Shown: positions 1 to 64,000 of the stretch, in pieces
How the letters are laid out: each line of letters begins with the position of its first letter
Position numbering within the stretch: position 1 is the stretch's first letter
From: Pararhizobium capsulatum DSM 1112
GTDB lineage: Bacteria > Pseudomonadota > Alphaproteobacteria > Rhizobiales > Rhizobiaceae
Length of the DNA stretch: 64,000 nt
Assembly: GCF_030814475.1 (NCBI RefSeq)
Contig: NZ_JAUSVF010000001.1
Coordinates: forward strand, 4,063,001 to 4,127,000
Reading direction: 5' to 3'
Position numbers and translations under genes: made by a program
The notes under the pieces: generated by a model
The model's input: the letters and a program-made list of their open reading frames with translations, nothing else
Databases searched by the model: none
What the model was told of the DNA's origin: nothing

Positions 1-821
1 ACCACCACCGGCTTGCCGGCGCGCCGACATGCACGGATCAACTGCTTCTGCAGACCGGGAACGGCCTCGAGCGGCATTTCCACGCCGAGGTCACCACGGG
101 CAACCATCAGCGCATCAGAAAGCTCGATGATCTCGTCGATACGCTCGATCGCCTGGGGCTTTTCGATCTTCGACATGAGACCGACGCGGCCGCGCGAAAC
201 CTTGCGGACTTCGGACAGATCTTCCGGGCGCTGGATGAAGGACAGCGCTACCCAATCGACTTCATCGGTTTCCAGCACCGCGTCGAGATCGGCACGATCC
301 TTTTCCGTCAGCGCGCCGACGCCGAGCAGCGTATCGGGCAGACTTACGCCCTTGCGGTCGGAGATCTTGGTGCCGGAAATGACTTTGCAGACGATCTTCG
401 TACCATCGGAGCTTTCGGCCTCAAGGTGAAGCTTGCCGTCATCGATCAGAAGACGGTGGCCAGCCTTCACGGCTTCGAGAATTTCCGGATGCGGCAGATA
501 GACGCGCGTGTTGTCCCCCAGCGCGTCGTTGTTATCCAGCGTAAAGGTTTGGCCGGGAACCAGATCGGCTTTACCCTCGGCAAACTTGCCGACACGCAGC
601 TTCGGCCCTTGCAAATCGGCAAGAATACCGATCGGCCGACCACAGCGCGCCTCGACGTTGCGGATACGCTTGATCAGCGTGCGCATCATATCGTGGCTGG
701 CGTGGCTCATATTAATGCGGAACAGATCGGCTCCCGCCTCATGAAGCTTCTGGATCATCTCTTCTTCGTTCGACGCCGGGCCGAGCGTTGCGAGGATTTT
801 GGCTTTTCGGTTCCGTTTCAT
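1..821 (-). CDS. pykA: Pyruvate kinase, N-terminal part (3' end outside window)
   Basis: Converts phosphoenolpyruvate and ADP to pyruvate and ATP, the last step of glycolysis. Reading the minus strand from the ATG at 821-819 gives a protein starting MKRNRKAKILATLGPAS, then FRINMSH, the DLQGPK turn, the active-site KIEKPQA segment and VARGDLGVEMP, all diagnostic of pyruvate kinase. About 273 residues are visible (normal length about 480), so the C-terminal domain lies beyond position 1. The start overlaps the stop of the upstream DUF1036 gene by one base (TGATG), which suggests translational coupling. Identity is secure; only the missing end is uncertain. Confidence 0.95.
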   Translation of the reverse strand, partial: MKRNRKAKILATLGPASNEEEMIQKLHEAGADLFRINMSHASHDMMRTLIKRIRNVEARCGRPIGILADLQGPKLRVGKFAEGKADLVPGQTFTLDNNDALGDNTRVYLPHPEILEAVKAGHRLLIDDGKLHLEAESSDGTKIVCKVISGTKISDRKGVSLPDTLLGVGALTEKDRADLDAVLETDEVDWVALSFIQRPEDLSEVRKVSRGRVGLMSKIEKPQAIERIDEIIELSDALMVARGDLGVEMPLEAVPGLQKQLIRACRRAGKPVV

Positions 822-1306
822 CAATTTTGGCTTTCTTGGGTGCCTGGGGTATCGGAAAGCTGAACCATCCAGCTGCCCTGACGCCCCGTGTCATATTCTT
901 TGAACCCCATGCGTTGGAAACCGCGGGCGAAACAATCCTGCACGCCGGTGATCTTGAACTCGTTCTCGGCCACGCACATGTTGACGTCGCCAGTCCAGCG
1001 GCCACCGCGGGCCGCGTCCTCCGCATAGAGGTAATAGTAACGCGATTGGAGTTCGCCTTCGATCAGCGTCGCACAGGTGGTTGCGGGCACTTGCCACCAG
1101 CCTTCAGTGATCCAGCCCTCTTTCGCGCGATAGCCGATCGCCACGCCGATCAGATTCTGCGTCCCATTGCAGACGCGGAACTCCGCCCTCGCCTCTCCGG
1201 GTGTGAAGAATGGTATGCCTGCGGCGAGGAGAAACAGCCCGAGAATACCGGTGAAACGGCGTGGTACGCTGAACCTTGGGGAAAGATGTTCGGACACGGT
1301 TTCCAC
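821..1306 (-). CDS. DUF1036 secreted protein
   Basis: A 161-residue protein of the DUF1036 family, function unknown. A basic N-terminus and a hydrophobic stretch (about residues 18-35) ending GEARA form a probable signal peptide, so the mature protein starts near residue 42 and should be periplasmic. The body carries FRVCNGT, GWWQVPATTC and CVAENEFKI, with paired cysteines that could form disulphides. Its stop codon overlaps the pykA start (TGATG at 823-819), so the two genes are probably cotranscribed and translationally linked, although no functional tie to glycolysis is known. Confidence 0.85.
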   Translation of the reverse strand: METVSEHLSPRFSVPRRFTGILGLFLLAAGIPFFTPGEARAEFRVCNGTQNLIGVAIGYRAKEGWITEGWWQVPATTCATLIEGELQSRYYYLYAEDAARGGRWTGDVNMCVAENEFKITGVQDCFARGFQRMGFKEYDTGRQGSWMVQLSDTPGTQESQN

Positions 1307-1446
1307 TGGGTCTCCGTTGCTATTTGTCGAGGGACTTTCTTGCGACGAGGCGGTCGGAATGTCAACGTAAGTCTAATCGATTACATCTGGCTTTTTGTTG
1401 ACCGAAAGGCAGCAAGCAAGCCCCGCCTTGCGATCGCCGCCTCGCC

Positions 1447-2319
1447 ATGTCATCAAATTTTCATGAATGGACGAAACGAGTTGCACCCATGCAAGATGAC
1501 ATGCCCTTCGAAATCATTGATGGCGACACGACGCGCGGCCTTGTGCTTCTGGCCGATCACGCTACCAACAAGTTACCGCCGGAATATGGCAGCCTCGGCC
1601 TGCCCGCCAGCGCTTTCGAACGCCACATCGCCTATGATATCGGCATTGAGAAGCTGACACAGCGATTGGCGCAACGCCTCGGTGTGCCGGCCGTCATGAG
1701 CCGTTTTTCGCGCCTCCTGATCGATCCGAACCGCGGCGAGGACGATCCGACGCTGATCATGAAGATTTCCGACGGCGCGATCATTTCCGGCAACCATCCG
1801 ATCACGCCCGAGGAGAGCGACGCACGCCTCAACCGCTTCCACCGGCCTTATCATCGCGCCGTTTCCCAGACGATCGCGCGTGTTGGAGAAGAGAGCGGAA
1901 AAGCGCCTCTGGTGATTTCATTGCACTCCTACACGCCGGCCTGGAAGGGTGTGCCACGTTCCTGGCACGCTGCCGTTCTCTGGGATGGTGATCCGCGCGC
2001 CGTTCATCCCCTGATCCAAGCGTTGCAGGCACCCGGCGATGTCATGATCGGAAACAACGAGCCCTACGACGGCGCCCTGCGGGGGGACACCATGTATCGC
2101 CACTGCATGGAGACCGGTCTTGCCCACGCTCTGCTCGAGGTGCGTCAGGACCTGATATCCGATGATGATGGCGTGGCTGCGTGGGAAGCGCGCCTCGCGC
2201 CTATCCTTGAAGAGATCAATGCACGAGCCGAACTTCATGTCGTCAAACGCTACCCATCCCGCACGGGCGATTACGCCTTCGGAAACCAGCTTCAGGGAGA
2301 CAACGATGAGCAAACCTGA
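1447..2319 (+). CDS. N-formylglutamate amidohydrolase family protein
   Basis: Member of the FGase family (PF05013), which hydrolyses N-formylglutamate to formate and glutamate in histidine breakdown; related members act on other N-acyl amino acids. Supporting motifs are LLADHATNKLPPEYG near the N-terminus, RLLIDPNRGEDD, and VISLHSYTP in the middle. Length 290 is usual for the family. A second ATG at 1489 (MQDDMPFEI) is an equally plausible start, since neither has a strong ribosome-binding site. The gene overlaps the following DUF1244 gene by 14 bases. No other hut genes are nearby, so the true substrate is uncertain. A distant second member of the same family lies at 38095-38979. Confidence 0.85.
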   Translation: MSSNFHEWTKRVAPMQDDMPFEIIDGDTTRGLVLLADHATNKLPPEYGSLGLPASAFERHIAYDIGIEKLTQRLAQRLGVPAVMSRFSRLLIDPNRGEDDPTLIMKISDGAIISGNHPITPEESDARLNRFHRPYHRAVSQTIARVGEESGKAPLVISLHSYTPAWKGVPRSWHAAVLWDGDPRAVHPLIQALQAPGDVMIGNNEPYDGALRGDTMYRHCMETGLAHALLEVRQDLISDDDGVAAWEARLAPILEEINARAELHVVKRYPSRTGDYAFGNQLQGDNDEQT

Positions 2320-2611
2320 CATTCGCCCGGAAACAGAATTCGAAGCCGCAGCCTTTCGCCGGCTTGTCGCCCATCTGCGCGAGCGCAACGATGTCCAGAA
2401 CATCGATCTCATGAACCTCGCCGGTTTCTGCCGCAACTGCCTTTCCAACTGGTATCGGGAGGCCGCCAACGCCGCGGGCGTGGAAATGGATAAGGAACAG
2501 TCCCGCGAGATCGTCTATGGCATGCCCTATGAGGAGTGGCGCAGCCAGAACCAGATGGAAGCTTCGGCCGCACAACAGGCCACTTTCGAGAAAAACCGTC
2601 CGAAAGAATAA
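2306..2611 (+). CDS. DUF1244 small cysteine-containing protein
   Basis: A 101-residue protein of the DUF1244 family, function unknown. I start it at the ATG at 2306, which follows the ribosome-binding site cagggaga (2293-2300) and lies inside the end of the upstream amidohydrolase gene; longer readings would begin deep in that gene. The most conserved part is [18 protein letters not shown], with a CxxC pair that might bind metal, followed by GMPYEEWR. It is likely cotranslated with the amidohydrolase and sits just upstream of gapR. Confidence 0.88.
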
Positions 2612-2717
2612 GGTCATTTCGAGAAATGCGCTGCTGACCCCGCAATCTCACTTGACCTTAAGCAGACTTCGCGGCAGGTCACAGCCTCTGAATTTCTATC
2701 CCCAGAAGGAGATCATC

Positions 2718-2981
2718 ATGTCGGATGCACACGGCGTTGCACGCGATCAGCTCCGCTCGTTCATCGAGCGCATCGAACGCCTCGAAGAAGAAAAAAAGAC
2801 GATCGCCGACGACATCAAGGATGTCTACGGCGAAGCCAAGGGCACGGGCTTCGACACCAAGATCCTGCGCAAGGTCATCGCAATCCGCAAGCAGGACAAG
2901 GATGAGCGCATGGAACAGGAAGCAATCCTCGACACCTACCTCGCAGCACTTGGCATGATCGACGCCCCGAGCGCCGAGTAA
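2718..2981 (+). CDS. gapR: GapR-type nucleoid-associated protein (DUF2312)
   Basis: An 87-residue DUF2312/UPF0335 protein, the family of Caulobacter GapR, a small coiled-coil DNA-binding protein that recognises overtwisted AT-rich DNA and supports replication and cell division. Visible features are the charged coiled coil [18 protein letters not shown] and the basic segment [15 protein letters not shown]. The start at 2718 is set by the strong ribosome-binding site agaaggag (2704-2711). The length matches known GapR proteins (about 89 residues). The gene ends at a strong bidirectional terminator. That this copy has the GapR role is family inference. Confidence 0.88.
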
Positions 2982-3001
2982 ATCAGACCGAACAGCCCAA
3001 C

Positions 3002-3039
3002 AAAAAACCCGCCGGTCAGTCCAGACCGGCGGGTTTTTT
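3002..3039. terminator. Bidirectional rho-independent terminator
   Basis: Perfect 16-bp stem AAAAAACCCGCCGGTC (3002-3017), six-base loop, and the complementary arm ending in TTTTTT (3024-3039). With A-run and T-run on both sides it can end transcription of gapR on the plus strand and of the DUF882 gene on the minus strand. Confidence 0.92.
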
Positions 3040-3059
3040 ATGTGCTTTGTTCGTCGATC

Positions 3060-4964
3060 TCAGTTGGTGTCAAACTTCTTCACTTCGAGGAAGTTGACGG
3101 CCGAGCCGCTGAAACGTGCGGTATCGACAGTTCCCAGATTGCTCTGGAAGCCGGCTGAATAGACGGTCGTCGGAGAAGCGCGCAGCGTCTTGCTGACGAA
3201 GCGCGGCGCCTTGACCGGTTTCGACAAAGTCGCCATGCGGCCAGTCGTCAGCGCCCATTCGGAAATGATCTGCTGGGTGAGCTTCGGCTCGATGCGAACG
3301 GAAGACCGGGTCGCGGCAGCAGCCTCTTCCTTCTTCGGGCGCCTGCCCTTTGCCGGGACTTCCGCGGCGCCATCAAAAACATTGTCAAACATGGCTGCGC
3401 GCGCATCGGCACCCGACTGCGGTACAAATGCCGCAAGCTCGATCGGTCGCTCCGTCGGAGAGGCAAGCGCGACACGGGTCTCCGCTTTCGCCTCGACGGG
3501 CTCCTGGGCAAGAGCCGTGCCCTGCGGTTGTACCTTTTCGTTGAATTCAGGCACGGCAACATAGACAGCGGCCGCAGCCATCATCGCTGCTTCGCCGGCC
3601 GGGCGCATGGCCGGGACGGGAACGAAACCAAGCGCTTCGGCATCTGCACCCGTGGTTTCAGCCGAAGCCAGCATCATCCCGTTGCCGGCATCGCCGTTCA
3701 TACCGCGTTGGCCGAGCATCTGCGGAACGGGAATCTTGTAGCCATTGAGATCGGTAAATTCAGTCTCCGGCTTGGCTTCTGCCGGCATCGCAGCTGCAAG
3801 GGCGTCCTGAGCCGGGTTCTGCACCGGCGCGACAAGCGCGACTTCAACGCCGCCATCGGCAGGCAGATCCTTGAACGCCGGGCGAACGAGTGGCACCGGC
3901 GCCTTGACTTCGGCAACTTGCTGCTGCTCGACCTGCTGGTTCTCGGCACCAATCACACCGGCAAGAACCGGCTGACCTGCGGTCGCTGCAGGAGCCGCCT
4001 TGGCCGCGGGTTGCTCATCGCCACCACCTTCGTCGGACGCAGCACTGGCGATTGCTTCAGGTTCTTCATCCTCGTCGCCACCCTGGCCGAAGAGCATGGC
4101 AAAGAGGGTCGCCTTGCGCTTGGTCGTGTCCTTGTCGCCAGCGCCCTTGGCGCCACCGCCAGCAACCTCGATCGACCTGTCGCCGACGCGGCGCTTGTAG
4201 TCGGCCACAGCCATATCATAGCCAGGAAGTGGCTTGCCATCGGACGGAACGTGCAGGGTCTTGCCGTCTGGGAACAGACGAACAAGTTCGCTGCGGCTCA
4301 TGCGCGGCCAGGCGCGAACGCCGCCGACGTCCATATGCACGAAGGGGGAGCCGGAGGTCGGATAATAGCCCACGCCGCCAACCTGGAATTTCATGCCGAT
4401 TTCGCGCAGCGTCTTCAGCTTTACGTCGGGCAGGTAGAAGTCCATCGCCTTGCCGAGCATGTGCTGGCTCTTCTTCGCGACACCCTTGGTGCGCGAACGC
4501 AGCATGTTGTTGGTGGCTGGAGAACGGTAGGCGGAAACGACGTGGATGTACTCGCGCGATCCGCTCTTCTGGTAAACTTCCCAGATGAGGTCGAGCAGGC
4601 GCGGGTCCATGTTGGTGGGCTCATTGCGACGCCAGTCGCGCAGCATGCGGTTGACCTGCTGCAAGCCTTTCGGATCATAGCGGCCATTGCGCTTGAAAGT
4701 GATCTCGGCCTTTTCCTGGGTGTGGATGAAATAAATCTTCAGGGTCCGTGTCTGCCCGGCCGCTTCGACTGTCGGCGCCACGCCCGGAGAAACCATGGAA
4801 GCCGCGATCAGCAGGGAAGCCAAAAGGCGCGGCATCCTACGGATTGCGCCGCCGCAAACGTCGCGGAACGCTTTGCCACTGGGCTCTCTCAATCCGAACA
4901 AATTTTTCAAACCTGATCCCCGTCCGACGGACAACGCGTCCAGTGGCTGCCAAATGGCTGTCAA
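3060..4964 (-). CDS. DUF882 M15-like peptidoglycan peptidase with long low-complexity tail
   Basis: A 634-residue envelope protein with a DUF882 (peptidase M15_2, YcbK/MepK-like) domain at about residues 70-230. This zinc peptidase fold cleaves peptide cross-links in peptidoglycan. Metal-ligand motifs are visible: SQHMLGKAMDF and FVHMDVGGVRAW. The rest, about 400 residues, is rich in Ala, Pro and Glu and looks disordered. The frame opens with a TTG at 4964 that has no clear ribosome-binding site; an ATG at 4835 gives MPRLLASLLIAASM, a normal signal peptide, and may be the true start. Secretion to the periplasm is likely with either. A perfect palindrome at 5017-5033 lies upstream. Confidence 0.85.
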   Translation of the reverse strand: MTAIWQPLDALSVGRGSGLKNLFGLREPSGKAFRDVCGGAIRRMPRLLASLLIAASMVSPGVAPTVEAAGQTRTLKIYFIHTQEKAEITFKRNGRYDPKGLQQVNRMLRDWRRNEPTNMDPRLLDLIWEVYQKSGSREYIHVVSAYRSPATNNMLRSRTKGVAKKSQHMLGKAMDFYLPDVKLKTLREIGMKFQVGGVGYYPTSGSPFVHMDVGGVRAWPRMSRSELVRLFPDGKTLHVPSDGKPLPGYDMAVADYKRRVGDRSIEVAGGGAKGAGDKDTTKRKATLFAMLFGQGGDEDEEPEAIASAASDEGGGDEQPAAKAAPAATAGQPVLAGVIGAENQQVEQQQVAEVKAPVPLVRPAFKDLPADGGVEVALVAPVQNPAQDALAAAMPAEAKPETEFTDLNGYKIPVPQMLGQRGMNGDAGNGMMLASAETTGADAEALGFVPVPAMRPAGEAAMMAAAAVYVAVPEFNEKVQPQGTALAQEPVEAKAETRVALASPTERPIELAAFVPQSGADARAAMFDNVFDGAAEVPAKGRRPKKEEAAAATRSSVRIEPKLTQQIISEWALTTGRMATLSKPVKAPRFVSKTLRASPTTVYSAGFQSNLGTVDTARFSGSAVNFLEVKKFDTN

Positions 4965-5016
4965 TTAAGGTAACAGCATGGCAAATATGCCACAGTCATC
5001 ACTTATCCTTATAATA

Positions 5017-5033
5017 TAGTGAACGGTTCACTA
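5017..5033. promoter_or_regulatory. Perfect inverted repeat upstream of the DUF882 gene
   Basis: TAGTGAACGGTTCACTA has two exact 8-base arms around one central base, a shape typical of operators for dimeric helix-turn-helix repressors such as TetR-type proteins. It lies 53 bases upstream of the longest DUF882 frame, next to AT-rich sequence that could hold its promoter. Which protein binds is unknown. Confidence 0.5.
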
Positions 5034-5093
5034 ACAAGGTCTAAACGACGACTGTTAAATTCGACGGACGGGGAGAGTGTGTTATCCCTAACT

Positions 5094-6635
5094 TTATGCG
5101 GCTTCGCTGAACGGATCGTCCGGATCAATACCGTAGTCCTTGAGCTTGCGGTAGAGAGTCGAACGGCCGATTCCGAGCTTCCGAGCCACCTGGCTCATCT
5201 GCCCGCGGTAGAATTTCAGCGCGAAACGAATCAGTTCCTCCTCGACATCAGCAAGCTTTCGAACGTTTCCACCATCATCCACGCTGGCAATGGCGCCATT
5301 CTGGGCTTCATCTTCTGCAACCGCGGTCGCCTTTTCGGCGGCACCGAAATGCGGATAGACGGGCGGCAACATTTGCGCTTCCACGATCGGCATGCGAGAC
5401 GGGCCGGTCTCTTCCCAGACGAAGCCGGTCTTTTCGGCAACGACATAGCCGGGGATCTGCGTCGCGATCTGCGGAAAATCCTTGACGGTCAGTTCGCTGC
5501 CCTCGGCAAGCACAACTGCCCGGAAGATCGCATTTTCGAGCTGGCGAATATTGCCAGGCCAATCATAGGCGGTCAGCAATGCGAGCGCACCGGAGGTGAT
5601 GTTCAGGGGAGCGGTAAGTCGCTGCTCGGCAGAGAACCGTTCGACGAAGGCACGTACCAGCACCGGCACATCTTCCTTGCGCTTGCGCAGCGCCGGGATG
5701 GTGATGGGGAAGACGTTGAGCCGATAATAGAGATCCTCGCGGAAGCGGCCTTCCCGCACTTCGTTGATCAGATCCTTGTTGGTTGCCGAGATCAGCCGGA
5801 CATTGACCTTCTGGGGATGGCGCGCCCCGATCGTCTCGATCTCGCCTTGCTGGACGGCGCGCAGCAACTTGACCTGGACTTCGAGCGGCAGATCACCGAT
5901 CTCGTCGAGAAACAGCGTGCCGCCATCGGCATCGACGAACTTTCCGGTGTGTTTTTCGGTCGCACCGGTGAAAGCGCCCTTCTCATGGCCGAAGAGGATG
6001 CTTTCGACCAGATTATGAGGGATGGCACCGCAATTGACAGTGATGAACGGCCTGCCGGCCCGGTCGCTCGACGACTGGATGGCCCGGGCGACCATTTCCT
6101 TGCCAACGCCGGATTCGCCTTCGAGCACGATCGGAATATTGGACTGGGCTGCACGACGGGCGAGATCCAGAACGCGAATCATCGCCGGGCTTGCCGAGAC
6201 GACATCATCAAAGCCGATGGCGCCGGAACGGGAGCGCTTGGGCGGCCGGCCACGGCTTTCCTGGTTTTCCATCTTCAACGCATTGTTGAGGGCCACCGAA
6301 AGTCGCTCCGGGGAAACGGGCTTCACGACGAAATCGAAAGCACCGGCCTGCATGGCGAGGACGACGGTTTCGATACCACCCTGTCCCGTCTGCACGATCA
6401 CCGGAATATCGATGCCGCGCTCAGCGACCGCTTCCAGAAATCCATGGCCGTTCATTTCCGGCATCATGAGATCCAGCAGGATGACGCTGATATTGCCGCG
6501 CTTGCGCTCCAAAAGCTCCAGACCACTTCGACCATTATCGGCAAGATGGGCGATATGGCCCAACCTTTCGATCATGTTGGTCAGAAGTCGACGCTGGACG
6601 GGATCATCATCGATGACAAGAATCTGTGACGTCAT
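5094..6635 (-). CDS. tacA: Sigma-54-dependent response regulator, TacA-like
   Basis: A 513-residue NtrC-class transcription activator. The receiver domain (residues 1-120) has the acidic pocket DDDP, the phospho-acceptor Asp55 in VILLDLMMPE and Lys105 in FVVKP. The AAA+ ATPase (about 145-380) shows Walker A GESGVGKE (173-180), the sigma-54 contact loop GAFTGA (220-225) and Walker B TLFLDEIGDL. A Fis-type helix-turn-helix closes the protein (VARKLGIGRSTLYRKL). The DDDPxQRRLL opening resembles Caulobacter TacA and the Sinorhizobium gene of that name, hence the symbol, which is a family-level guess. No sensor kinase is adjacent. A 26-bp inverted repeat at 6735-6760 lies just upstream. Confidence 0.9.
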   Translation of the reverse strand: MTSQILVIDDDPVQRRLLTNMIERLGHIAHLADNGRSGLELLERKRGNISVILLDLMMPEMNGHGFLEAVAERGIDIPVIVQTGQGGIETVVLAMQAGAFDFVVKPVSPERLSVALNNALKMENQESRGRPPKRSRSGAIGFDDVVSASPAMIRVLDLARRAAQSNIPIVLEGESGVGKEMVARAIQSSSDRAGRPFITVNCGAIPHNLVESILFGHEKGAFTGATEKHTGKFVDADGGTLFLDEIGDLPLEVQVKLLRAVQQGEIETIGARHPQKVNVRLISATNKDLINEVREGRFREDLYYRLNVFPITIPALRKRKEDVPVLVRAFVERFSAEQRLTAPLNITSGALALLTAYDWPGNIRQLENAIFRAVVLAEGSELTVKDFPQIATQIPGYVVAEKTGFVWEETGPSRMPIVEAQMLPPVYPHFGAAEKATAVAEDEAQNGAIASVDDGGNVRKLADVEEELIRFALKFYRGQMSQVARKLGIGRSTLYRKLKDYGIDPDDPFSEAA

Positions 6636-6734
6636 GGAAGCCTCCTGCTCACTGTTTTCAACAAACCGGCAACGTCATGTGCCGCACGATGGGACATTCC
6701 TGTCACAGAGGCCTGAACATCCCCTTTTGAGAAA

Positions 6735-6760
6735 TGTTCGCATTTTAATCATTGCGAACA
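6735..6760. promoter_or_regulatory. Inverted repeat TGTTCGCA-N10-TGCGAACA
   Basis: Two perfect 8-base arms separated by 10 AT-rich bases, in the 270-bp gap between the divergent tacA-like and pepF genes. The spacing of about two helical turns fits a dimeric regulator, possibly the adjacent activator itself. No known family consensus was recognised. Confidence 0.45.
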
Positions 6761-6905
6761 ACGATATGCCGGCCCCGCCGGAGGGTGGGAAAAGGCTGTC
6801 GTGACGATGTAGAAGTTGGTTCCGGTTTAAGGGGTTATGCGCTAGGTTCTGCCTCCGATCGCGCCCCGCGAAGCAGGCGGCGCACCCCGAAGCGAGAGTG
6901 AAGCC

Positions 6906-8768
6906 ATGTATCGTCCGTTTTCCGCCCCGATCCTGAACCGCCCCCTTCATGCCACCGCGACTGCCGGTGCGCAGGCTGCGGCCGATCTCGGGGATCTGCC
7001 AAACTGGCGGCTGGAAGACCTCTATCCTTCGCCGGCATCAGAGGAATACCGCAACGACCTGGCCAAGGCCGAGACCGACAGCCTTGCCTTCGAAGCGAAA
7101 TGGAAAGGCAAGTTGGCCGAGGCCGCGTTGAAGGCCGGCGATGAGGGCATCGGTGCAGCCGTGCGCAAATTCGAGGCTCTGGAAGACCTGATGGGCAAGA
7201 TCGGCTCCTACGCAGGCCTCACCTATTTTTCCGATACGACGAACCCCGCCAACGGCAAGTTCTATGGCGATGCTCAGGCCAAGCTCACCGATCTCGCAAG
7301 CCATCTCCTGTTCTTCTCGCTGGAGCTTAACCGCATTGATGACGCGGTGATCGATGCCGCCTTCGCGACTGATGCTTTGGCCGCCCACTACCGCCCGTGG
7401 CTGATCGATCTGCGGCTCGACAAACCCTACCAGCTCGATGACAAGCTGGAGCAGCTCTTCCTCGAAAAGTCGATGACCGGCGCCGGCGCCTTCAATCGCC
7501 TGTTCGACGAGACGATGGCGTCGCTGACCTTCAACGTCGATGGCGAGGAACTGCCGCTGGAAGTCACGCTCAGCATGCTGCAGGAGCCGGAGCCGGAAGC
7601 ACGCCGCAAGGCGGCGCAAGCATTGACCGCGACTTTCAAGGCCAACAGCCGCGTCTTCACGCTGATCACCAATACGCTCGCCAAGGACAAGGAAATCTCC
7701 GACCGCTGGCGCGGCTTCGAGGATATCGCCGACAGCCGCCACCTCGCCAACCGCGTCGAGCGCGAAGTGGTCGATGCGCTGGCCGCGGCGGTGAAGGATG
7801 CCTATCCGCGCCTGTCGCATCGTTATTATCAGATGAAGGCGAAGTGGCTCGGCATGGAACAGATGGAGTTCTGGGATCGCAACGCGCCACTGCCGGAAAC
7901 CCCGACCGCGCTGATCTCCTGGGCGGATGCCAAGGAGACGGTGCTATCCGCCTATCACGGCTTTGCGCCCGAGATGTCCGAGATCGCGGAACGCTTCTTC
8001 AGCGGCGGCTGGATCGACGCGCCGGTTCGCCCCGGCAAGGCGCCGGGCGCCTTTGCGCACCCGACCGTCCCCTCGGCCCACCCCTATGTGCTCGTCAACT
8101 ATATGGGCAAGCCGCGCGACGTGATGACGCTCGCCCATGAACTTGGGCACGGCGTGCATCAGGTTCTCGCCGGAGAACAGGGCGCCCTGATGGCCTCCAC
8201 GCCGCTGACGCTGGCAGAAACCGCCTCCGTCTTCGGCGAAATGCTGACCTTCCGCGCTCTACTGGAAAAAACCACGGACGACAGCGAGCGCAAGGCAATG
8301 CTCGCCCAGAAGGTGGAGGACATGATCAATACGGTCGTGCGCCAGATTGCCTTCTACGAATTCGAGCGCAAGGTACACACCGCCCGCAAGGAAGGCGAAC
8401 TGACGGCCGAGGATATCGGCAAGCTCTGGCTTTCGGTACAGTCGGAAAGCCTCGGGCCGGCGATCCGCATTTCGGAAGGGTATGAAACCTACTGGTCCTA
8501 TATCCCGCACTTCATCCATTCGCCCTTCTATGTCTATGCCTATGCCTTCGGCGATTGCCTGGTGAACTCGCTTTACGCAGTCTACCAGAAGGCCGACGGC
8601 GGCTTCCAGGACAAGTATTTCGAGCTCCTGAAGGCCGGCGGCAGTAAGCATTATTCCGAACTTCTGGCGCCTTTCGGGCTGGATGCCAGCGATCCGTCGT
8701 TCTGGGCAAAGGGCCTGTCGATGCTGGAAGGCCTGATCGACGAGCTGGAAGCGCTTGATAAGGCGTGA
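6906..8768 (+). CDS. pepF: Oligoendopeptidase F (peptidase family M3B)
   Basis: A 620-residue cytoplasmic zinc metallopeptidase that degrades oligopeptides. The zinc-binding motif HELGH (His411, Glu412, His415) followed by GVHQ, and the downstream SVFGEM segment supplying the third ligand, place it in family M3B. Length is normal for the family. The first 20 residues are Ala/Pro-rich, and the ATG at 6906 follows a gaagcgagag purine tract, which supports it. It is followed after 17 bases by pabB, so the three genes pepF, pabB and pabC probably form one transcript. Confidence 0.93.
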   Translation: MYRPFSAPILNRPLHATATAGAQAAADLGDLPNWRLEDLYPSPASEEYRNDLAKAETDSLAFEAKWKGKLAEAALKAGDEGIGAAVRKFEALEDLMGKIGSYAGLTYFSDTTNPANGKFYGDAQAKLTDLASHLLFFSLELNRIDDAVIDAAFATDALAAHYRPWLIDLRLDKPYQLDDKLEQLFLEKSMTGAGAFNRLFDETMASLTFNVDGEELPLEVTLSMLQEPEPEARRKAAQALTATFKANSRVFTLITNTLAKDKEISDRWRGFEDIADSRHLANRVEREVVDALAAAVKDAYPRLSHRYYQMKAKWLGMEQMEFWDRNAPLPETPTALISWADAKETVLSAYHGFAPEMSEIAERFFSGGWIDAPVRPGKAPGAFAHPTVPSAHPYVLVNYMGKPRDVMTLAHELGHGVHQVLAGEQGALMASTPLTLAETASVFGEMLTFRALLEKTTDDSERKAMLAQKVEDMINTVVRQIAFYEFERKVHTARKEGELTAEDIGKLWLSVQSESLGPAIRISEGYETYWSYIPHFIHSPFYVYAYAFGDCLVNSLYAVYQKADGGFQDKYFELLKAGGSKHYSELLAPFGLDASDPSFWAKGLSMLEGLIDELEALDKA

Positions 8769-8785
8769 GATCGCCAGGTTGAGAT

Positions 8786-9943
8786 ATGACTGACAACGGC
8801 CCCTTCGTCCTCTTCCGGGATGACAGCGAGGACAGAACCACTGTCTTCGCCGAGCCTTCACGCGTCATCGCGGCGCGCACCAAGGCCGAGTTCTGGCGTG
8901 GACTTGCGGAGATGGAGAAAGCGCAAGCTGCCGGCCAATGGCTTGCCGGCTTCATGAGTTATGAGGCGGGCCATCTGTTCGAGGACAAGCTCGCACCTCT
9001 GGCGCAGGAAAATCGGCCAACGCCGCTCATGTCCTTCGGCGTCTTCGATGCGCCGCGGGAGGACCACGCCCTTGCGCAGCCAAGGCAGCGGATCGAAAAC
9101 GAGCCAATTCTGACGGAGCCCAAGGCAGGCTGGGATTTCGCCGCTTACCGCGAGCGTTTCCTCAAGCTGCACCAGCACTTGCGCCAGGGCGATTGTTATC
9201 AGGCGAACCTCACCATGCCGATATCGGCCCGTTGGTCAGGCGATCCGCTGGCCGCCTTCTGGTCACTGATCGAGCGGCAGCCGGTAAAATACGGCGCGCT
9301 CGTCGGGCTTGACGGGCCGATCCTGCTGTCGCGCTCGCCGGAACTGTTCTTTCGGGTAGACAAGGACCGGTGGATAGAGACCCATCCGATGAAGGGCACC
9401 GCACCGCGCGGTGCCACGCTTGCTGAAGATGAAGCGCTGATCGCCGAGATGAAGGCTGATCCGAAATCCCAGGCCGAAAACCGCATGATCGTCGATCTGC
9501 TACGCAACGACATCTCGCGCATCACAGAGGTCGGTACGCTCGACGTGCCGAGACTGTTCGACGTCGAAACCTACCCGACCGTCCATCAGATGGTAAGCCA
9601 TGTGCGGGCGAAGCTTCGTCCCGAAATTGGTATCCGCGACATCTTCGAAGCGCTCTTCCCCTGTGGTTCGATCACAGGCGCGCCGAAGATGCGGGCGATG
9701 GAAATCCTTCACGATCTGGAGGATGGCCCGCGCGACGCCTATTGCGGCGCCATCGGCTTTATCGCGCCGGATGGCACCATGCGCTTCAATGTTGCGATTC
9801 GCACGCTCTCGCTCTTTGCGGACGGGAAAGCCATCTTCAATGTCGGCGGCGGCATCGTGTTCGATTCCAATGCCGAATCCGAATATGCCGAATGCCTGCT
9901 GAAGGCGCGCTTTGCGCTTGGCGATATCGAGGTCGAACAATGA
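8786..9943 (+). CDS. pabB: Aminodeoxychorismate synthase component I
   Basis: Converts chorismate and ammonia to 4-amino-4-deoxychorismate in folate synthesis. The chorismate-binding fold covers most of the 385 residues. The motif MKGTAPRG holds Lys203, the nucleophile lysine that distinguishes PabB enzymes from anthranilate synthase, and NRMIVDLLRND, VEVYPTVHQM-like (here VETYPTVHQM) and CGSITGAPK are present. The last four bases overlap the start of pabC (ATGA at 9940-9943), so subunit and lyase are translationally coupled. The glutaminase partner PabA is not in this window. Confidence 0.94.
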   Translation: MTDNGPFVLFRDDSEDRTTVFAEPSRVIAARTKAEFWRGLAEMEKAQAAGQWLAGFMSYEAGHLFEDKLAPLAQENRPTPLMSFGVFDAPREDHALAQPRQRIENEPILTEPKAGWDFAAYRERFLKLHQHLRQGDCYQANLTMPISARWSGDPLAAFWSLIERQPVKYGALVGLDGPILLSRSPELFFRVDKDRWIETHPMKGTAPRGATLAEDEALIAEMKADPKSQAENRMIVDLLRNDISRITEVGTLDVPRLFDVETYPTVHQMVSHVRAKLRPEIGIRDIFEALFPCGSITGAPKMRAMEILHDLEDGPRDAYCGAIGFIAPDGTMRFNVAIRTLSLFADGKAIFNVGGGIVFDSNAESEYAECLLKARFALGDIEVEQ

Positions 9944-10566
9944 CCGATTTCTCGCTGATCGAGACGATGCGCTTCGAGCCGGGCACCGGTATCGTCCGTC
10001 AACGACTGCACATGGCTCGCCTCACCCGCTCGGCTGCACGACTTGGGTTTCCCGGCGCCATCAATGCACCGGAAAAACTGGCGGAAATCCTCAAGGACCA
10101 GCAGCAAGCCTTGCGGGTCCGGCTGACGCTTTCGGCTAAAGGCGAAATCGCCATTACGACCGCCCCCTTTGTCCCACTTGCAGACAATATGGTCTGGCAT
10201 GTGCGCATTGCCCATCAACGTCTGCAGTCAACCGATCCCTTGCTGCGATACAAGACCAGCCGCCGAGCGGCCTATGAAGCCGCACGCGCCGAATATCCCC
10301 CCGCAGAAGCCGATGAAGTGCTGCTCCTCAACGAAAAAGCAGAGGTATGCGAGGGAACGATCACGTCGCTTTTTCTCGACGACGGTTCCGGAGTGTTGAA
10401 GGTACCGCCGATCTCCAGCGGCCTGCTGGCCGGCGTGCTGCGCACGCAGTTCATCTGCGAGCGGCGCGCCCGCGTTCAGCGCTTGACGCTGGAAGACCTC
10501 AAAATCGGCCGCGTTTTCATGGGCAACTCTCTTAGAGGCTTGATCGCCTGCACGCTCGAAGAGTGA
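9940..10566 (+). CDS. pabC: Aminotransferase class IV, probable aminodeoxychorismate lyase
   Basis: A 208-residue PLP enzyme of the class IV aminotransferase family. Its position, overlapping pabB by ATGA, points to 4-amino-4-deoxychorismate lyase, which releases pyruvate to give p-aminobenzoate. The PLP lysine is Lys105 in RYKTSRRAAYE, and the family signatures EADEVLLLNEKAEVCEGTITSLF and PPISSGLLAGVLR are clear. It is shorter than E. coli PabC (269 residues), as is common for alphaproteobacterial members. The overlap is the reason for choosing 9940 rather than the longer frame opening at 9742. Confidence 0.9.
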   Translation: MTDFSLIETMRFEPGTGIVRQRLHMARLTRSAARLGFPGAINAPEKLAEILKDQQQALRVRLTLSAKGEIAITTAPFVPLADNMVWHVRIAHQRLQSTDPLLRYKTSRRAAYEAARAEYPPAEADEVLLLNEKAEVCEGTITSLFLDDGSGVLKVPPISSGLLAGVLRTQFICERRARVQRLTLEDLKIGRVFMGNSLRGLIACTLEE

Positions 10567-10577
10567 GTCCAGCAATC

Positions 10578-11485
10578 TTATCGGGCGCCGATCATGATGC
10601 GGTCGCGGCCGGATTGCTTGGCGGAATAGAGTGCTGCATCGGCGCGTGCATAAAGCACCTTGGCGCTGTCTCCGACAGCCATGGTCGCAAGCCCAGCCGA
10701 GCAGGTGTAGCGAAACAAAGGCGCACCCGACAAGGGCCGTGAGGCCCGTACGATCTCCATGATCCGCCGCACGATACCTTCACCCTCCTCGGCGGACGTA
10801 TCTGGCAAGAGCAGCATGAACTCCTCGCCGCCCACCCGGCCGAAACAATCGTGCCGCCGGACGATCGGCTGCACCCGACGGGCAAAGTCCAGCAGCACGT
10901 CATCGCCGGTCTGATGCCCATAGAGATCGTTGATGCCCTTGAAAAAATCGATATCGAAAATGCAGAGGCAGCCTTCACGCGGCTGATCGGGCAGATTGCG
11001 CATGATCATCTCTTCGAGCTTGTTCATGACATAGCGACGGCTGGAAATTCCGGTCAGCTCGTCAGTCTGCGAGGCTCGCAAGGCCAGATCACGGTCTTGC
11101 CTCAGATCGCGCTCGTCTGCCCGCAAATGCGTGATATCGCTGGCAATGCAGAGCATCCAGCCGTCGCGGTTGACCGTCTCCGTCATCCACAGCCAGCGCC
11201 CGTCGACAAGATCGGTCTCGTAGGCCCTGAACGGCAGTTGCCGCGTCGCGATTGCGCCGAAGTGACCCAGGCCTCGAAATCATCGACCCGGATGATTGTG
11301 CCGAGACCCAGCGACCGGTTGCGGCGCATCAGGTCAGGCCAGAGCGGGGTTTCTTCCGGGTCGAGCGCAAAGGTCGCGCGAAAGGCCGCATTGGCATATC
11401 GCAACCGGTCATCTGCGTCGTAGAGCGCAATCAGGACATCCGTCGCATCCCGCAGAGAGGCCAGGCTGGCCGAAATCTCATCCAT
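10578..11485 (-). pseudogene. PAS-GGDEF diguanylate cyclase gene split by a frameshift
   Basis: The minus strand encodes one PAS-GGDEF protein in two frames. The first (from MDEISASLASLRDATD at 11485) carries the PAS domain up to EAWVTSAQSRRG, then goes out of frame near 11236-11245 and stops at 11183. The second frame continues with QLPFRAYETDLVDGRWLWMTETVNRDGW and a complete GGDEF domain: DELTGISSRR, FDIDFFKGINDLYGH, and an active-site GGEEF. Adding one G at the break restores a continuous reading of about 302 residues. GGEEF indicates an active cyclase for c-di-GMP if the downstream ATG at 11186 is used. The defect may be a real mutation or a sequencing error. The 5' end could also lie at 11536. 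Confidence 0.8.
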
Positions 11486-11637
11486 GGCATCGATCTCGCA
11501 TGCAGGGTTCAGTCTATAGGCAATGCCCGAGCGCATGAACCGCAAAATATTATGGATTGCACGCCAATACGCCGCCGTGCCATCCCTAAGCTTAACGAAC
11601 TGTCCGGATCGTCCGAATAAGGAACAGATAGCGCATC

Positions 11638-12543
11638 ATGGACGAACGCATAGTATTGAAACCTGCCCAGACGCCCTATGACGGCTCGTCCAAGCCGTTC
11701 ACGATCGGCCTTGCGCAGCTGAAACAGGACCATTGGATCGCGCCGGACAGCGATCTTGCGTTCTATCTTGCCGAGAAGCGGGCGTTGCTGGCAAGCGACC
11801 GTGCGGCGGTCTTTGCCGCTGAACCCGACACCGAACCCGCGCAGCAGGAGCTTCTTGATCTGCTCGTCGAGTTCCTGCCGAGAAAACACCCTTCCATTTA
11901 CTGTCGCCGCGGCGACAGCATCGAGGTGGCGGGACAGACGTTTGCCCTGACAGGCGAGGCCCCGCTTGTAACCGCAGGCCTGCTTGTCCAGGACGATTTT
12001 GCCATCATGCGGCGCAAGGAAACTGGCTGGCATCTGGTCGCCGCCTTCATCGCCTTCCCCTCCTCTTGGTCTCTCGCCGAGAAGTATGGCCGTAGCATGG
12101 ATGAAATTCATGCACCGGTGCCGGGCTTCGAAACCGGAACCCGCAATGCCGAACTGATCTCTCGCATGTTCGACAATCTCCCGCCCGCCCGTTTCGTCGA
12201 GCGGTTCAACTGGGCCGTGAACTCCGAAGGTGCGCTGCATTTGCCGAAATCCAAATCGGAGGATGCGGAGGCCAAATCTGTCGAGCTGTCGGAAGATTCA
12301 ATTTTCCTGCGGGTCGAACGGCAGACGCTTCGCAAGCTGCCGAAGACCGGCGATATCGTCTTCACGATCCGCATCTATTCCGACCCGCTGGCCGTGCTGC
12401 AGGCACGCCCGGATCGCGCAGCATTGGCATCCTCGCTTGCCGCGCAGCTCGAAGCGCTTTCGCCGCAGGAAGCTGCCTACAAGGGGTTGGCAAGCAAGCG
12501 AAAGGCGCTGTTTTCCGCGCTCGACAAGCTTTCCGAAGGTTAA
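11638..12543 (+). CDS. DUF3445 haem-dependent oxidative N-demethylase-like protein
   Basis: A 301-residue DUF3445 protein. Characterised members are haem-dependent oxidative N-demethylases that use a PAS-like haem domain to demethylate amines such as dimethylamine. Motifs seen are LAEKRALL near the N-terminus, the central VAAFIAFPSSWSLAEKYGRSMDEIHAPVPGF block, and the FTIRIYSDPL strand near the end. Usual partner reductase subunits are not adjacent, so the substrate and electron donor are unknown. The gene stands alone between the GGDEF gene and homospermidine synthase. Confidence 0.85.
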   Translation: MDERIVLKPAQTPYDGSSKPFTIGLAQLKQDHWIAPDSDLAFYLAEKRALLASDRAAVFAAEPDTEPAQQELLDLLVEFLPRKHPSIYCRRGDSIEVAGQTFALTGEAPLVTAGLLVQDDFAIMRRKETGWHLVAAFIAFPSSWSLAEKYGRSMDEIHAPVPGFETGTRNAELISRMFDNLPPARFVERFNWAVNSEGALHLPKSKSEDAEAKSVELSEDSIFLRVERQTLRKLPKTGDIVFTIRIYSDPLAVLQARPDRAALASSLAAQLEALSPQEAAYKGLASKRKALFSALDKLSEG

Positions 12544-12671
12544 GCACGACCGCAGCCACTTGCCCCCCACCTCTTTATTGTGACAGAAATCTGTGCTCTA
12601 GGGCCTTCCAAAGCTATATCGGGGCGATTTTCGCTCCAAAACAAAGCGCTGTCCGTAGGAGAAAGACCAAA

Positions 12672-14123
12672 ATGGCAGAAACCACGTATCCGGTTCACGG
12701 CGAAATCACCGGCCCGATCGTCATGATCGGCTTCGGCTCGATCGGTCGCGGCACCCTGCCGCTGATCGAACGCCACTTCAAGTTCGACAAGAGCCGGATG
12801 GTTGTCATCGACCCGCGCGAAGACGCTGGTGATATGGAAATTCTCGCCAGGCACGGCGTTCGCCACATCAAGGCACATGTCACCAAGGACAACTACAAGG
12901 AACTGCTCAAGCCGCTGCTCACCGAAGGCGAAGGCCAGGGCTTCTGCGTCAACCTGTCGGTCGATACCGGCTCGCTGGACCTGATCAAGCTCTGCCGCAA
13001 GCTCGACGTGCTCTATATCGATACCGTCATCGAACCATGGCTCGGCTTCTATTTCGACAAGAGCATGAAGAACTCGGAGCGCACCAACTATGCGCTGCGC
13101 GAAACCCTCCGCAAGGAAAAGGCCAAGAACCCGGGCGGCACGACTGCCGTTTCCACCTGCGGCGCAAACCCGGGCATGGTCTCGTGGTTCGTGAAGCAAG
13201 CGCTGGTCAATCTCGCCAAGGATCTCGAACTGAAGTTCGAAGAGCCGGACCAGAACGACCGCGAAGGCTGGGCCAAGCTGATGAAGAAGGTTGGCGTCAA
13301 GGGCATCCACATTGCCGAGCGCGACACCCAGCTGACCAAGAACCCGAAGCCGCTCAACGTCTTCTGGAACACATGGTCGGTCGAAGGCTTCATCTCGGAG
13401 GGCCTGCAGCCGGCCGAACTCGGCTGGGGCACCCATGAAAACTGGATGCCGAAGAACGCCAAGAAGCACAAGAAGGGCTGCCAGGCGGCAATCTATCTCG
13501 AGCAGCCGGGCGCCAACACGCGTGTTCGTACCTGGTGCCCGACCCCCGGCCCGCAATACGGCTTCCTCGTTACCCATAACGAGTCGATCTCGATCGCCGA
13601 TTACTACACGGTCAAGGATAGGGATGGCGACGTCAGCTTCCGCCCGACCTGCCATTACGCCTACCATCCCGCCAATGACGCCGTTCTGTCGCTGCATGAA
13701 ATGTTCGGCAACGGCGGCAATGCCCAGCCGGTTCACCACGTCCTCGACGAGAACGAGCTTGTCGAAGGCCTCGACGAACTCGGCGTGTTGCTCTACGGCC
13801 ACGACAAGAATGCCTACTGGTACGGTTCGCGCCTGTCGCTGGAGGAAACCCGCCGCATCGCGCCTTACCAGAACGCAACCGGCCTGCAGGTGACCTCGGC
13901 GGTTCTCTCCGGCATGGTCTGGGCACTGGAAAACCCGAAGGCCGGCATCGTCGAAGCCGACGAGGTCGACTACAAGCGCTGCCTCGAAGTGCAGACGCCC
14001 TATCTCGGCCCGGTCGAAGGTCATTACACCGACTGGACGCCGCTCGAAGGTCGCCCGGGCCTGTTCCCGGAAGAGCTCGACGAGAAGGATCCGTGGCAGT
14101 TCAAGAACATTCTCGTTCGCTAA
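12672..14123 (+). CDS. hss: Homospermidine synthase
   Basis: NAD-dependent enzyme making sym-homospermidine, the main triamine of many rhizobia, from putrescine or from spermidine plus putrescine. The 483-residue protein starts GPIVMIGFGSIGRGTLP, a Rossmann NAD site near residues 15-30, followed by MVVIDPRED. Its central block TCGANPGMVSWFVKQAL and the later GCQAAIYLEQPGANTRV are typical of the saccharopine-dehydrogenase-like Hss family. The start at 12672 has the site aggagaa upstream. A strong terminator follows at 14151-14175. Homospermidine is tied to acid and salt tolerance in the family, which is general knowledge, not visible here. Confidence 0.95.
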   Translation: MAETTYPVHGEITGPIVMIGFGSIGRGTLPLIERHFKFDKSRMVVIDPREDAGDMEILARHGVRHIKAHVTKDNYKELLKPLLTEGEGQGFCVNLSVDTGSLDLIKLCRKLDVLYIDTVIEPWLGFYFDKSMKNSERTNYALRETLRKEKAKNPGGTTAVSTCGANPGMVSWFVKQALVNLAKDLELKFEEPDQNDREGWAKLMKKVGVKGIHIAERDTQLTKNPKPLNVFWNTWSVEGFISEGLQPAELGWGTHENWMPKNAKKHKKGCQAAIYLEQPGANTRVRTWCPTPGPQYGFLVTHNESISIADYYTVKDRDGDVSFRPTCHYAYHPANDAVLSLHEMFGNGGNAQPVHHVLDENELVEGLDELGVLLYGHDKNAYWYGSRLSLEETRRIAPYQNATGLQVTSAVLSGMVWALENPKAGIVEADEVDYKRCLEVQTPYLGPVEGHYTDWTPLEGRPGLFPEELDEKDPWQFKNILVR

Positions 14124-14150
14124 GCGCTACTGCCGATCGAATATTCGAAG

Positions 14151-14177
14151 ACGCCCGGGGAACATCCCCGGGCGTTT
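14151..14177 (+). terminator. Rho-independent terminator of hss
   Basis: Perfect 11-bp GC-rich stem ACGCCCGGGGA with a three-base loop and its complement ending at 14175, followed by TTTG. It starts 28 bases after the hss stop. Confidence 0.85.
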
Positions 14178-14291
14178 GTCGTTGGCAGAAGATCAATGAT
14201 CTGTGTCGGGGCTGCACTTGCATTCGGCCATCGTTCACGGCATGGTTTTCAAAGAAAGCCGCAGCTTTTTCGCGCATACCGGGAGATAGTA

Positions 14292-14657
14292 ATGAAGCCG
14301 ATCACCATCCTCACCATCCTGTCCGCAGTCGGGCTCGCCGCTTGCCAGGGCCCGCGCGAGGTGGCGGTATCGCAGCCGCAGCGGGTTGCGCCTGCAGGCG
14401 TGGAAGGCAACTGGGTGGATCCCAACGGCATCGTCTCTTCGTTCTCCGCAGGAACGTTCGCCACGCGAACCACCGACACTAACCAGCTTCTCGCCTCGGG
14501 CAACTACATCAACATCTCCCCGACGCTGGTGGAGATCAACATGACCTCGATGGTTCGCAACACCCAATCCAAGGTCAATTGCGCGCTCGTCAACCCCTCT
14601 CAGCTCAACTGCACGACAGACAGCGGCGCCCAATTCTCGTTGACGCGTCGCGTCTGA
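14292..14657 (+). CDS. omp10: Omp10-type outer-membrane lipoprotein
   Basis: A 121-residue lipoprotein that closely resembles Brucella Omp10. The signal peptide ends in the lipobox LAAC (Cys18 would be lipidated). The body carries AGVEGNWVDPNGIVSSF, TRTTDTNQ, LVEINMTSMVRNTQSKVNCAL and QFSLTRR, which match the remembered Omp10 sequence almost block by block. I start at the ATG at 14292, preceded by gggagatag, because it gives a proper signal peptide; the longer frame from 14196 does not. It probably sits in the outer membrane; its role is structural or unknown. Confidence 0.9.
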   Translation: MKPITILTILSAVGLAACQGPREVAVSQPQRVAPAGVEGNWVDPNGIVSSFSAGTFATRTTDTNQLLASGNYINISPTLVEINMTSMVRNTQSKVNCALVNPSQLNCTTDSGAQFSLTRRV

Positions 14658-14683
14658 GATCATCGGGCACAAAACTGATCGAG

Positions 14684-14720
14684 CCGCTCCGCGATGATCC
14701 GCGCGGGCGGCTTTCTCTTT
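14684..14720 (+). terminator. Probable terminator of omp10
   Basis: GC-rich imperfect hairpin (GCCGCTCCGCG against CGCGCGGGCGGC, six-base loop) followed by TTTCTCTTTG. It lies 27 bases after the omp10 stop. Confidence 0.55.
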
Positions 14721-14880
14721 GCCGTTAACTCTGCCCTGGATCGACGCGGCCGAGGTGAAATTACGGCTTGATGTCGGCGCAATCGGATGAAACGATCCTT
14801 CCCGAGCCGCAGCATCCTTAAAGGAGCGCGGTGGTCCAAGCCGCCGGACCGACCGGCGATCCGACAACCGGGAGACTTCC

Positions 14881-16710
14881 ATGATCAGACATTTGCGAAC
14901 CGGGCTGATGACAGCCTCGATCCTTGCCCTTTCCTCAGGCGCAGCCTTTGCCGATTATGAGCTGAACATCCTGCATATCAACGACCTCCATTCGCGCATC
15001 GAAGCGATCAACAAATACGATTCCACCTGCTCTGCGGAAGAAGAAGCCAAGAACGAATGCTTCGGCGGCGTTGCGCGATTGAAGACTGAGATCGACGCAA
15101 AACGTGCCGAGCTTTCCGGCAAGAATACGCTGCTGCTCAATGCCGGCGACAATTTCCAGGGATCACTGTTCTTCACCACCTATAAAGGTGCTGCCGAAGC
15201 CGAATTCCTCAACCTCATGAAGTTCGACGCCATGACCGTCGGCAACCACGAGTTCGACGAAGGCGAAGACGGACTGGTCGGGTTTCTCGACAAGGTCACC
15301 TTTCCAGTCCTGAGTTCCAACGTGCTGCCCGGCTACAAAGCCAAGCTTGGCGACCGCATCATGCCTTCGCTGGTGCTTGATGTCGGCGGCCAGAAGATCG
15401 GCATCGTCGGCGCCGTTGCCAATGATACGCCGGAACTGTCTTCAGTCGGTGACGACGTGTTGATCGCCCAGGACGTCGATACGATAACCACGGCTGTCGA
15501 AGAACTGAAGAAGCAGGGCGTCAACAAGATCATCGCGCTCACCCATGTCGGCTATCCGCGGGACCTTGCCGTCATCGCCAAGATTCCGGATGTCGATGTC
15601 GTGGTCGGCGGCCACTCGCACAGCCTGCTTTCCAACACCGACGAGAAGGCTGAAGGTCCCTATCCGACGATGGTCGATAATCCCGGTGGCTACAAGGTGC
15701 CGGTGGTGCAGGCCGGCTCCTACAGCAAGTATCTCGGCGATCTCATCGTCACCTTCGATGACAGCGGCGTCGTCAAGGCCGCAAAGGGCGATCCGATCCT
15801 GATCGATAGTTCCATCAAGCCGGACGCCTCGGTTCTCACCCGCATCGCCGAGCTTGCCAAGCCGATCGAGGAACTGCGCAACAAGGTTATTGGCAAGTCG
15901 GATGCACCGATCAATGGGGACCGCAAGGTTTGCCGCTACCACGAATGTGAAATGGGCAACCTCGTTGCCGACGCCATGCTCGATCGCGTCAAGGGTCAAG
16001 GTGTCACGATTGCTATCGCCAATGGCGGCGGCCTGCGTGCCTCGATCGATGCCGGCGACGTCACCATGGGCGAGGTGATCACCGTCCTGCCGTTCCAGAA
16101 TACGCTTGCAACGTTCCAGCTGAACGGCGCCGGCATTACCGAAGCGCTTGAGAACGGCCTGAGCAAGATCGAAGAGGAAGGCGGCCGCTTCCCGCAGGTG
16201 GCAGGCCTGAAATTCTCGTTCGACAAGTCGAAGCCGGCCGGCAGTCGTCTCATCTCTGTCGAGGTAAAGGAAGGCGATGGTTTCGTACCGCTCGATCCGG
16301 CCAAGACCTACAGCGTCGTCTCCAACAATTTCATGCGTGCCGGCGGCGATGGATACAGTGTTTTCAAGAAGGGTGAGAACGCCTATGACTACGGCCCGGG
16401 GCTCGAAACGGTCGTGGCCGATTATCTCGCAGCGCACCAGCCCTATAAGCCGATGACGGAAGGCCGCATCACCGAAGTTGTCGCGGCGGCTCCGGCTGAA
16501 ACAGCGAAGCCGGATGCAAAGCCAGCCGAACCGGCAACCGCGCCGGGCAGCGAAACCAAGCATGTGATCGTCAAGGGCGACACGCTCTGGGACCTTGCCA
16601 AAGCCACCTATGGTGACGGTGAACTCTGGCATCGCATTTCCGACGCCAATGGCAAGCCCGCGCCACGCAAGCTGGAAATCGGCATGGAACTGGCGATTCC
16701 CGCCAAGTAA
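14881..16710 (+). CDS. Secreted 5'-nucleotidase/metallophosphatase with C-terminal LysM domain
   Basis: A 609-residue UshA-type enzyme that dephosphorylates nucleotides outside the cytoplasm. The signal peptide is cleaved near residue 24 (AAFA-DYE). The metallophosphatase domain has ILHINDLHSR, NAGDNFQGS, TVGNHEFDEG and VVGGHSHSLL as two-metal ligands. The C-terminal nucleotidase domain (about 330-500) has CEMGNLVADAM, ANGGGLRASI and NNFMRAGGDGYSVF. After an Ala/Pro linker a LysM motif (about 560-608, VIVKGDTLWDLAKATYGDGELW) should bind peptidoglycan and anchor the enzyme to the wall. A terminator follows. Confidence 0.92.
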   Translation: MIRHLRTGLMTASILALSSGAAFADYELNILHINDLHSRIEAINKYDSTCSAEEEAKNECFGGVARLKTEIDAKRAELSGKNTLLLNAGDNFQGSLFFTTYKGAAEAEFLNLMKFDAMTVGNHEFDEGEDGLVGFLDKVTFPVLSSNVLPGYKAKLGDRIMPSLVLDVGGQKIGIVGAVANDTPELSSVGDDVLIAQDVDTITTAVEELKKQGVNKIIALTHVGYPRDLAVIAKIPDVDVVVGGHSHSLLSNTDEKAEGPYPTMVDNPGGYKVPVVQAGSYSKYLGDLIVTFDDSGVVKAAKGDPILIDSSIKPDASVLTRIAELAKPIEELRNKVIGKSDAPINGDRKVCRYHECEMGNLVADAMLDRVKGQGVTIAIANGGGLRASIDAGDVTMGEVITVLPFQNTLATFQLNGAGITEALENGLSKIEEEGGRFPQVAGLKFSFDKSKPAGSRLISVEVKEGDGFVPLDPAKTYSVVSNNFMRAGGDGYSVFKKGENAYDYGPGLETVVADYLAAHQPYKPMTEGRITEVVAAAPAETAKPDAKPAEPATAPGSETKHVIVKGDTLWDLAKATYGDGELWHRISDANGKPAPRKLEIGMELAIPAK

Positions 16711-16733
16711 GACAATTTGTCTCTATGGAGACG

Positions 16734-16766
16734 GCCGGTCCGGGCTTTCCCGGACCGGCTTTTCTT
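16734..16766 (+). terminator. Rho-independent terminator of the 5'-nucleotidase gene
   Basis: Perfect 11-bp stem GCCGGTCCGGG (16734-16744), four-base loop, complement to 16759, then TTTTCTTTTT. Confidence 0.93.
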
Positions 16767-16839
16767 TTTATGAACGGCATGAACCATACGACATCCGTCG
16801 TCGTACCGGTGCCGTGCCCATAATTCCCAGGAAGCCCGA

Positions 16840-17874
16840 ATGACATCTGCTGCCTATATGCTCTCCGACAACCACCCGCCCGTCGCCCATGGCAAGGTCG
16901 GTGTGTTGCTGGTCAATCTCGGCACCCCCGATGGTACCGACAAGGTTTCGATGCGGCGCTACCTCAAGGAATTCCTCAGCGACCGGCGCGTGATCGAGTG
17001 GTCGCGCCTGTTCTGGTATCCGATCCTCTACGGCATCGTGCTCAACACCCGCCCCGCCAAGGTGGGCAAGGCCTATGAGACGATCTGGAACAAGGACCTG
17101 AATGAAAGCTACCTGCGCACCTACACGCGCAATCAGGCCGAGCTGATGGCAAAGTCGCTCTCGGGTTTCTCCAATGTGGTGGTCGATTGGGGCATGCGCT
17201 ATGGTCAGCCATCCATTGCATCACGGATCGAGGCCCTGCAAAAACAGGGCTGCGAACGTATTCTCGTCTTTCCGCTTTATCCCCAATATGCTGCCGCGAC
17301 GACAGCGACGGTGAACGACGAAGCCTTCAAGGCACTTCTCAAGATGCGCTGGCAGCCGGCGCTTCGCACCGTTCCGCCTTACCATGACGACCCCGTCTAC
17401 ATCGAGGCTTTGGTGAATTCGATCCGCCAGCATCTGTCGACCCTCGACTGGGAGCCGGAGGTTGTACTCACCTCCTTCCACGGCATTCCGAAATCCTATT
17501 TCGAGAAGGGCGATCCCTACTACTGTCAGTGTCAGAAGACCGCGCGATTGCTGCGCGAGAAACTAGGGTGGTCAGAGAAAAAGCTGCAGGTGACCTTCCA
17601 GTCCCGCTTCGGGCCTGAGGAATGGCTCCAACCCTATACCGACAAGACCGTCGAGAAACTTGGCCATGACGGCGTCAAGCGCATCGCCGTGATCAATCCC
17701 GGCTTCGTCTCCGATTGCCTCGAGACGCTGGAAGAAATTGCCGAGCAGGCGGCCGAGAGTTTCCACCATGCCGGAGGCGAGAAGTTCACCCACATCCCCT
17801 GCCTCAATGACAGCGTCGATGGCATGGCAGTGCTTGAACATGTTGTTCGCCGGGAATTACAGGGCTGGATCTAG
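16840..17874 (+). CDS. hemH: Ferrochelatase
   Basis: Inserts ferrous iron into protoporphyrin IX, the last step of haem synthesis, at the inner membrane. The 344-residue protein has GVLLVNLGTPDG at the start, YLKEFLSDRRVIE, FPLYPQYAAATTATV, and the catalytic SFHGIPKSYFEKGDPYYCQC, ending in NDSVDGMAVL. Length and motif order are standard. The family has an alternative start a few residues in (MLSDN); the ATG at 16840 follows a weak purine tract (aggaagccc). It is monocistronic between two terminatorless gaps and the QmcA-NfeD pair. Confidence 0.95.
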   Translation: MTSAAYMLSDNHPPVAHGKVGVLLVNLGTPDGTDKVSMRRYLKEFLSDRRVIEWSRLFWYPILYGIVLNTRPAKVGKAYETIWNKDLNESYLRTYTRNQAELMAKSLSGFSNVVVDWGMRYGQPSIASRIEALQKQGCERILVFPLYPQYAAATTATVNDEAFKALLKMRWQPALRTVPPYHDDPVYIEALVNSIRQHLSTLDWEPEVVLTSFHGIPKSYFEKGDPYYCQCQKTARLLREKLGWSEKKLQVTFQSRFGPEEWLQPYTDKTVEKLGHDGVKRIAVINPGFVSDCLETLEEIAEQAAESFHHAGGEKFTHIPCLNDSVDGMAVLEHVVRRELQGWI

Positions 17875-18041
17875 CCCCGAAAGAGACAGTGACTGACCTC
17901 CATTTTGGGTCCGGTTGCATCACCGCCGCGTGGGAAACGGTAAAAAGCGGCTACAATTGACATGTGTGGACAAATAATCCGCGCAATTCCAACGTCTTGG
18001 CCTAAAATGCGTGCGTGCATCCGACCTAACAGGAGAAGCCC

Positions 18042-19046
18042 ATGCCGCTTGCTGGTCTCGACATCGCCGTCATAGCCTTCGTCGTCTTAGTAATTCTGGT
18101 AATCTTTGCCGGGATCAAGACGGTGCCACAGGGCTTTCGCTATACCGTCGAACGCTTCGGGCGTTACACCCGCACGTTGGAGCCCGGCCTCAACCTGATC
18201 ATCCCTTTCATCGACAAGATCGGTGCACGGATGAACGTCATGGAGCAGGTGCTCGATGTTCCAAGGCAAGAAGTCATCACCCGCGACAATGCCGGCTGCT
18301 CCGCCGATGCAGTTGCGTTCTATCAGGTACTGAACGCCGCAGAGGCTGCCTATCAGGTCTCCCATCTGGAAAGCGCCATCCTCAACCTCACCATGACCAA
18401 CATCCGCTCCGTCATGGGGTCCATGGATCTCGACGAGCTGCTCTCCAACCGCGACACCATCAACGACAAGCTGCTGCGGGTCGTCGATGAGGCCGTCGGT
18501 CCCTGGGGCATCAAGGTCACGCGCGTCGAGATCAAGGATATCCAGCCACCGAAGGATCTGGTCGATGCCATGGCACGGCAGATGAAGGCTGAACGTGAGA
18601 AGCGTGCGCAGGTGCTCGAAGCCGAAGGTTCGCGAAACGCGCAGATTCTACGCGCCGAAGGTGCCAAGCAGTCGGCGATCCTCCAGGCAGAAGGCCAGCG
18701 GGAAGCCGCGTTCCGGGATGCGGAAGCCCGTGAACGCCTCGCGGAGGCCGAAGCCAAGGCAACCATGCTGGTTTCAGAAGCGATCGCCACCGGCAACGTG
18801 CAGGCCATCAACTACTTCGTCGCCCAGAAGTATACGGAAGCCATGACGGCGATCGGCACCGCCGGTAACTCGAAAATCGTGCTGATGCCGATGGAAGCTT
18901 CCTCACTCATCGGCTCGCTCGGCGGCATCGGCGCCATTGCCCGAGAAGTGTTCGGTGACGCTGGAAACGCTCCGGTCCCGCGTCCGAGTGCGGCGCGCAC
19001 CCCGATCGTGCGCAATCCCTTCGATCCTTCCCGCAACGAGACCTAA
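18042..19046 (+). CDS. qmcA: SPFH/band 7 membrane protein, QmcA family
   Basis: A 334-residue stomatin-like protein anchored by one N-terminal membrane segment (residues 6-24). The SPFH domain (about 25-200) starts [24 protein letters not shown] and includes [26 protein letters not shown] long Ala/Glu/Lys coiled coil (about 180-250) precedes the C-terminal QMLP-like region. Such proteins form ring-shaped membrane microdomain scaffolds and often control membrane proteases. A ribosome-binding site caggagaa precedes the ATG. The NfeD partner starts three bases after its stop, the classical pairing. Confidence 0.92.
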
Positions 19047-19049
19047 CCG

Positions 19050-19508
19050 ATGATCGAGCGAATTCTCTACGAGCTTGGCCCCTGGGGTTGGTGGGTTCTG
19101 GGCCTTGTGCTTCTGGCCGCCGAAGTGGTCATGCCCGGTGTGTTTCTTGTCTGGATCGGGATCGCTGCCATCCTGACCGGGGCGCTTTCACTGCTGCTCT
19201 GGTCGTCCGGATTCTGGATGTGGCAGACACAGCTGGTGATCTTCGCACTGTTTTCCGTCGCGGCCGTGTTGGTCGGACGGCGACTGGTCGTTCGATCCGG
19301 CAATACCACGGACGAGCCTTTGCTCAACCAGCGAGGTGCGCGTCTGGTGGGCCGAACTGCCGTTCTCGAAGAACCAATCAGCGAGGGGCGTGGACGCATC
19401 CGTCTTGATGACACGACATGGCCTGTCGAAGGTCCGGATCTCTCGCCCGGATCGCGTGTCCGCGTCATCGCGAGCAGCGGCCGGCAGCTGACCGTCGAGG
19501 CCATCTGA
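19050..19508 (+). CDS. NfeD-family membrane protein
   Basis: A 152-residue NfeD short form. Three to four hydrophobic segments fill residues 8-80 (WWVLGLVLLAAEVVMPGVF, VWIGIAAILTGALSLLLW, LVIFALFSVAAVLVG). The C-terminal OB-fold follows with LVGRTAVLEEP, GRIRLDDTTWPVEG and GSRVRVI. NfeD proteins pair with SPFH proteins, as here with QmcA three bases upstream, and probably adjust the scaffold. The N-terminal ClpP-like protease domain of long NfeD proteins is absent. Confidence 0.92.
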   Translation: MIERILYELGPWGWWVLGLVLLAAEVVMPGVFLVWIGIAAILTGALSLLLWSSGFWMWQTQLVIFALFSVAAVLVGRRLVVRSGNTTDEPLLNQRGARLVGRTAVLEEPISEGRGRIRLDDTTWPVEGPDLSPGSRVRVIASSGRQLTVEAI

Positions 19509-19587
19509 GCCGAAATACGCACCATTTAAAGGATTGATTAACCACATCGGTTTACGGTTGATCAATACTTTCAAACGGTTTGCGGGC

Positions 19588-21078
19588 ATGCGGCTGATGG
19601 CGCCAGATTTTCAACCGACCAGGGGCCGTAGCGGCTCTCGTCCGGCGACGACAGTCGCCTGGCTTCTGGCTGGCTGCGCCTTCCTCGCGCCAGCCTTTGC
19701 ATTGGCACAAAGCCTCGACCCAAGCGCCGACCAGGCCTATCCATCCGCCGTTTCCGGCAACGCGGTGCCGGGACAGGCTGCAGACAGCAGTACTGGCGAT
19801 CCGGCCGCCGCCCAGACGCCGTTCTTGACCGACGCTAGCGACGGTATCGATTCCCAGTCCGGAGATGCGGCCTTTAACGAAGAGTTCAATCGCATCAATC
19901 TGCGCGAAGGCACCGTCGACGGCCTTCGTACGCGATATGACAACAATCGCAGCGAAGCTGCCGGTATCCGTATTGGCACCTTCGTCCTGAAACCCACGCT
20001 CGGACAAAGCTACAACCACGAAATCAACAAGGGCAACGGCGACGACAGCGACCGCGGCTACCTTGAAACAGGACTGAAGGGTACGCTGACCTCCGACTGG
20101 TCCCGCCACCAGCTGACGGTGACCGGCGAAGGCATCTGGCAGAAGAATGTTTCGGGCGATGGAGAGACCGAACCGCTGGCCGATATTGACGCCGAACTGC
20201 GGCTCGATTTCACGGAAGACACTATCGGGCGGCTGCGCGCCGGCTATCATTTCGAGCGCGAGGATTCGACCGACCCGAACGCGATCAACCTGGCGACGAC
20301 CCAATCCGGCATCAACCAATATACGTTGGGTGCCGGCATCGAACATGATTTCGGCTTGTTGCGTGGCTCGGCGCGGGTCGACTACGATCGTTATGTCTAT
20401 GGTGATGCCGAATTCGACAATGGCACGACCCTGTCCATGGACGACCGCAACCGTAATGAAGGCACCATAACCGGGCGGATCGGCTATGAACTTTCGCCAG
20501 CCATCATCCCGTTCCTGGAGGCCGCTGCCGGAAAATCCGTCTACGATCAGCGCAACGACCGGTTCGGTTATGAACGTTCCTACGACACGTATGCCGGTCG
20601 GGCGGGCGTCCAGGCCGATCTCGGTGAAAAGCTCAACGGCGAAATCGCTCTGGGCTACGAAACCTATCGTTTCGACGATGCGCGCCTCAACGATGTCAAT
20701 GGCTTTACGCTTGACGGCATCCTGAATTGGTCACCGATGCGCGGAACGAACATCGCCTATGGAATCACTACAGGCATCGAACCCTCAACGATGCCTGGTG
20801 AAAGCGGCGCGCTGGTCTACACGCTGAACAGCCAGGCCAGCCATGAACTGCGATCCAACCTGATAGCGCGACTGTCGAACAGCCTCACCTTCCGCAACTA
20901 TCCGGGGGAGAGCCTCTCCAGCGACCAGACTGTCTGGAATACCGGTGCAGGCCTGACCTGGGATCTGAACCGCTATCTCGCCTTGACGGGCGATGTCAGC
21001 TACGAAAAGACCAACCAGGACAGCGCGCCATCCTCCAGCGTCACAAAGCTCGGTGTCGGCCTGACGCTTCGAAGATAA
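19588..21078 (+). CDS. Outer-membrane beta-barrel protein
   Basis: A roughly 496-residue exported protein that looks like an outer-membrane barrel of the BBP2 type. A signal segment (ATTVAWLLAGCAFLAPAFALAQS) is followed by a low-complexity linker, then a long run of alternating strands rich in aromatic and charged residues, such as LTVTGEGIWQK and GRLRAGYHFERED, ending in GVGLTLRR without the usual C-terminal aromatic. The open frame reaches a TTG at 19534, but the ATG at 19588 (MRLMAPDFQP) is more credible; 19597 is also possible. Function is unknown. A terminator follows. Confidence 0.75.
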   Translation: MRLMAPDFQPTRGRSGSRPATTVAWLLAGCAFLAPAFALAQSLDPSADQAYPSAVSGNAVPGQAADSSTGDPAAAQTPFLTDASDGIDSQSGDAAFNEEFNRINLREGTVDGLRTRYDNNRSEAAGIRIGTFVLKPTLGQSYNHEINKGNGDDSDRGYLETGLKGTLTSDWSRHQLTVTGEGIWQKNVSGDGETEPLADIDAELRLDFTEDTIGRLRAGYHFEREDSTDPNAINLATTQSGINQYTLGAGIEHDFGLLRGSARVDYDRYVYGDAEFDNGTTLSMDDRNRNEGTITGRIGYELSPAIIPFLEAAAGKSVYDQRNDRFGYERSYDTYAGRAGVQADLGEKLNGEIALGYETYRFDDARLNDVNGFTLDGILNWSPMRGTNIAYGITTGIEPSTMPGESGALVYTLNSQASHELRSNLIARLSNSLTFRNYPGESLSSDQTVWNTGAGLTWDLNRYLALTGDVSYEKTNQDSAPSSSVTKLGVGLTLRR

Positions 21079-21100
21079 ACGCCACGCTCACCCACGAACA

Positions 21101-21135
21101 AAAACGCCGCCTGCTGGAAGAACGGGCGGCGTTTT
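21101..21135. terminator. Bidirectional terminator between the barrel gene and galU
   Basis: Stem AAAACGCCGCC (21101-21111) with complement GGCGGCGTTTT (21125-21135). A- and T-runs on both sides let it serve both convergent genes. Confidence 0.9.
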
Positions 21136-21156
21136 GATTTCGTTTGATGACGGCGC

Positions 21157-22050
21157 TTACTTGAGCCCGGCGACAAGTTCCCTGAGCGGGCCTTCTACAG
21201 CCGATCGCATATCCGCACGCTGCAGCGCAAAAGCAACATTCGCCAGAATGAACCCATCCTTGGCGCCGCAGTCATAGGTCGTGCCCTGGAAATGATAGGC
21301 CGCGAATGACTGGTCCCTCGATAGCTTGATCATGCCATCGGTCAGCTGGATCTCGTTGCCTGCGCCACGCTCCTGCGTTTCGAGGATCGGGAAGATTTCC
21401 GGCTGCAGGATGTAGCGTCCATTGATGAAGAAGTTGGAAGGTGCGGTGCCCGGGGCCGGCTTCTCGACCATTCCGGTGATCCTGTAGCCTTCGCCGATCC
21501 GGTCGCCGACGCCGACAATACCGTATTTGTGGGCCTGGTCCGGAGCGCACTCTTCAACCCCGATAACATTGCCGCCGCTCTGTTCGTAGAGCTCGACCAT
21601 ACCCTTCAGGCAACCCTTTTCACCCTGCATGATCATGTCGGGAAGCAGCAGCGCGAAGGGCTCGTTGCCGACCAGCTCACGGGCACACCAGACCGCGTGG
21701 CCAAGGCCAAGCGGCGATTGCTGGCGGGTAAAGCTGGTGGTTCCGGCCGGGGGCAGGATACCTTCGAGCAAGGTGAGCTCAGCCTTCTTGTTTCGTTCGC
21801 GCAGGGTTTGATCGAGTTCGACCTGAATGTCGAAATAGTCCTCGATGACTGCCTTGCCGCGACCGGTGACGAAGATCAGGTGCTCGATGCCCGCATTGAT
21901 CGCCTCATCGACGACGTATTGAATGACCGGCTTATCGACGACGGTCAGCATTTCCTTCGGCACGGCCTTGGTGGCCGGCAGGAAACGGGTTCCGAGACCC
22001 GCGACGGGGAACACGGCTTTGCGGACTTTACGCTTGTCACTCATTGACAT
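21157..22050 (-). CDS. galU: UTP-glucose-1-phosphate uridylyltransferase
   Basis: Makes UDP-glucose from UTP and glucose-1-phosphate for exopolysaccharide, cyclic glucan and lipid synthesis. The 297-residue protein has the nucleotide site [18 protein letters not shown] near residues 17-34, [22 protein letters not shown] and GMVEKPAPG. Length and order are standard; rhizobial copies are also called exoN. The substrate glucose-1-phosphate is also produced by the glg/pgm enzymes at the other end of this window. Two ATGs (MSMSD) lie close together at the start and are not resolved. Confidence 0.94.
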
Positions 22051-22346
22051 CTCCGAATCACGATAATGTGAAATCTAACTGAATTGGTAGCAATGGGGGC
22101 GGGAATACAGGGGAATTGCTATTTTTTTGCAAAGGAAGACGATGTCACCAGTTCATGGTAAAGAATTTGTTGACCTCATTTTCTTACACTTCGCTCTTGG
22201 CACAGTCGTAAACGCGTCTGTTCCTCGAAACGATGCAGCAGGTTCCTCATATTTTCAGGGAATGCCGGTTGCAAGCCTGTAGAATGTGTAGCTGATCCGC
22301 CGGGTCTCAAAAGGCAAGGCGGAGGCGAGAAACGGAACGACAGTCC

Positions 22347-23570
22347 ATGACAAAGAACAGCACATCCTTGCTTTGCCGCGCGGCTGCCGTCGCGTTCATG
22401 ACCGCCGCGACCTTCATGTCATCCACGCCGGCCTTTGCCGATCAGGGCTTCCAGACATGGATCAACAGCTTTTACGAAACCGCCGCTAAGGCAGGGATCA
22501 GCAAGGCAACCTATCGAGCGGCATTTTCCGGCGTCAAGTCGCCCGATCCGGTCGTCCTGGAAAAGGCCGCCTATCAGCCTGAGTTCAAGCACAAGATCTG
22601 GGAATATGTCGATAGCCGCGTAAACCCCTATACAGTGCGCATCGGCCAGGAAATGGCTGTGAAGCATGCTCGCACGCTGGCCGCTCTGGAGCGGCACTTC
22701 GGCGTCGAGCGCTCGGTCATCCTGGCGATCTGGTCGATGGAATCCAACTATGGCGCGGTTCTCGAAAAGGACGATCGCCTTCACTACGTGCCGCGTGCGC
22801 TCGCAACGCTCGCCTATGCCGATCCGAAGCGCGCGAAATATGCCAAGACCCAGCTCGTCGCGGCCCTGAAAATCCTGCAGAACGGGGACGTTTCTCCGCG
22901 GGAGCTCAACGGTTCCTGGGCAGGCGCCATGGGCCATACCCAGTTCATCCCCACCAGTTACCTGCTCTATGCGGTCGATGCCGACGGTAACGGCCATCGC
23001 GACATCTGGAACTCCATTCCCGATGCGCTCGCAACCACAGCCAACCTCCTGAAGAAGAATGGTTGGCAGACAGGCCAGACCTGGGGTTATGAGGTCGCCG
23101 TGCCGGCGAACGGCAGCCAGTATGCCGGCCAGACAAAGTCGCTAGGCCAATGGGCAGCCCTAGGTTTTGCCCGTCCGAACGGCAAGGGCTTCCGCAATCC
23201 TGACCAACGCGCGGAGCTCAAAATGCCGGGCGGCGCTGGCAGCCCGGGCTTCCTGATGGCCAAGAACTTCTTCGTCATCAAGCGGTACAACGCCTCTGAC
23301 TCTTATGCACTCGGCGTCGGCCTGCTTGCCGACGAGATCGCCGGCTACGGCGGCATGCAGCAGGCCTGGGCGCGCCCCGACGGCACGCTGGACATAAAAC
23401 AGAAGTTCGAGCTGCAGAATCGTTTGAAGGAGCTCGGCTATTACGACGGCGAGGTCGATGGCAACTTCGGCTCCGGGTCTAAGGCAGCGATCCAGGCGTT
23501 CCAGAACCGCAACGGCATGTCCCCGGATGGCGAACCAACGCAGCAGCTCCTGAAAGCCCTGCGCAACTAA
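22347..23570 (+). CDS. Lytic murein transglycosylase, MltB family, with peptidoglycan-binding domain
   Basis: A 407-residue periplasmic enzyme that cleaves glycan strands of peptidoglycan. The signal peptide ends near residue 31 (TPAFA-DQG). The SLT_2 domain (about 35-325) has the catalytic Glu132 in IWSMESNYG and the AMGHTQFIPTSY block. A C-terminal peptidoglycan-binding domain type 1 (about 345-405) reads LQNRLKELGYYDGEVDGNFGSGSKAAIQAFQ. No lipobox, so it should be soluble. The next gene on the same strand, 190 bases on, is another envelope protein. Confidence 0.93.
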   Translation: MTKNSTSLLCRAAAVAFMTAATFMSSTPAFADQGFQTWINSFYETAAKAGISKATYRAAFSGVKSPDPVVLEKAAYQPEFKHKIWEYVDSRVNPYTVRIGQEMAVKHARTLAALERHFGVERSVILAIWSMESNYGAVLEKDDRLHYVPRALATLAYADPKRAKYAKTQLVAALKILQNGDVSPRELNGSWAGAMGHTQFIPTSYLLYAVDADGNGHRDIWNSIPDALATTANLLKKNGWQTGQTWGYEVAVPANGSQYAGQTKSLGQWAALGFARPNGKGFRNPDQRAELKMPGGAGSPGFLMAKNFFVIKRYNASDSYALGVGLLADEIAGYGGMQQAWARPDGTLDIKQKFELQNRLKELGYYDGEVDGNFGSGSKAAIQAFQNRNGMSPDGEPTQQLLKALRN

Positions 23571-23762
23571 CCCGTCATCATCACGGTATGACCCGCCTGG
23601 GTGATACCTCAGGTAGAGACAACATGGGGCGCATTCGTACGCCCTATGTTTTTGACAGTGACAATTCTGTTGCCACAGAACTGCTATGGTCGCATGCTTG
23701 CTGCACAAGGCGCATTTGCGAAGTTCGATGGAACAGGAAGGCGCAAAAAGCAGCGTCGGAAG

Positions 23763-24992
23763 ATGACGACGGTCAAGATGATTTCAAGATTTCTTCAACG
23801 CATCACACGCTTCACGGTTCTGGCAATAACCGTCGTTGCGCTTGCGGTGACCACCGTCGTTATCGTTTCGCCTCCTGAGGCCGCGGCCCAGGAGCGACGC
23901 ACGCTTCTGCAGTTCCTGTTCGGTCGCCCGAAACCGCGCCAACCAATCTATGATGACGTCCCCGTCTATCAGCCGCGACAACAACGCCAGCAATCGCGGC
24001 CGCAGAAGAAACGCCAGAAAGCCGTGGTGACCGTCACGACGGAACCACCACCGCCTGTCATCCAGAAATCGGAAAATGCCAAGAAGGTGCTTGTGGTCGG
24101 CGACTTCGTTGCCGGAAGCCTTGCCGATGGGCTGGATACCGCCTTTGAAACCACGCCCGGTATTGTCGTGGAAAGCCGTTCCAGCGGATCGTCAGGCCTT
24201 GTGCGCGAGGACTATTTCAACTGGCAGAAGACATTACCGACCTATGTCGCCGAGCTGAAACCGGATCTGATCATCATCAGCCTCGGCGCCAACGACCGGC
24301 AGCAGATGGCGATCGGTGACGGAATGGAGAAGTTCAAGACCGAAACGTGGCTTGGCGAATACACCCGGCGCGCGGCCTCGCTTGCGAGCCTTGCCCACAG
24401 CAATGGAACCCCGCTTCTGTGGGTCGGCATGCCGGCCTTCCAGTCTACGGCGATGACGGCTGATATGGTGACCTTCAACACCCTCTTCCGCACGGAGACG
24501 GAAAAAGTCAACGGCACCTTTGTCGATGTCTGGGATGGTTTTGTCGACGAAGGCGGCAAGTTCGTCATGACTGGCTCCGATATCAATGGGCAACAGGTTC
24601 GTTTGCGCGGATCCGACGGGATCAACCTGACCAAAGCCGGCAAACGCAAGCTCGCCTTCTATGTCGAGAAAGATATCCGCAAGATTCTCGGCGATGCTGC
24701 AGCTTCGAGCTCCGATATTCCCGGCGGTGATGACCTGAAGGACCTGATCGTCAGCGCGCCCGCGGCAAACGAGGATATCATCCAGACCCAGCCCATCAGC
24801 CTCAAGGATCCCGACCTGGATGGCGGCAGCGCCCTGATGGATGCCAACGCGATCCCTGCCGGCAGCGGCAAAAGCCCCCGCGACCTGCTTGTCGAGAAGG
24901 GAGAGGTGGCCGCCGCTCCGGAGGGCCGGGTTGATGACTTCCGACTTGCCAAGCCCGGCACCGTTCTCAGCAATCCGGTGATCCGTAACTGA
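23763..24992 (+). CDS. DUF459 SGNH-hydrolase-like exported protein with altered active site
   Basis: A roughly 409-residue DUF459 protein. An N-terminal hydrophobic segment (FTVLAITVVALAVTTVVIV) ends in EAAAQE, so it is exported. A Pro/Gln/Arg-rich linker leads to the SGNH fold: VLVVGDFVAGSLADGLD (block I), LIIISLGANDRQ (block III, with the Asn) and LLWVGMPAF. Two usual residues differ: GDS is GDF, and the C-terminal DGxH signature reads DGINLTKAG, with Asn in place of the catalytic His. It may be a non-catalytic relative. Start choice between ATGs at 23763 and 23778 is not settled. DUF459 proteins are often near polysaccharide O-acyltransferases; here the neighbours are MltB and galU. Confidence 0.8.
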   Translation: MTTVKMISRFLQRITRFTVLAITVVALAVTTVVIVSPPEAAAQERRTLLQFLFGRPKPRQPIYDDVPVYQPRQQRQQSRPQKKRQKAVVTVTTEPPPPVIQKSENAKKVLVVGDFVAGSLADGLDTAFETTPGIVVESRSSGSSGLVREDYFNWQKTLPTYVAELKPDLIIISLGANDRQQMAIGDGMEKFKTETWLGEYTRRAASLASLAHSNGTPLLWVGMPAFQSTAMTADMVTFNTLFRTETEKVNGTFVDVWDGFVDEGGKFVMTGSDINGQQVRLRGSDGINLTKAGKRKLAFYVEKDIRKILGDAAASSSDIPGGDDLKDLIVSAPAANEDIIQTQPISLKDPDLDGGSALMDANAIPAGSGKSPRDLLVEKGEVAAAPEGRVDDFRLAKPGTVLSNPVIRN

Positions 24993-25022
24993 CGAGAGCG
25001 TCTTGGCTATCGATCACAAACG

Positions 25023-25053
25023 CGAAAGGCCGGATCTCCCCGGCCTTTCGTTT
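25023..25053. terminator. Terminator between DUF459 gene and gltD
   Basis: Perfect stem CGAAAGGCCGG (25023-25033) and CCGGCCTTTCG (25040-25050) with a six-base loop, then TTTG. It sits between convergent genes and can serve both. Confidence 0.88.
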
Positions 25054-25073
25054 GGATCAGACGCGGATGAATA

Positions 25074-26537
25074 TCAGCGCGGTAGGACCGTCGACCCCAT
25101 CAAGGCCTCATCGATAGCGCGCGCGGCCTGGCGGCCCTCGCGGATCGCCCAGACGACAAGCGACTGGCCACGACGCACGTCACCGGCAGTCCAGAGCTTG
25201 TCGACGGAGGTCTTGTAGTCGCTGTCCTTGGCGATGACGTTGCTCGATCCGCGATTATCGGTGTTGATCGCAAGGCGATCCCCGAGGTCCTTCAGCACGC
25301 TGTCGGTGAAGGGGCCGCGGAAGCCGATGGCTATGAAGGCGAGATCGGCCTTGATGACGAATTCCGTACCGGCGATCGGCTTGCGGCGCTCGTCGACCTG
25401 ACAGCACTTGACGCCGGTCAGGATACCATCCTCATCGCCGACGAACTCGAGCGTTGCCACCTGGAATTCGCGCACCGCACCTTCCGCCTGGCTGGAAGAG
25501 GTCCGCATCTTGGTGGCCCAGAACGGCCAGACGGCGAGCTTGTCTTCCTTTTCCGGTGGCTGCGGGCGGATGTCGAGCTGCGTCACCTTGACGGCACCCT
25601 GGCGGAAGGCGGTGCCGACGCAGTCTGATGCCGTGTCGCCACCGCCGACAACGACGATATGCTTGCCGCCGGCCAGGATCGGATCGGACGGCCAGCCGAC
25701 GCTGTCTATATTTTCGCGGCCGACGCGCCGGTTCTGCTGGACGAGATAGGGCATGGCGTCATGCACGCCGGCAAACTCGACGCCGGGGATGCCGGCATCG
25801 CGCGGCGTTTCGGAGCCGCCGCAGTAGAGTACGGCGTCGTGTTCTTCCATCAGGCTGTCGACGGTGCGGTCGACGCCAACGTTGACGCCGCAATGGAAAG
25901 TGACGCCTTCGCCGCGCATCTGGTCGACGCGACGGTCGATGAAGTTCTTCTCCATCTTGAAGTCGGGGATACCGTAGCGCAGCAGGCCGCCGGGCTTGGT
26001 CTCGCGCTCAAAGACATGGACCTCGTGGCCGGCGCGTGCCAGCTGCTGGGCAGCCGCCATGCCGGCGGGCCCGGAGCCGATGACAGCGACCTTCTTCCCG
26101 GTTTTTACGACGGCCGGCTGCGGCACGATATAGCCCATCTCATAGGCCTTGTCGGCAATCGCCTGCTCGACGGTCTTGATCGTGACCGGTGCGTCCTCGA
26201 GGTTCAGCGTGCAGGCTTCCTCGCAGGGTGCGGGGCAGATGCGACCGGTAAACTCCGGGAAGTTGTTGGTCGAGTGCAGGTTGCGGATCGCCTCGTCCCA
26301 GTTGCCGTTGTAGACGAGATCGTTCCAATCCGGAATCTGGTTGTGCACCGGACATCCCGTCGGGCCGTGGCAGAAGGGAATGCCGCAATCCATGCAGCGT
26401 GCCGCCTGCTTCTGCACTTCCGGCTCGGACATGGGGATCGTGAATTCGCGGAAATGGCGAATACGATCGGAAGCCGGCTGGTACTTTGCCAGTTGCCTGT
26501 CGATTTCCATGAAGCCTGTAACCTTGCCCACTATCAT
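25074..26537 (-). CDS. gltD: Glutamate synthase (NADPH) small subunit
   Basis: Supplies electrons from NADPH to the large subunit for ammonia assimilation (glutamine plus 2-oxoglutarate to two glutamates). The 487-residue protein has N-terminal cysteine motifs for 4Fe-4S clusters (CMDCGIPFCHGPTGCPVHN and CPAPCEEACTL), an FAD site VAVIGSGPAGMAAAQQLARAG, and an NADPH site IVVVGGGDTASDCVGTA. Length is normal. It lies 99 bases downstream of gltB on the same strand, so the two subunits form an operon gltB-gltD. The start ATG at 26537 follows gtgagga. Confidence 0.95.
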   Translation of the reverse strand: MIVGKVTGFMEIDRQLAKYQPASDRIRHFREFTIPMSEPEVQKQAARCMDCGIPFCHGPTGCPVHNQIPDWNDLVYNGNWDEAIRNLHSTNNFPEFTGRICPAPCEEACTLNLEDAPVTIKTVEQAIADKAYEMGYIVPQPAVVKTGKKVAVIGSGPAGMAAAQQLARAGHEVHVFERETKPGGLLRYGIPDFKMEKNFIDRRVDQMRGEGVTFHCGVNVGVDRTVDSLMEEHDAVLYCGGSETPRDAGIPGVEFAGVHDAMPYLVQQNRRVGRENIDSVGWPSDPILAGGKHIVVVGGGDTASDCVGTAFRQGAVKVTQLDIRPQPPEKEDKLAVWPFWATKMRTSSSQAEGAVREFQVATLEFVGDEDGILTGVKCCQVDERRKPIAGTEFVIKADLAFIAIGFRGPFTDSVLKDLGDRLAINTDNRGSSNVIAKDSDYKTSVDKLWTAGDVRRGQSLVVWAIREGRQAARAIDEALMGSTVLPR

Positions 26538-26636
26538 TCCTCACTTCAAAATCTGGCGCTCTGCGCCTGGGCCTGCTGGTCATTTCTCCAGACAGACGTT
26601 TATCCCTGATCACGCGAAACTTGAGCTTTCGCCGCG

Positions 26637-31352
<4,716 letters not shown>

Positions 31353-31878
31353 CGTCTTCCCTCCTGTTTGGCCCCTTGTCGGGCGATCCTGCAGTCCGGG
31401 GCGGGGCCGCGGATATTCCGCATGCTGCACCGGCATTATCGTTGCATGATCCTGATCCGGTCGCAAATGATGCGTCGCACAATCAGGCAGATTGTTCGCG
31501 ACCGTGGCGATGTGAGCGCAAGCCGTTTTCGGCTGCGACTTTCGATCGTCGGCCATGTGCATCTGGAATGCTTTCACGGCCGGTTCCGGTCTCGAGACCG
31601 AAATAGGACAGGCATACTGTCCTATTTCATAGGTTCTATGCCAGAAAGCACCGAGGACCGCAAGAGTACCAATACAAAATAATCGGACAGATTTTGCCAA
31701 ACATTGCCGATAATTTCATTTTTGAGTAATTTAATTTCGCCAACCAGCATATTTCTTCAATTTGGTTTCAAACTGGTATTGGATTGTCCTTGTCGCAACG
31801 AATGGGTTGCGCCGCCTGAACATCGGGTTATGGTCTGCCTCGACCGCATTGGCGGGTGTCATCCACAGGACTGCATTC
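31353..31878. other. 526-bp divergent control region between gltB and threonine aldolase
   Basis: No supported gene. It must hold the promoters of gltB (minus strand) and of the threonine aldolase gene (plus strand). The gltB-proximal part is GC-rich; the part from about 31680 on is AT-rich. Two adjoining palindromes at 31587-31628 are listed separately. No sigma-54 promoter of the usual GG-N10-GC form was seen upstream of gltB. Confidence 0.6.
31587..31628. promoter_or_regulatory. Two adjoining perfect palindromes upstream of gltB
   Basis: CGGTCTCGAGACCG (31587-31600) is a perfect 14-base palindrome. Sharing its last base is a second perfect repeat, GAAATAGGACAG (31600-31611), five-base spacer, then CTGTCCTATTTC (31617-31628). 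The second could form a strong hairpin, but no T-run follows on either strand, so it is not a plain terminator. Operator use is the likeliest reading. It lies about 235-275 bases upstream of gltB and 250-290 upstream of the aldolase start. Confidence 0.6.
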
Positions 31879-32925
31879 ATGATCTTCTCTTCCGATAACT
31901 GGGCTGGCGCCCATCCCATCATTGCCGAAAGCCTTGTCAAGGCGTCCACCGGGTTTGCCTCGGCCTATGGCACCAGCGATCTCGACCGCAAGGTGGAAAA
32001 GAAGCTCTCTGAAGTCTTCGAACATGATGTTGCGGTGTTTTTCGTCGGCACAGGCACGGCTGCAAACTCGCTGGCCCTGGCAAGCGCCAACAAGCCGGGT
32101 GGACATATATTCTGCCACCGCGAAGCCCATGTGAACGTCGATGAATGCGGCGCACCAGAATTCTTCTCCCACGGGGCGCGCATGGCGCCGGTCGATAGCG
32201 AAAACGGCCGGATGGACCCCGCCAAGCTGGAAGCCGAGATCAAGCGCTTTCCACCCGGTTTCGTCCATGGCGGCCAGCCGATGGCCATCACCATGACCCA
32301 GGCGACGGAAGCAGGTACTGTCTACGGGGTTGATGAGATCGATGCGATCTCATCCATCGCCCGCCATTATCATCTGCCGCTGCACATGGACGGCGCGCGC
32401 TTCGCCAATGCGTTGGTGACGCTTGGCGTCACGCCCGCCGAAATGACTTGGAAACGTGGCGTCGAACTTCTCTCCTTCGGCGGCACCAAAAATGGCTGCT
32501 GGTGTGCGGAAGCACTCATTCTTTTCAATCCTGCCCGGGCAGCAGAGATGCACTACCTGCGCAAGCGCTCTGCCCAGCTCTTCTCGAAATCACGCTTCAT
32601 CGCGGCGCAGTTCGATGCCTATCTGGAGAACGACCTCTGGCTCGATCTCGCGAAGCATTCAAATGGCATGGCAGAGCGTCTCGCCAAGGGCATTGAGGCT
32701 TCCACCTCAGCGCGTCTAGCGTGGCCGAGCGGTTCCAACGAGCTTTTTGTCATCCTGAAGAAGACCGTTGCCGAGACGCTGCAGAAGGATGGCGCGGTGT
32801 TCTACGACTGGCCGGTGCCGCACCAGCTGGCAAGCTCGGTGACAGCCGATGAAGGCCTCTACCGCCTCGTCACCAGCTTTGCGACAACCGACGCGGATGT
32901 GGACGCCTTCCTGAAGCGTCTCTGA
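31879..32925 (+). CDS. ltaE: Low-specificity L-threonine aldolase
   Basis: PLP enzyme that splits L-threonine or allo-threonine into glycine and acetaldehyde. The 348-residue protein opens MIFSSDNWAGAHP and has VFFVGTGTAANSLAL, the substrate-pocket histidine segment CHREAHVNVDECGAPEFF, HMDGARFANAL with the PLP aspartate, and the PLP Lys204 in SFGGTKNGCWC. The start at 31879 follows cacaggactg; the longer frame from 31762 adds sequence unlike the family. Its stop is immediately followed by the stop of the convergent LysR gene, with no terminator between them. Confidence 0.92.
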   Translation: MIFSSDNWAGAHPIIAESLVKASTGFASAYGTSDLDRKVEKKLSEVFEHDVAVFFVGTGTAANSLALASANKPGGHIFCHREAHVNVDECGAPEFFSHGARMAPVDSENGRMDPAKLEAEIKRFPPGFVHGGQPMAITMTQATEAGTVYGVDEIDAISSIARHYHLPLHMDGARFANALVTLGVTPAEMTWKRGVELLSFGGTKNGCWCAEALILFNPARAAEMHYLRKRSAQLFSKSRFIAAQFDAYLENDLWLDLAKHSNGMAERLAKGIEASTSARLAWPSGSNELFVILKKTVAETLQKDGAVFYDWPVPHQLASSVTADEGLYRLVTSFATTDADVDAFLKRL

Positions 32926-33804
32926 TCAGGACAATCCTGCGTCGGACCCGATCTGCGGGCGGCCAACGGCAGCCATGATCTCGTCCGACAGCGCCTTGAT
33001 CAGCGCCGGATCGGCAGCCTTGCGGGCGACGAGCACAAACTCGACATCCTCAAGGCGAGGGAGGCGGCTGATGCCGACCTCCCGCAAGCCAGTCGGCGCA
33101 AGGCTCTTCGGCTGGACAAGCACCCCCATCCCAGCGCGCGCCGCTGCCGTCAGTCCTGTGAGGCTGCCGCAGGTGCAGACGATGCGCCACGCGATGCCTG
33201 CCCGTTCCAAGGCTTCCAGCGCAACACTTCGGGTGATACTGGGCGGGGGGAAGGCGATCAGCGGCAGCGCCTCGTCGCGCAGCACCCGCTCGGGGTCGCG
33301 CGCCAGCCAGACCAGCGGCTCGCGATAAACAAGCCTGCCGCGCGGATCGCCGACGCGCCGTTTCGCCAGCACCAGATCGATCGCGCCTTCATCCTGCATC
33401 TGGTAGAGCGCACCGCTCAGCGCCACCGTCAATTCCAGATCGACCGACGGATGGGTTCGCGCAAAATCCTCCAGGATCGATGGCAGCCGGCTCGCCACAA
33501 AATCCTCCGAGACCCCGAGATGCAACCGACCCCGCAGACGCCGCTCGGTGAAAAGCGCGTGAACCTGACCGTCCAGCGACAGCATGGCGCGTGCCGGCCC
33601 GAGCAGCGCCTCCCCATCCGGCGTGAGGGAAACCCGGTGCGTGTCACGCTCCACCAGCTTGCGTCCGAGATCGTCTTCCAGCCGGCGGATATGCTGGCTT
33701 ACCGTGGATTGCCCGATGCCCAGACGCTCGGCTGCGAGGGTAAAGCTTGCCATCTGCTGGACAACGAGAAAGCTGCGGAGTTGCACCAAGTCCAGCATTA
33801 TCAT
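32926..33804 (-). CDS. LysR-family transcriptional regulator
   Basis: A 292-residue LysR regulator. The N-terminal winged helix-turn-helix (residues 5-65) reads LVQLRSFLVVQQMASFTLAAERLGIGQSTVSQHIRRLED. The rest is the periplasmic-binding-like effector domain (about 90-285). The gene is divergent from a bile acid:sodium symporter-type transporter 83 bases away, the usual arrangement in which the LysR protein controls both. In the shared gap ATTAT and ATAAT form an inverted pair (33821-33848 region). The effector is unknown. ATGs at 33804 and 33798 are both possible. Confidence 0.9.
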   Translation of the reverse strand: MIMLDLVQLRSFLVVQQMASFTLAAERLGIGQSTVSQHIRRLEDDLGRKLVERDTHRVSLTPDGEALLGPARAMLSLDGQVHALFTERRLRGRLHLGVSEDFVASRLPSILEDFARTHPSVDLELTVALSGALYQMQDEGAIDLVLAKRRVGDPRGRLVYREPLVWLARDPERVLRDEALPLIAFPPPSITRSVALEALERAGIAWRIVCTCGSLTGLTAAARAGMGVLVQPKSLAPTGLREVGISRLPRLEDVEFVLVARKAADPALIKALSDEIMAAVGRPQIGSDAGLS

Positions 33805-33887
33805 CTCATTTCATGATGACTATTATTTCTTGCATTCGATATCATAATGACAATGATGCCGCCATCCTCATCAGAGCTTTGATCGCC

Positions 33888-34889
33888 ATGCGCCGTTTCC
33901 TGCCCGATACTTTTACCATGCTGCTCGTTCTCACCGTGGCGCTCGCCTCGGTATTGCCGATCTCCAGTGCACCTGCCGAATGGTTTGGTTTGGCGACCAA
34001 GATCGCGATCGGGCTTCTCTTCTTCCTGCACGGCGCACGCCTGTCGCGGGATGTCGTGCTGGCAGGCCTGCTGCACTGGCGGCTGCACCTTGTCATTCTG
34101 GCAACGACCTTCGGCTTCTTTCCGCTGCTTGGCCTTGCTGCCGCACTGATCCCTGCATCGATCCTGCCGCCGGCGCTCTACACCGGCATTCTCTTTCTTT
34201 GCGTGCTCCCCTCGACGGTCCAGTCATCCATCGCCTTCACCTCAATGGCTGGCGGCAATGTTCCCGCAGCAATCTGCGCCGCCTCGGCGTCCAATATTTT
34301 CGGCATGTTCCTGACGCCGCTTCTGGTCGGCCTGCTGTTTTCGGCCAGCGGCAAGGGCGGGTTCTCGCTCGATGCGCTCGAACAGATCCTGCTGCAACTG
34401 CTGGCGCCGTTCCTGCTCGGCCAGATCCTTCAGCCCTGGATCGGCGACTTCATTCGCGCTCGTAAGAAGTTGCTGATGCCGGTCGATCGCGGTTCGATCC
34501 TGATGGTCGTCTATCTCGCCTTCAGCGAGGCGGTGACGGAAGGCCTGTGGCACACCTTCTCCGTCCGCGATCTCGCTGTTGTCATCGGTCTCGATATCCT
34601 GCTGCTGGCGATCGTCCTCACTGTCACGATGTTCGGCAGCCGCAAGCTTGGCTTCTCCCGCGAAGATGAGATCACCATCACCTTCTGCGGATCTAAGAAG
34701 AGCCTGGCGAGCGGCGTTCCCATGGCCAATGTCATCTTCGCCGGCCAGAGCATCGGCAGCATCGTGCTTCCCCTGATGCTGTTCCACCAGATCCAGCTGA
34801 TGGCCTGTGCCGTGATCGCCCAGAAATATGCCGAATATGGCCGGCGCAAGCTGGAATCTGCGGCACCAGCCGAACCGGCCCGTTCCTGA
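33888..34889 (+). CDS. Bile acid:sodium symporter-like (SBF) transporter
   Basis: A 333-residue inner-membrane protein of the SBF-like family (PF13593, YfeH type) with about nine or ten hydrophobic helices. Features include LLFFLHGARLS, LCVLPSTVQSSIAFTSMAGGN and, near the end, FCGSKKSLASGVPMANVIF, the crossed-helix motif region of the family. Substrates of YfeH-type members are not settled. The ATG at 33888 matches the family start; longer frames run into the LysR gene. Divergent LysR control is likely. A hairpin terminator follows the stop. Confidence 0.87.
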   Translation: MRRFLPDTFTMLLVLTVALASVLPISSAPAEWFGLATKIAIGLLFFLHGARLSRDVVLAGLLHWRLHLVILATTFGFFPLLGLAAALIPASILPPALYTGILFLCVLPSTVQSSIAFTSMAGGNVPAAICAASASNIFGMFLTPLLVGLLFSASGKGGFSLDALEQILLQLLAPFLLGQILQPWIGDFIRARKKLLMPVDRGSILMVVYLAFSEAVTEGLWHTFSVRDLAVVIGLDILLLAIVLTVTMFGSRKLGFSREDEITITFCGSKKSLASGVPMANVIFAGQSIGSIVLPLMLFHQIQLMACAVIAQKYAEYGRRKLESAAPAEPARS

Positions 34890-34896
34890 TGGCAAA

Positions 34897-34926
34897 AAGG
34901 CGGCGCCGAACCGGCACCGCCTTCAT
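34897..34926 (+). terminator. Probable terminator of the SBF transporter gene
   Basis: AAGGCGGCGCCG (34897-34908), three-base loop and CGGCACCGCCTT (34912-34923): a 12-bp stem with one mismatch, then CATTCTAT. The T-run is weak. Confidence 0.6.
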
Positions 34927-34954
34927 TCTATAGGTCCTAATTGCTTGACCGGCC

Positions 34955-35431
34955 TTAGTTGGCCGCACCCTCGATCTGGGTCGCTTCGATCTGCTTCGGC
35001 TGCGAGGCCGCGGCGACGATGTCGATCCGGCGGGGCTTTGCAGCTTCCGGGATCTCGCGCAGGAGATCGATATGAAGCAGGCCGTGCTTCAGTGAAGCGG
35101 ACTGGATCTCCACGTGGTCGGCAAGCTGAAAGCGGCGCTCGAAGGCACGCTTGGCGATACCGCGATAGAGGAACTGGTTTTCGGCGGCTTTTTCGTCGCT
35201 CTTCTCACCCTTGACGGTCAGCGTGTGCTCGCGTGCTTCAATCGAAAGTTCGGTTTCGTCGAAGCCCGCAACGGCCATGGTGATCCGGTAGGTGTTATCG
35301 CCCGTCCGCTCGATGTTGTAGGGCGGATAGGTCTGCGACTGGTCGGGCTGACCCAGACTGTCGAGCATGGTGAAGAGGCGGTCGAAACCGACGGTGGAGC
35401 GATAGAGAGGGGAAAAATCAACGTGACGCAT
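34955..35431 (-). CDS. ibpA: Small heat-shock protein (Hsp20/IbpA)
   Basis: A 158-residue alpha-crystallin chaperone that holds unfolding proteins during heat stress. The sequence has PLYRSTVGFDRLF at the start, the crystallin core (about 35-130) with PPYNIERTGDNTYRITMAVAGF, and GIAKRAFERRFQLADHVE with LLHIDLLREIPE at the end. The start is the ATG at 35431, preceded by aggagga; the longer frame would begin before that site. The leader carries a ROSE-type thermometer and the promoter matches sigma-32 (both listed). Rhizobial homologues are called ibpA. Confidence 0.93.
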   Translation of the reverse strand: MRHVDFSPLYRSTVGFDRLFTMLDSLGQPDQSQTYPPYNIERTGDNTYRITMAVAGFDETELSIEAREHTLTVKGEKSDEKAAENQFLYRGIAKRAFERRFQLADHVEIQSASLKHGLLHIDLLREIPEAAKPRRIDIVAAASQPKQIEATQIEGAAN

Positions 35432-35530
35432 GGTGTCCTCCTGAAAGAGCAACTGTTGTGCGATCTTGATCCCGTCACCCCGAATGCGGCGATGGCGGAA
35501 CCGGTGAACGGGCCCGTCTTCGGCGCCCGT
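35432..35530 (-). ncRNA. ROSE-type RNA thermometer in the ibpA leader
   Basis: The roughly 100-base ibpA leader fits the ROSE family, which blocks translation of rhizobial small heat-shock genes until it melts at heat-shock temperature. The key part is TTGCTC (35447-35452) facing the Shine-Dalgarno AGGAGGA (35436-35442). CUC pairs with GAG, then G faces G and U pairs with A, the G-G mismatch that marks ROSE hairpins. Upstream, UCACC and GGUGA arms and a GAUC-AA-GAUC hairpin supply the usual 5' stems. Exact folding was judged by eye. Confidence 0.75.
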
Positions 35531-35536
35531 GGAATG

Positions 35537-35566
35537 AAGATGGGAATGCTTCCTTTCGGGTTCAAG
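35537..35566 (-). promoter_or_regulatory. Sigma-32 (RpoH) heat-shock promoter of ibpA
   Basis: On the minus strand the -35 element CTTGAA (35566-35561) is followed by 16 bases and the -10 element CCCATCTT (35544-35537), an excellent match to the RpoH consensus CTTGAA-N11-17-CCCATNT. Predicted transcription would begin near 35530, giving a leader of about 100 bases. Confidence 0.82.
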
Positions 35567-35731
35567 ACCTCCCGCGCGATCGTCAAAATCCTTTCATAAA
35601 CGCAGGATGAACGGCCGGTTGCGCCTACGTTCAGCTAGAGGGGAATAGAACCGCAGTATCGGATCAGCCAAGGCGGTGCGGGCGGTGAACGTCCCTTCTC
35701 CCGACCTTCCCGCCAAGGCCCCCGACCCCAT

Positions 35732-35783
35732 GGCCGGAAGCGGTACATCCAGTCCCCCACCGTTTCCGGCCCTTTTTTCTTTG
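35732..35783 (+). terminator. Strong orphan terminator; possible end of an undescribed sRNA
   Basis: GGCCGGAAGCGGT (35732-35744) pairs with ACCGTTTCCGGCC (35759-35771) as a 13-bp stem with one G-U pair and a 14-base C-rich loop, followed by CTTTTTTCTTT. This is as good as any terminator in the window, yet no plus-strand gene lies upstream: the neighbour on the left is ibpA on the other strand. The preceding 100 bases are rich in CU runs such as CCCTTCTCCCGACCTTCCC, as in anti-Shine-Dalgarno sRNAs. No clear promoter was found. Confidence 0.7.
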
Positions 35784-35882
35784 ACGCCACCGGGGGTGCC
35801 GGCCTATCCCTCTAGATCTAAACGATATCGAAAGCCGATTGACGGAAACTTCGTCGACTGAGCTGCCAATCAGCGGATACCG

Positions 35883-36890
35883 ATGACAACCATCCTGCAC
35901 CCCACGAGCGACAATCCGATCCCCGCCGGCAAGGTGCACGGCCACACGGTCAGCTTCTTCGAGGGAGCGGCGGGACGCAAAATTCGCTACGCAATCTTCC
36001 GCTCGGACGCGCCCGTGGCAAAGGGGACGGTGGTTCTGCTGCAGGGGCGCAACGAGTCGATCGAGAAGTATTTCGAGACGATAGGCGAACTGCTTGAGCG
36101 CGGCCTCTGGGTCGCGACCTTCGACTGGCGCGGACAGGGCGCTTCGGATCGCGTTCACAAGGTCATCCGCCGGGGCCATGTGCGGCGCTTCTCGGACTAT
36201 GAGCAGGATCTCTCCACCTTCCTCGAAAGGATCGTCCTACCGGACACCCGCCTGCCCTTCTTCATGATTGCCCATTCGATGGGTGCACTCGTTGCCCTGT
36301 CGCAGGCGCCTTATCTCGCAAGCCGCATCGATCGGCTTGCCTTGCTTGCCCCCTTCGTGGAGCTTGGCGGCCAGGCCGTCGGTCATCGGACGATCGGATT
36401 TCTTGCAGCCGTGGCCACATGGTTGGGGCTTGGTTTCCTGCCGCTGTCACGCGACAAGGGCTCCCTTCCCTTCTCCCGCAATCTTCTGACACACGATCCG
36501 GCCCGTTTCGCCTGTAACAACGCTATTGTCGAAGCCCAGGCCGGTCTTTCGCTCGGCCCGCCTTCCGCGCGGTGGCTGCATGAAACCTTCAAGGCGATCC
36601 GACGCGTTTCGCAACGCGAGCACCTCACCCAAATCCGGGTGCCGACGATCGTGCTTGCGCCGACACAGGACAGGCTTGTCCCATACATCGCCGTGGAACG
36701 GCTCGCCCGCAACTTTCGCGCCGGACACCTCATTCCGATCGATGGAGCTCGGCATGAACTGCTGCACGAGAGCGATCGCTATCGCGCCCAGGCCATAGCC
36801 GCGATTGAAGCATTCATTCCCGGCAATAGCCCCGACATAATCGACGACATCGTCGGGGATGAAACGATGGAAGCCTCTATCGAATATTGA
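35883..36890 (+). CDS. Alpha/beta hydrolase, lysophospholipase-like
   Basis: A 335-residue alpha/beta hydrolase of the PldB/monoglyceride lipase type (Hydrolase_4). The oxyanion region is VVLLQGRNESIEKY, then VATFDWRGQGASDR; the nucleophile is Ser132 in IAHSMGALVAL. The acid (APTQDRLVP) and the histidine (DGARHELLHESD) come near the end. There is no signal peptide, so a cytoplasmic or membrane-associated lipid role is likely. It stands alone on its strand and its stop abuts the stop of the convergent hisN. Confidence 0.88.
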   Translation: MTTILHPTSDNPIPAGKVHGHTVSFFEGAAGRKIRYAIFRSDAPVAKGTVVLLQGRNESIEKYFETIGELLERGLWVATFDWRGQGASDRVHKVIRRGHVRRFSDYEQDLSTFLERIVLPDTRLPFFMIAHSMGALVALSQAPYLASRIDRLALLAPFVELGGQAVGHRTIGFLAAVATWLGLGFLPLSRDKGSLPFSRNLLTHDPARFACNNAIVEAQAGLSLGPPSARWLHETFKAIRRVSQREHLTQIRVPTIVLAPTQDRLVPYIAVERLARNFRAGHLIPIDGARHELLHESDRYRAQAIAAIEAFIPGNSPDIIDDIVGDETMEASIEY

Positions 36891-37664
36891 TCAGGCGTTG
36901 AGGATTTCCAGGACCTGCGCATGCAGCGCCGGGTCGCCGGCCGCGATCACCTCGCCACCCATTTCCGCCGGACCGCCCGCCCAGTTGGTGATCACCCCGC
37001 CCGCCTGCTCGATCAGCGGAATAAGACCGCCGACGTCGTAGGGCTTCAAGCCGGCTTCGATCACCAGATCGATATGCCCGCCTGCCAGAAGCGCAAAGGC
37101 ATAACAATCGCATCCATATCGCGACAGACGAACGCGGCTCTCGACGTTGTCGAAGCGACGCTTGATATCGCCGGAAAAGAGATGCGGCGAGGTGGTGAAC
37201 ATGATCGCCTCGGAAAGAGCGTCGCAGGCACGTGTGGCCAGCGTCTTCTCGCCTTCGGGGCCGCGGTAGATCGTGCGGTGGCCATCGGCAAAATAGCGCT
37301 CTCCGGTAAAGGGCTGGTCCATCAACCCCATGATCGCCTCGCCATTCCGGTAAAGTCCGATCAGGGTGCCCCACACAGGCAGGCCCGAGATGAACGCTCG
37401 GGTCCCATCGATCGGATCGATCACCCAGACATGCTCGCGGTCGAGACCAACGCTGCCATATTCCTCGCCCAGAATACCATGCTCAGGAAACGCCTGCCCG
37501 ATCAACGCGCGAATGGCTGCCTCCGCGGCGCGGTCGCCCTCGGTTACTGGATCAAAACTCGCCGCTTCCTTGTTGGCAACGCTTATTCCGGTGCGAAAGC
37601 GCGGCAGGGTTTCCGCACGGGCAGCGTCGGCAAGGCGGTCGAAAAAGTCGCGATCGGGCAGCAT
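36891..37664 (-). CDS. hisN: Histidinol-phosphatase, inositol-monophosphatase family
   Basis: A 257-residue magnesium-dependent phosphatase of the IMPase superfamily. Metal-binding motifs are DPVTEGDRAAE, LGEEYG, and WVIDPIDGTRAFISGLP (about residues 79-95), with PYDVGGLIPLIEQAGG near the C-terminus. Members of this subgroup in Actinobacteria and rhizobia dephosphorylate L-histidinol phosphate in histidine synthesis; many are annotated SuhB or inositol monophosphatase. I prefer HisN from the overall sequence, but substrate proof is absent. A noncoding gap of 430 bp upstream contains the mmgR RNA on the other strand. Confidence 0.88.
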   Translation of the reverse strand: MLPDRDFFDRLADAARAETLPRFRTGISVANKEAASFDPVTEGDRAAEAAIRALIGQAFPEHGILGEEYGSVGLDREHVWVIDPIDGTRAFISGLPVWGTLIGLYRNGEAIMGLMDQPFTGERYFADGHRTIYRGPEGEKTLATRACDALSEAIMFTTSPHLFSGDIKRRFDNVESRVRLSRYGCDCYAFALLAGGHIDLVIEAGLKPYDVGGLIPLIEQAGGVITNWAGGPAEMGGEVIAAGDPALHAQVLEILNA

Positions 37665-37937
37665 GAGACCTCGTAAACAGGGAGGACAGCGCCGCAGCGC
37701 GGCGGCGGGGAAGGCCGAAATGGCCGTTAAAGCCTGTTTAGTGCAGTTTTTTTGAAAAAAGAAGAGCGGACGAAAATCAGCAGAATCTTCTCTGCTTGCC
37801 GCGAGTCAGGCGCAAGAGTCAGTCGGATTTGTTGAAAGCACATTCAGAAATTCAAAAATCTGTCACATGAGGACAGTTTTCGCGCATTTTCCTGATTCAT
37901 CGCCCTTGCGCAGCGCAGCATTGTGGCTGAAAAGCGG

Positions 37938-37966
37938 CTTGACAATTGTGCGCTGCAATATTAACT
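37938..37966 (+). promoter_or_regulatory. Promoter of the mmgR sRNA
   Basis: CTTGAC (37938-37943), exactly 17 bases, then TTAACT (37961-37966). The -35 matches the rhizobial housekeeping consensus; the -10 is weaker. The predicted start is about 37973, just before the first hairpin of the RNA. Confidence 0.7.
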
Positions 37967-37972
37967 TTTTCA

Positions 37973-38053
37973 TACAGTCACTTGTGGCTGTAAATACCCT
38001 CCTTGGGTGTTTCCTCCCTAGACTTCAACCGCGCCCAGTGCGCGGTTTTTTTT
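37973..38053 (+). ncRNA. mmgR: MmgR / suhB-family small RNA (alpha-r8)
   Basis: An 80-base RNA with the features of the alphaproteobacterial suhB (Rfam) / alpha-r8 family, whose Sinorhizobium member MmgR limits polyhydroxybutyrate granules. It begins with hairpin ACAGTCA-CTTG-TGGCTGT, then ACCC-TCCTT-GGGT with an anti-Shine-Dalgarno CCTCCTT, the single-stranded signature TTTCCTCCCT, and a terminator stem ACCGCGC/GCGCGGT ending in eight Ts. It lies beside hisN, an IMPase-family (SuhB-like) gene, the context that gave the family its name. The rest of the 37665-38094 gap holds no gene that I can see. Confidence 0.88.
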
Positions 38054-38094
38054 GCTTTCACGGGCAAAGAATAGGTGGGGAAAGGCGCGGATTT

Positions 38095-38979
38095 CTACTC
38101 TGCAGCCAGTGCCGTGCTATCGGCATATTTTTCGACATAGAGCGAAAAGGCCGACAGGAAGCTGCGAAGCGTCGTCGCAAACAGGGAAAACTGCGGTTTC
38201 TTTTCCAGCGTTGTCTCGTCGACGTAGAGCGAACGATTGATCTCGATCTGAAGGGCATGCAGCCCGCGCGCCGGTCGACCGTAGTGCTCGGTGATGAAGC
38301 CGCCCGCATAGGGCTTGTTGCGAGCAACCGAAAAGCCAAGCTCCTCGAGCAGGCTGACTGCCGCTTGGGACAGGTCCGGCGACAAGCTCGTTCCGTAACG
38401 ATCGCCGATGATGAAATCCGGCCTCTGACCGCTCCCGGCGACACGAATATTGCCCGGCATCGAATGGCAATCCACCAAGACGGAAAGCCCGAACTCTACG
38501 TGAGTACGGGCAATCAGCTTGCGAAGGCAGGCGTGATAAGGCTTGTAGATGGTCTCGACCCGATCCAGCGCCTGCTCGACCGGCAGGCGACCCTTGTAGA
38601 TATCCATGTTCTCCGCGACCAGGCGGGGCACCGTGCCGAGACCACCCGCAACACGAATCGAACCGATATTGGCATAGGGCGGCAACTGGCCATCGAACAT
38701 CCGCGGATCGAGTTCATAGGGCTCGCGGTTGACGTCGAGAAACGCCCGCGGAAAATGCGCCATCAGAAGCGGCGCGCCAAGATCCGTCACACAACCGAAC
38801 AGCTCATCGACATAATGATCTTCGGAACGGCGAATCGACAATGCATCGAGCCGGGACTGTTCCAAAAAGGCACGGCTGTATCTGCGGCCGCTGTGCGGCG
38901 AGTTGAAGACAAAGGGAATACGCTGGATTTCCGGCTCGCGAACCTCGAACAGATCGTTGTCGCTGTCGTGCTCGCTCAT
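38095..38979 (-). CDS. N-formylglutamate amidohydrolase family protein, second type
   Basis: A 294-residue PF05013 protein, distant from the one at 1447. Motifs are FVFNSPHSGRRYSRAFL, a FPRAFLDVNREPYELDP block, VLVDCHSMPG and LQIEINRSLYVDE, which fit the metal-dependent amidohydrolase fold. Rhizobial relatives are annotated N-formylglutamate deformylase or amidohydrolase. The two copies differ so much that they probably act on different acyl-amino acids. The gene is separated from hisN by the mmgR locus and is divergent from cpdR. Confidence 0.85.
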   Translation of the reverse strand: MSEHDSDNDLFEVREPEIQRIPFVFNSPHSGRRYSRAFLEQSRLDALSIRRSEDHYVDELFGCVTDLGAPLLMAHFPRAFLDVNREPYELDPRMFDGQLPPYANIGSIRVAGGLGTVPRLVAENMDIYKGRLPVEQALDRVETIYKPYHACLRKLIARTHVEFGLSVLVDCHSMPGNIRVAGSGQRPDFIIGDRYGTSLSPDLSQAAVSLLEELGFSVARNKPYAGGFITEHYGRPARGLHALQIEINRSLYVDETTLEKKPQFSLFATTLRSFLSAFSLYVEKYADSTALAAE

Positions 38980-39075
38980 GGGAGCCCTTTTACCATGTCA
39001 TCATGTTGCAGTTTCATGTATGTTGCCAGCAGACGGCAACTGTGTCCATAGTTGCCACCTGACGGTTGCGTGGGG

Positions 39076-39104
39076 CTTGACCCGCGCTCTTCACCGGATA
39101 TTTA
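39076..39104 (+). promoter_or_regulatory. Likely housekeeping promoter of cpdR
   Basis: CTTGAC (39076-39081), 17 bases, then TATTTA (39099-39104), close to the rhizobial RpoD consensus. Predicted leader about 63 bases. Just upstream, GTTGCC occurs at 39022 and 39051 with inverse GGCAAC at 39035, perhaps a regulator site. Confidence 0.6.
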
Positions 39105-39173
39105 CCCATCAGCGGTTTCATGGTGCAACCGCGCATCCTGATATCTCGACGCTCAAAGCAACGGCTTAAATAT

Positions 39174-39536
39174 ATGAATCCCAAAATCCTTCTTGCCGAA
39201 GACGACAACGACATGCGCCGCTTTCTGGTCAAAGCACTGGAAAAGGCTGGTTACAAGGTTATGTCCTTCGACAATGGCGCAAGCGCCTATGACCGTCTGC
39301 GCGAAGAGCCCTTCTCGCTGCTGCTGACCGATATCGTCATGCCTGAAATGGATGGCATCGAACTGGCCCGCCGCGCCACTGAACTCGACCCAGATCTCAA
39401 GGTCATGTTCATCACCGGCTTCGCCGCCGTGGCGTTGAACCCCGATTCGAAAGCCCCGAAGGATGCGAAAGTCCTCTCCAAGCCCTTCCACCTTCGCGAC
39501 CTCGTCGACGAAGTGAACAAGATGCTGGCCGCCTGA
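39174..39536 (+). CDS. cpdR: CpdR response regulator
   Basis: A 120-residue single-domain receiver protein that directs ClpXP proteolysis in the alphaproteobacterial cell cycle; its phosphorylation comes from the CckA-ChpT relay. The sequence MNPKILLAEDDNDMRRFLVKALEKAGY, phospho-acceptor Asp53 in LLTDIVMPEMDG, and Lys103 in VLSKPFHLRDL are nearly as in Sinorhizobium/Agrobacterium CpdR1. The protein ends NKMLAA. The start at 39174 gives the family length; the longer frame from 39120 does not. No output domain is present. Confidence 0.94.
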   Translation: MNPKILLAEDDNDMRRFLVKALEKAGYKVMSFDNGASAYDRLREEPFSLLLTDIVMPEMDGIELARRATELDPDLKVMFITGFAAVALNPDSKAPKDAKVLSKPFHLRDLVDEVNKMLAA

Positions 39537-39644
39537 TCCCGGTAAAACCGGGCTTTGGCATGACCGTGAAATTTCCTGTCAGAAAGCGCAAAAAAGTCTA
39601 TTGACGCGCCAAAGGGTTTTGTGGTCTATGCGCCGACATCGGAT

Positions 39645-39719
<75 letters not shown>

Positions 39720-39728
39720 TCCAGTTTC

Positions 39729-39760
39729 AAAGGCCTTTCGAGAGATCGAGAGGCCTTTTG
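39729..39760 (+). terminator. Terminator of tRNA-Val
   Basis: AAAGGCCTTTCGA paired with TCGAGAGGCCTTTT (one mismatch, four-base loop), ending in a T-run. It is ten bases after the CCA end. Confidence 0.8.
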
Positions 39761-40192
39761 CTTTTCCGGGCAAGCCGGAATGATACCGGGACCGCTCAGT
39801 CATTCAGCTCTGTTGTCAGCATGCCAGCCAACGTAAAAGCCCCTCTCCCGTGGCTTGAAGAGGGGGCTTTAGATAAAGGGCTTGGTGATAAAATAGCCAG
39901 TCCTAGCAAAGTGCCTGGCAGATCGAACTGACCAGAACTACCCCGCCGGCGCATCCCCCAAATGGGGGTAGCCGACATGATTTTGCCTCAAATCGGGCTC
40001 TGCGTGACACAAATCGACAAAAAACTCGTGCTGGAAGCCCCCCCCTCATGCAAATAAATAAGCCGCATGCGAGACTACCGAACGAAATATTGTTTCGGAA
40101 ACAGTGACGCATACGCAGTTTTGCGCTATGGACCAGCGCTCGCGATTTAGGGATCGCAGATCAATCTCCGTCGAAGTTCAAGGAAGACGACC
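39761..40192. other. 432-bp gap between tRNA-Val and ilvD, with two hairpins
   Basis: No supported protein gene. A hairpin AAAGCCCCTCT / AGAGGGGGCTTT (39836-39870, one bulge) reads as a terminator best on the minus strand (tail TTTTAC). A smaller stem CCCCC-AAAT-GGGGG is at about 39956-39969. A short palindrome GCGAT/ATCGC at 40151-40166 lies close to the ilvD start. These could mark an unannotated minus-strand RNA or the end of readthrough. Confidence 0.4.
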
Positions 40193-42037
40193 ATGCCAGC
40201 CTATCGCTCCCGAACCACCACCCACGGCCGCAACATGGCCGGTGCGCGCGGCCTCTGGCGCGCGACGGGCATGAAGGACGAGGATTTTGGCAAGCCGATT
40301 ATCGCTGTCGTGAACTCATTCACACAGTTCGTGCCCGGCCATGTGCATCTCAAGGACCTCGGCCAGCTCGTTGCGCGCGAAATTGAAGCCAATGGCGGCG
40401 TCGCCAAGGAATTCAACACGATCGCCGTTGATGACGGTATCGCCATGGGGCATGACGGCATGCTCTATTCGCTGCCATCGCGCGAAATCATCGCCGACAG
40501 CGTCGAATACATGGTCAATGCCCACTGCGCCGACGCCATGGTCTGCATCTCCAACTGCGACAAGATTACTCCCGGTATGCTGATGGCCTCGCTGCGCCTC
40601 AATATCCCTGTCATCTTCGTCTCGGGCGGCCCGATGGAAGCCGGCAAGGTCGTGCTCTCCGACGGCAAGATTCACGCATTGGATCTGGTCGATGCGATGG
40701 TCGCCGCCGCTGACGACAAGATGAGCGACGAGGACGTCAGGGTCATCGAGCGCTCCGCTTGCCCGACCTGCGGTTCGTGCTCGGGCATGTTCACTGCAAA
40801 CTCGATGAATTGTCTGACGGAAGCGCTTGGCCTCTCCCTGCCCGGCAACGGATCGACGCTCGCAACCCATTCGGACCGCGAAAAGCTGTTCCTTGAAGCT
40901 GGCCGCCGTATCGTTGGCCTCGCCAAGCGCTATTATGAAGCCGAAGACGTAACAGCCCTGCCGCGCACGATCGCTTCCAAGGGTGCTTTCGAAAACGCCA
41001 TGGCGCTCGATATCGCCATGGGCGGCTCGACGAACACCGTTCTGCACATTCTCGCCGCCGCCCATGAAGGCGAAGTCGATTTCACCATGGACGATATCGA
41101 CCGTCTGTCGCGCAAGGTACCGTGCCTGTCCAAGGTCGCGCCGGCCAAGGCCGACGTGCATATGGAAGACGTGCACCGTGCCGGTGGCATCATGGCGATC
41201 CTAGGCGAATTGAACCGTGCCGGCCTGCTCAACGCTGACCTGCCGACGGTTCATTCCGATACGCTTGGCGATGCGCTGTCCAAATGGGACATCGCGGTCA
41301 CCGACAACCCGGCCGCACTTGAGCTTTTCAGCGCGGCCCCCGGCGGCATTCCGACCCAGGTCGCCTTCAGCCAGAGTGCACGCTGGAAGGAACTCGACTT
41401 CGACCGCGAGAAAGGCGTCATCCGCGATGCCCAGCATCCCTTTTCCAAGGATGGCGGGCTTGCCGTTCTGAAGGGCAACATCGCGCTCAATGGCTGCATC
41501 GTGAAGACGGCGGGCGTGGATGAGTCGATCCTGAAATTCTCGGGCCCTGCCCGCGTCTTCGAAAGCCAGGATTCGTCAGTCAAGGCGATCCTTGCAAACG
41601 AAGTGAAGGCCGGCGACGTCGTCGTCATCCGCTATGAAGGCCCGAAGGGCGGCCCGGGCATGCAGGAAATGCTCTATCCGACGAGCTACCTGAAGTCGAA
41701 GGGTCTTGGCAAGGCCTGCGCACTGATCACCGACGGCCGCTTCTCCGGTGGCACGTCCGGCCTTTCCATCGGCCACGTTTCGCCTGAAGCCGCCAATGGC
41801 GGCCTCATCGGCATCGTGCGCGAAGGCGATATGATCGACATCGACATCCCGAATCGCACCATCAGCCTGCGCGTCTCTGAAGAAGAAATCGCAGTCCGCC
41901 GCACGGAACAGGATACCAAGGGCTGGAAACCGGTCGAACAGCGCAAGCGCAAGGTGACGACGGCACTCAAGGCCTACGCCGCCTTTGCGACCTCCGCCGA
42001 CCGTGGTGCCGTGCGCGATCTCGGCGACTTCGGCTGA
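40193..42037 (+). CDS. ilvD: Dihydroxy-acid dehydratase
   Basis: Dehydrates 2,3-dihydroxy acids in isoleucine, valine and coenzyme A precursor synthesis. The 614-residue protein has the long-form pattern with [32 protein letters not shown] and [16 protein letters not shown], whose cysteines hold the 4Fe-4S cluster, and [21 protein letters not shown] near the end. The start has caaggaagacgacc upstream. It is a single-gene unit closed by a perfect terminator. Rhizobia often carry more than one ilvD; whether this is the main copy is not visible. Confidence 0.95.
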
Positions 42038-42060
42038 TAGCCAACTATTTTCCTGAAACG

Positions 42061-42097
42061 AAAAGACCGCATCTGGCGCCAGATGCGGTCTTTTTAT
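42061..42097 (+). terminator. Perfect palindromic terminator of ilvD
   Basis: Positions 42061-42094 form a perfect 34-base palindrome (arm AAAAGACCGCATCTGGC) followed by further T residues. It is 24 bases after the stop. Confidence 0.95.
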
Positions 42098-42256
42098 TTG
42101 CGAGGCTTAGGACCAACCGACAATCAGTTCAGGCCGTGGCGAAAATGGTGATTTTCTGCGACCCGGAGCGCAACCTACCTAAAGTACGTGAGCACCGGAA
42201 GCGCAGGAAAGCGCCATTTGCAGCCCGGCATGGCTGATTGCCGATTGGTCCTAGCG

Positions 42257-43459
42257 TCAATTGCCGCCAGCAGGCAGTGTCGCCTTCTGCGGCGGCTTGT
42301 TGATCCAGTTGTCCCGCTCGCGCCACAGGGCCGGAAGGGCAAGCGTTGCCACGGCAAAGAGCGCGATCAGTGTCTTTTCAAGTTGGCTGAACATCGGTGT
42401 CTGCTGATCGACGTAATAGACGCCGTAAACGATCGCGACATGCCAGACATAGACATGCAGCGAATGGCGTCCAAGAAGCCGCAGGAAGCTGAGGGTAAAG
42501 ACCCAGCGCAGGGCAGCTGCAATCTTCTGGACGGCAACATGACCATGCTTAGGACCGGCAACGATAAGCCAGGTCACAAGAAAGGCCGCGGCCGGGAAGC
42601 TCACGAGATAGACAAGGCCGAAATCGGCACGCACTTCCATGGTTGCAAACTTGGAGAGTACGGTTTCCGGCATCAGATCGTGGGCAGTCAGGATACGCAG
42701 CGGCAGGAAGAACAGGAGAAGGCCCGCCGCAATCTTTGGGAAGAACGTCTTTTGCGGATCGAAAACCCTTGCCCAGTCGATCGCCTTGGATGATGTCAGC
42801 ACGCCGAGCACGAGGCCGGAGAAGAATACGATCTGCCAGCCGAGCAGGTTGAAACTGACACGGATGCCTTGCTTGTCCGGTCCCATGATCCAGTTGTTGA
42901 CAGGATCGGTGACAAGGCGCTGCAGGCCAAGCTGGCCGGCGAGCCACAGCAGCAAGGATACGGCCATGACCTCTGCCCAGCGGCCTTTCAGGCAGAGCCA
43001 GATCACCGGCGGCGCAAACAGCATGTAGACGACATATTGCGGCAGGATATCCATGAAGGTGGGCTGGAACAGGAACGTCGCAACCGCGGCGAGGCGCAGC
43101 GGATCATCGAAATTCGTCGAGCCAAGCCAGTTGGACCAAGCCTGCGGCGCATGCGGCAAAACCAGCGCGACGGCAAGAACCGCAATCACGATGCCCATTG
43201 CATATTTGTAAAGCTCGAACGCACGGGCGGTCACGCGCTCGCTGCCCGCGAAATAACCGTCCTTGATCATCTTGCGGCTATAGACCATGCCGACAAGCAG
43301 GCCGGACAGGAACACGAAGCCCTGCGCATCCTCGACAAAGGCGAGCTGGTTGTGATTGACGAACAGCAACCAGTACCCGCCGGCAAAGACGAGATGGTTG
43401 ATCAGCATGAAGACGAGGAAGTAACCTCGCATGCCATCCATGATTTCATAGCGTTTCAT
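42257..43459 (-). CDS. opgC: OpgC-family membrane acyltransferase
   Basis: A 400-residue integral membrane protein of the OpgC/acyltransferase 3-like family, which adds succinyl groups to periplasmic glucans in other bacteria. It begins MKRYEIMDGMRGYFLVFMLINHLVF, has about ten hydrophobic helices, and ends with LLGRHSLHVYVWHVAIVYGVYYV. In rhizobia the cyclic beta-glucans are the likely acceptors. The two histidines expected in this family (INH, FLxGRHSLxVYVWH) are present. No glucan synthase gene is nearby, so the target is family inference. Confidence 0.85.
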   Translation of the reverse strand: MKRYEIMDGMRGYFLVFMLINHLVFAGGYWLLFVNHNQLAFVEDAQGFVFLSGLLVGMVYSRKMIKDGYFAGSERVTARAFELYKYAMGIVIAVLAVALVLPHAPQAWSNWLGSTNFDDPLRLAAVATFLFQPTFMDILPQYVVYMLFAPPVIWLCLKGRWAEVMAVSLLLWLAGQLGLQRLVTDPVNNWIMGPDKQGIRVSFNLLGWQIVFFSGLVLGVLTSSKAIDWARVFDPQKTFFPKIAAGLLLFFLPLRILTAHDLMPETVLSKFATMEVRADFGLVYLVSFPAAAFLVTWLIVAGPKHGHVAVQKIAAALRWVFTLSFLRLLGRHSLHVYVWHVAIVYGVYYVDQQTPMFSQLEKTLIALFAVATLALPALWRERDNWINKPPQKATLPAGGN

Positions 43460-43600
43460 CGCGCCATCCCATCGGCAATTTTTAACCGTTTAAAGGGTAG
43501 GGCGCGTGGATGAACCGACAATGAACGGGTTGCTTATGGCTTTTCCAATTGAAAAACCAATTATATTAGTGTCATAAAACTGTTATACAGCAAATTGGCG

Positions 43601-44575
43601 TCACTGTTTCGCCACAATCTCGCCCGTTGCCCATTGTTTGTCGATAAATTTCAGTACATCGACAATCTGCGTGCGCCACAACTTCCAGACATGATCGCCA
43701 TCGGTGATGCGCAGCTCAGCCGTGCGGCCGTTGGCCTGCAGCATGTCGTAAAGCGCAATGGCGCCGCGCCAAAGACGGAAACCATCGTCGTCGCCACAGG
43801 TGAGATAGGTCGGCGGCAGTGATCCACCCTTCTCCACCCGACGGGCAACGATGGTGAAGATGTTCTCGTCATTGAAGATATGCGCGTTGAACGGCGTCCC
43901 GAACGACCCCGAGAAATGATCCCCTGTCGATGGCAGGACGATGCCTGCGAGAATGGTCTCCGGGTTGACCTTGTGGAAGAACATGGTGTCGTGGATGAGC
44001 TTCAGGTCCGCCGGCGTCGTGGCGAATTGTGACTCTGGGATATTGTGCCAGATTGCCCCGGAAAGACTGGCAACGGAATCGTAAAGATCCGGATGACTAT
44101 AAGCGAGACGAAGCGCCCCGTAACCGCCCATGGAAAGGCCTGCGATCGCGCGGCCATCTCGGTCCTTGCGCACGGGCAGGCTCGCCTCGATCTGCTTGCG
44201 TAGATCGGTGGTTATGGCCGTCTCGTAGTCGCCGGGTCCGCCGGCAAGACCGGAATCGACGTACCAGCTGTTTTTGGCTGCCGGCATGACGACGACGAGC
44301 GGCTTGATGGTGTGGGCGGAGATCATACGATCGAGCGTCGGCCGGATATCACCGAGGTCGCGCCAGCTGTTCTGGTTTCCGCCGTGGCCGTGCAACAGAT
44401 AAAGCACCGGCCAACCCTCCAACGGTGGACGGCCATCGGGAATATAGACATTGACCTTGAGGTCGGCATCCAGCGCGGCACTTTTGAACGTGGCGTCTCG
44501 CAACTCGCCTGCCAAGGACAGGGATGGGGCAACAAGCAGGACGAGAAATACAAGCAAGGGCTTCAGCCGGTGCAT
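43601..44575 (-). CDS. Secreted esterase of the esterase D family
   Basis: An exported alpha/beta hydrolase of about 324 residues in the esterase D/feruloyl-esterase family (PF00756). A signal peptide (LLVFLVLLVAPSLSLAGEL) leads to VLYLLHGHGGNQNSW, the nucleophile serine in IAGLSMGGYGALRLA, and the acid and histidine in TCGDDDGFRLW and ITDGDHVWKLW. Start choice: the frame opens with GTG at 44614, but the ATG at 44575 begins the signal peptide directly and is preferred. Substrate unknown; family members include S-formylglutathione hydrolases and antigen 85. Confidence 0.85.
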   Translation of the reverse strand: MHRLKPLLVFLVLLVAPSLSLAGELRDATFKSAALDADLKVNVYIPDGRPPLEGWPVLYLLHGHGGNQNSWRDLGDIRPTLDRMISAHTIKPLVVVMPAAKNSWYVDSGLAGGPGDYETAITTDLRKQIEASLPVRKDRDGRAIAGLSMGGYGALRLAYSHPDLYDSVASLSGAIWHNIPESQFATTPADLKLIHDTMFFHKVNPETILAGIVLPSTGDHFSGSFGTPFNAHIFNDENIFTIVARRVEKGGSLPPTYLTCGDDDGFRLWRGAIALYDMLQANGRTAELRITDGDHVWKLWRTQIVDVLKFIDKQWATGEIVAKQ

Positions 44576-44735
44576 GAGGCAAGCGTCTCCAGGGGTTGCA
44601 GCCGGGTTCGACACGAACCTATCAGCCTAAGGCCCGATGGATCAAGATTCATCGGGCCTCCCATGCATCCTCAATTCTCGCCATTTCTCAAGGGTTGTCG
44701 ATAGAAACCACCATTACCGCAGCGCGCGAATTCAA

Positions 44736-45137
44736 TCAGGCGGACGGCGCCTGAGGCTCCATATAGGAGAGCTCCCAGACATGGCCGTCGGGATCCTGGA
44801 AGCTGCACCCGTACATGAAGCCATAATCCATCACCGGCAGCCATGACTTGCCGCCGAGTTCGAGCGCCCTGGCGAGCGTGTCATCCACCTCCTTGCGGCT
44901 TGAAACCGAGAGGCAGGTCAGCACTTCCGTCCCCTTAGCGGTGTCGCTCACCTCCCCCGCCAGGAAACCCTTGAAGCGGTCTTCATGCATCAGCATGACG
45001 AAGATGTTCTGCTCGACGACCATACAGAGCGTCGATTCATCGGAATATTCGGGGTTGAAGCTGAAACCCAGCCCGCTGAAGAACGCTTTCGATCGCGCCA
45101 CATCCTTGATCGGAAGGTTCACAAAAATCATCCGCAT
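44736..45137 (-). CDS. VOC/glyoxalase-fold protein
   Basis: A 133-residue single vicinal-oxygen-chelate protein. It reads MRMIFVNLPIKDVARSKAFFSGLGFSFN and ends in CSFQDPDGHVWELSYMEP, the strand with the metal-ligand Glu. The start at 45137 follows the strong site ggaggaga; the longer frame is not coding. A MarR gene lies 46 bases upstream on the same strand, and the pair probably shares a promoter at the 45642 palindrome. Related VOC proteins bind antibiotics or dioxygenase substrates; this one is unassigned. Confidence 0.85.
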   Translation of the reverse strand: MRMIFVNLPIKDVARSKAFFSGLGFSFNPEYSDESTLCMVVEQNIFVMLMHEDRFKGFLAGEVSDTAKGTEVLTCLSVSSRKEVDDTLARALELGGKSWLPVMDYGFMYGCSFQDPDGHVWELSYMEPQAPSA

Positions 45138-45183
45138 GCGCAGTCTCCTCCTGCCGGTGTCCGAAATCATGAAAAGGAAATGT

Positions 45184-45630
45184 TCAGGCCAGGGCCATGA
45201 GATCGGTGCGGAGCCTGCCTGGAATGCCGTCGCCCAGGGCCGCATCGACCTCGGCATGAGTCTTCGTCCAGATCGGCATTGCCTGCGACAACAGCGCATG
45301 ACCTGCCGGCGTCAGCTTCATGCGGCGCTGGCGGCGATCTTCGCGATCCACAATGATCGTTACCAGGCCGCGCTTCTCCAGCGGCTTCAATGCCGCCGTC
45401 AACGTCGTGCGGTCCATGGCCAGCAAATGGGCCACGGGCGCCATCGGCGGCGGCTCGGGTCTGTTGAGCGACATCAACAGGGAAAATTGTCCGTTGGTGA
45501 GATCAAGGAACCGCAACGCTTCATCGAACTTGCGTCCGAGGGCCCGTGCGGCGCGCTGCACATGGAGACACAGGCATGTGTCGCGAACATGAAGGGTCGC
45601 CTCGAAAGGAATCACGATATGCTTTGACAT
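45184..45630 (-). CDS. MarR-family transcriptional regulator
   Basis: A 148-residue winged-helix regulator. The recognition part reads LTNGQFSLLMSLNRPEPPPMAPVAHLLAMDRTTLTAALKPLEKRGLVTIIVDREDRRQRRMKLTPAG. It is divergent from the DUF899 gene, and a perfect palindrome GTTGATATCAAC lies 12 bases before its start, so it most likely represses both itself with the VOC gene and DUF899. The inducer is unknown; MarR proteins often respond to phenolics or oxidants. Confidence 0.9.
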   Translation of the reverse strand: MSKHIVIPFEATLHVRDTCLCLHVQRAARALGRKFDEALRFLDLTNGQFSLLMSLNRPEPPPMAPVAHLLAMDRTTLTAALKPLEKRGLVTIIVDREDRRQRRMKLTPAGHALLSQAMPIWTKTHAEVDAALGDGIPGRLRTDLMALA

Positions 45631-45641
45631 GGGAAGATAAT

Positions 45642-45653
45642 GTTGATATCAAC
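45642..45653. promoter_or_regulatory. Perfect palindrome, likely MarR operator
   Basis: GTTGATATCAAC, two perfect six-base arms, 12 bases upstream of the marR start and 49 bases before the DUF899 start. Size and symmetry suit a MarR dimer, and the location could block both divergent promoters. Confidence 0.7.
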
Positions 45654-45701
45654 CTATTTAGTCAACGGGAACGAAACGTGATTTCTGAGGAGGAATGACC
45701 G

Positions 45702-46433
45702 ATGTTGAGCAATCCAGTTGTATCGCGGGAGGAGTGGCTTGAAGCGCGCCGCAGTCTACTCGCCAAGGAGAAGGAAGAAACCCGGCTGCGCGACAAGATC
45801 CGCGCCGAACGCCAGGCCATGCCATGGGTGAAGGTGGACAAGACCTACACATTCGATACGCCGACGGGCAAGAAGACACTGACGGATCTCTTCGACGGGC
45901 GTAGCCAATTGATGATCTATCACTTTATGTTCGGGCCTGACTGGGAGGCCGGATGCCCCGGCTGTTCGTTCCTTGCCGACCATCTCGGCGGTACGCTGCC
46001 CCATCTCAACAACCACGACGTAACGATGGCCGTTGTATCGCGTGCGTCCCTCGAAAAGATCGAAGCCTACAAGAACCGCATGGGTTGGCATTTCCCCTGG
46101 GTTTCGTCCTATGGCAACGACTTCAACTTCGACTACCACGTCTCCTTCACCAAAGAGGAACTCGATTGCGGCAAGGTGTTCTACAATTTCAACGAAGTCC
46201 CAAGTGAAGAGGCCCATGACGAACTGCCCGGCATGAGCGCTTTCTACAAGGACGAGAACGGCACGATCTATCATACCTATTCCGACTACAGCCGAGGCGG
46301 CGAGGAAATCCTCGCGACGTTGATGATTCTCGATCGCGCACCCAAGGGCCGCAATGAAACATCTACCCTGAGCTTCGTGAAGCGGCATGATGAATATGAA
46401 GTGCCGGCCCAGGCGCAGTCCTGCTGCGCCTGA
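45702..46433 (+). CDS. DUF899 thioredoxin-like family protein
   Basis: A 243-residue DUF899 protein (thioredoxin-like AhpC/TSA relative). It shows EEWLEARRSLLAKEKEETRLRDKIRAERQ, YHFMFGPDWEAGCPGCSFLADHL with a CPGC pair, GWHFPWVSSYGNDFNFDYHVSF and, near the end, YHTYSDYSRGGEE. The family may have redox or haem-linked roles but is not characterised. The start is supported by gaggaggaatg at 45688-45698. Likely controlled by the divergent MarR protein through the shared palindrome. Confidence 0.88.
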   Translation: MLSNPVVSREEWLEARRSLLAKEKEETRLRDKIRAERQAMPWVKVDKTYTFDTPTGKKTLTDLFDGRSQLMIYHFMFGPDWEAGCPGCSFLADHLGGTLPHLNNHDVTMAVVSRASLEKIEAYKNRMGWHFPWVSSYGNDFNFDYHVSFTKEELDCGKVFYNFNEVPSEEAHDELPGMSAFYKDENGTIYHTYSDYSRGGEEILATLMILDRAPKGRNETSTLSFVKRHDEYEVPAQAQSCCA

Positions 46434-46551
46434 TCGCCGAACAAACGTCACGAAACGACAATAGCCTGTTTTACCGAAAGAGACCGGCGGAGCCGCCTTC
46501 CGCCGTGCAACGCTATTCATTCCTGTAATCGCAACATGGAGGAGCATCATA

Positions 46552-47331
46552 ATGCAGGACGCCCATGGAACGTTCGTCTGGTACGAACTGATGACGACTG
46601 ACACTGGAGCTGCGAAGGCTTTCTACACTGAAGTAACCGGCTGGAGCGCAAAAGATTCCGGAATGCCGGGGGTCGATTACACGCTGTTTTGCGCACCGAG
46701 CGGCGAACAGGTTGCAGGCCTCATGACGATGCCCGAAAGTGCATCGAAAACCAACATTCCGCCAGCCTGGCTTGGTTATATCGCCGTCCATGACGTCGAT
46801 GGCTCCGCCGCCGAAGTCACCTCCAATGGCGGTACGGTACACCGTGCGCCGGATGATATTCCGGGTGTTGGTCGCTTTGCAGTGGTCAGTGATCCGCACG
46901 GCGCAGTGTTTGCGCTTTTCCGCGGCCTTGAGGGCGACACGCCGCCCACCGCCCCCATGGGTACACCAGGCTTCATCGGTTGGAACGAGCTGATGGCAGG
47001 CGACCTCGAAACTGACTTCACCTTCTATTCAGCCCTGTTCGGGTGGAACAAGGGTGAAGGGATGGATATGGGGTCGATGGGGGTCTATCAGATTTTCGGC
47101 AAGGGCGAGGCGATGTTTGGCGGTATGATGACCAAGCCCGCGACCGTACCTGCACCGCCTTTCTGGACATTCTACATCGGCGTCGATGCGATAGACGCGG
47201 CAATCGAGCGACTGACGAAGGCTGGCGGCAAAGTTATCAACGGTCCGATGGAAGTTCCAGGCGGCGCCTGGATCGTCCAGGCCATGGATCCGCAAGGAGC
47301 AGGCTTCGCTCTGCTGGCGCCAAAACGCTAG
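46552..47331 (+). CDS. Two-domain VOC (glyoxalase/bleomycin-resistance fold) protein
   Basis: A 259-residue protein with two consecutive VOC domains (about 5-120 and 135-258), of the hydroxylase/CFP-30-like type. Each half repeats a related pattern: FVWYELMTTDTGAAKAFYTEVTGW with FAVVSDPHGAVFALF, and FIGWNELMAGDLETDFTFYSALFGW with IVQAMDPQGAGFALL. Twin VOC domains usually build one metal site. The start follows ggaggagcatcat. It is on the same strand as DUF899 but 118 bases away; no functional tie is shown. Confidence 0.88.
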   Translation: MQDAHGTFVWYELMTTDTGAAKAFYTEVTGWSAKDSGMPGVDYTLFCAPSGEQVAGLMTMPESASKTNIPPAWLGYIAVHDVDGSAAEVTSNGGTVHRAPDDIPGVGRFAVVSDPHGAVFALFRGLEGDTPPTAPMGTPGFIGWNELMAGDLETDFTFYSALFGWNKGEGMDMGSMGVYQIFGKGEAMFGGMMTKPATVPAPPFWTFYIGVDAIDAAIERLTKAGGKVINGPMEVPGGAWIVQAMDPQGAGFALLAPKR

Positions 47332-47520
47332 GTCCCCGCCTCAGGCATTACCAGCCAGCCGGGCGGCAGACCTCCGCCGCCCGGCAACTTTCCTGTCCTG
47401 CCCGCGACAGCTTTCCCGCCGCATTTACGGCAGAGGGAATTCCCGCCTTGCAATCTCTCTTCGCATTGCACAAACTTGCGGAAATGACGGCAAAGACCGT
47501 CGCGAGGGGTAAAGAACTGC

Positions 47521-50500
47521 ATGGCGATCAAGGCTGCGATCTATCATCTCACCCACTATCAGTATGACAAGCCGGTCCGTCTCGGGCCACAAATCATCCG
47601 GCTCAAACCGGCCGCCCATTCCAAGACGAAGGTTATCAGCCATTCGCTGCGTGTTTCCCCCGCCAATCATTTTGTGACGCTGCAGCAGGACCCGTACGGT
47701 AACTACCTCGCCCGCTATGTCTTTCCCGATCCGGTGACGGAACTGAAGGTCGAGGTCGATCTCGTCGCCGACATGACGGTGTATAACCCCTTCGATTTCT
47801 TCATCGAGGAAGAAGCCGAAACCTGGCCCTTTGAATATGCGGAAGAAATTCGCGACGACCTGAAGATCTACATGAAGGCTGAGCCGGCCGGGCCGGCGCT
47901 GCAGGCCTATCTCGACCAGATCGACCGCACGCCCGAGCGCACGGTGGATTTCATTGTTGGCCTGAACGCGCGGCTGCAGCAGGCGGTCAACTACGTGATC
48001 CGCATGGAGCCGGGCGTCCAGACACCGGAACAGACGTTGACACTGGCGCTCGGTTCCTGCCGCGATTCCAGCTGGCTTCTCGTCCAGATTCTGCGTCATC
48101 TGGGTCTCGCCGCCCGTTTCGTCTCCGGCTACCTCATGCAGCTTGCACCCGATCTCAAGGCGCTCGACGGCCCCTCCGGCACCGAAGTCGATTTCACCGA
48201 TCTGCATGCCTGGTGCGAGGTCTATATTCCGGGCGCCGGCTGGATCGGGCTTGATCCGACCTCTGGCCTGCTCACCGGCGAAAGCCACATCCCGCTTGCC
48301 GCCACGCCGCATTTCCGCAACGCCGCCCCGATCTCTGGCGGCCTCTATGGCGATGCAAACACGACTTTCGCCTTCGACATGAAGGTTTCGCGCGTCGCCG
48401 AGCACCCGCGCATCACCAAGCCGTTCTCGGACGAAAGCTGGGAGGCGTTGAATGCGGTTGGCGATTATGTCGATCGGGTTCTGCACGGCGCCGATGTGCG
48501 CCTCACCATGGGTGGGGAGCCGACATTTGTCTCCATCGATGATTTCGAATCGGGGGAATGGAACACCGACGCTGTCGGGCCAACAAAACGCGAAAAGGCC
48601 GATGAACTGATCCGGCGCCTGCGCGAGCGTTTCGCGCCCGGCGGCTTTCTCCACTATGGTCAGGGCAAATGGTATCCCGGCGAAAGCCTGCCGCGCTGGA
48701 CCTTTTCGCTTTACTGGCGCAAGGACGGCAAGCCGATCTGGCACAATCCCGACCTGATCGCCGCCGAAGGCAAGGACACCCAGGTGACCGCCAAGGAGGC
48801 GGAGGCCCTGATTGCCGGTATCGCCGCGGAACTCGATATCGAACAGGATATGGTCATCCCCGCCTTCGAGGATCCGGCCGAGTGGATCATCAAGGAAGGC
48901 AGCCTTCCCGAAAATGTCGATCCGTCCAATTCCAAACTGGAAAGCCCGGAAGAACGCGCCCGTATCGCCAAGGTGTTCGAGCGCGGGCTGACGACCCCGA
49001 CCGGCTATATTCTGCCGGTACAGGCATGGAATGCGAAGGCCGATGGCCAGAAATGGATTTCCGAGAAATGGCGCACCCGGCGCGGAAAGATATTCCTGAT
49101 CCCCGGCGATAGCCCGATCGGCTTCCGCATGCCGCTCGGCACCCTGCCCTACGTGCCGCCATCGCAATATCCGTATATTCATGAGGCCGATCCATCGATC
49201 GAGCGCGACGACCTACCCGACTATGGCGCACCGGCGCGTGCGCTGGCGGAAGCATCAAGAAAGGCCGCTGCGGAAGCGCGCCAGAAACGCGTCGAGCAGG
49301 TGCTTGAGGCAGCGAATGCCGACATTCGTGGCGCAGTGCGCACCGCCATGAGCGTGGAACCGCGCGATGGCCGGCTCTGTGTGTTCATGCCGCCGGTCGA
49401 GCGGATCGAGGATTATCTCGACCTGATCGCCGCCGCCGAAAAGGCTGCGGCCGATCTCGGCCTGCCGATCCATATTGAAGGTTATTCGCCGCCACAGGAC
49501 GAACGCATCAACGTCATGCGCGTCGCCCCCGATCCCGGCGTCATCGAGGTCAACATCCACCCCGCCTCCAACTGGAAGGACTGCGTCGAGATCACCACGG
49601 CCATCTACGAGGAAGCGAGGCTCACGCGCCTGGGCGCCGACAAGTTCATGATCGATGGCCGCCACACCGGCACCGGCGGCGGCAACCATGTCGTCGTTGG
49701 CGGCAACAATCCCAACAACAGTCCGTTCTTGCGCCGCCCGGACCTGCTGAAAAGCCTGATTTTGCACTGGCAGCGCCACCCGTCCCTGTCGTACCTTTTC
49801 TCCGGCATGTTCATCGGCCCGACCAGCCAGGCGCCCCGCATCGACGAAGCGCGCCACGACACGCTCTACGAGATGGAAATCGCGATGGCGCAGGTTCCAC
49901 TGCCCGGCATGGCGCAGGCGCCCCTGCCGTGGATGGTGGACCGCCTGTTCCGAAATCTGTTGACCGACGTTACCGGCAACACCCACCGCTCGGAAATCTG
50001 CATCGACAAGCTGTTTTCGCCGGACGGCCCGACCGGCCGCCTCGGGCTCGTGGAATTCCGTGGCTTCGAGATGCCGCCGAATGCCCGCATGAGCCTTGCC
50101 CAGCAATTGCTGGTGCGTGCCCTCATTGCCCGCTTCTGGCAGAACCCGGCCGATGGCGGCCTCGTTCGTTGGGGCACGACCCTGCACGACCGCTTCATGC
50201 TGCCGCATTATGTCTGGCAGGATTTCCTCGACGTGCTTGCTGACCTGAGGAGCAATGGCTTCGACATCAGGTCCGAGTGGTTCGAGGCGCAGCTTGAGTT
50301 CCGTTTCCCCTTCTGCGGCGAGGTCGAATACGAAGGCGCCAAGCTGGAACTACGACAGGCGCTCGAGCCCTGGCACGTCATGGGTGAACAGGGCGCTGTC
50401 GGCGGCACGGTACGCTATGTCGACAGTTCGGTCGAACGCCTGCAGGTCAAACTCGAAACCGCCAATCCCGAACGCTATACGGTCGCTTGCAACGGCCGGC

Positions 50501-50853
50501 CAATGCCGCTCAGAGCAACCGGCGCATCGGCCACGGCGGTTGCTGGCGTACGCTACAAGGCCTGGCAGCCGGCGTCCGGTTTGCATCCCGTTCTACCTGT
50601 TAACACACCGCTTACATTCGATATTTATGATACATGGTCGAGGCGTTCGATCGGCGGCTGCATCTATCATGTTGCCCATCCGGGCGGACGCAGTTACGAC
50701 ACGTTCCCGGTCAACGGCAACGAGGCGGAGGCCCGCAGACTGGCGCGTTTCGAGCCCTGGGGGCACACCCCCGGTGGTTATCCCCTCACCCCGGAGACCA
50801 TATCGAAGGAGTTTCCCCTGACGCTCGATCTCAGGCGTCCGGCAGGGTTATAG
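47521..50853 (+). CDS. Transglutaminase-like and DUF2126 fusion protein
   Basis: A 1110-residue cytoplasmic protein. The N-terminal region (about 1-300) is a transglutaminase-like domain with the catalytic triad visible: Cys180 in [11 protein letters not shown], the histidine in DLHAWCEVY and the aspartate in IGLDPTSG. The remainder is DUF2126 (COG4196), with [28 protein letters not shown] and [20 protein letters not shown]. Comparative genomics places this architecture in operons with circularly permuted ATP-grasp and alpha-E proteins, predicted to modify or ligate peptides. The next gene starts five bases after its stop. Ribosome-binding site gaggggtaaag. No signal peptide. Confidence 0.9.
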
Positions 50854-50858
50854 GCATA

Positions 50859-53273
50859 ATGGCAAACAAGCAGACCATCGAAGCGGCGACACAGAAAAAC
50901 CGGATCACAGATGATCCGGTTTTCGGCTATAGGGCCCTGCCCGGCATCGCCGATGAAATGGTCGATATCAACGGCAATGTGCGGCCGGTCTGGCAACAGT
51001 TGCTCGCCAATATCGGGCGCATGGACGAGACGGAGCTTTCCAACCGTTTCGCCCGCGCCGATCGCTATCTGCGCGATGCAGGGGTTTTTTACCGCGCCTA
51101 TGGCAGCAAGGAAAACTCCGAGCGTAGCTGGCCCCTGTCGCATGTGCCCGTCATGATCGATGAACGGGAGTGGTCGGCTCTCAGCAAAGGACTGGTGCAG
51201 CGCGCCGACCTTCTGGAGCGATTGGCCTCCGATCTCTACGGCCCCAATCGGCTGGTGGCCGAGGGTATTGTTCCTCCCGCACTTGTCGCGGGAAATCCTG
51301 AGTTCCTGCGCCCGATGGTGGGGGTAAAACCCGCCGACGGTCATTTCCTGCACTTCTGCTCCTTCGAGATCGGCCGCGGCCCTGACGGCAACTGGTGGGT
51401 TCTCTCTGATCGCACCGAAGCCCCTTCCGGCGCCGGCTTCGCGCTTGAAAACCGGGTGGCAACCACACGCGCCTTTTCCGATCTTTATGCCGAAACCCAT
51501 GTGCATCGTCTCGCCGGCTTTTTCGGCGCTTTCCGCGACATGCTGCAATCGCGCAAGCGCCATCCGGACGACCGGATCGCCGTGCTTTCGCCGGGCCTTG
51601 CCAACGAAACCTATTTCGAACACGCCTATATCGCCCGTTATCTCGGCTTCATGCTGCTTGAGGGTGAGGATCTCACGGTGCTCGACGATCGCGTCATGGT
51701 TCGCACCGTTGCGGGGTTGAAGCCCGTCGGCGTTCTCTGGCGCCGGCTGGATGCCGCCTTCGCCGACCCGCTGGAACTCAACCAGGGATCCCACATCGGT
51801 ACGCCCGGTCTTGTAGAAGCGCTGCGGGCCGGCTCCGTCACGATCGTCAACGCATTGGGTTCGGGTATCCTCGAAACGAGGGCTTTTCTGGCATTCATGC
51901 CCGTGATCTGCCGGCAGTTGCTGGGTGAGGATCTGCTCCTCCCAAGCATTGCGACATGGTGGTGCGGCCAACAGCCGGAACGTGATCACGTTGCGGGCAA
52001 CATCGAAAAGATGGTGATTGGCCCTGCCTATTCGACGCGGCCTTTCTTCGACGACAACGCCCAATCCGTTCTCGGCTCGTCGCTGCGCGATACCGCCAAG
52101 CTTTCAGTCGCTGACTGGTTGAAGACCGATGGTGCCAAGCTTGTCGGCCAGGAAGCCGTTACACTCTCCACAACACCCGCCTGGATCAACGGACGGCTAA
52201 CCCCGCGACCGATGAGCTTGCGCGTCTACGTCGCCCGCACGCGCGACGGCTGGCAAGTCATGCCCGGCGGCTTTGCCCGCATCGGCAGCGGCGCAGATGC
52301 GGCCGCCATCGCCATGCAGGCTGGCGGTTCGGCTGCCGATGTGTGGATCGTCAGCGACAAGCCGGTAGAACGTACGACGCTGTTGCCGCCGGAGGAAAAC
52401 TTCATCCGCACCATGCCCGGAAGCTTGCCGAGCCGGGCGGCCGACAACCTTTTCTGGCTCGGCCGCTACATCGAGCGGGCGGAAGGGGCGCTGCGCATCC
52501 TGCGTGCCTGGAATGGCCGCTTTGCCGAGACGGCAGACAGCGGCATGCCGCTGCTCAAGGATATCTCGACCTATCTCGCGGCCCTCGACATCGACACCAA
52601 GCAAGCGGTTCCCGACAGCCTGGTCGCCAATATCAACAGCGCGCTCTTCAGCGCCAGCAACATTCGCGACCGCTTCTCTGCCGATGGCTGGCTGGCACTC
52701 AATGACCTCGCCAAGACAGCGCGCAAGTTCCAGGCAACGGTGGAAGTCGGCGATGACGCGACCCACGCGATGACCGTTCTGCTGCGCAAGCTCGCAGGCT
52801 TTGCCGGTCTCGTGCACGAAAACATGTATCGCTTCACCGGCTGGCGGTTCCTGTCGATCGGCCGCTATCTGGAACGCGGATTGCACATGACCCGGCTTCT
52901 CGGCCACATGTCAGGCGAAGACGCGCCGGACGGAGCCTATGACATGTTGCTCGAAATCGGCGACAGCGTCATGACCCATCGTCGACGCTACAACGTCAAC
53001 ACTGCGTCCCTCACCGTGACGGACCTTTTGGCGCTCGATCCGCTCAATCCGCGCTCGGTGCTCTACCAGTTGAACGAGATCAAGACGGAAGTCGAGCAAC
53101 TGCCCAATGCCTACGGTAACGGCCAGATGTCGTCCTTCTACCGCGAGGCTATGCGCCTGCATGCGGGGCTTGCCGTGATGACGGCGGACGGGATGAATGG
53201 GACGGTTTACAAGAAGCTGGAACAGGAGCTCGAACGCTTTTCCGATATTCTTGCCCGGACGTATCTCGGCTGA
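50859..53273 (+). CDS. Circularly permuted ATP-grasp and alpha-E domain fusion
   Basis: An 804-residue protein with two parts. The first (about 20-470) is a circularly permuted ATP-grasp enzyme, predicted to form amide bonds: PVFGYRALPGIADEMVD, FFGAFRDMLQSRK-type core, LGFMLLEGEDLTVLDDRVMVRT, and SIATWWCGQQPE. The second (about 500-804) is the helical alpha-E domain: LPSRAADNLFWLGRYIERAEGALR and LGHMSGEDAPDGAYDMLLEI. In many genomes these are two genes; here they are fused. The start at 50859 is five bases after the DUF2126 gene. Substrate unknown. Confidence 0.92.
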   Translation: MANKQTIEAATQKNRITDDPVFGYRALPGIADEMVDINGNVRPVWQQLLANIGRMDETELSNRFARADRYLRDAGVFYRAYGSKENSERSWPLSHVPVMIDEREWSALSKGLVQRADLLERLASDLYGPNRLVAEGIVPPALVAGNPEFLRPMVGVKPADGHFLHFCSFEIGRGPDGNWWVLSDRTEAPSGAGFALENRVATTRAFSDLYAETHVHRLAGFFGAFRDMLQSRKRHPDDRIAVLSPGLANETYFEHAYIARYLGFMLLEGEDLTVLDDRVMVRTVAGLKPVGVLWRRLDAAFADPLELNQGSHIGTPGLVEALRAGSVTIVNALGSGILETRAFLAFMPVICRQLLGEDLLLPSIATWWCGQQPERDHVAGNIEKMVIGPAYSTRPFFDDNAQSVLGSSLRDTAKLSVADWLKTDGAKLVGQEAVTLSTTPAWINGRLTPRPMSLRVYVARTRDGWQVMPGGFARIGSGADAAAIAMQAGGSAADVWIVSDKPVERTTLLPPEENFIRTMPGSLPSRAADNLFWLGRYIERAEGALRILRAWNGRFAETADSGMPLLKDISTYLAALDIDTKQAVPDSLVANINSALFSASNIRDRFSADGWLALNDLAKTARKFQATVEVGDDATHAMTVLLRKLAGFAGLVHENMYRFTGWRFLSIGRYLERGLHMTRLLGHMSGEDAPDGAYDMLLEIGDSVMTHRRRYNVNTASLTVTDLLALDPLNPRSVLYQLNEIKTEVEQLPNAYGNGQMSSFYREAMRLHAGLAVMTADGMNGTVYKKLEQELERFSDILARTYLG

Positions 53274-53350
53274 GCCTTACGTTTCCGGCACGATTCCGCT
53301 TGTCGAGGGAATCGGATAGGTTCGCCGCACACAGGTCACCCAGGACATTC

Positions 53351-54229
53351 ATGCTCTACGACATCAACCTCACGATCACGTACACCTACGAGGTTCCAGC
53401 TTCCGGCGGCCGCCACGTCGTCCGCGTTCTCCCCCTTTCGTTGCCCAATCGTCAGCGGCTCGTGGCGGGAACCGTGAGCTTCAAACCGGCTCCTGAGGAA
53501 CGCAGCGACAGCGTCGATTTCTTTGCCAATCCGGCAACCTCGATCGTCTTTCGATCCGCCCACGACAAGCTGGTGATCCGCATGCAGGCACGCGTGCAGC
53601 TTGACATCCAGCCACTTACCGCCGATTTTTCACCACCGCTTTCGGATTTTCCCGCCGAGATCGCCAATATCTGGTCGACCGCACCGGACTCCCCCCACCA
53701 CTTTCTCGGTCAAAGCCCCCTGCTTCCCGAGGATCCCTTGATCGCCGCATATACGCTTTCCATCGTCAAACCCGGCATGACCATCCGCCAGATTGCCACC
53801 GCAATCTGCGAGCGCATCCATCGCGATTTCACCTATGACCCGAAGGCGACGACGGTCGAGACCCCGCCTCGCGAGGCCTTCAAGCTGAAGCGCGGCGTGT
53901 GCCAGGACTTTACCCACGTGATGATCACGGCGCTGCGAAGCCTCGGCATTCCCGCCGGTTACGTCAGCGGTTTCCTGCGCACCATCCCGCCGCCCGGCAA
54001 GGAGCGGCTTGAAGGGGCGGATGCGATGCACGCATGGGTCCGTTTCTGGTGCGGGCGCGCGGAAGGGTGGATGGAACTCGACCCGACCAATAATATTTTT
54101 GCAGGCGCGGACCATATCGTCGTCGGCCACGGACGTGACTATAGCGACGTCGCACCGGTCATCGGTGTGCTGAAAAGCTACGGATCCCATGAGACGGAGC
54201 AGGCCGTCGACGTGCTGCCGCTCGGCTGA
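53351..54229 (+). CDS. Transglutaminase-like cysteine protein
   Basis: A 292-residue COG1305 protein. The transglutaminase N-terminal domain (MLYDINLTITYTYEVPASGGRH) is followed by the catalytic core with Cys in LKRGVCQDFTHVMITALRSLGIPAGYVSGFL, histidine in AMHAWVRFWCG and aspartate in MELDPTNN. It is the third member of the DUF2126/ATP-grasp/alpha-E operon (77 bases after the ATP-grasp gene). Such enzymes hydrolyse or cross-link peptide amides and may act on the product of the ATP-grasp step. The ATG at 53351 has no perfect ribosome-binding site but matches the family start. Confidence 0.9.
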   Translation: MLYDINLTITYTYEVPASGGRHVVRVLPLSLPNRQRLVAGTVSFKPAPEERSDSVDFFANPATSIVFRSAHDKLVIRMQARVQLDIQPLTADFSPPLSDFPAEIANIWSTAPDSPHHFLGQSPLLPEDPLIAAYTLSIVKPGMTIRQIATAICERIHRDFTYDPKATTVETPPREAFKLKRGVCQDFTHVMITALRSLGIPAGYVSGFLRTIPPPGKERLEGADAMHAWVRFWCGRAEGWMELDPTNNIFAGADHIVVGHGRDYSDVAPVIGVLKSYGSHETEQAVDVLPLG

Positions 54230-54398
54230 TCCAGAATGGTAGGATGCGCCGTCTCCTTTTCGCACAGGCGAGTGCGGCGAGGGTCCATACTTTCCGAGTA
54301 TTGCAGGCTATTGCATAAAATTTGAGCGAAATCGCAAACGAGGTCGAAAGTTTCGGCTGCTAATTTACGCCCATCGGCAATGAATTCCGTGGGTGAAC

Positions 54399-55634
54399 AT
54401 GATGTTGAAGCAACCAAAAATCAGGATTTCCGGCGCGCGACTGTTGAGCGACCGAAAGGGCAATTTTGGTATTATGGCTGCGATTGCGCTGCCGGTTATC
54501 CTTGCAACAGGTGGCGTCGCCATCGACGCGACCAACCTCATCATGGCCAAGAACCACCTGCAGGACGCGACGGACTCTGCGGCTCTGGCCGCCTCGTCCG
54601 CGCTCGTCAACCAGAACATCTCGATTGCAGACGCCAAGCTGCTGGCCGCCAACTACCTGAAGGCCCAGATGTATAACTGGAATTCTTCCGGAACAACGGA
54701 CAAAGAGGCAAAAGAACTAGCCCAGGAGTTTGCGTCAAATACGGCGGTTGACATCAAGGAAGTTGCCGGGCTCGGCAACAACAAGAATTTCTATGTCGAC
54801 GTCTCGACCAAATTCGATGTCGCGCTCAATCCGCTCACGCAGATCATCGGCCAGAAAACGGCATCCGTCAGTTCGCGCAGCAAATCCGAGGCTTCGACCG
54901 AAGCCAAAAACGCGCTTTCGATGTATCTGGTGCTCGATCAGTCCGGGTCGATGGGAGAAAATACCGCGACGGTCAACCCGGACGCCCCGACCAAGCAGGA
55001 AAGTTATACCTGCGGCAAGAAGACTTGCGTTCGCACCGTGGATAATTACCTGACAAAGATTGCAGCGCTGAAGCTTGCGACTGCAAATCTGCTGACGCAG
55101 CTCAAGAACGCAGACACCACATCATCACTGGTTCGCACCGGTGCCGTGTCCTACAGCTCGAAGATGATGACGCCCACCGCGCTTGCCTGGGGTGTGACCG
55201 GCGTCCAGACCTATGTCAATGCGCTGCCGGCCAGCGGCAGCACGGATTCGAGCGCTGCTTTCGCCAAGGCCTATACGGATGTCTCAGCCTCTACTGAGAA
55301 CACTGCACACAAGAACAAGAACGGCCAGGTCCCGACCAAATACATCGTCTTCATGACAGACGGCGACAACAATTACTACAACAACAAATCCACCAGCACC
55401 TCGGGTGACCAGTCGGATACTGCGACCCGGAAATCCTGCGACGATGCCCGCAAGGCCGGCATTCAGGTCTATACGATCGCGTTCATGGCGCCCACCCGCG
55501 GCCAGACACTGCTGAAGTATTGCGCAACGTCGACGGACCATTATTTCGCTGCGGAAAATGCCAACGAGCTGTCCGATGCATTTAAATACATCGGTGAAAA
55601 GGCGTCCAACATGATGGTCCGCCTGACCCAGTAA
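54399..55634 (+). CDS. TadG-like VWA-domain surface protein
   Basis: A 411-residue TadE/TadG-type protein. After a short positively charged head a hydrophobic helix (FGIMAAIALPVILATGGVAIDATNL) holds the TadG-type pilin-like N-terminus. The C-terminal half is a von Willebrand factor A domain with the metal site DQSGSMGE and FMTDGDNNYY. The motifs fit minor components of Flp/Tad pili or surface adhesins. No tad operon is close by; it is a stand-alone gene closed by a terminator. The start could be GTG 54393, ATG 54399 or ATG 54402. Confidence 0.82.
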   Translation: MMLKQPKIRISGARLLSDRKGNFGIMAAIALPVILATGGVAIDATNLIMAKNHLQDATDSAALAASSALVNQNISIADAKLLAANYLKAQMYNWNSSGTTDKEAKELAQEFASNTAVDIKEVAGLGNNKNFYVDVSTKFDVALNPLTQIIGQKTASVSSRSKSEASTEAKNALSMYLVLDQSGSMGENTATVNPDAPTKQESYTCGKKTCVRTVDNYLTKIAALKLATANLLTQLKNADTTSSLVRTGAVSYSSKMMTPTALAWGVTGVQTYVNALPASGSTDSSAAFAKAYTDVSASTENTAHKNKNGQVPTKYIVFMTDGDNNYYNNKSTSTSGDQSDTATRKSCDDARKAGIQVYTIAFMAPTRGQTLLKYCATSTDHYFAAENANELSDAFKYIGEKASNMMVRLTQ

Positions 55635-55658
55635 CGGCCTACTTGCAACGCCTCTCGA

Positions 55659-55689
55659 AACCGCTCCGGATCACCGGGGCGGTTTTTCA
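55659..55689 (+). terminator. Terminator of the VWA gene
   Basis: AAACCGCTCCGG (55659-55670), four-base loop, CCGGGGCGGTTT (55675-55686) with one T-G pair, then TT. Confidence 0.85.
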
Positions 55690-55868
55690 TTGTCGGCGTA
55701 TTCCGGGCGATAGCTATTCACACCGCCTTCGAAAGCGCACGCGCCGGAAATTTCATCCCCTTGAAAACATTTATTGCAAGCGCTTCGCATCGGTGCATAA
55801 ATTGCTCATATGCTCCGTTGGCGTTCGCCTCCGGTTTCCCGACAGGCAAAAGAAGGAACGATCTTTTC

Positions 55869-58330
55869 ATGGTGAACCGTCAGTCGAATGAGGCGATCCC
55901 AAGCGCCGCACCGCGAGCGTCGAGTTCAAGCGTACTGGCACAGGAAATCATCGAGCGTCTGACCTATCGTATCGGCAAGGATCCGAAGGTCGCAAAACCG
56001 CACGACTGGCTGACCGCTGCAATTCTCGTGGTACGCGACCGCATCACCGACAACTGGATGGAATCCACCCGGCAGGTTTATGCGACCAACGCCAAGCGCG
56101 TTTATTATCTATCGCTTGAATTCCTCATCGGCCGTCTGATGCGCGATGCGGTCACCAATATCGGTCTGATGGACGAATTGCGCGAGGCGCTTGCATCCTT
56201 CGGCGTCGATATCAACATCATCGCCGGCCTCGAACCGGACGCCGCCCTCGGCAATGGCGGTCTTGGCCGTCTCGCAGCCTGCTTCATGGAATCCATGGCG
56301 ACCGTCGATATCCCGGCTTACGGCTACGGTATTCGCTATGTCCATGGCCTCTTCCGTCAGCAGATGGCGGATGGCTGGCAGGTGGAGCTGCCGGAAACCT
56401 GGCTCGCCCACGGCAATCCATGGGAGTTCGAACGCCGCGAGAGCTCCTACGAAATCGGCTTCGGTGGCTCGGTCGAAACCGTCAACATCGACGAAGAGAT
56501 CACCCGTTACGTCTGGAAGCCGGCCGATCGTGTCATCGCCACTGCCTGCGATACGCCGGTCGTCGGCTGGCGCGGCAAGCGGACCAATACGCTGCGGCTC
56601 TGGACAGCGCATCCGATCGACCCGATCCTGCTCGACGCCTTCAATGCCGGCGACCATATCGGCGCGCTACGCGAAAGCAACAAGGCGGAAAGCCTCGCCC
56701 GCGTGCTTTATCCGGCCGACGCCACGCCTGCCGGCCAGGAACTGCGCCTGCGCCAGGAGTTCTTCTTCTCGTCCGCCTCGCTCCAGGACATTCTGCGGCG
56801 CCACCTGCAGCAATATCCCGATTTCACATCGCTGCCCGACAAGGTGGCGATCCAGCTGAATGATACGCACCCCGCGGTCTCGGTGTCCGAGCTCATCCGG
56901 CTTCTGATGGATATTCACGGGCTCGATTTCGAAACAGCCTGGGATATCACCCGCCACACATTCGCCTATACCAACCACACGCTTCTGCCGGAAGCTCTGG
57001 AAACCTGGCCGGTGCCGCTGTTTGAGCGGCTTCTGCCGCGCCACATGCAGATCGTCTATGCGATCAACGCCAAGATCCTGCGGGAAGCCCGCAAGGAAAA
57101 GGGCCTGAGCGACGCGGAAGTCCGCAGCATTTCGCTGATCGACGAAAGCGGCGAACGGCGCGTGCGCATGGGCAACCTCGCCTTCGTCGGCTCCCATTCG
57201 GTCAACGGCGTCTCGGCCCTTCACACGGAACTGATGAAGGAGACCGTTTTTGCCGATCTCCACAAGCTTTATCCAGCGCGCATCAACAACAAGACCAACG
57301 GCATTACGCCCCGTCGTTGGCTGATGCAGTGCAACCCTGATCTGTTCGGCCTGATCCGCGAATCCATTGGCGACGAGTTCATGGACAATGCGGAGGCTCT
57401 GCAGGCTCTCGACGCCTTTGCCGACAAGAAGGACTTCCAGGAAAAATTCGCTGCAATCAAACGCAGCAACAAGGTCAAACTGGCGCAGCTTGTGCAATCA
57501 CGGATGGGCGTCCGTCTTGATCCGTCGGCAATGTTCGACATCCAGATCAAGCGCATCCACGAATACAAACGCCAGCTTCTGAACATCGTCGAAGCGGTGG
57601 CGCTTTACGATCAGATCCGTTCGCACCCCGAGCTGGATTGGGTTCCCCGCGTAAAACTCTTCGCGGGCAAGGCGGCGCCGAGCTATCACAACGCCAAGCT
57701 GATCGTCAAGCTCGCCAACGACGTCGCCAAGGTGATCAACAACGACCCATCCGTGCGTGGTTTGCTGAAGGTTGTATTCGTTCCGAACTACAACGTCTCG
57801 CTTGCCGAAATCATTGTGCCGGCCGCCGACCTCTCAGAACAAATTTCGACTGCCGGCATGGAAGCTTCGGGAACCGGGAACATGAAGTTCGCGTTAAACG
57901 GAGCGCTGACCATCGGCACGCTGGACGGCGCCAATGTCGAGATGCGTGACTGGGTGGGGGAAGAGAACATCAAGATCTTCGGAATGACCGCTGAGGAAGT
58001 CGCCAAGGTTCGCGCGGAAGGTCATAATCCCCGCGCCATCATCGAGCAGTCCAGCGAACTTTCGCAGGCGCTGCAGGCGATAGCTTCCGGCGTATTCTCT
58101 CCGGACGACCGCAATCGCTTTGCCGGCCTCATCGACGGCCTCTACAATCACGACTGGTTCATGGTCGCAGCCGATTTCGATGCCTATTCCAAGGCACAGC
58201 GCGAGATCGACACGATCTGGACGGATACTGGAAGCTGGTATTCCAAGACGATCCGCAACACTGCCCGGATGGGCTGGTTCTCATCCGATCGCACCATCCG
58301 GCAATATGCCGGGGAAATCTGGAGAGCTGG

Positions 58331-58334
<4 letters not shown>
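55869..58334 (+). CDS. glgP: Glycogen phosphorylase
   Basis: Breaks glycogen by phosphorolysis to glucose-1-phosphate. The 821-residue protein has YYLSLEFLIGRL, EPDAALGNGGLGRLAACFMES, NDTHPAVSVSEL and the PLP site EASGTGNMKFALNGALTIGTLDGANVE. I start at the ATG at 55869 (MVNRQSNE) after aaggaacg, which gives the family length; the longer frame from 55761 does not. The stop overlaps glgB (ATGA at 58331-58334), so glgP and glgB are translationally coupled. Confidence 0.94.
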
Positions 58335-60529
<2,195 letters not shown>

Positions 60530-60628
60530 TAGCCCGGTCACGCCAAGGCTGGGTATGAAGACACAATAATAGGGTAACATCCGGCACCAACCGGACTTTG
60601 CCCAGGAAGAATTTTCGGGAGGAAACCA

Positions 60629-61888
60629 ATGGAAAAAAGATCGCAGCCCCTTGCCCGTGATGCCATGGCTTATGTTCTTGCCGGCGGTCGGGGAAGCCGC
60701 CTGAAGGAACTGACCGACCGACGCGCAAAGCCCGCCGTTTATTTCGGCGGCAAGGCGCGCATCATCGACTTTGCCCTTTCCAATGCACTCAATTCCGGTA
60801 TCCGCCGCATCGGGGTCGCGACGCAGTACAAGGCGCACTCGCTGATCCGCCACCTGCAGCGGGGCTGGAACTTCCTGCGCCCCGAGCGAAATGAGAGCTT
60901 CGACGTCCTGCCGGCCAGCCAGCGCGTTTCCGAAACGCAGTGGTACGAAGGCACGGCCGACGCCGTCTACCAGAACATCGACATCATCGAGGATCATGGC
61001 GTCGAATATATGGTCATCCTTGCCGGCGACCATATCTACAAGATGGACTACGAATTGATGCTGCAGCAGCACGTCGATTCCGGTGCCGACGTGACCATCG
61101 GCTGCCTTGAAGTGCCGCGCATGGAAGCGACCGGCTTCGGCGTCATGCATGTCGACGAAAAAGACCAGATCATCGCCTTTGTCGAGAAGCCGGCGGACCC
61201 GCCGGGGATTCCCGGCAATCCGACGATGGCGCTCGCCTCGATGGGCATCTATGTTTTCCACACCAAGTTCCTGATGGATCTTCTGCGCCGCGATGCCGCC
61301 GATCCGGCCTCCAGCCGCGACTTCGGCAAGGATATCATTCCCTACATCGTCCAGAACGGCAAAGCCGTCGCCCATCGGTTCAGCGAGTCCTGCGTGCGCT
61401 CGGATTTCGAGCGCGAGGCCTACTGGCGCGATGTCGGCACGATCGACGCCTACTGGCAGGCCAACATTGACCTGACCCACGTCACGCCGGAACTCGACAT
61501 CTACGACAGCACCTGGCCGATCTGGACTTTCGCGGAAATCAAGCCGCCAGCTAAATTCGTCCATGATGACGAAAACCGCCGCGGGTCTGCAACGTCCTCG
61601 CTGGTTTCGGGCGATTGCATCATTTCGGGTGCTTCGCTGAACCGCAGTATGTTGTTTACGGGCGTTCGCGTGAACTCCTTCTCGCGGCTCGAAAACGCGG
61701 TCATCCTGCCGAATGTTCGCATCGGCCGCCATGCTCAGCTAAACAACGTGGTGATTGACGCGCGCGTCGTCATTCCGGAAGGCCTGGTGGTCGGTGATGA
61801 TCCCGAATTCGACGCCAAGCGTTTCCGTCGCTCCGAAAACGGTATCTGCCTGATTACCCAGGCGATGATCGACAAGCTGGGCATGTAG
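60629..61888 (+). CDS. glgC: Glucose-1-phosphate adenylyltransferase
   Basis: Makes ADP-glucose, the committed step of glycogen synthesis, under allosteric control. The 419-residue protein has [70 protein letters not shown], and SGCIISG-like (here [11 protein letters not shown]) with the beta-helix ending [12 protein letters not shown]. The agglutinate of arginine/lysine residues near the N-terminus ([10 protein letters not shown]) is the activator-site region in rhizobial enzymes, in which fructose-6-phosphate and pyruvate are activators. The start follows cgggaggaaacca. Gap to glgA two bases. Confidence 0.95.
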
Positions 61889-61890
61889 CA

Positions 61891-64000
<2,110 letters not shown>

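Follow-up and report, generated by a model that had tools for sequence, protein, structure and literature searches.

The closest described relatives of the cassette analysed here are the Anbu operons of P. putida (PP_2685-PP_2688) and Yersinia bercovieri, which contain the same ATP-grasp, alpha-E and transglutaminase-type (TG) families. For the Yersinia operon, the published study reports that the ATP-grasp protein releases phosphate from ATP, that Anbu showed no peptidase activity towards any of the substrates tried, and that co-expression of the four operon proteins revealed no specific complex or interaction (PMC6376114). A prediction of peptide synthesis is credited to Iyer 2009 in a later paper (PMC5666114). 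The published data that we found concern this core operon only. DUF2126 systems were reportedly predicted to be amidoligase systems by Iyer et al. in 2009, as judged from citing papers and the Pfam label; they share their families and a general prediction of amide-bond chemistry with the cassette. The Pup ligase PafA works alongside the mycobacterial proteasome, and it offers a further likeness, as a ligase of the glutamine-synthetase (GS) superfamily is there combined with a proteasome-like protease. Finally, E. coli glutathionylspermidine synthetase/amidase (PDB 2io7, 2io8) has a make-and-break layout similar to the mechanism that we propose below for the cassette.

We analysed a window of 64,000 nucleotides of Pararhizobium capsulatum DSM 1112 (the whole stretch of DNA presented here), in which three intact genes on the same strand fill positions 47521-54229. 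An earlier note on this DNA had described the three adjacent open reading frames with two TG motif triplets, and both are present at the positions that it gave. Gene 1 matches DUF2126 (PF09899) with 1347 bits for a cut-off of 27 and carries PF08379 and PF01841 on the same chain. In gene 2, Pfam detects CP_ATPgrasp_2 (463 bits) and Alpha-E (199 bits) on a single chain, as the note had stated, and in gene 3 Bact_transglu_N and Transglut_core. With refined starts, 5 bp separate the stop of gene 1 from the ATG of gene 2 (50859), and 77 bp separate the stop of gene 2 from the ATG of gene 3 (53351). Both TG copies have the Cys-His-Asp triad of TG thiol enzymes; it is identical in 41 of 41 aligned sequences for gene 1 and in 39 of 39 for gene 3, all rows being distinct. 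The 3' neighbour (54393-55634) encodes a protein with Tad and VWA domains according to Pfam and not Anbu, again in agreement with the note.

Table. Features of the three-gene cassette; positions refer to the window.
Feature	Position	Strand	Evidence and remarks
Gene 1, 1110 aa, TG + DUF2126	47521..50853	+	ORF, Pfam; intact, ATG start
Bact_transglu_N, gene 1	47536..47769	+	PF08379, residues 6-83
Transglut_core, gene 1; triad C180 (48058), H229 (48205), D245 (48253)	47908..48258	+	PF01841
DUF2126 domain, gene 1; predicted glutamine-synthetase-like fold, likely ligase	48355..50835	+	
Gene 2, 804 aa, ATP-grasp-shaped domain + alpha-E in one chain	50859..53273	+	ATG start
Circularly permuted ATP-grasp domain, gene 2, catalytic residues lost	51147..52283	+	
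S183-D184-R185, gene 2 (Glu-Asp-Asn in free-standing ATP-grasps)	51405..51413	+	Joint alignment
Alpha-E domain, gene 2; ER motifs E539, R540, E672, R673	52425..53267	+	PF04168
Gene 3, 292 aa, TG; C184 (53900), H227 (54029), D244 (54080)	53351..54229	+	PF08379, PF01841

Compared with the Anbu operon, the cassette has an additional TG-DUF2126 gene, its ATP-grasp and alpha-E are fused, its ATP-grasp has lost catalytic residues, and it contains no Anbu protease. The host keeps the three-gene form of that operon elsewhere: a row of intact ATP-grasp, alpha-E and TG genes, which the cassette does not offer, is found at L003:7818-11085 (3.55 Mb), without Anbu. The tie drawn by the note between the cassette and the ATP-grasp/alpha-E/TG/Anbu families is correct, as is its remark that no product of the cassette is known.

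In order to determine how the cassette is distributed, we read gene content and co-occurrence from the sequences of 249 genomes drawn from Pseudomonadota, genes being scored as neighbours when they lie within 15 kb. In these counts each split match was given one place, an unclassified third ATP-grasp match of G069, two matches below the cut-off (G002 and G212) and fragmentary Peptidase_Mx matches were excluded, and free-standing and fused ATP-grasps were told apart by the length of the open frame and by the neighbours. DUF2126 is present in 71 of the 249 genomes and alpha-E in 132, about half of the sample. All 71 DUF2126 genomes carry alpha-E, compared with 61 of the 178 genomes without DUF2126 (Fisher test, 1e-25, with kinship ignored). 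In 64 of the 71 genomes the fused ATP-grasp/alpha-E gene is found no more than 15 kb from DUF2126, and the fusion is therefore the standard form. The cassette is not unusual in this respect, contrary to the earlier note, which took the fusion as peculiar to this copy.

Among the remaining DUF2126 genomes, one has the fused gene on a different contig (G191) and two have DUF2126 at contig ends with no fused gene within 15 kb (G049, G097). Four genomes of one family (G036, G064, G076 and G212) have DUF2126 but no match to the fused gene, and contig ends are not the cause. Conversely, the fused gene occurs without DUF2126 in 9 of the 61 alpha-E genomes that lack DUF2126. The existence of both kinds of genome shows that the module is not rigid. 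Of 40 DUF2126 stretches, 3 (L052, L067 and L068) have no fused gene. A protein database search scored at least 7998 candidates, all of them matching. Synteny was followed in the best 80 named loci, mostly from Rhizobiales, of which 74 are longer than 20 kb. In all but one of the 74 (73 loci), gene 1 is found together with genes 2 and 3, and gene order and strand are unchanged in all 37 loci listed among them. Downstream VWA and glycogen genes, common to 40 and 43 of the 74 loci respectively, lie outside the unit.

The ATP-grasp half of gene 2 has the fold of a circularly permuted ATP-grasp (GspS/GSS-like), and its putative active site looks degraded in the window copy, which reads S183-D184-R185, has G388 and contains no GGYG. 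We take E180, N182 and K388 to be the metal and phosphate ligands, as in GspS and glutathione synthetase: presumably Glu-x-Asn forms the metal site and Lys contacts phosphate, the Gly loop being likewise a feature of active ligases. Motifs were read in 22 distinct free-standing ATP-grasps (23 rows, in which the host copy appears twice) and in 47 diverse fused copies (38 + 9 aligned). The Glu/Asn pair is intact in 22 of 22 free-standing proteins. In contrast, the equivalent of Glu180 is retained in 1 of the 47 fused copies and that of Asn182 in none. The Gly loop is lost in fused copies; the 22 free-standing proteins keep both this loop and the phosphate Lys. At the position equivalent to Lys388, 9 of 38 fused copies retain Lys. 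Among closer relatives, the Asn site is occupied by Arg in 198 of 198 rows (194 distinct, including the window's own). On these sequence grounds the ATP-grasp half of gene 2 looks catalytically dead. The fused domain could bind ATP some other way. The fused gene is nevertheless maintained, with a pN/pS that indicates purifying selection (0.27, compared with 0.14 for the free-standing ATP-grasp, in one genome pair). Since catalytic residues kept by the free-standing relatives are missing, the description of the fused ATP-grasp as a ligase in the earlier note is probably wrong.

The alpha-E half shows a different pattern. It scores 199 bits for a PF04168 cut-off of 20.8 and has the ER motifs, whose residues E17, R18, E167 and R168 are retained in 37, 38, 37 and 38 of 38 fused copies. 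W44, R95, R174 and W199 are changed in the fused alpha-E, whereas free-standing alpha-E retains them. A fused ATP-grasp devoid of the Glu/Asn pair and of the Gly loop but with the ER motifs of alpha-E retained may be new.

An intact-looking ATP-grasp is available in the same genomes. The host has a free-standing copy (L003:7818-9302), and so do all 71 DUF2126 genomes; the cassette is not self-contained. A free-standing ATP-grasp is also found in 60 of the 61 alpha-E genomes without DUF2126 and in 73 of the 74 genomes with the fused form; the sole exception, G149, is a 74% complete genome whose fused gene sits on a contig of 4.3 kb. In 39 of 71 genomes the free-standing ATP-grasp gene is no more than 15 kb away from DUF2126, and in G126 (L239) a free-standing ATP-grasp, alpha-E, the fused gene and TG follow one another in a single row.

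The genome-wide search for Anbu proposed in the note was carried out with a profile built from 5 sequences, on the host genome (G000) and the 249-genome sample. No match was found in the host genome, though the profile matches 84 of the 249 genomes, including 5 of the same family. The only PF00227 match of the host is HslV, adjoining an HslU-like ORF. These searches support the lack of Anbu in the host genome, which sets it apart from the PafA/mycobacterial proteasome arrangement; the complete Anbu operon of identical content elsewhere, named in the note as a refuting case, was likewise not found there. In all five same-family genomes, Anbu and the free-standing ATP-grasp are no more than 15 kb apart, and in L195 and L199, read gene by gene, it directly follows ATP-grasp, alpha-E and TG. 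Where a genome has both Anbu and DUF2126, the two lie within 15 kb of each other in 16 of 41 cases, a proximity that contributes to the likeness with PafA, and 32 of the same 41 genomes have Anbu at most 15 kb from the free-standing ATP-grasp. Moreover, 30 of the 71 DUF2126 genomes have no Anbu match. For these reasons there is little ground to expect Anbu beside this cassette. In sum, the gene content and the family link described in the earlier note hold; the fusion is not special to this copy, the expectation of an Anbu neighbour is weak, and the active ligase is probably wrong. One Anbu genome (G094) has no alpha-E.

The likely ligase of the cassette is DUF2126, on the basis of its predicted GS-superfamily fold. 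The structural model of gene 1 has a mean pLDDT of 74.9, with low values at the conserved loops 709-719, 762-777 and 814-821. No GS match of this model reached an E value of 0.001 in Foldseek, and an hhalign comparison of DUF2126 with GCS2 gave no significant match (P 0.42). E333, E676, N678, H723, R840, E845 and R847 are unchanged in 71 of 71 DUF2126 sequences, and we infer that these seven residues belong to a GS site. A literature search found no biochemistry for DUF2126 or for the fused ATP-grasp/alpha-E protein.

We propose that the cassette serves as an accessory module to an ATP-grasp/alpha-E/TG amide-ligation system of the Anbu-operon type, an explanation to which, mechanism included, we give an even chance. 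The GS-fold DUF2126 of gene 1 would activate a carboxylate with ATP and join it to an amine, and the TG domain of gene 1 and the stand-alone TG protein encoded by gene 3 would cut or transfer the same type of amide. Gene 2 would act as a non-catalytic partner, its ATP-grasp-shaped domain carrying alpha-E and serving to dock or regulate. The module would cooperate with the intact ATP-grasp and its alpha-E and TG companions from another locus, at 3.55 Mb in the host. To this core operon the cassette would add another ligase, this one of GS fold, together with two thiol enzymes and a partner made of pseudo-ATP-grasp and alpha-E. We infer the ligase activity, the docking role, the substrate class and also the joint action, since the intact operon lies about 0.56 Mb from the cassette in the host. 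Relative to E. coli glutathionylspermidine synthetase/amidase, the ligase fused to the thiol enzyme would be of predicted GS fold, and the ATP-grasp of the cassette looks dead.

More tentatively, the fused chain may be a dedicated pseudo-ATP-grasp, usually with Arg in place of the metal-site Asn and bearing an alpha-E domain whose ER motifs persist, that pairs in trans with the intact ATP-grasp/alpha-E, as the gene row of G126 suggests, and with the GS-fold-ligase/thiol fusion and controls the active ATP-grasp; we regard this as possible and somewhat less probable than the general proposal. If this more tentative reading is true, a two-ligase, reversible amide-conjugation machine would exist across Pseudomonadota. 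Roughly one in two of the Pseudomonadota genomes sampled has the alpha-E-linked families, and no substrate was found for them in the literature. A fused chain acting as a pseudoenzyme partner would give a concrete reason to study these proteins together and would designate DUF2126 as a ligase alongside the intact ATP-grasp.

Alternatively, the TG proteins could be amidases or isopeptidases that free amino nitrogen from conjugates under nitrogen limitation, the ligases only charging a store. Several published data agree with this nitrogen-salvage reading. In P. putida, PP_2686 (TG), PP_2687 and PP_2688 (the latter two taken, from the order of the operon, as alpha-E and ATP-grasp) show an 11- to 15-fold increase in the wild type under nitrogen limitation (PMC7801951). 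In another study, PP_2685 and PP_2688 are up on nitrate compared with ammonium (log2 4.4 and 4.0; PMC8050072). Anbu (COG3484) belongs to a predicted sigma-54 cluster (PMC12316311), and in marine metagenomes the alpha-E, TG and ATP-grasp domains track urea domains (PMC3597751). However, these nitrogen data were obtained on the core operon and not on DUF2126. In the first study, PP_2685 (Anbu) changed only 1.12-fold in the wild type under nitrogen limitation, and an rpoN mutant still induced PP_2686-PP_2688, by 14- to 20-fold (PMC7801951). A sigma-54-like site was looked for close upstream of the host cassette and of the host core operon, and none was found. We consider the nitrogen-salvage explanation unlikely.

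The reading of the earlier note, a self-contained peptide-synthesis or cross-linking cassette with an active ligase in its own fused ATP-grasp, is still less probable, given the loss of Asn in 47 of 47 and of Glu in 46 of 47 diverse fused copies, the loss of the Gly loop, and the free-standing ATP-grasp that accompanies DUF2126 throughout.

We hold equally improbable that the system tags proteins for proteolysis, with the zinc enzyme Peptidase_Mx (PF15887) replacing Anbu. Peptidase_Mx is present in 34 of the 249 genomes, 33 of which have alpha-E (the exception is G086), and the host genome carries one copy. This copy (L175) is nevertheless far off and alone, with no cassette gene nearby, and 23 of the 71 DUF2126 genomes, some of them incomplete, match neither Anbu nor Peptidase_Mx. 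Anbu is also present in 25 of the 34 genomes with Peptidase_Mx, so that the zinc enzyme does not simply take the place of Anbu. Independently of the tagging hypothesis, Peptidase_Mx may act in the wider system as a second protease partner. Peptidase_Mx and DUF2126 occur together in 24 genomes, of which 22 were kept for the proximity count after G200 and G217, with fragmentary matches, were dropped: the two genes lie within 15 kb in 8 of these 22. Of 9 genomes without DUF2126, 2 have Peptidase_Mx no more than 15 kb from alpha-E (L185 and L186). The ten genomes with Peptidase_Mx near DUF2126 or alpha-E span seven taxonomic families.

The P. capsulatum genome carries, apart from the cassette, an intact operon of free-standing ATP-grasp, alpha-E and transglutaminase-type (TG) genes. 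Within the same family, two genomes from a different genus (stretches L195 and L199) have Anbu directly behind such an operon; none follows the P. capsulatum operon, where the next ORF, about 100 bp further on, reads as transporter-like. A fourth transglutaminase-core protein is encoded elsewhere on the same contig. In ten of the sampled genomes, representing seven families, Peptidase_Mx is a neighbour of ATP-grasp/alpha-E or DUF2126 genes; no cassette genes were found near the Peptidase_Mx gene of P. capsulatum.

Features in the window (bare positions) and elsewhere in the genome (G000, contig C1)
Feature	Position	Position in stretch read	Strand	Basis
Free-standing ATP-grasp + alpha-E + TG operon, intact	G000:C1:3549817-3553084	L003:7818-11085		
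Transglutaminase-core protein, 333 aa ORF	G000:C1:3685577-3685858	L006:1261-2262	-	
Peptidase_Mx	G000:C1:1650909-1651655	L175:6619-7707		
glgP, glgB, glgC, glgA, behind cassette	55761-63330			reading of ORFs
mmgR small RNA	37989-38060			Rfam RF00519, 60 bits
Saccharopine-dehydrogenase-like protein	12672-14123			

Several DUF2126 proteins, P0012, P0060, P0070 and P0274 among them, carry the database name "IMP dehydrogenase", which seems to be a mistake.

Homologues of glgP and glgB from the glycogen row are present in 43 of the 74 named loci longer than 20 kb (among the best 80 cassette relatives). The window also contains mmgR, a small RNA that in rhizobia regulates storage granules and is related to nitrogen, and encodes a saccharopine-dehydrogenase-like protein; such proteins of rhizobia can be carboxyspermidine dehydrogenases of polyamine synthesis.
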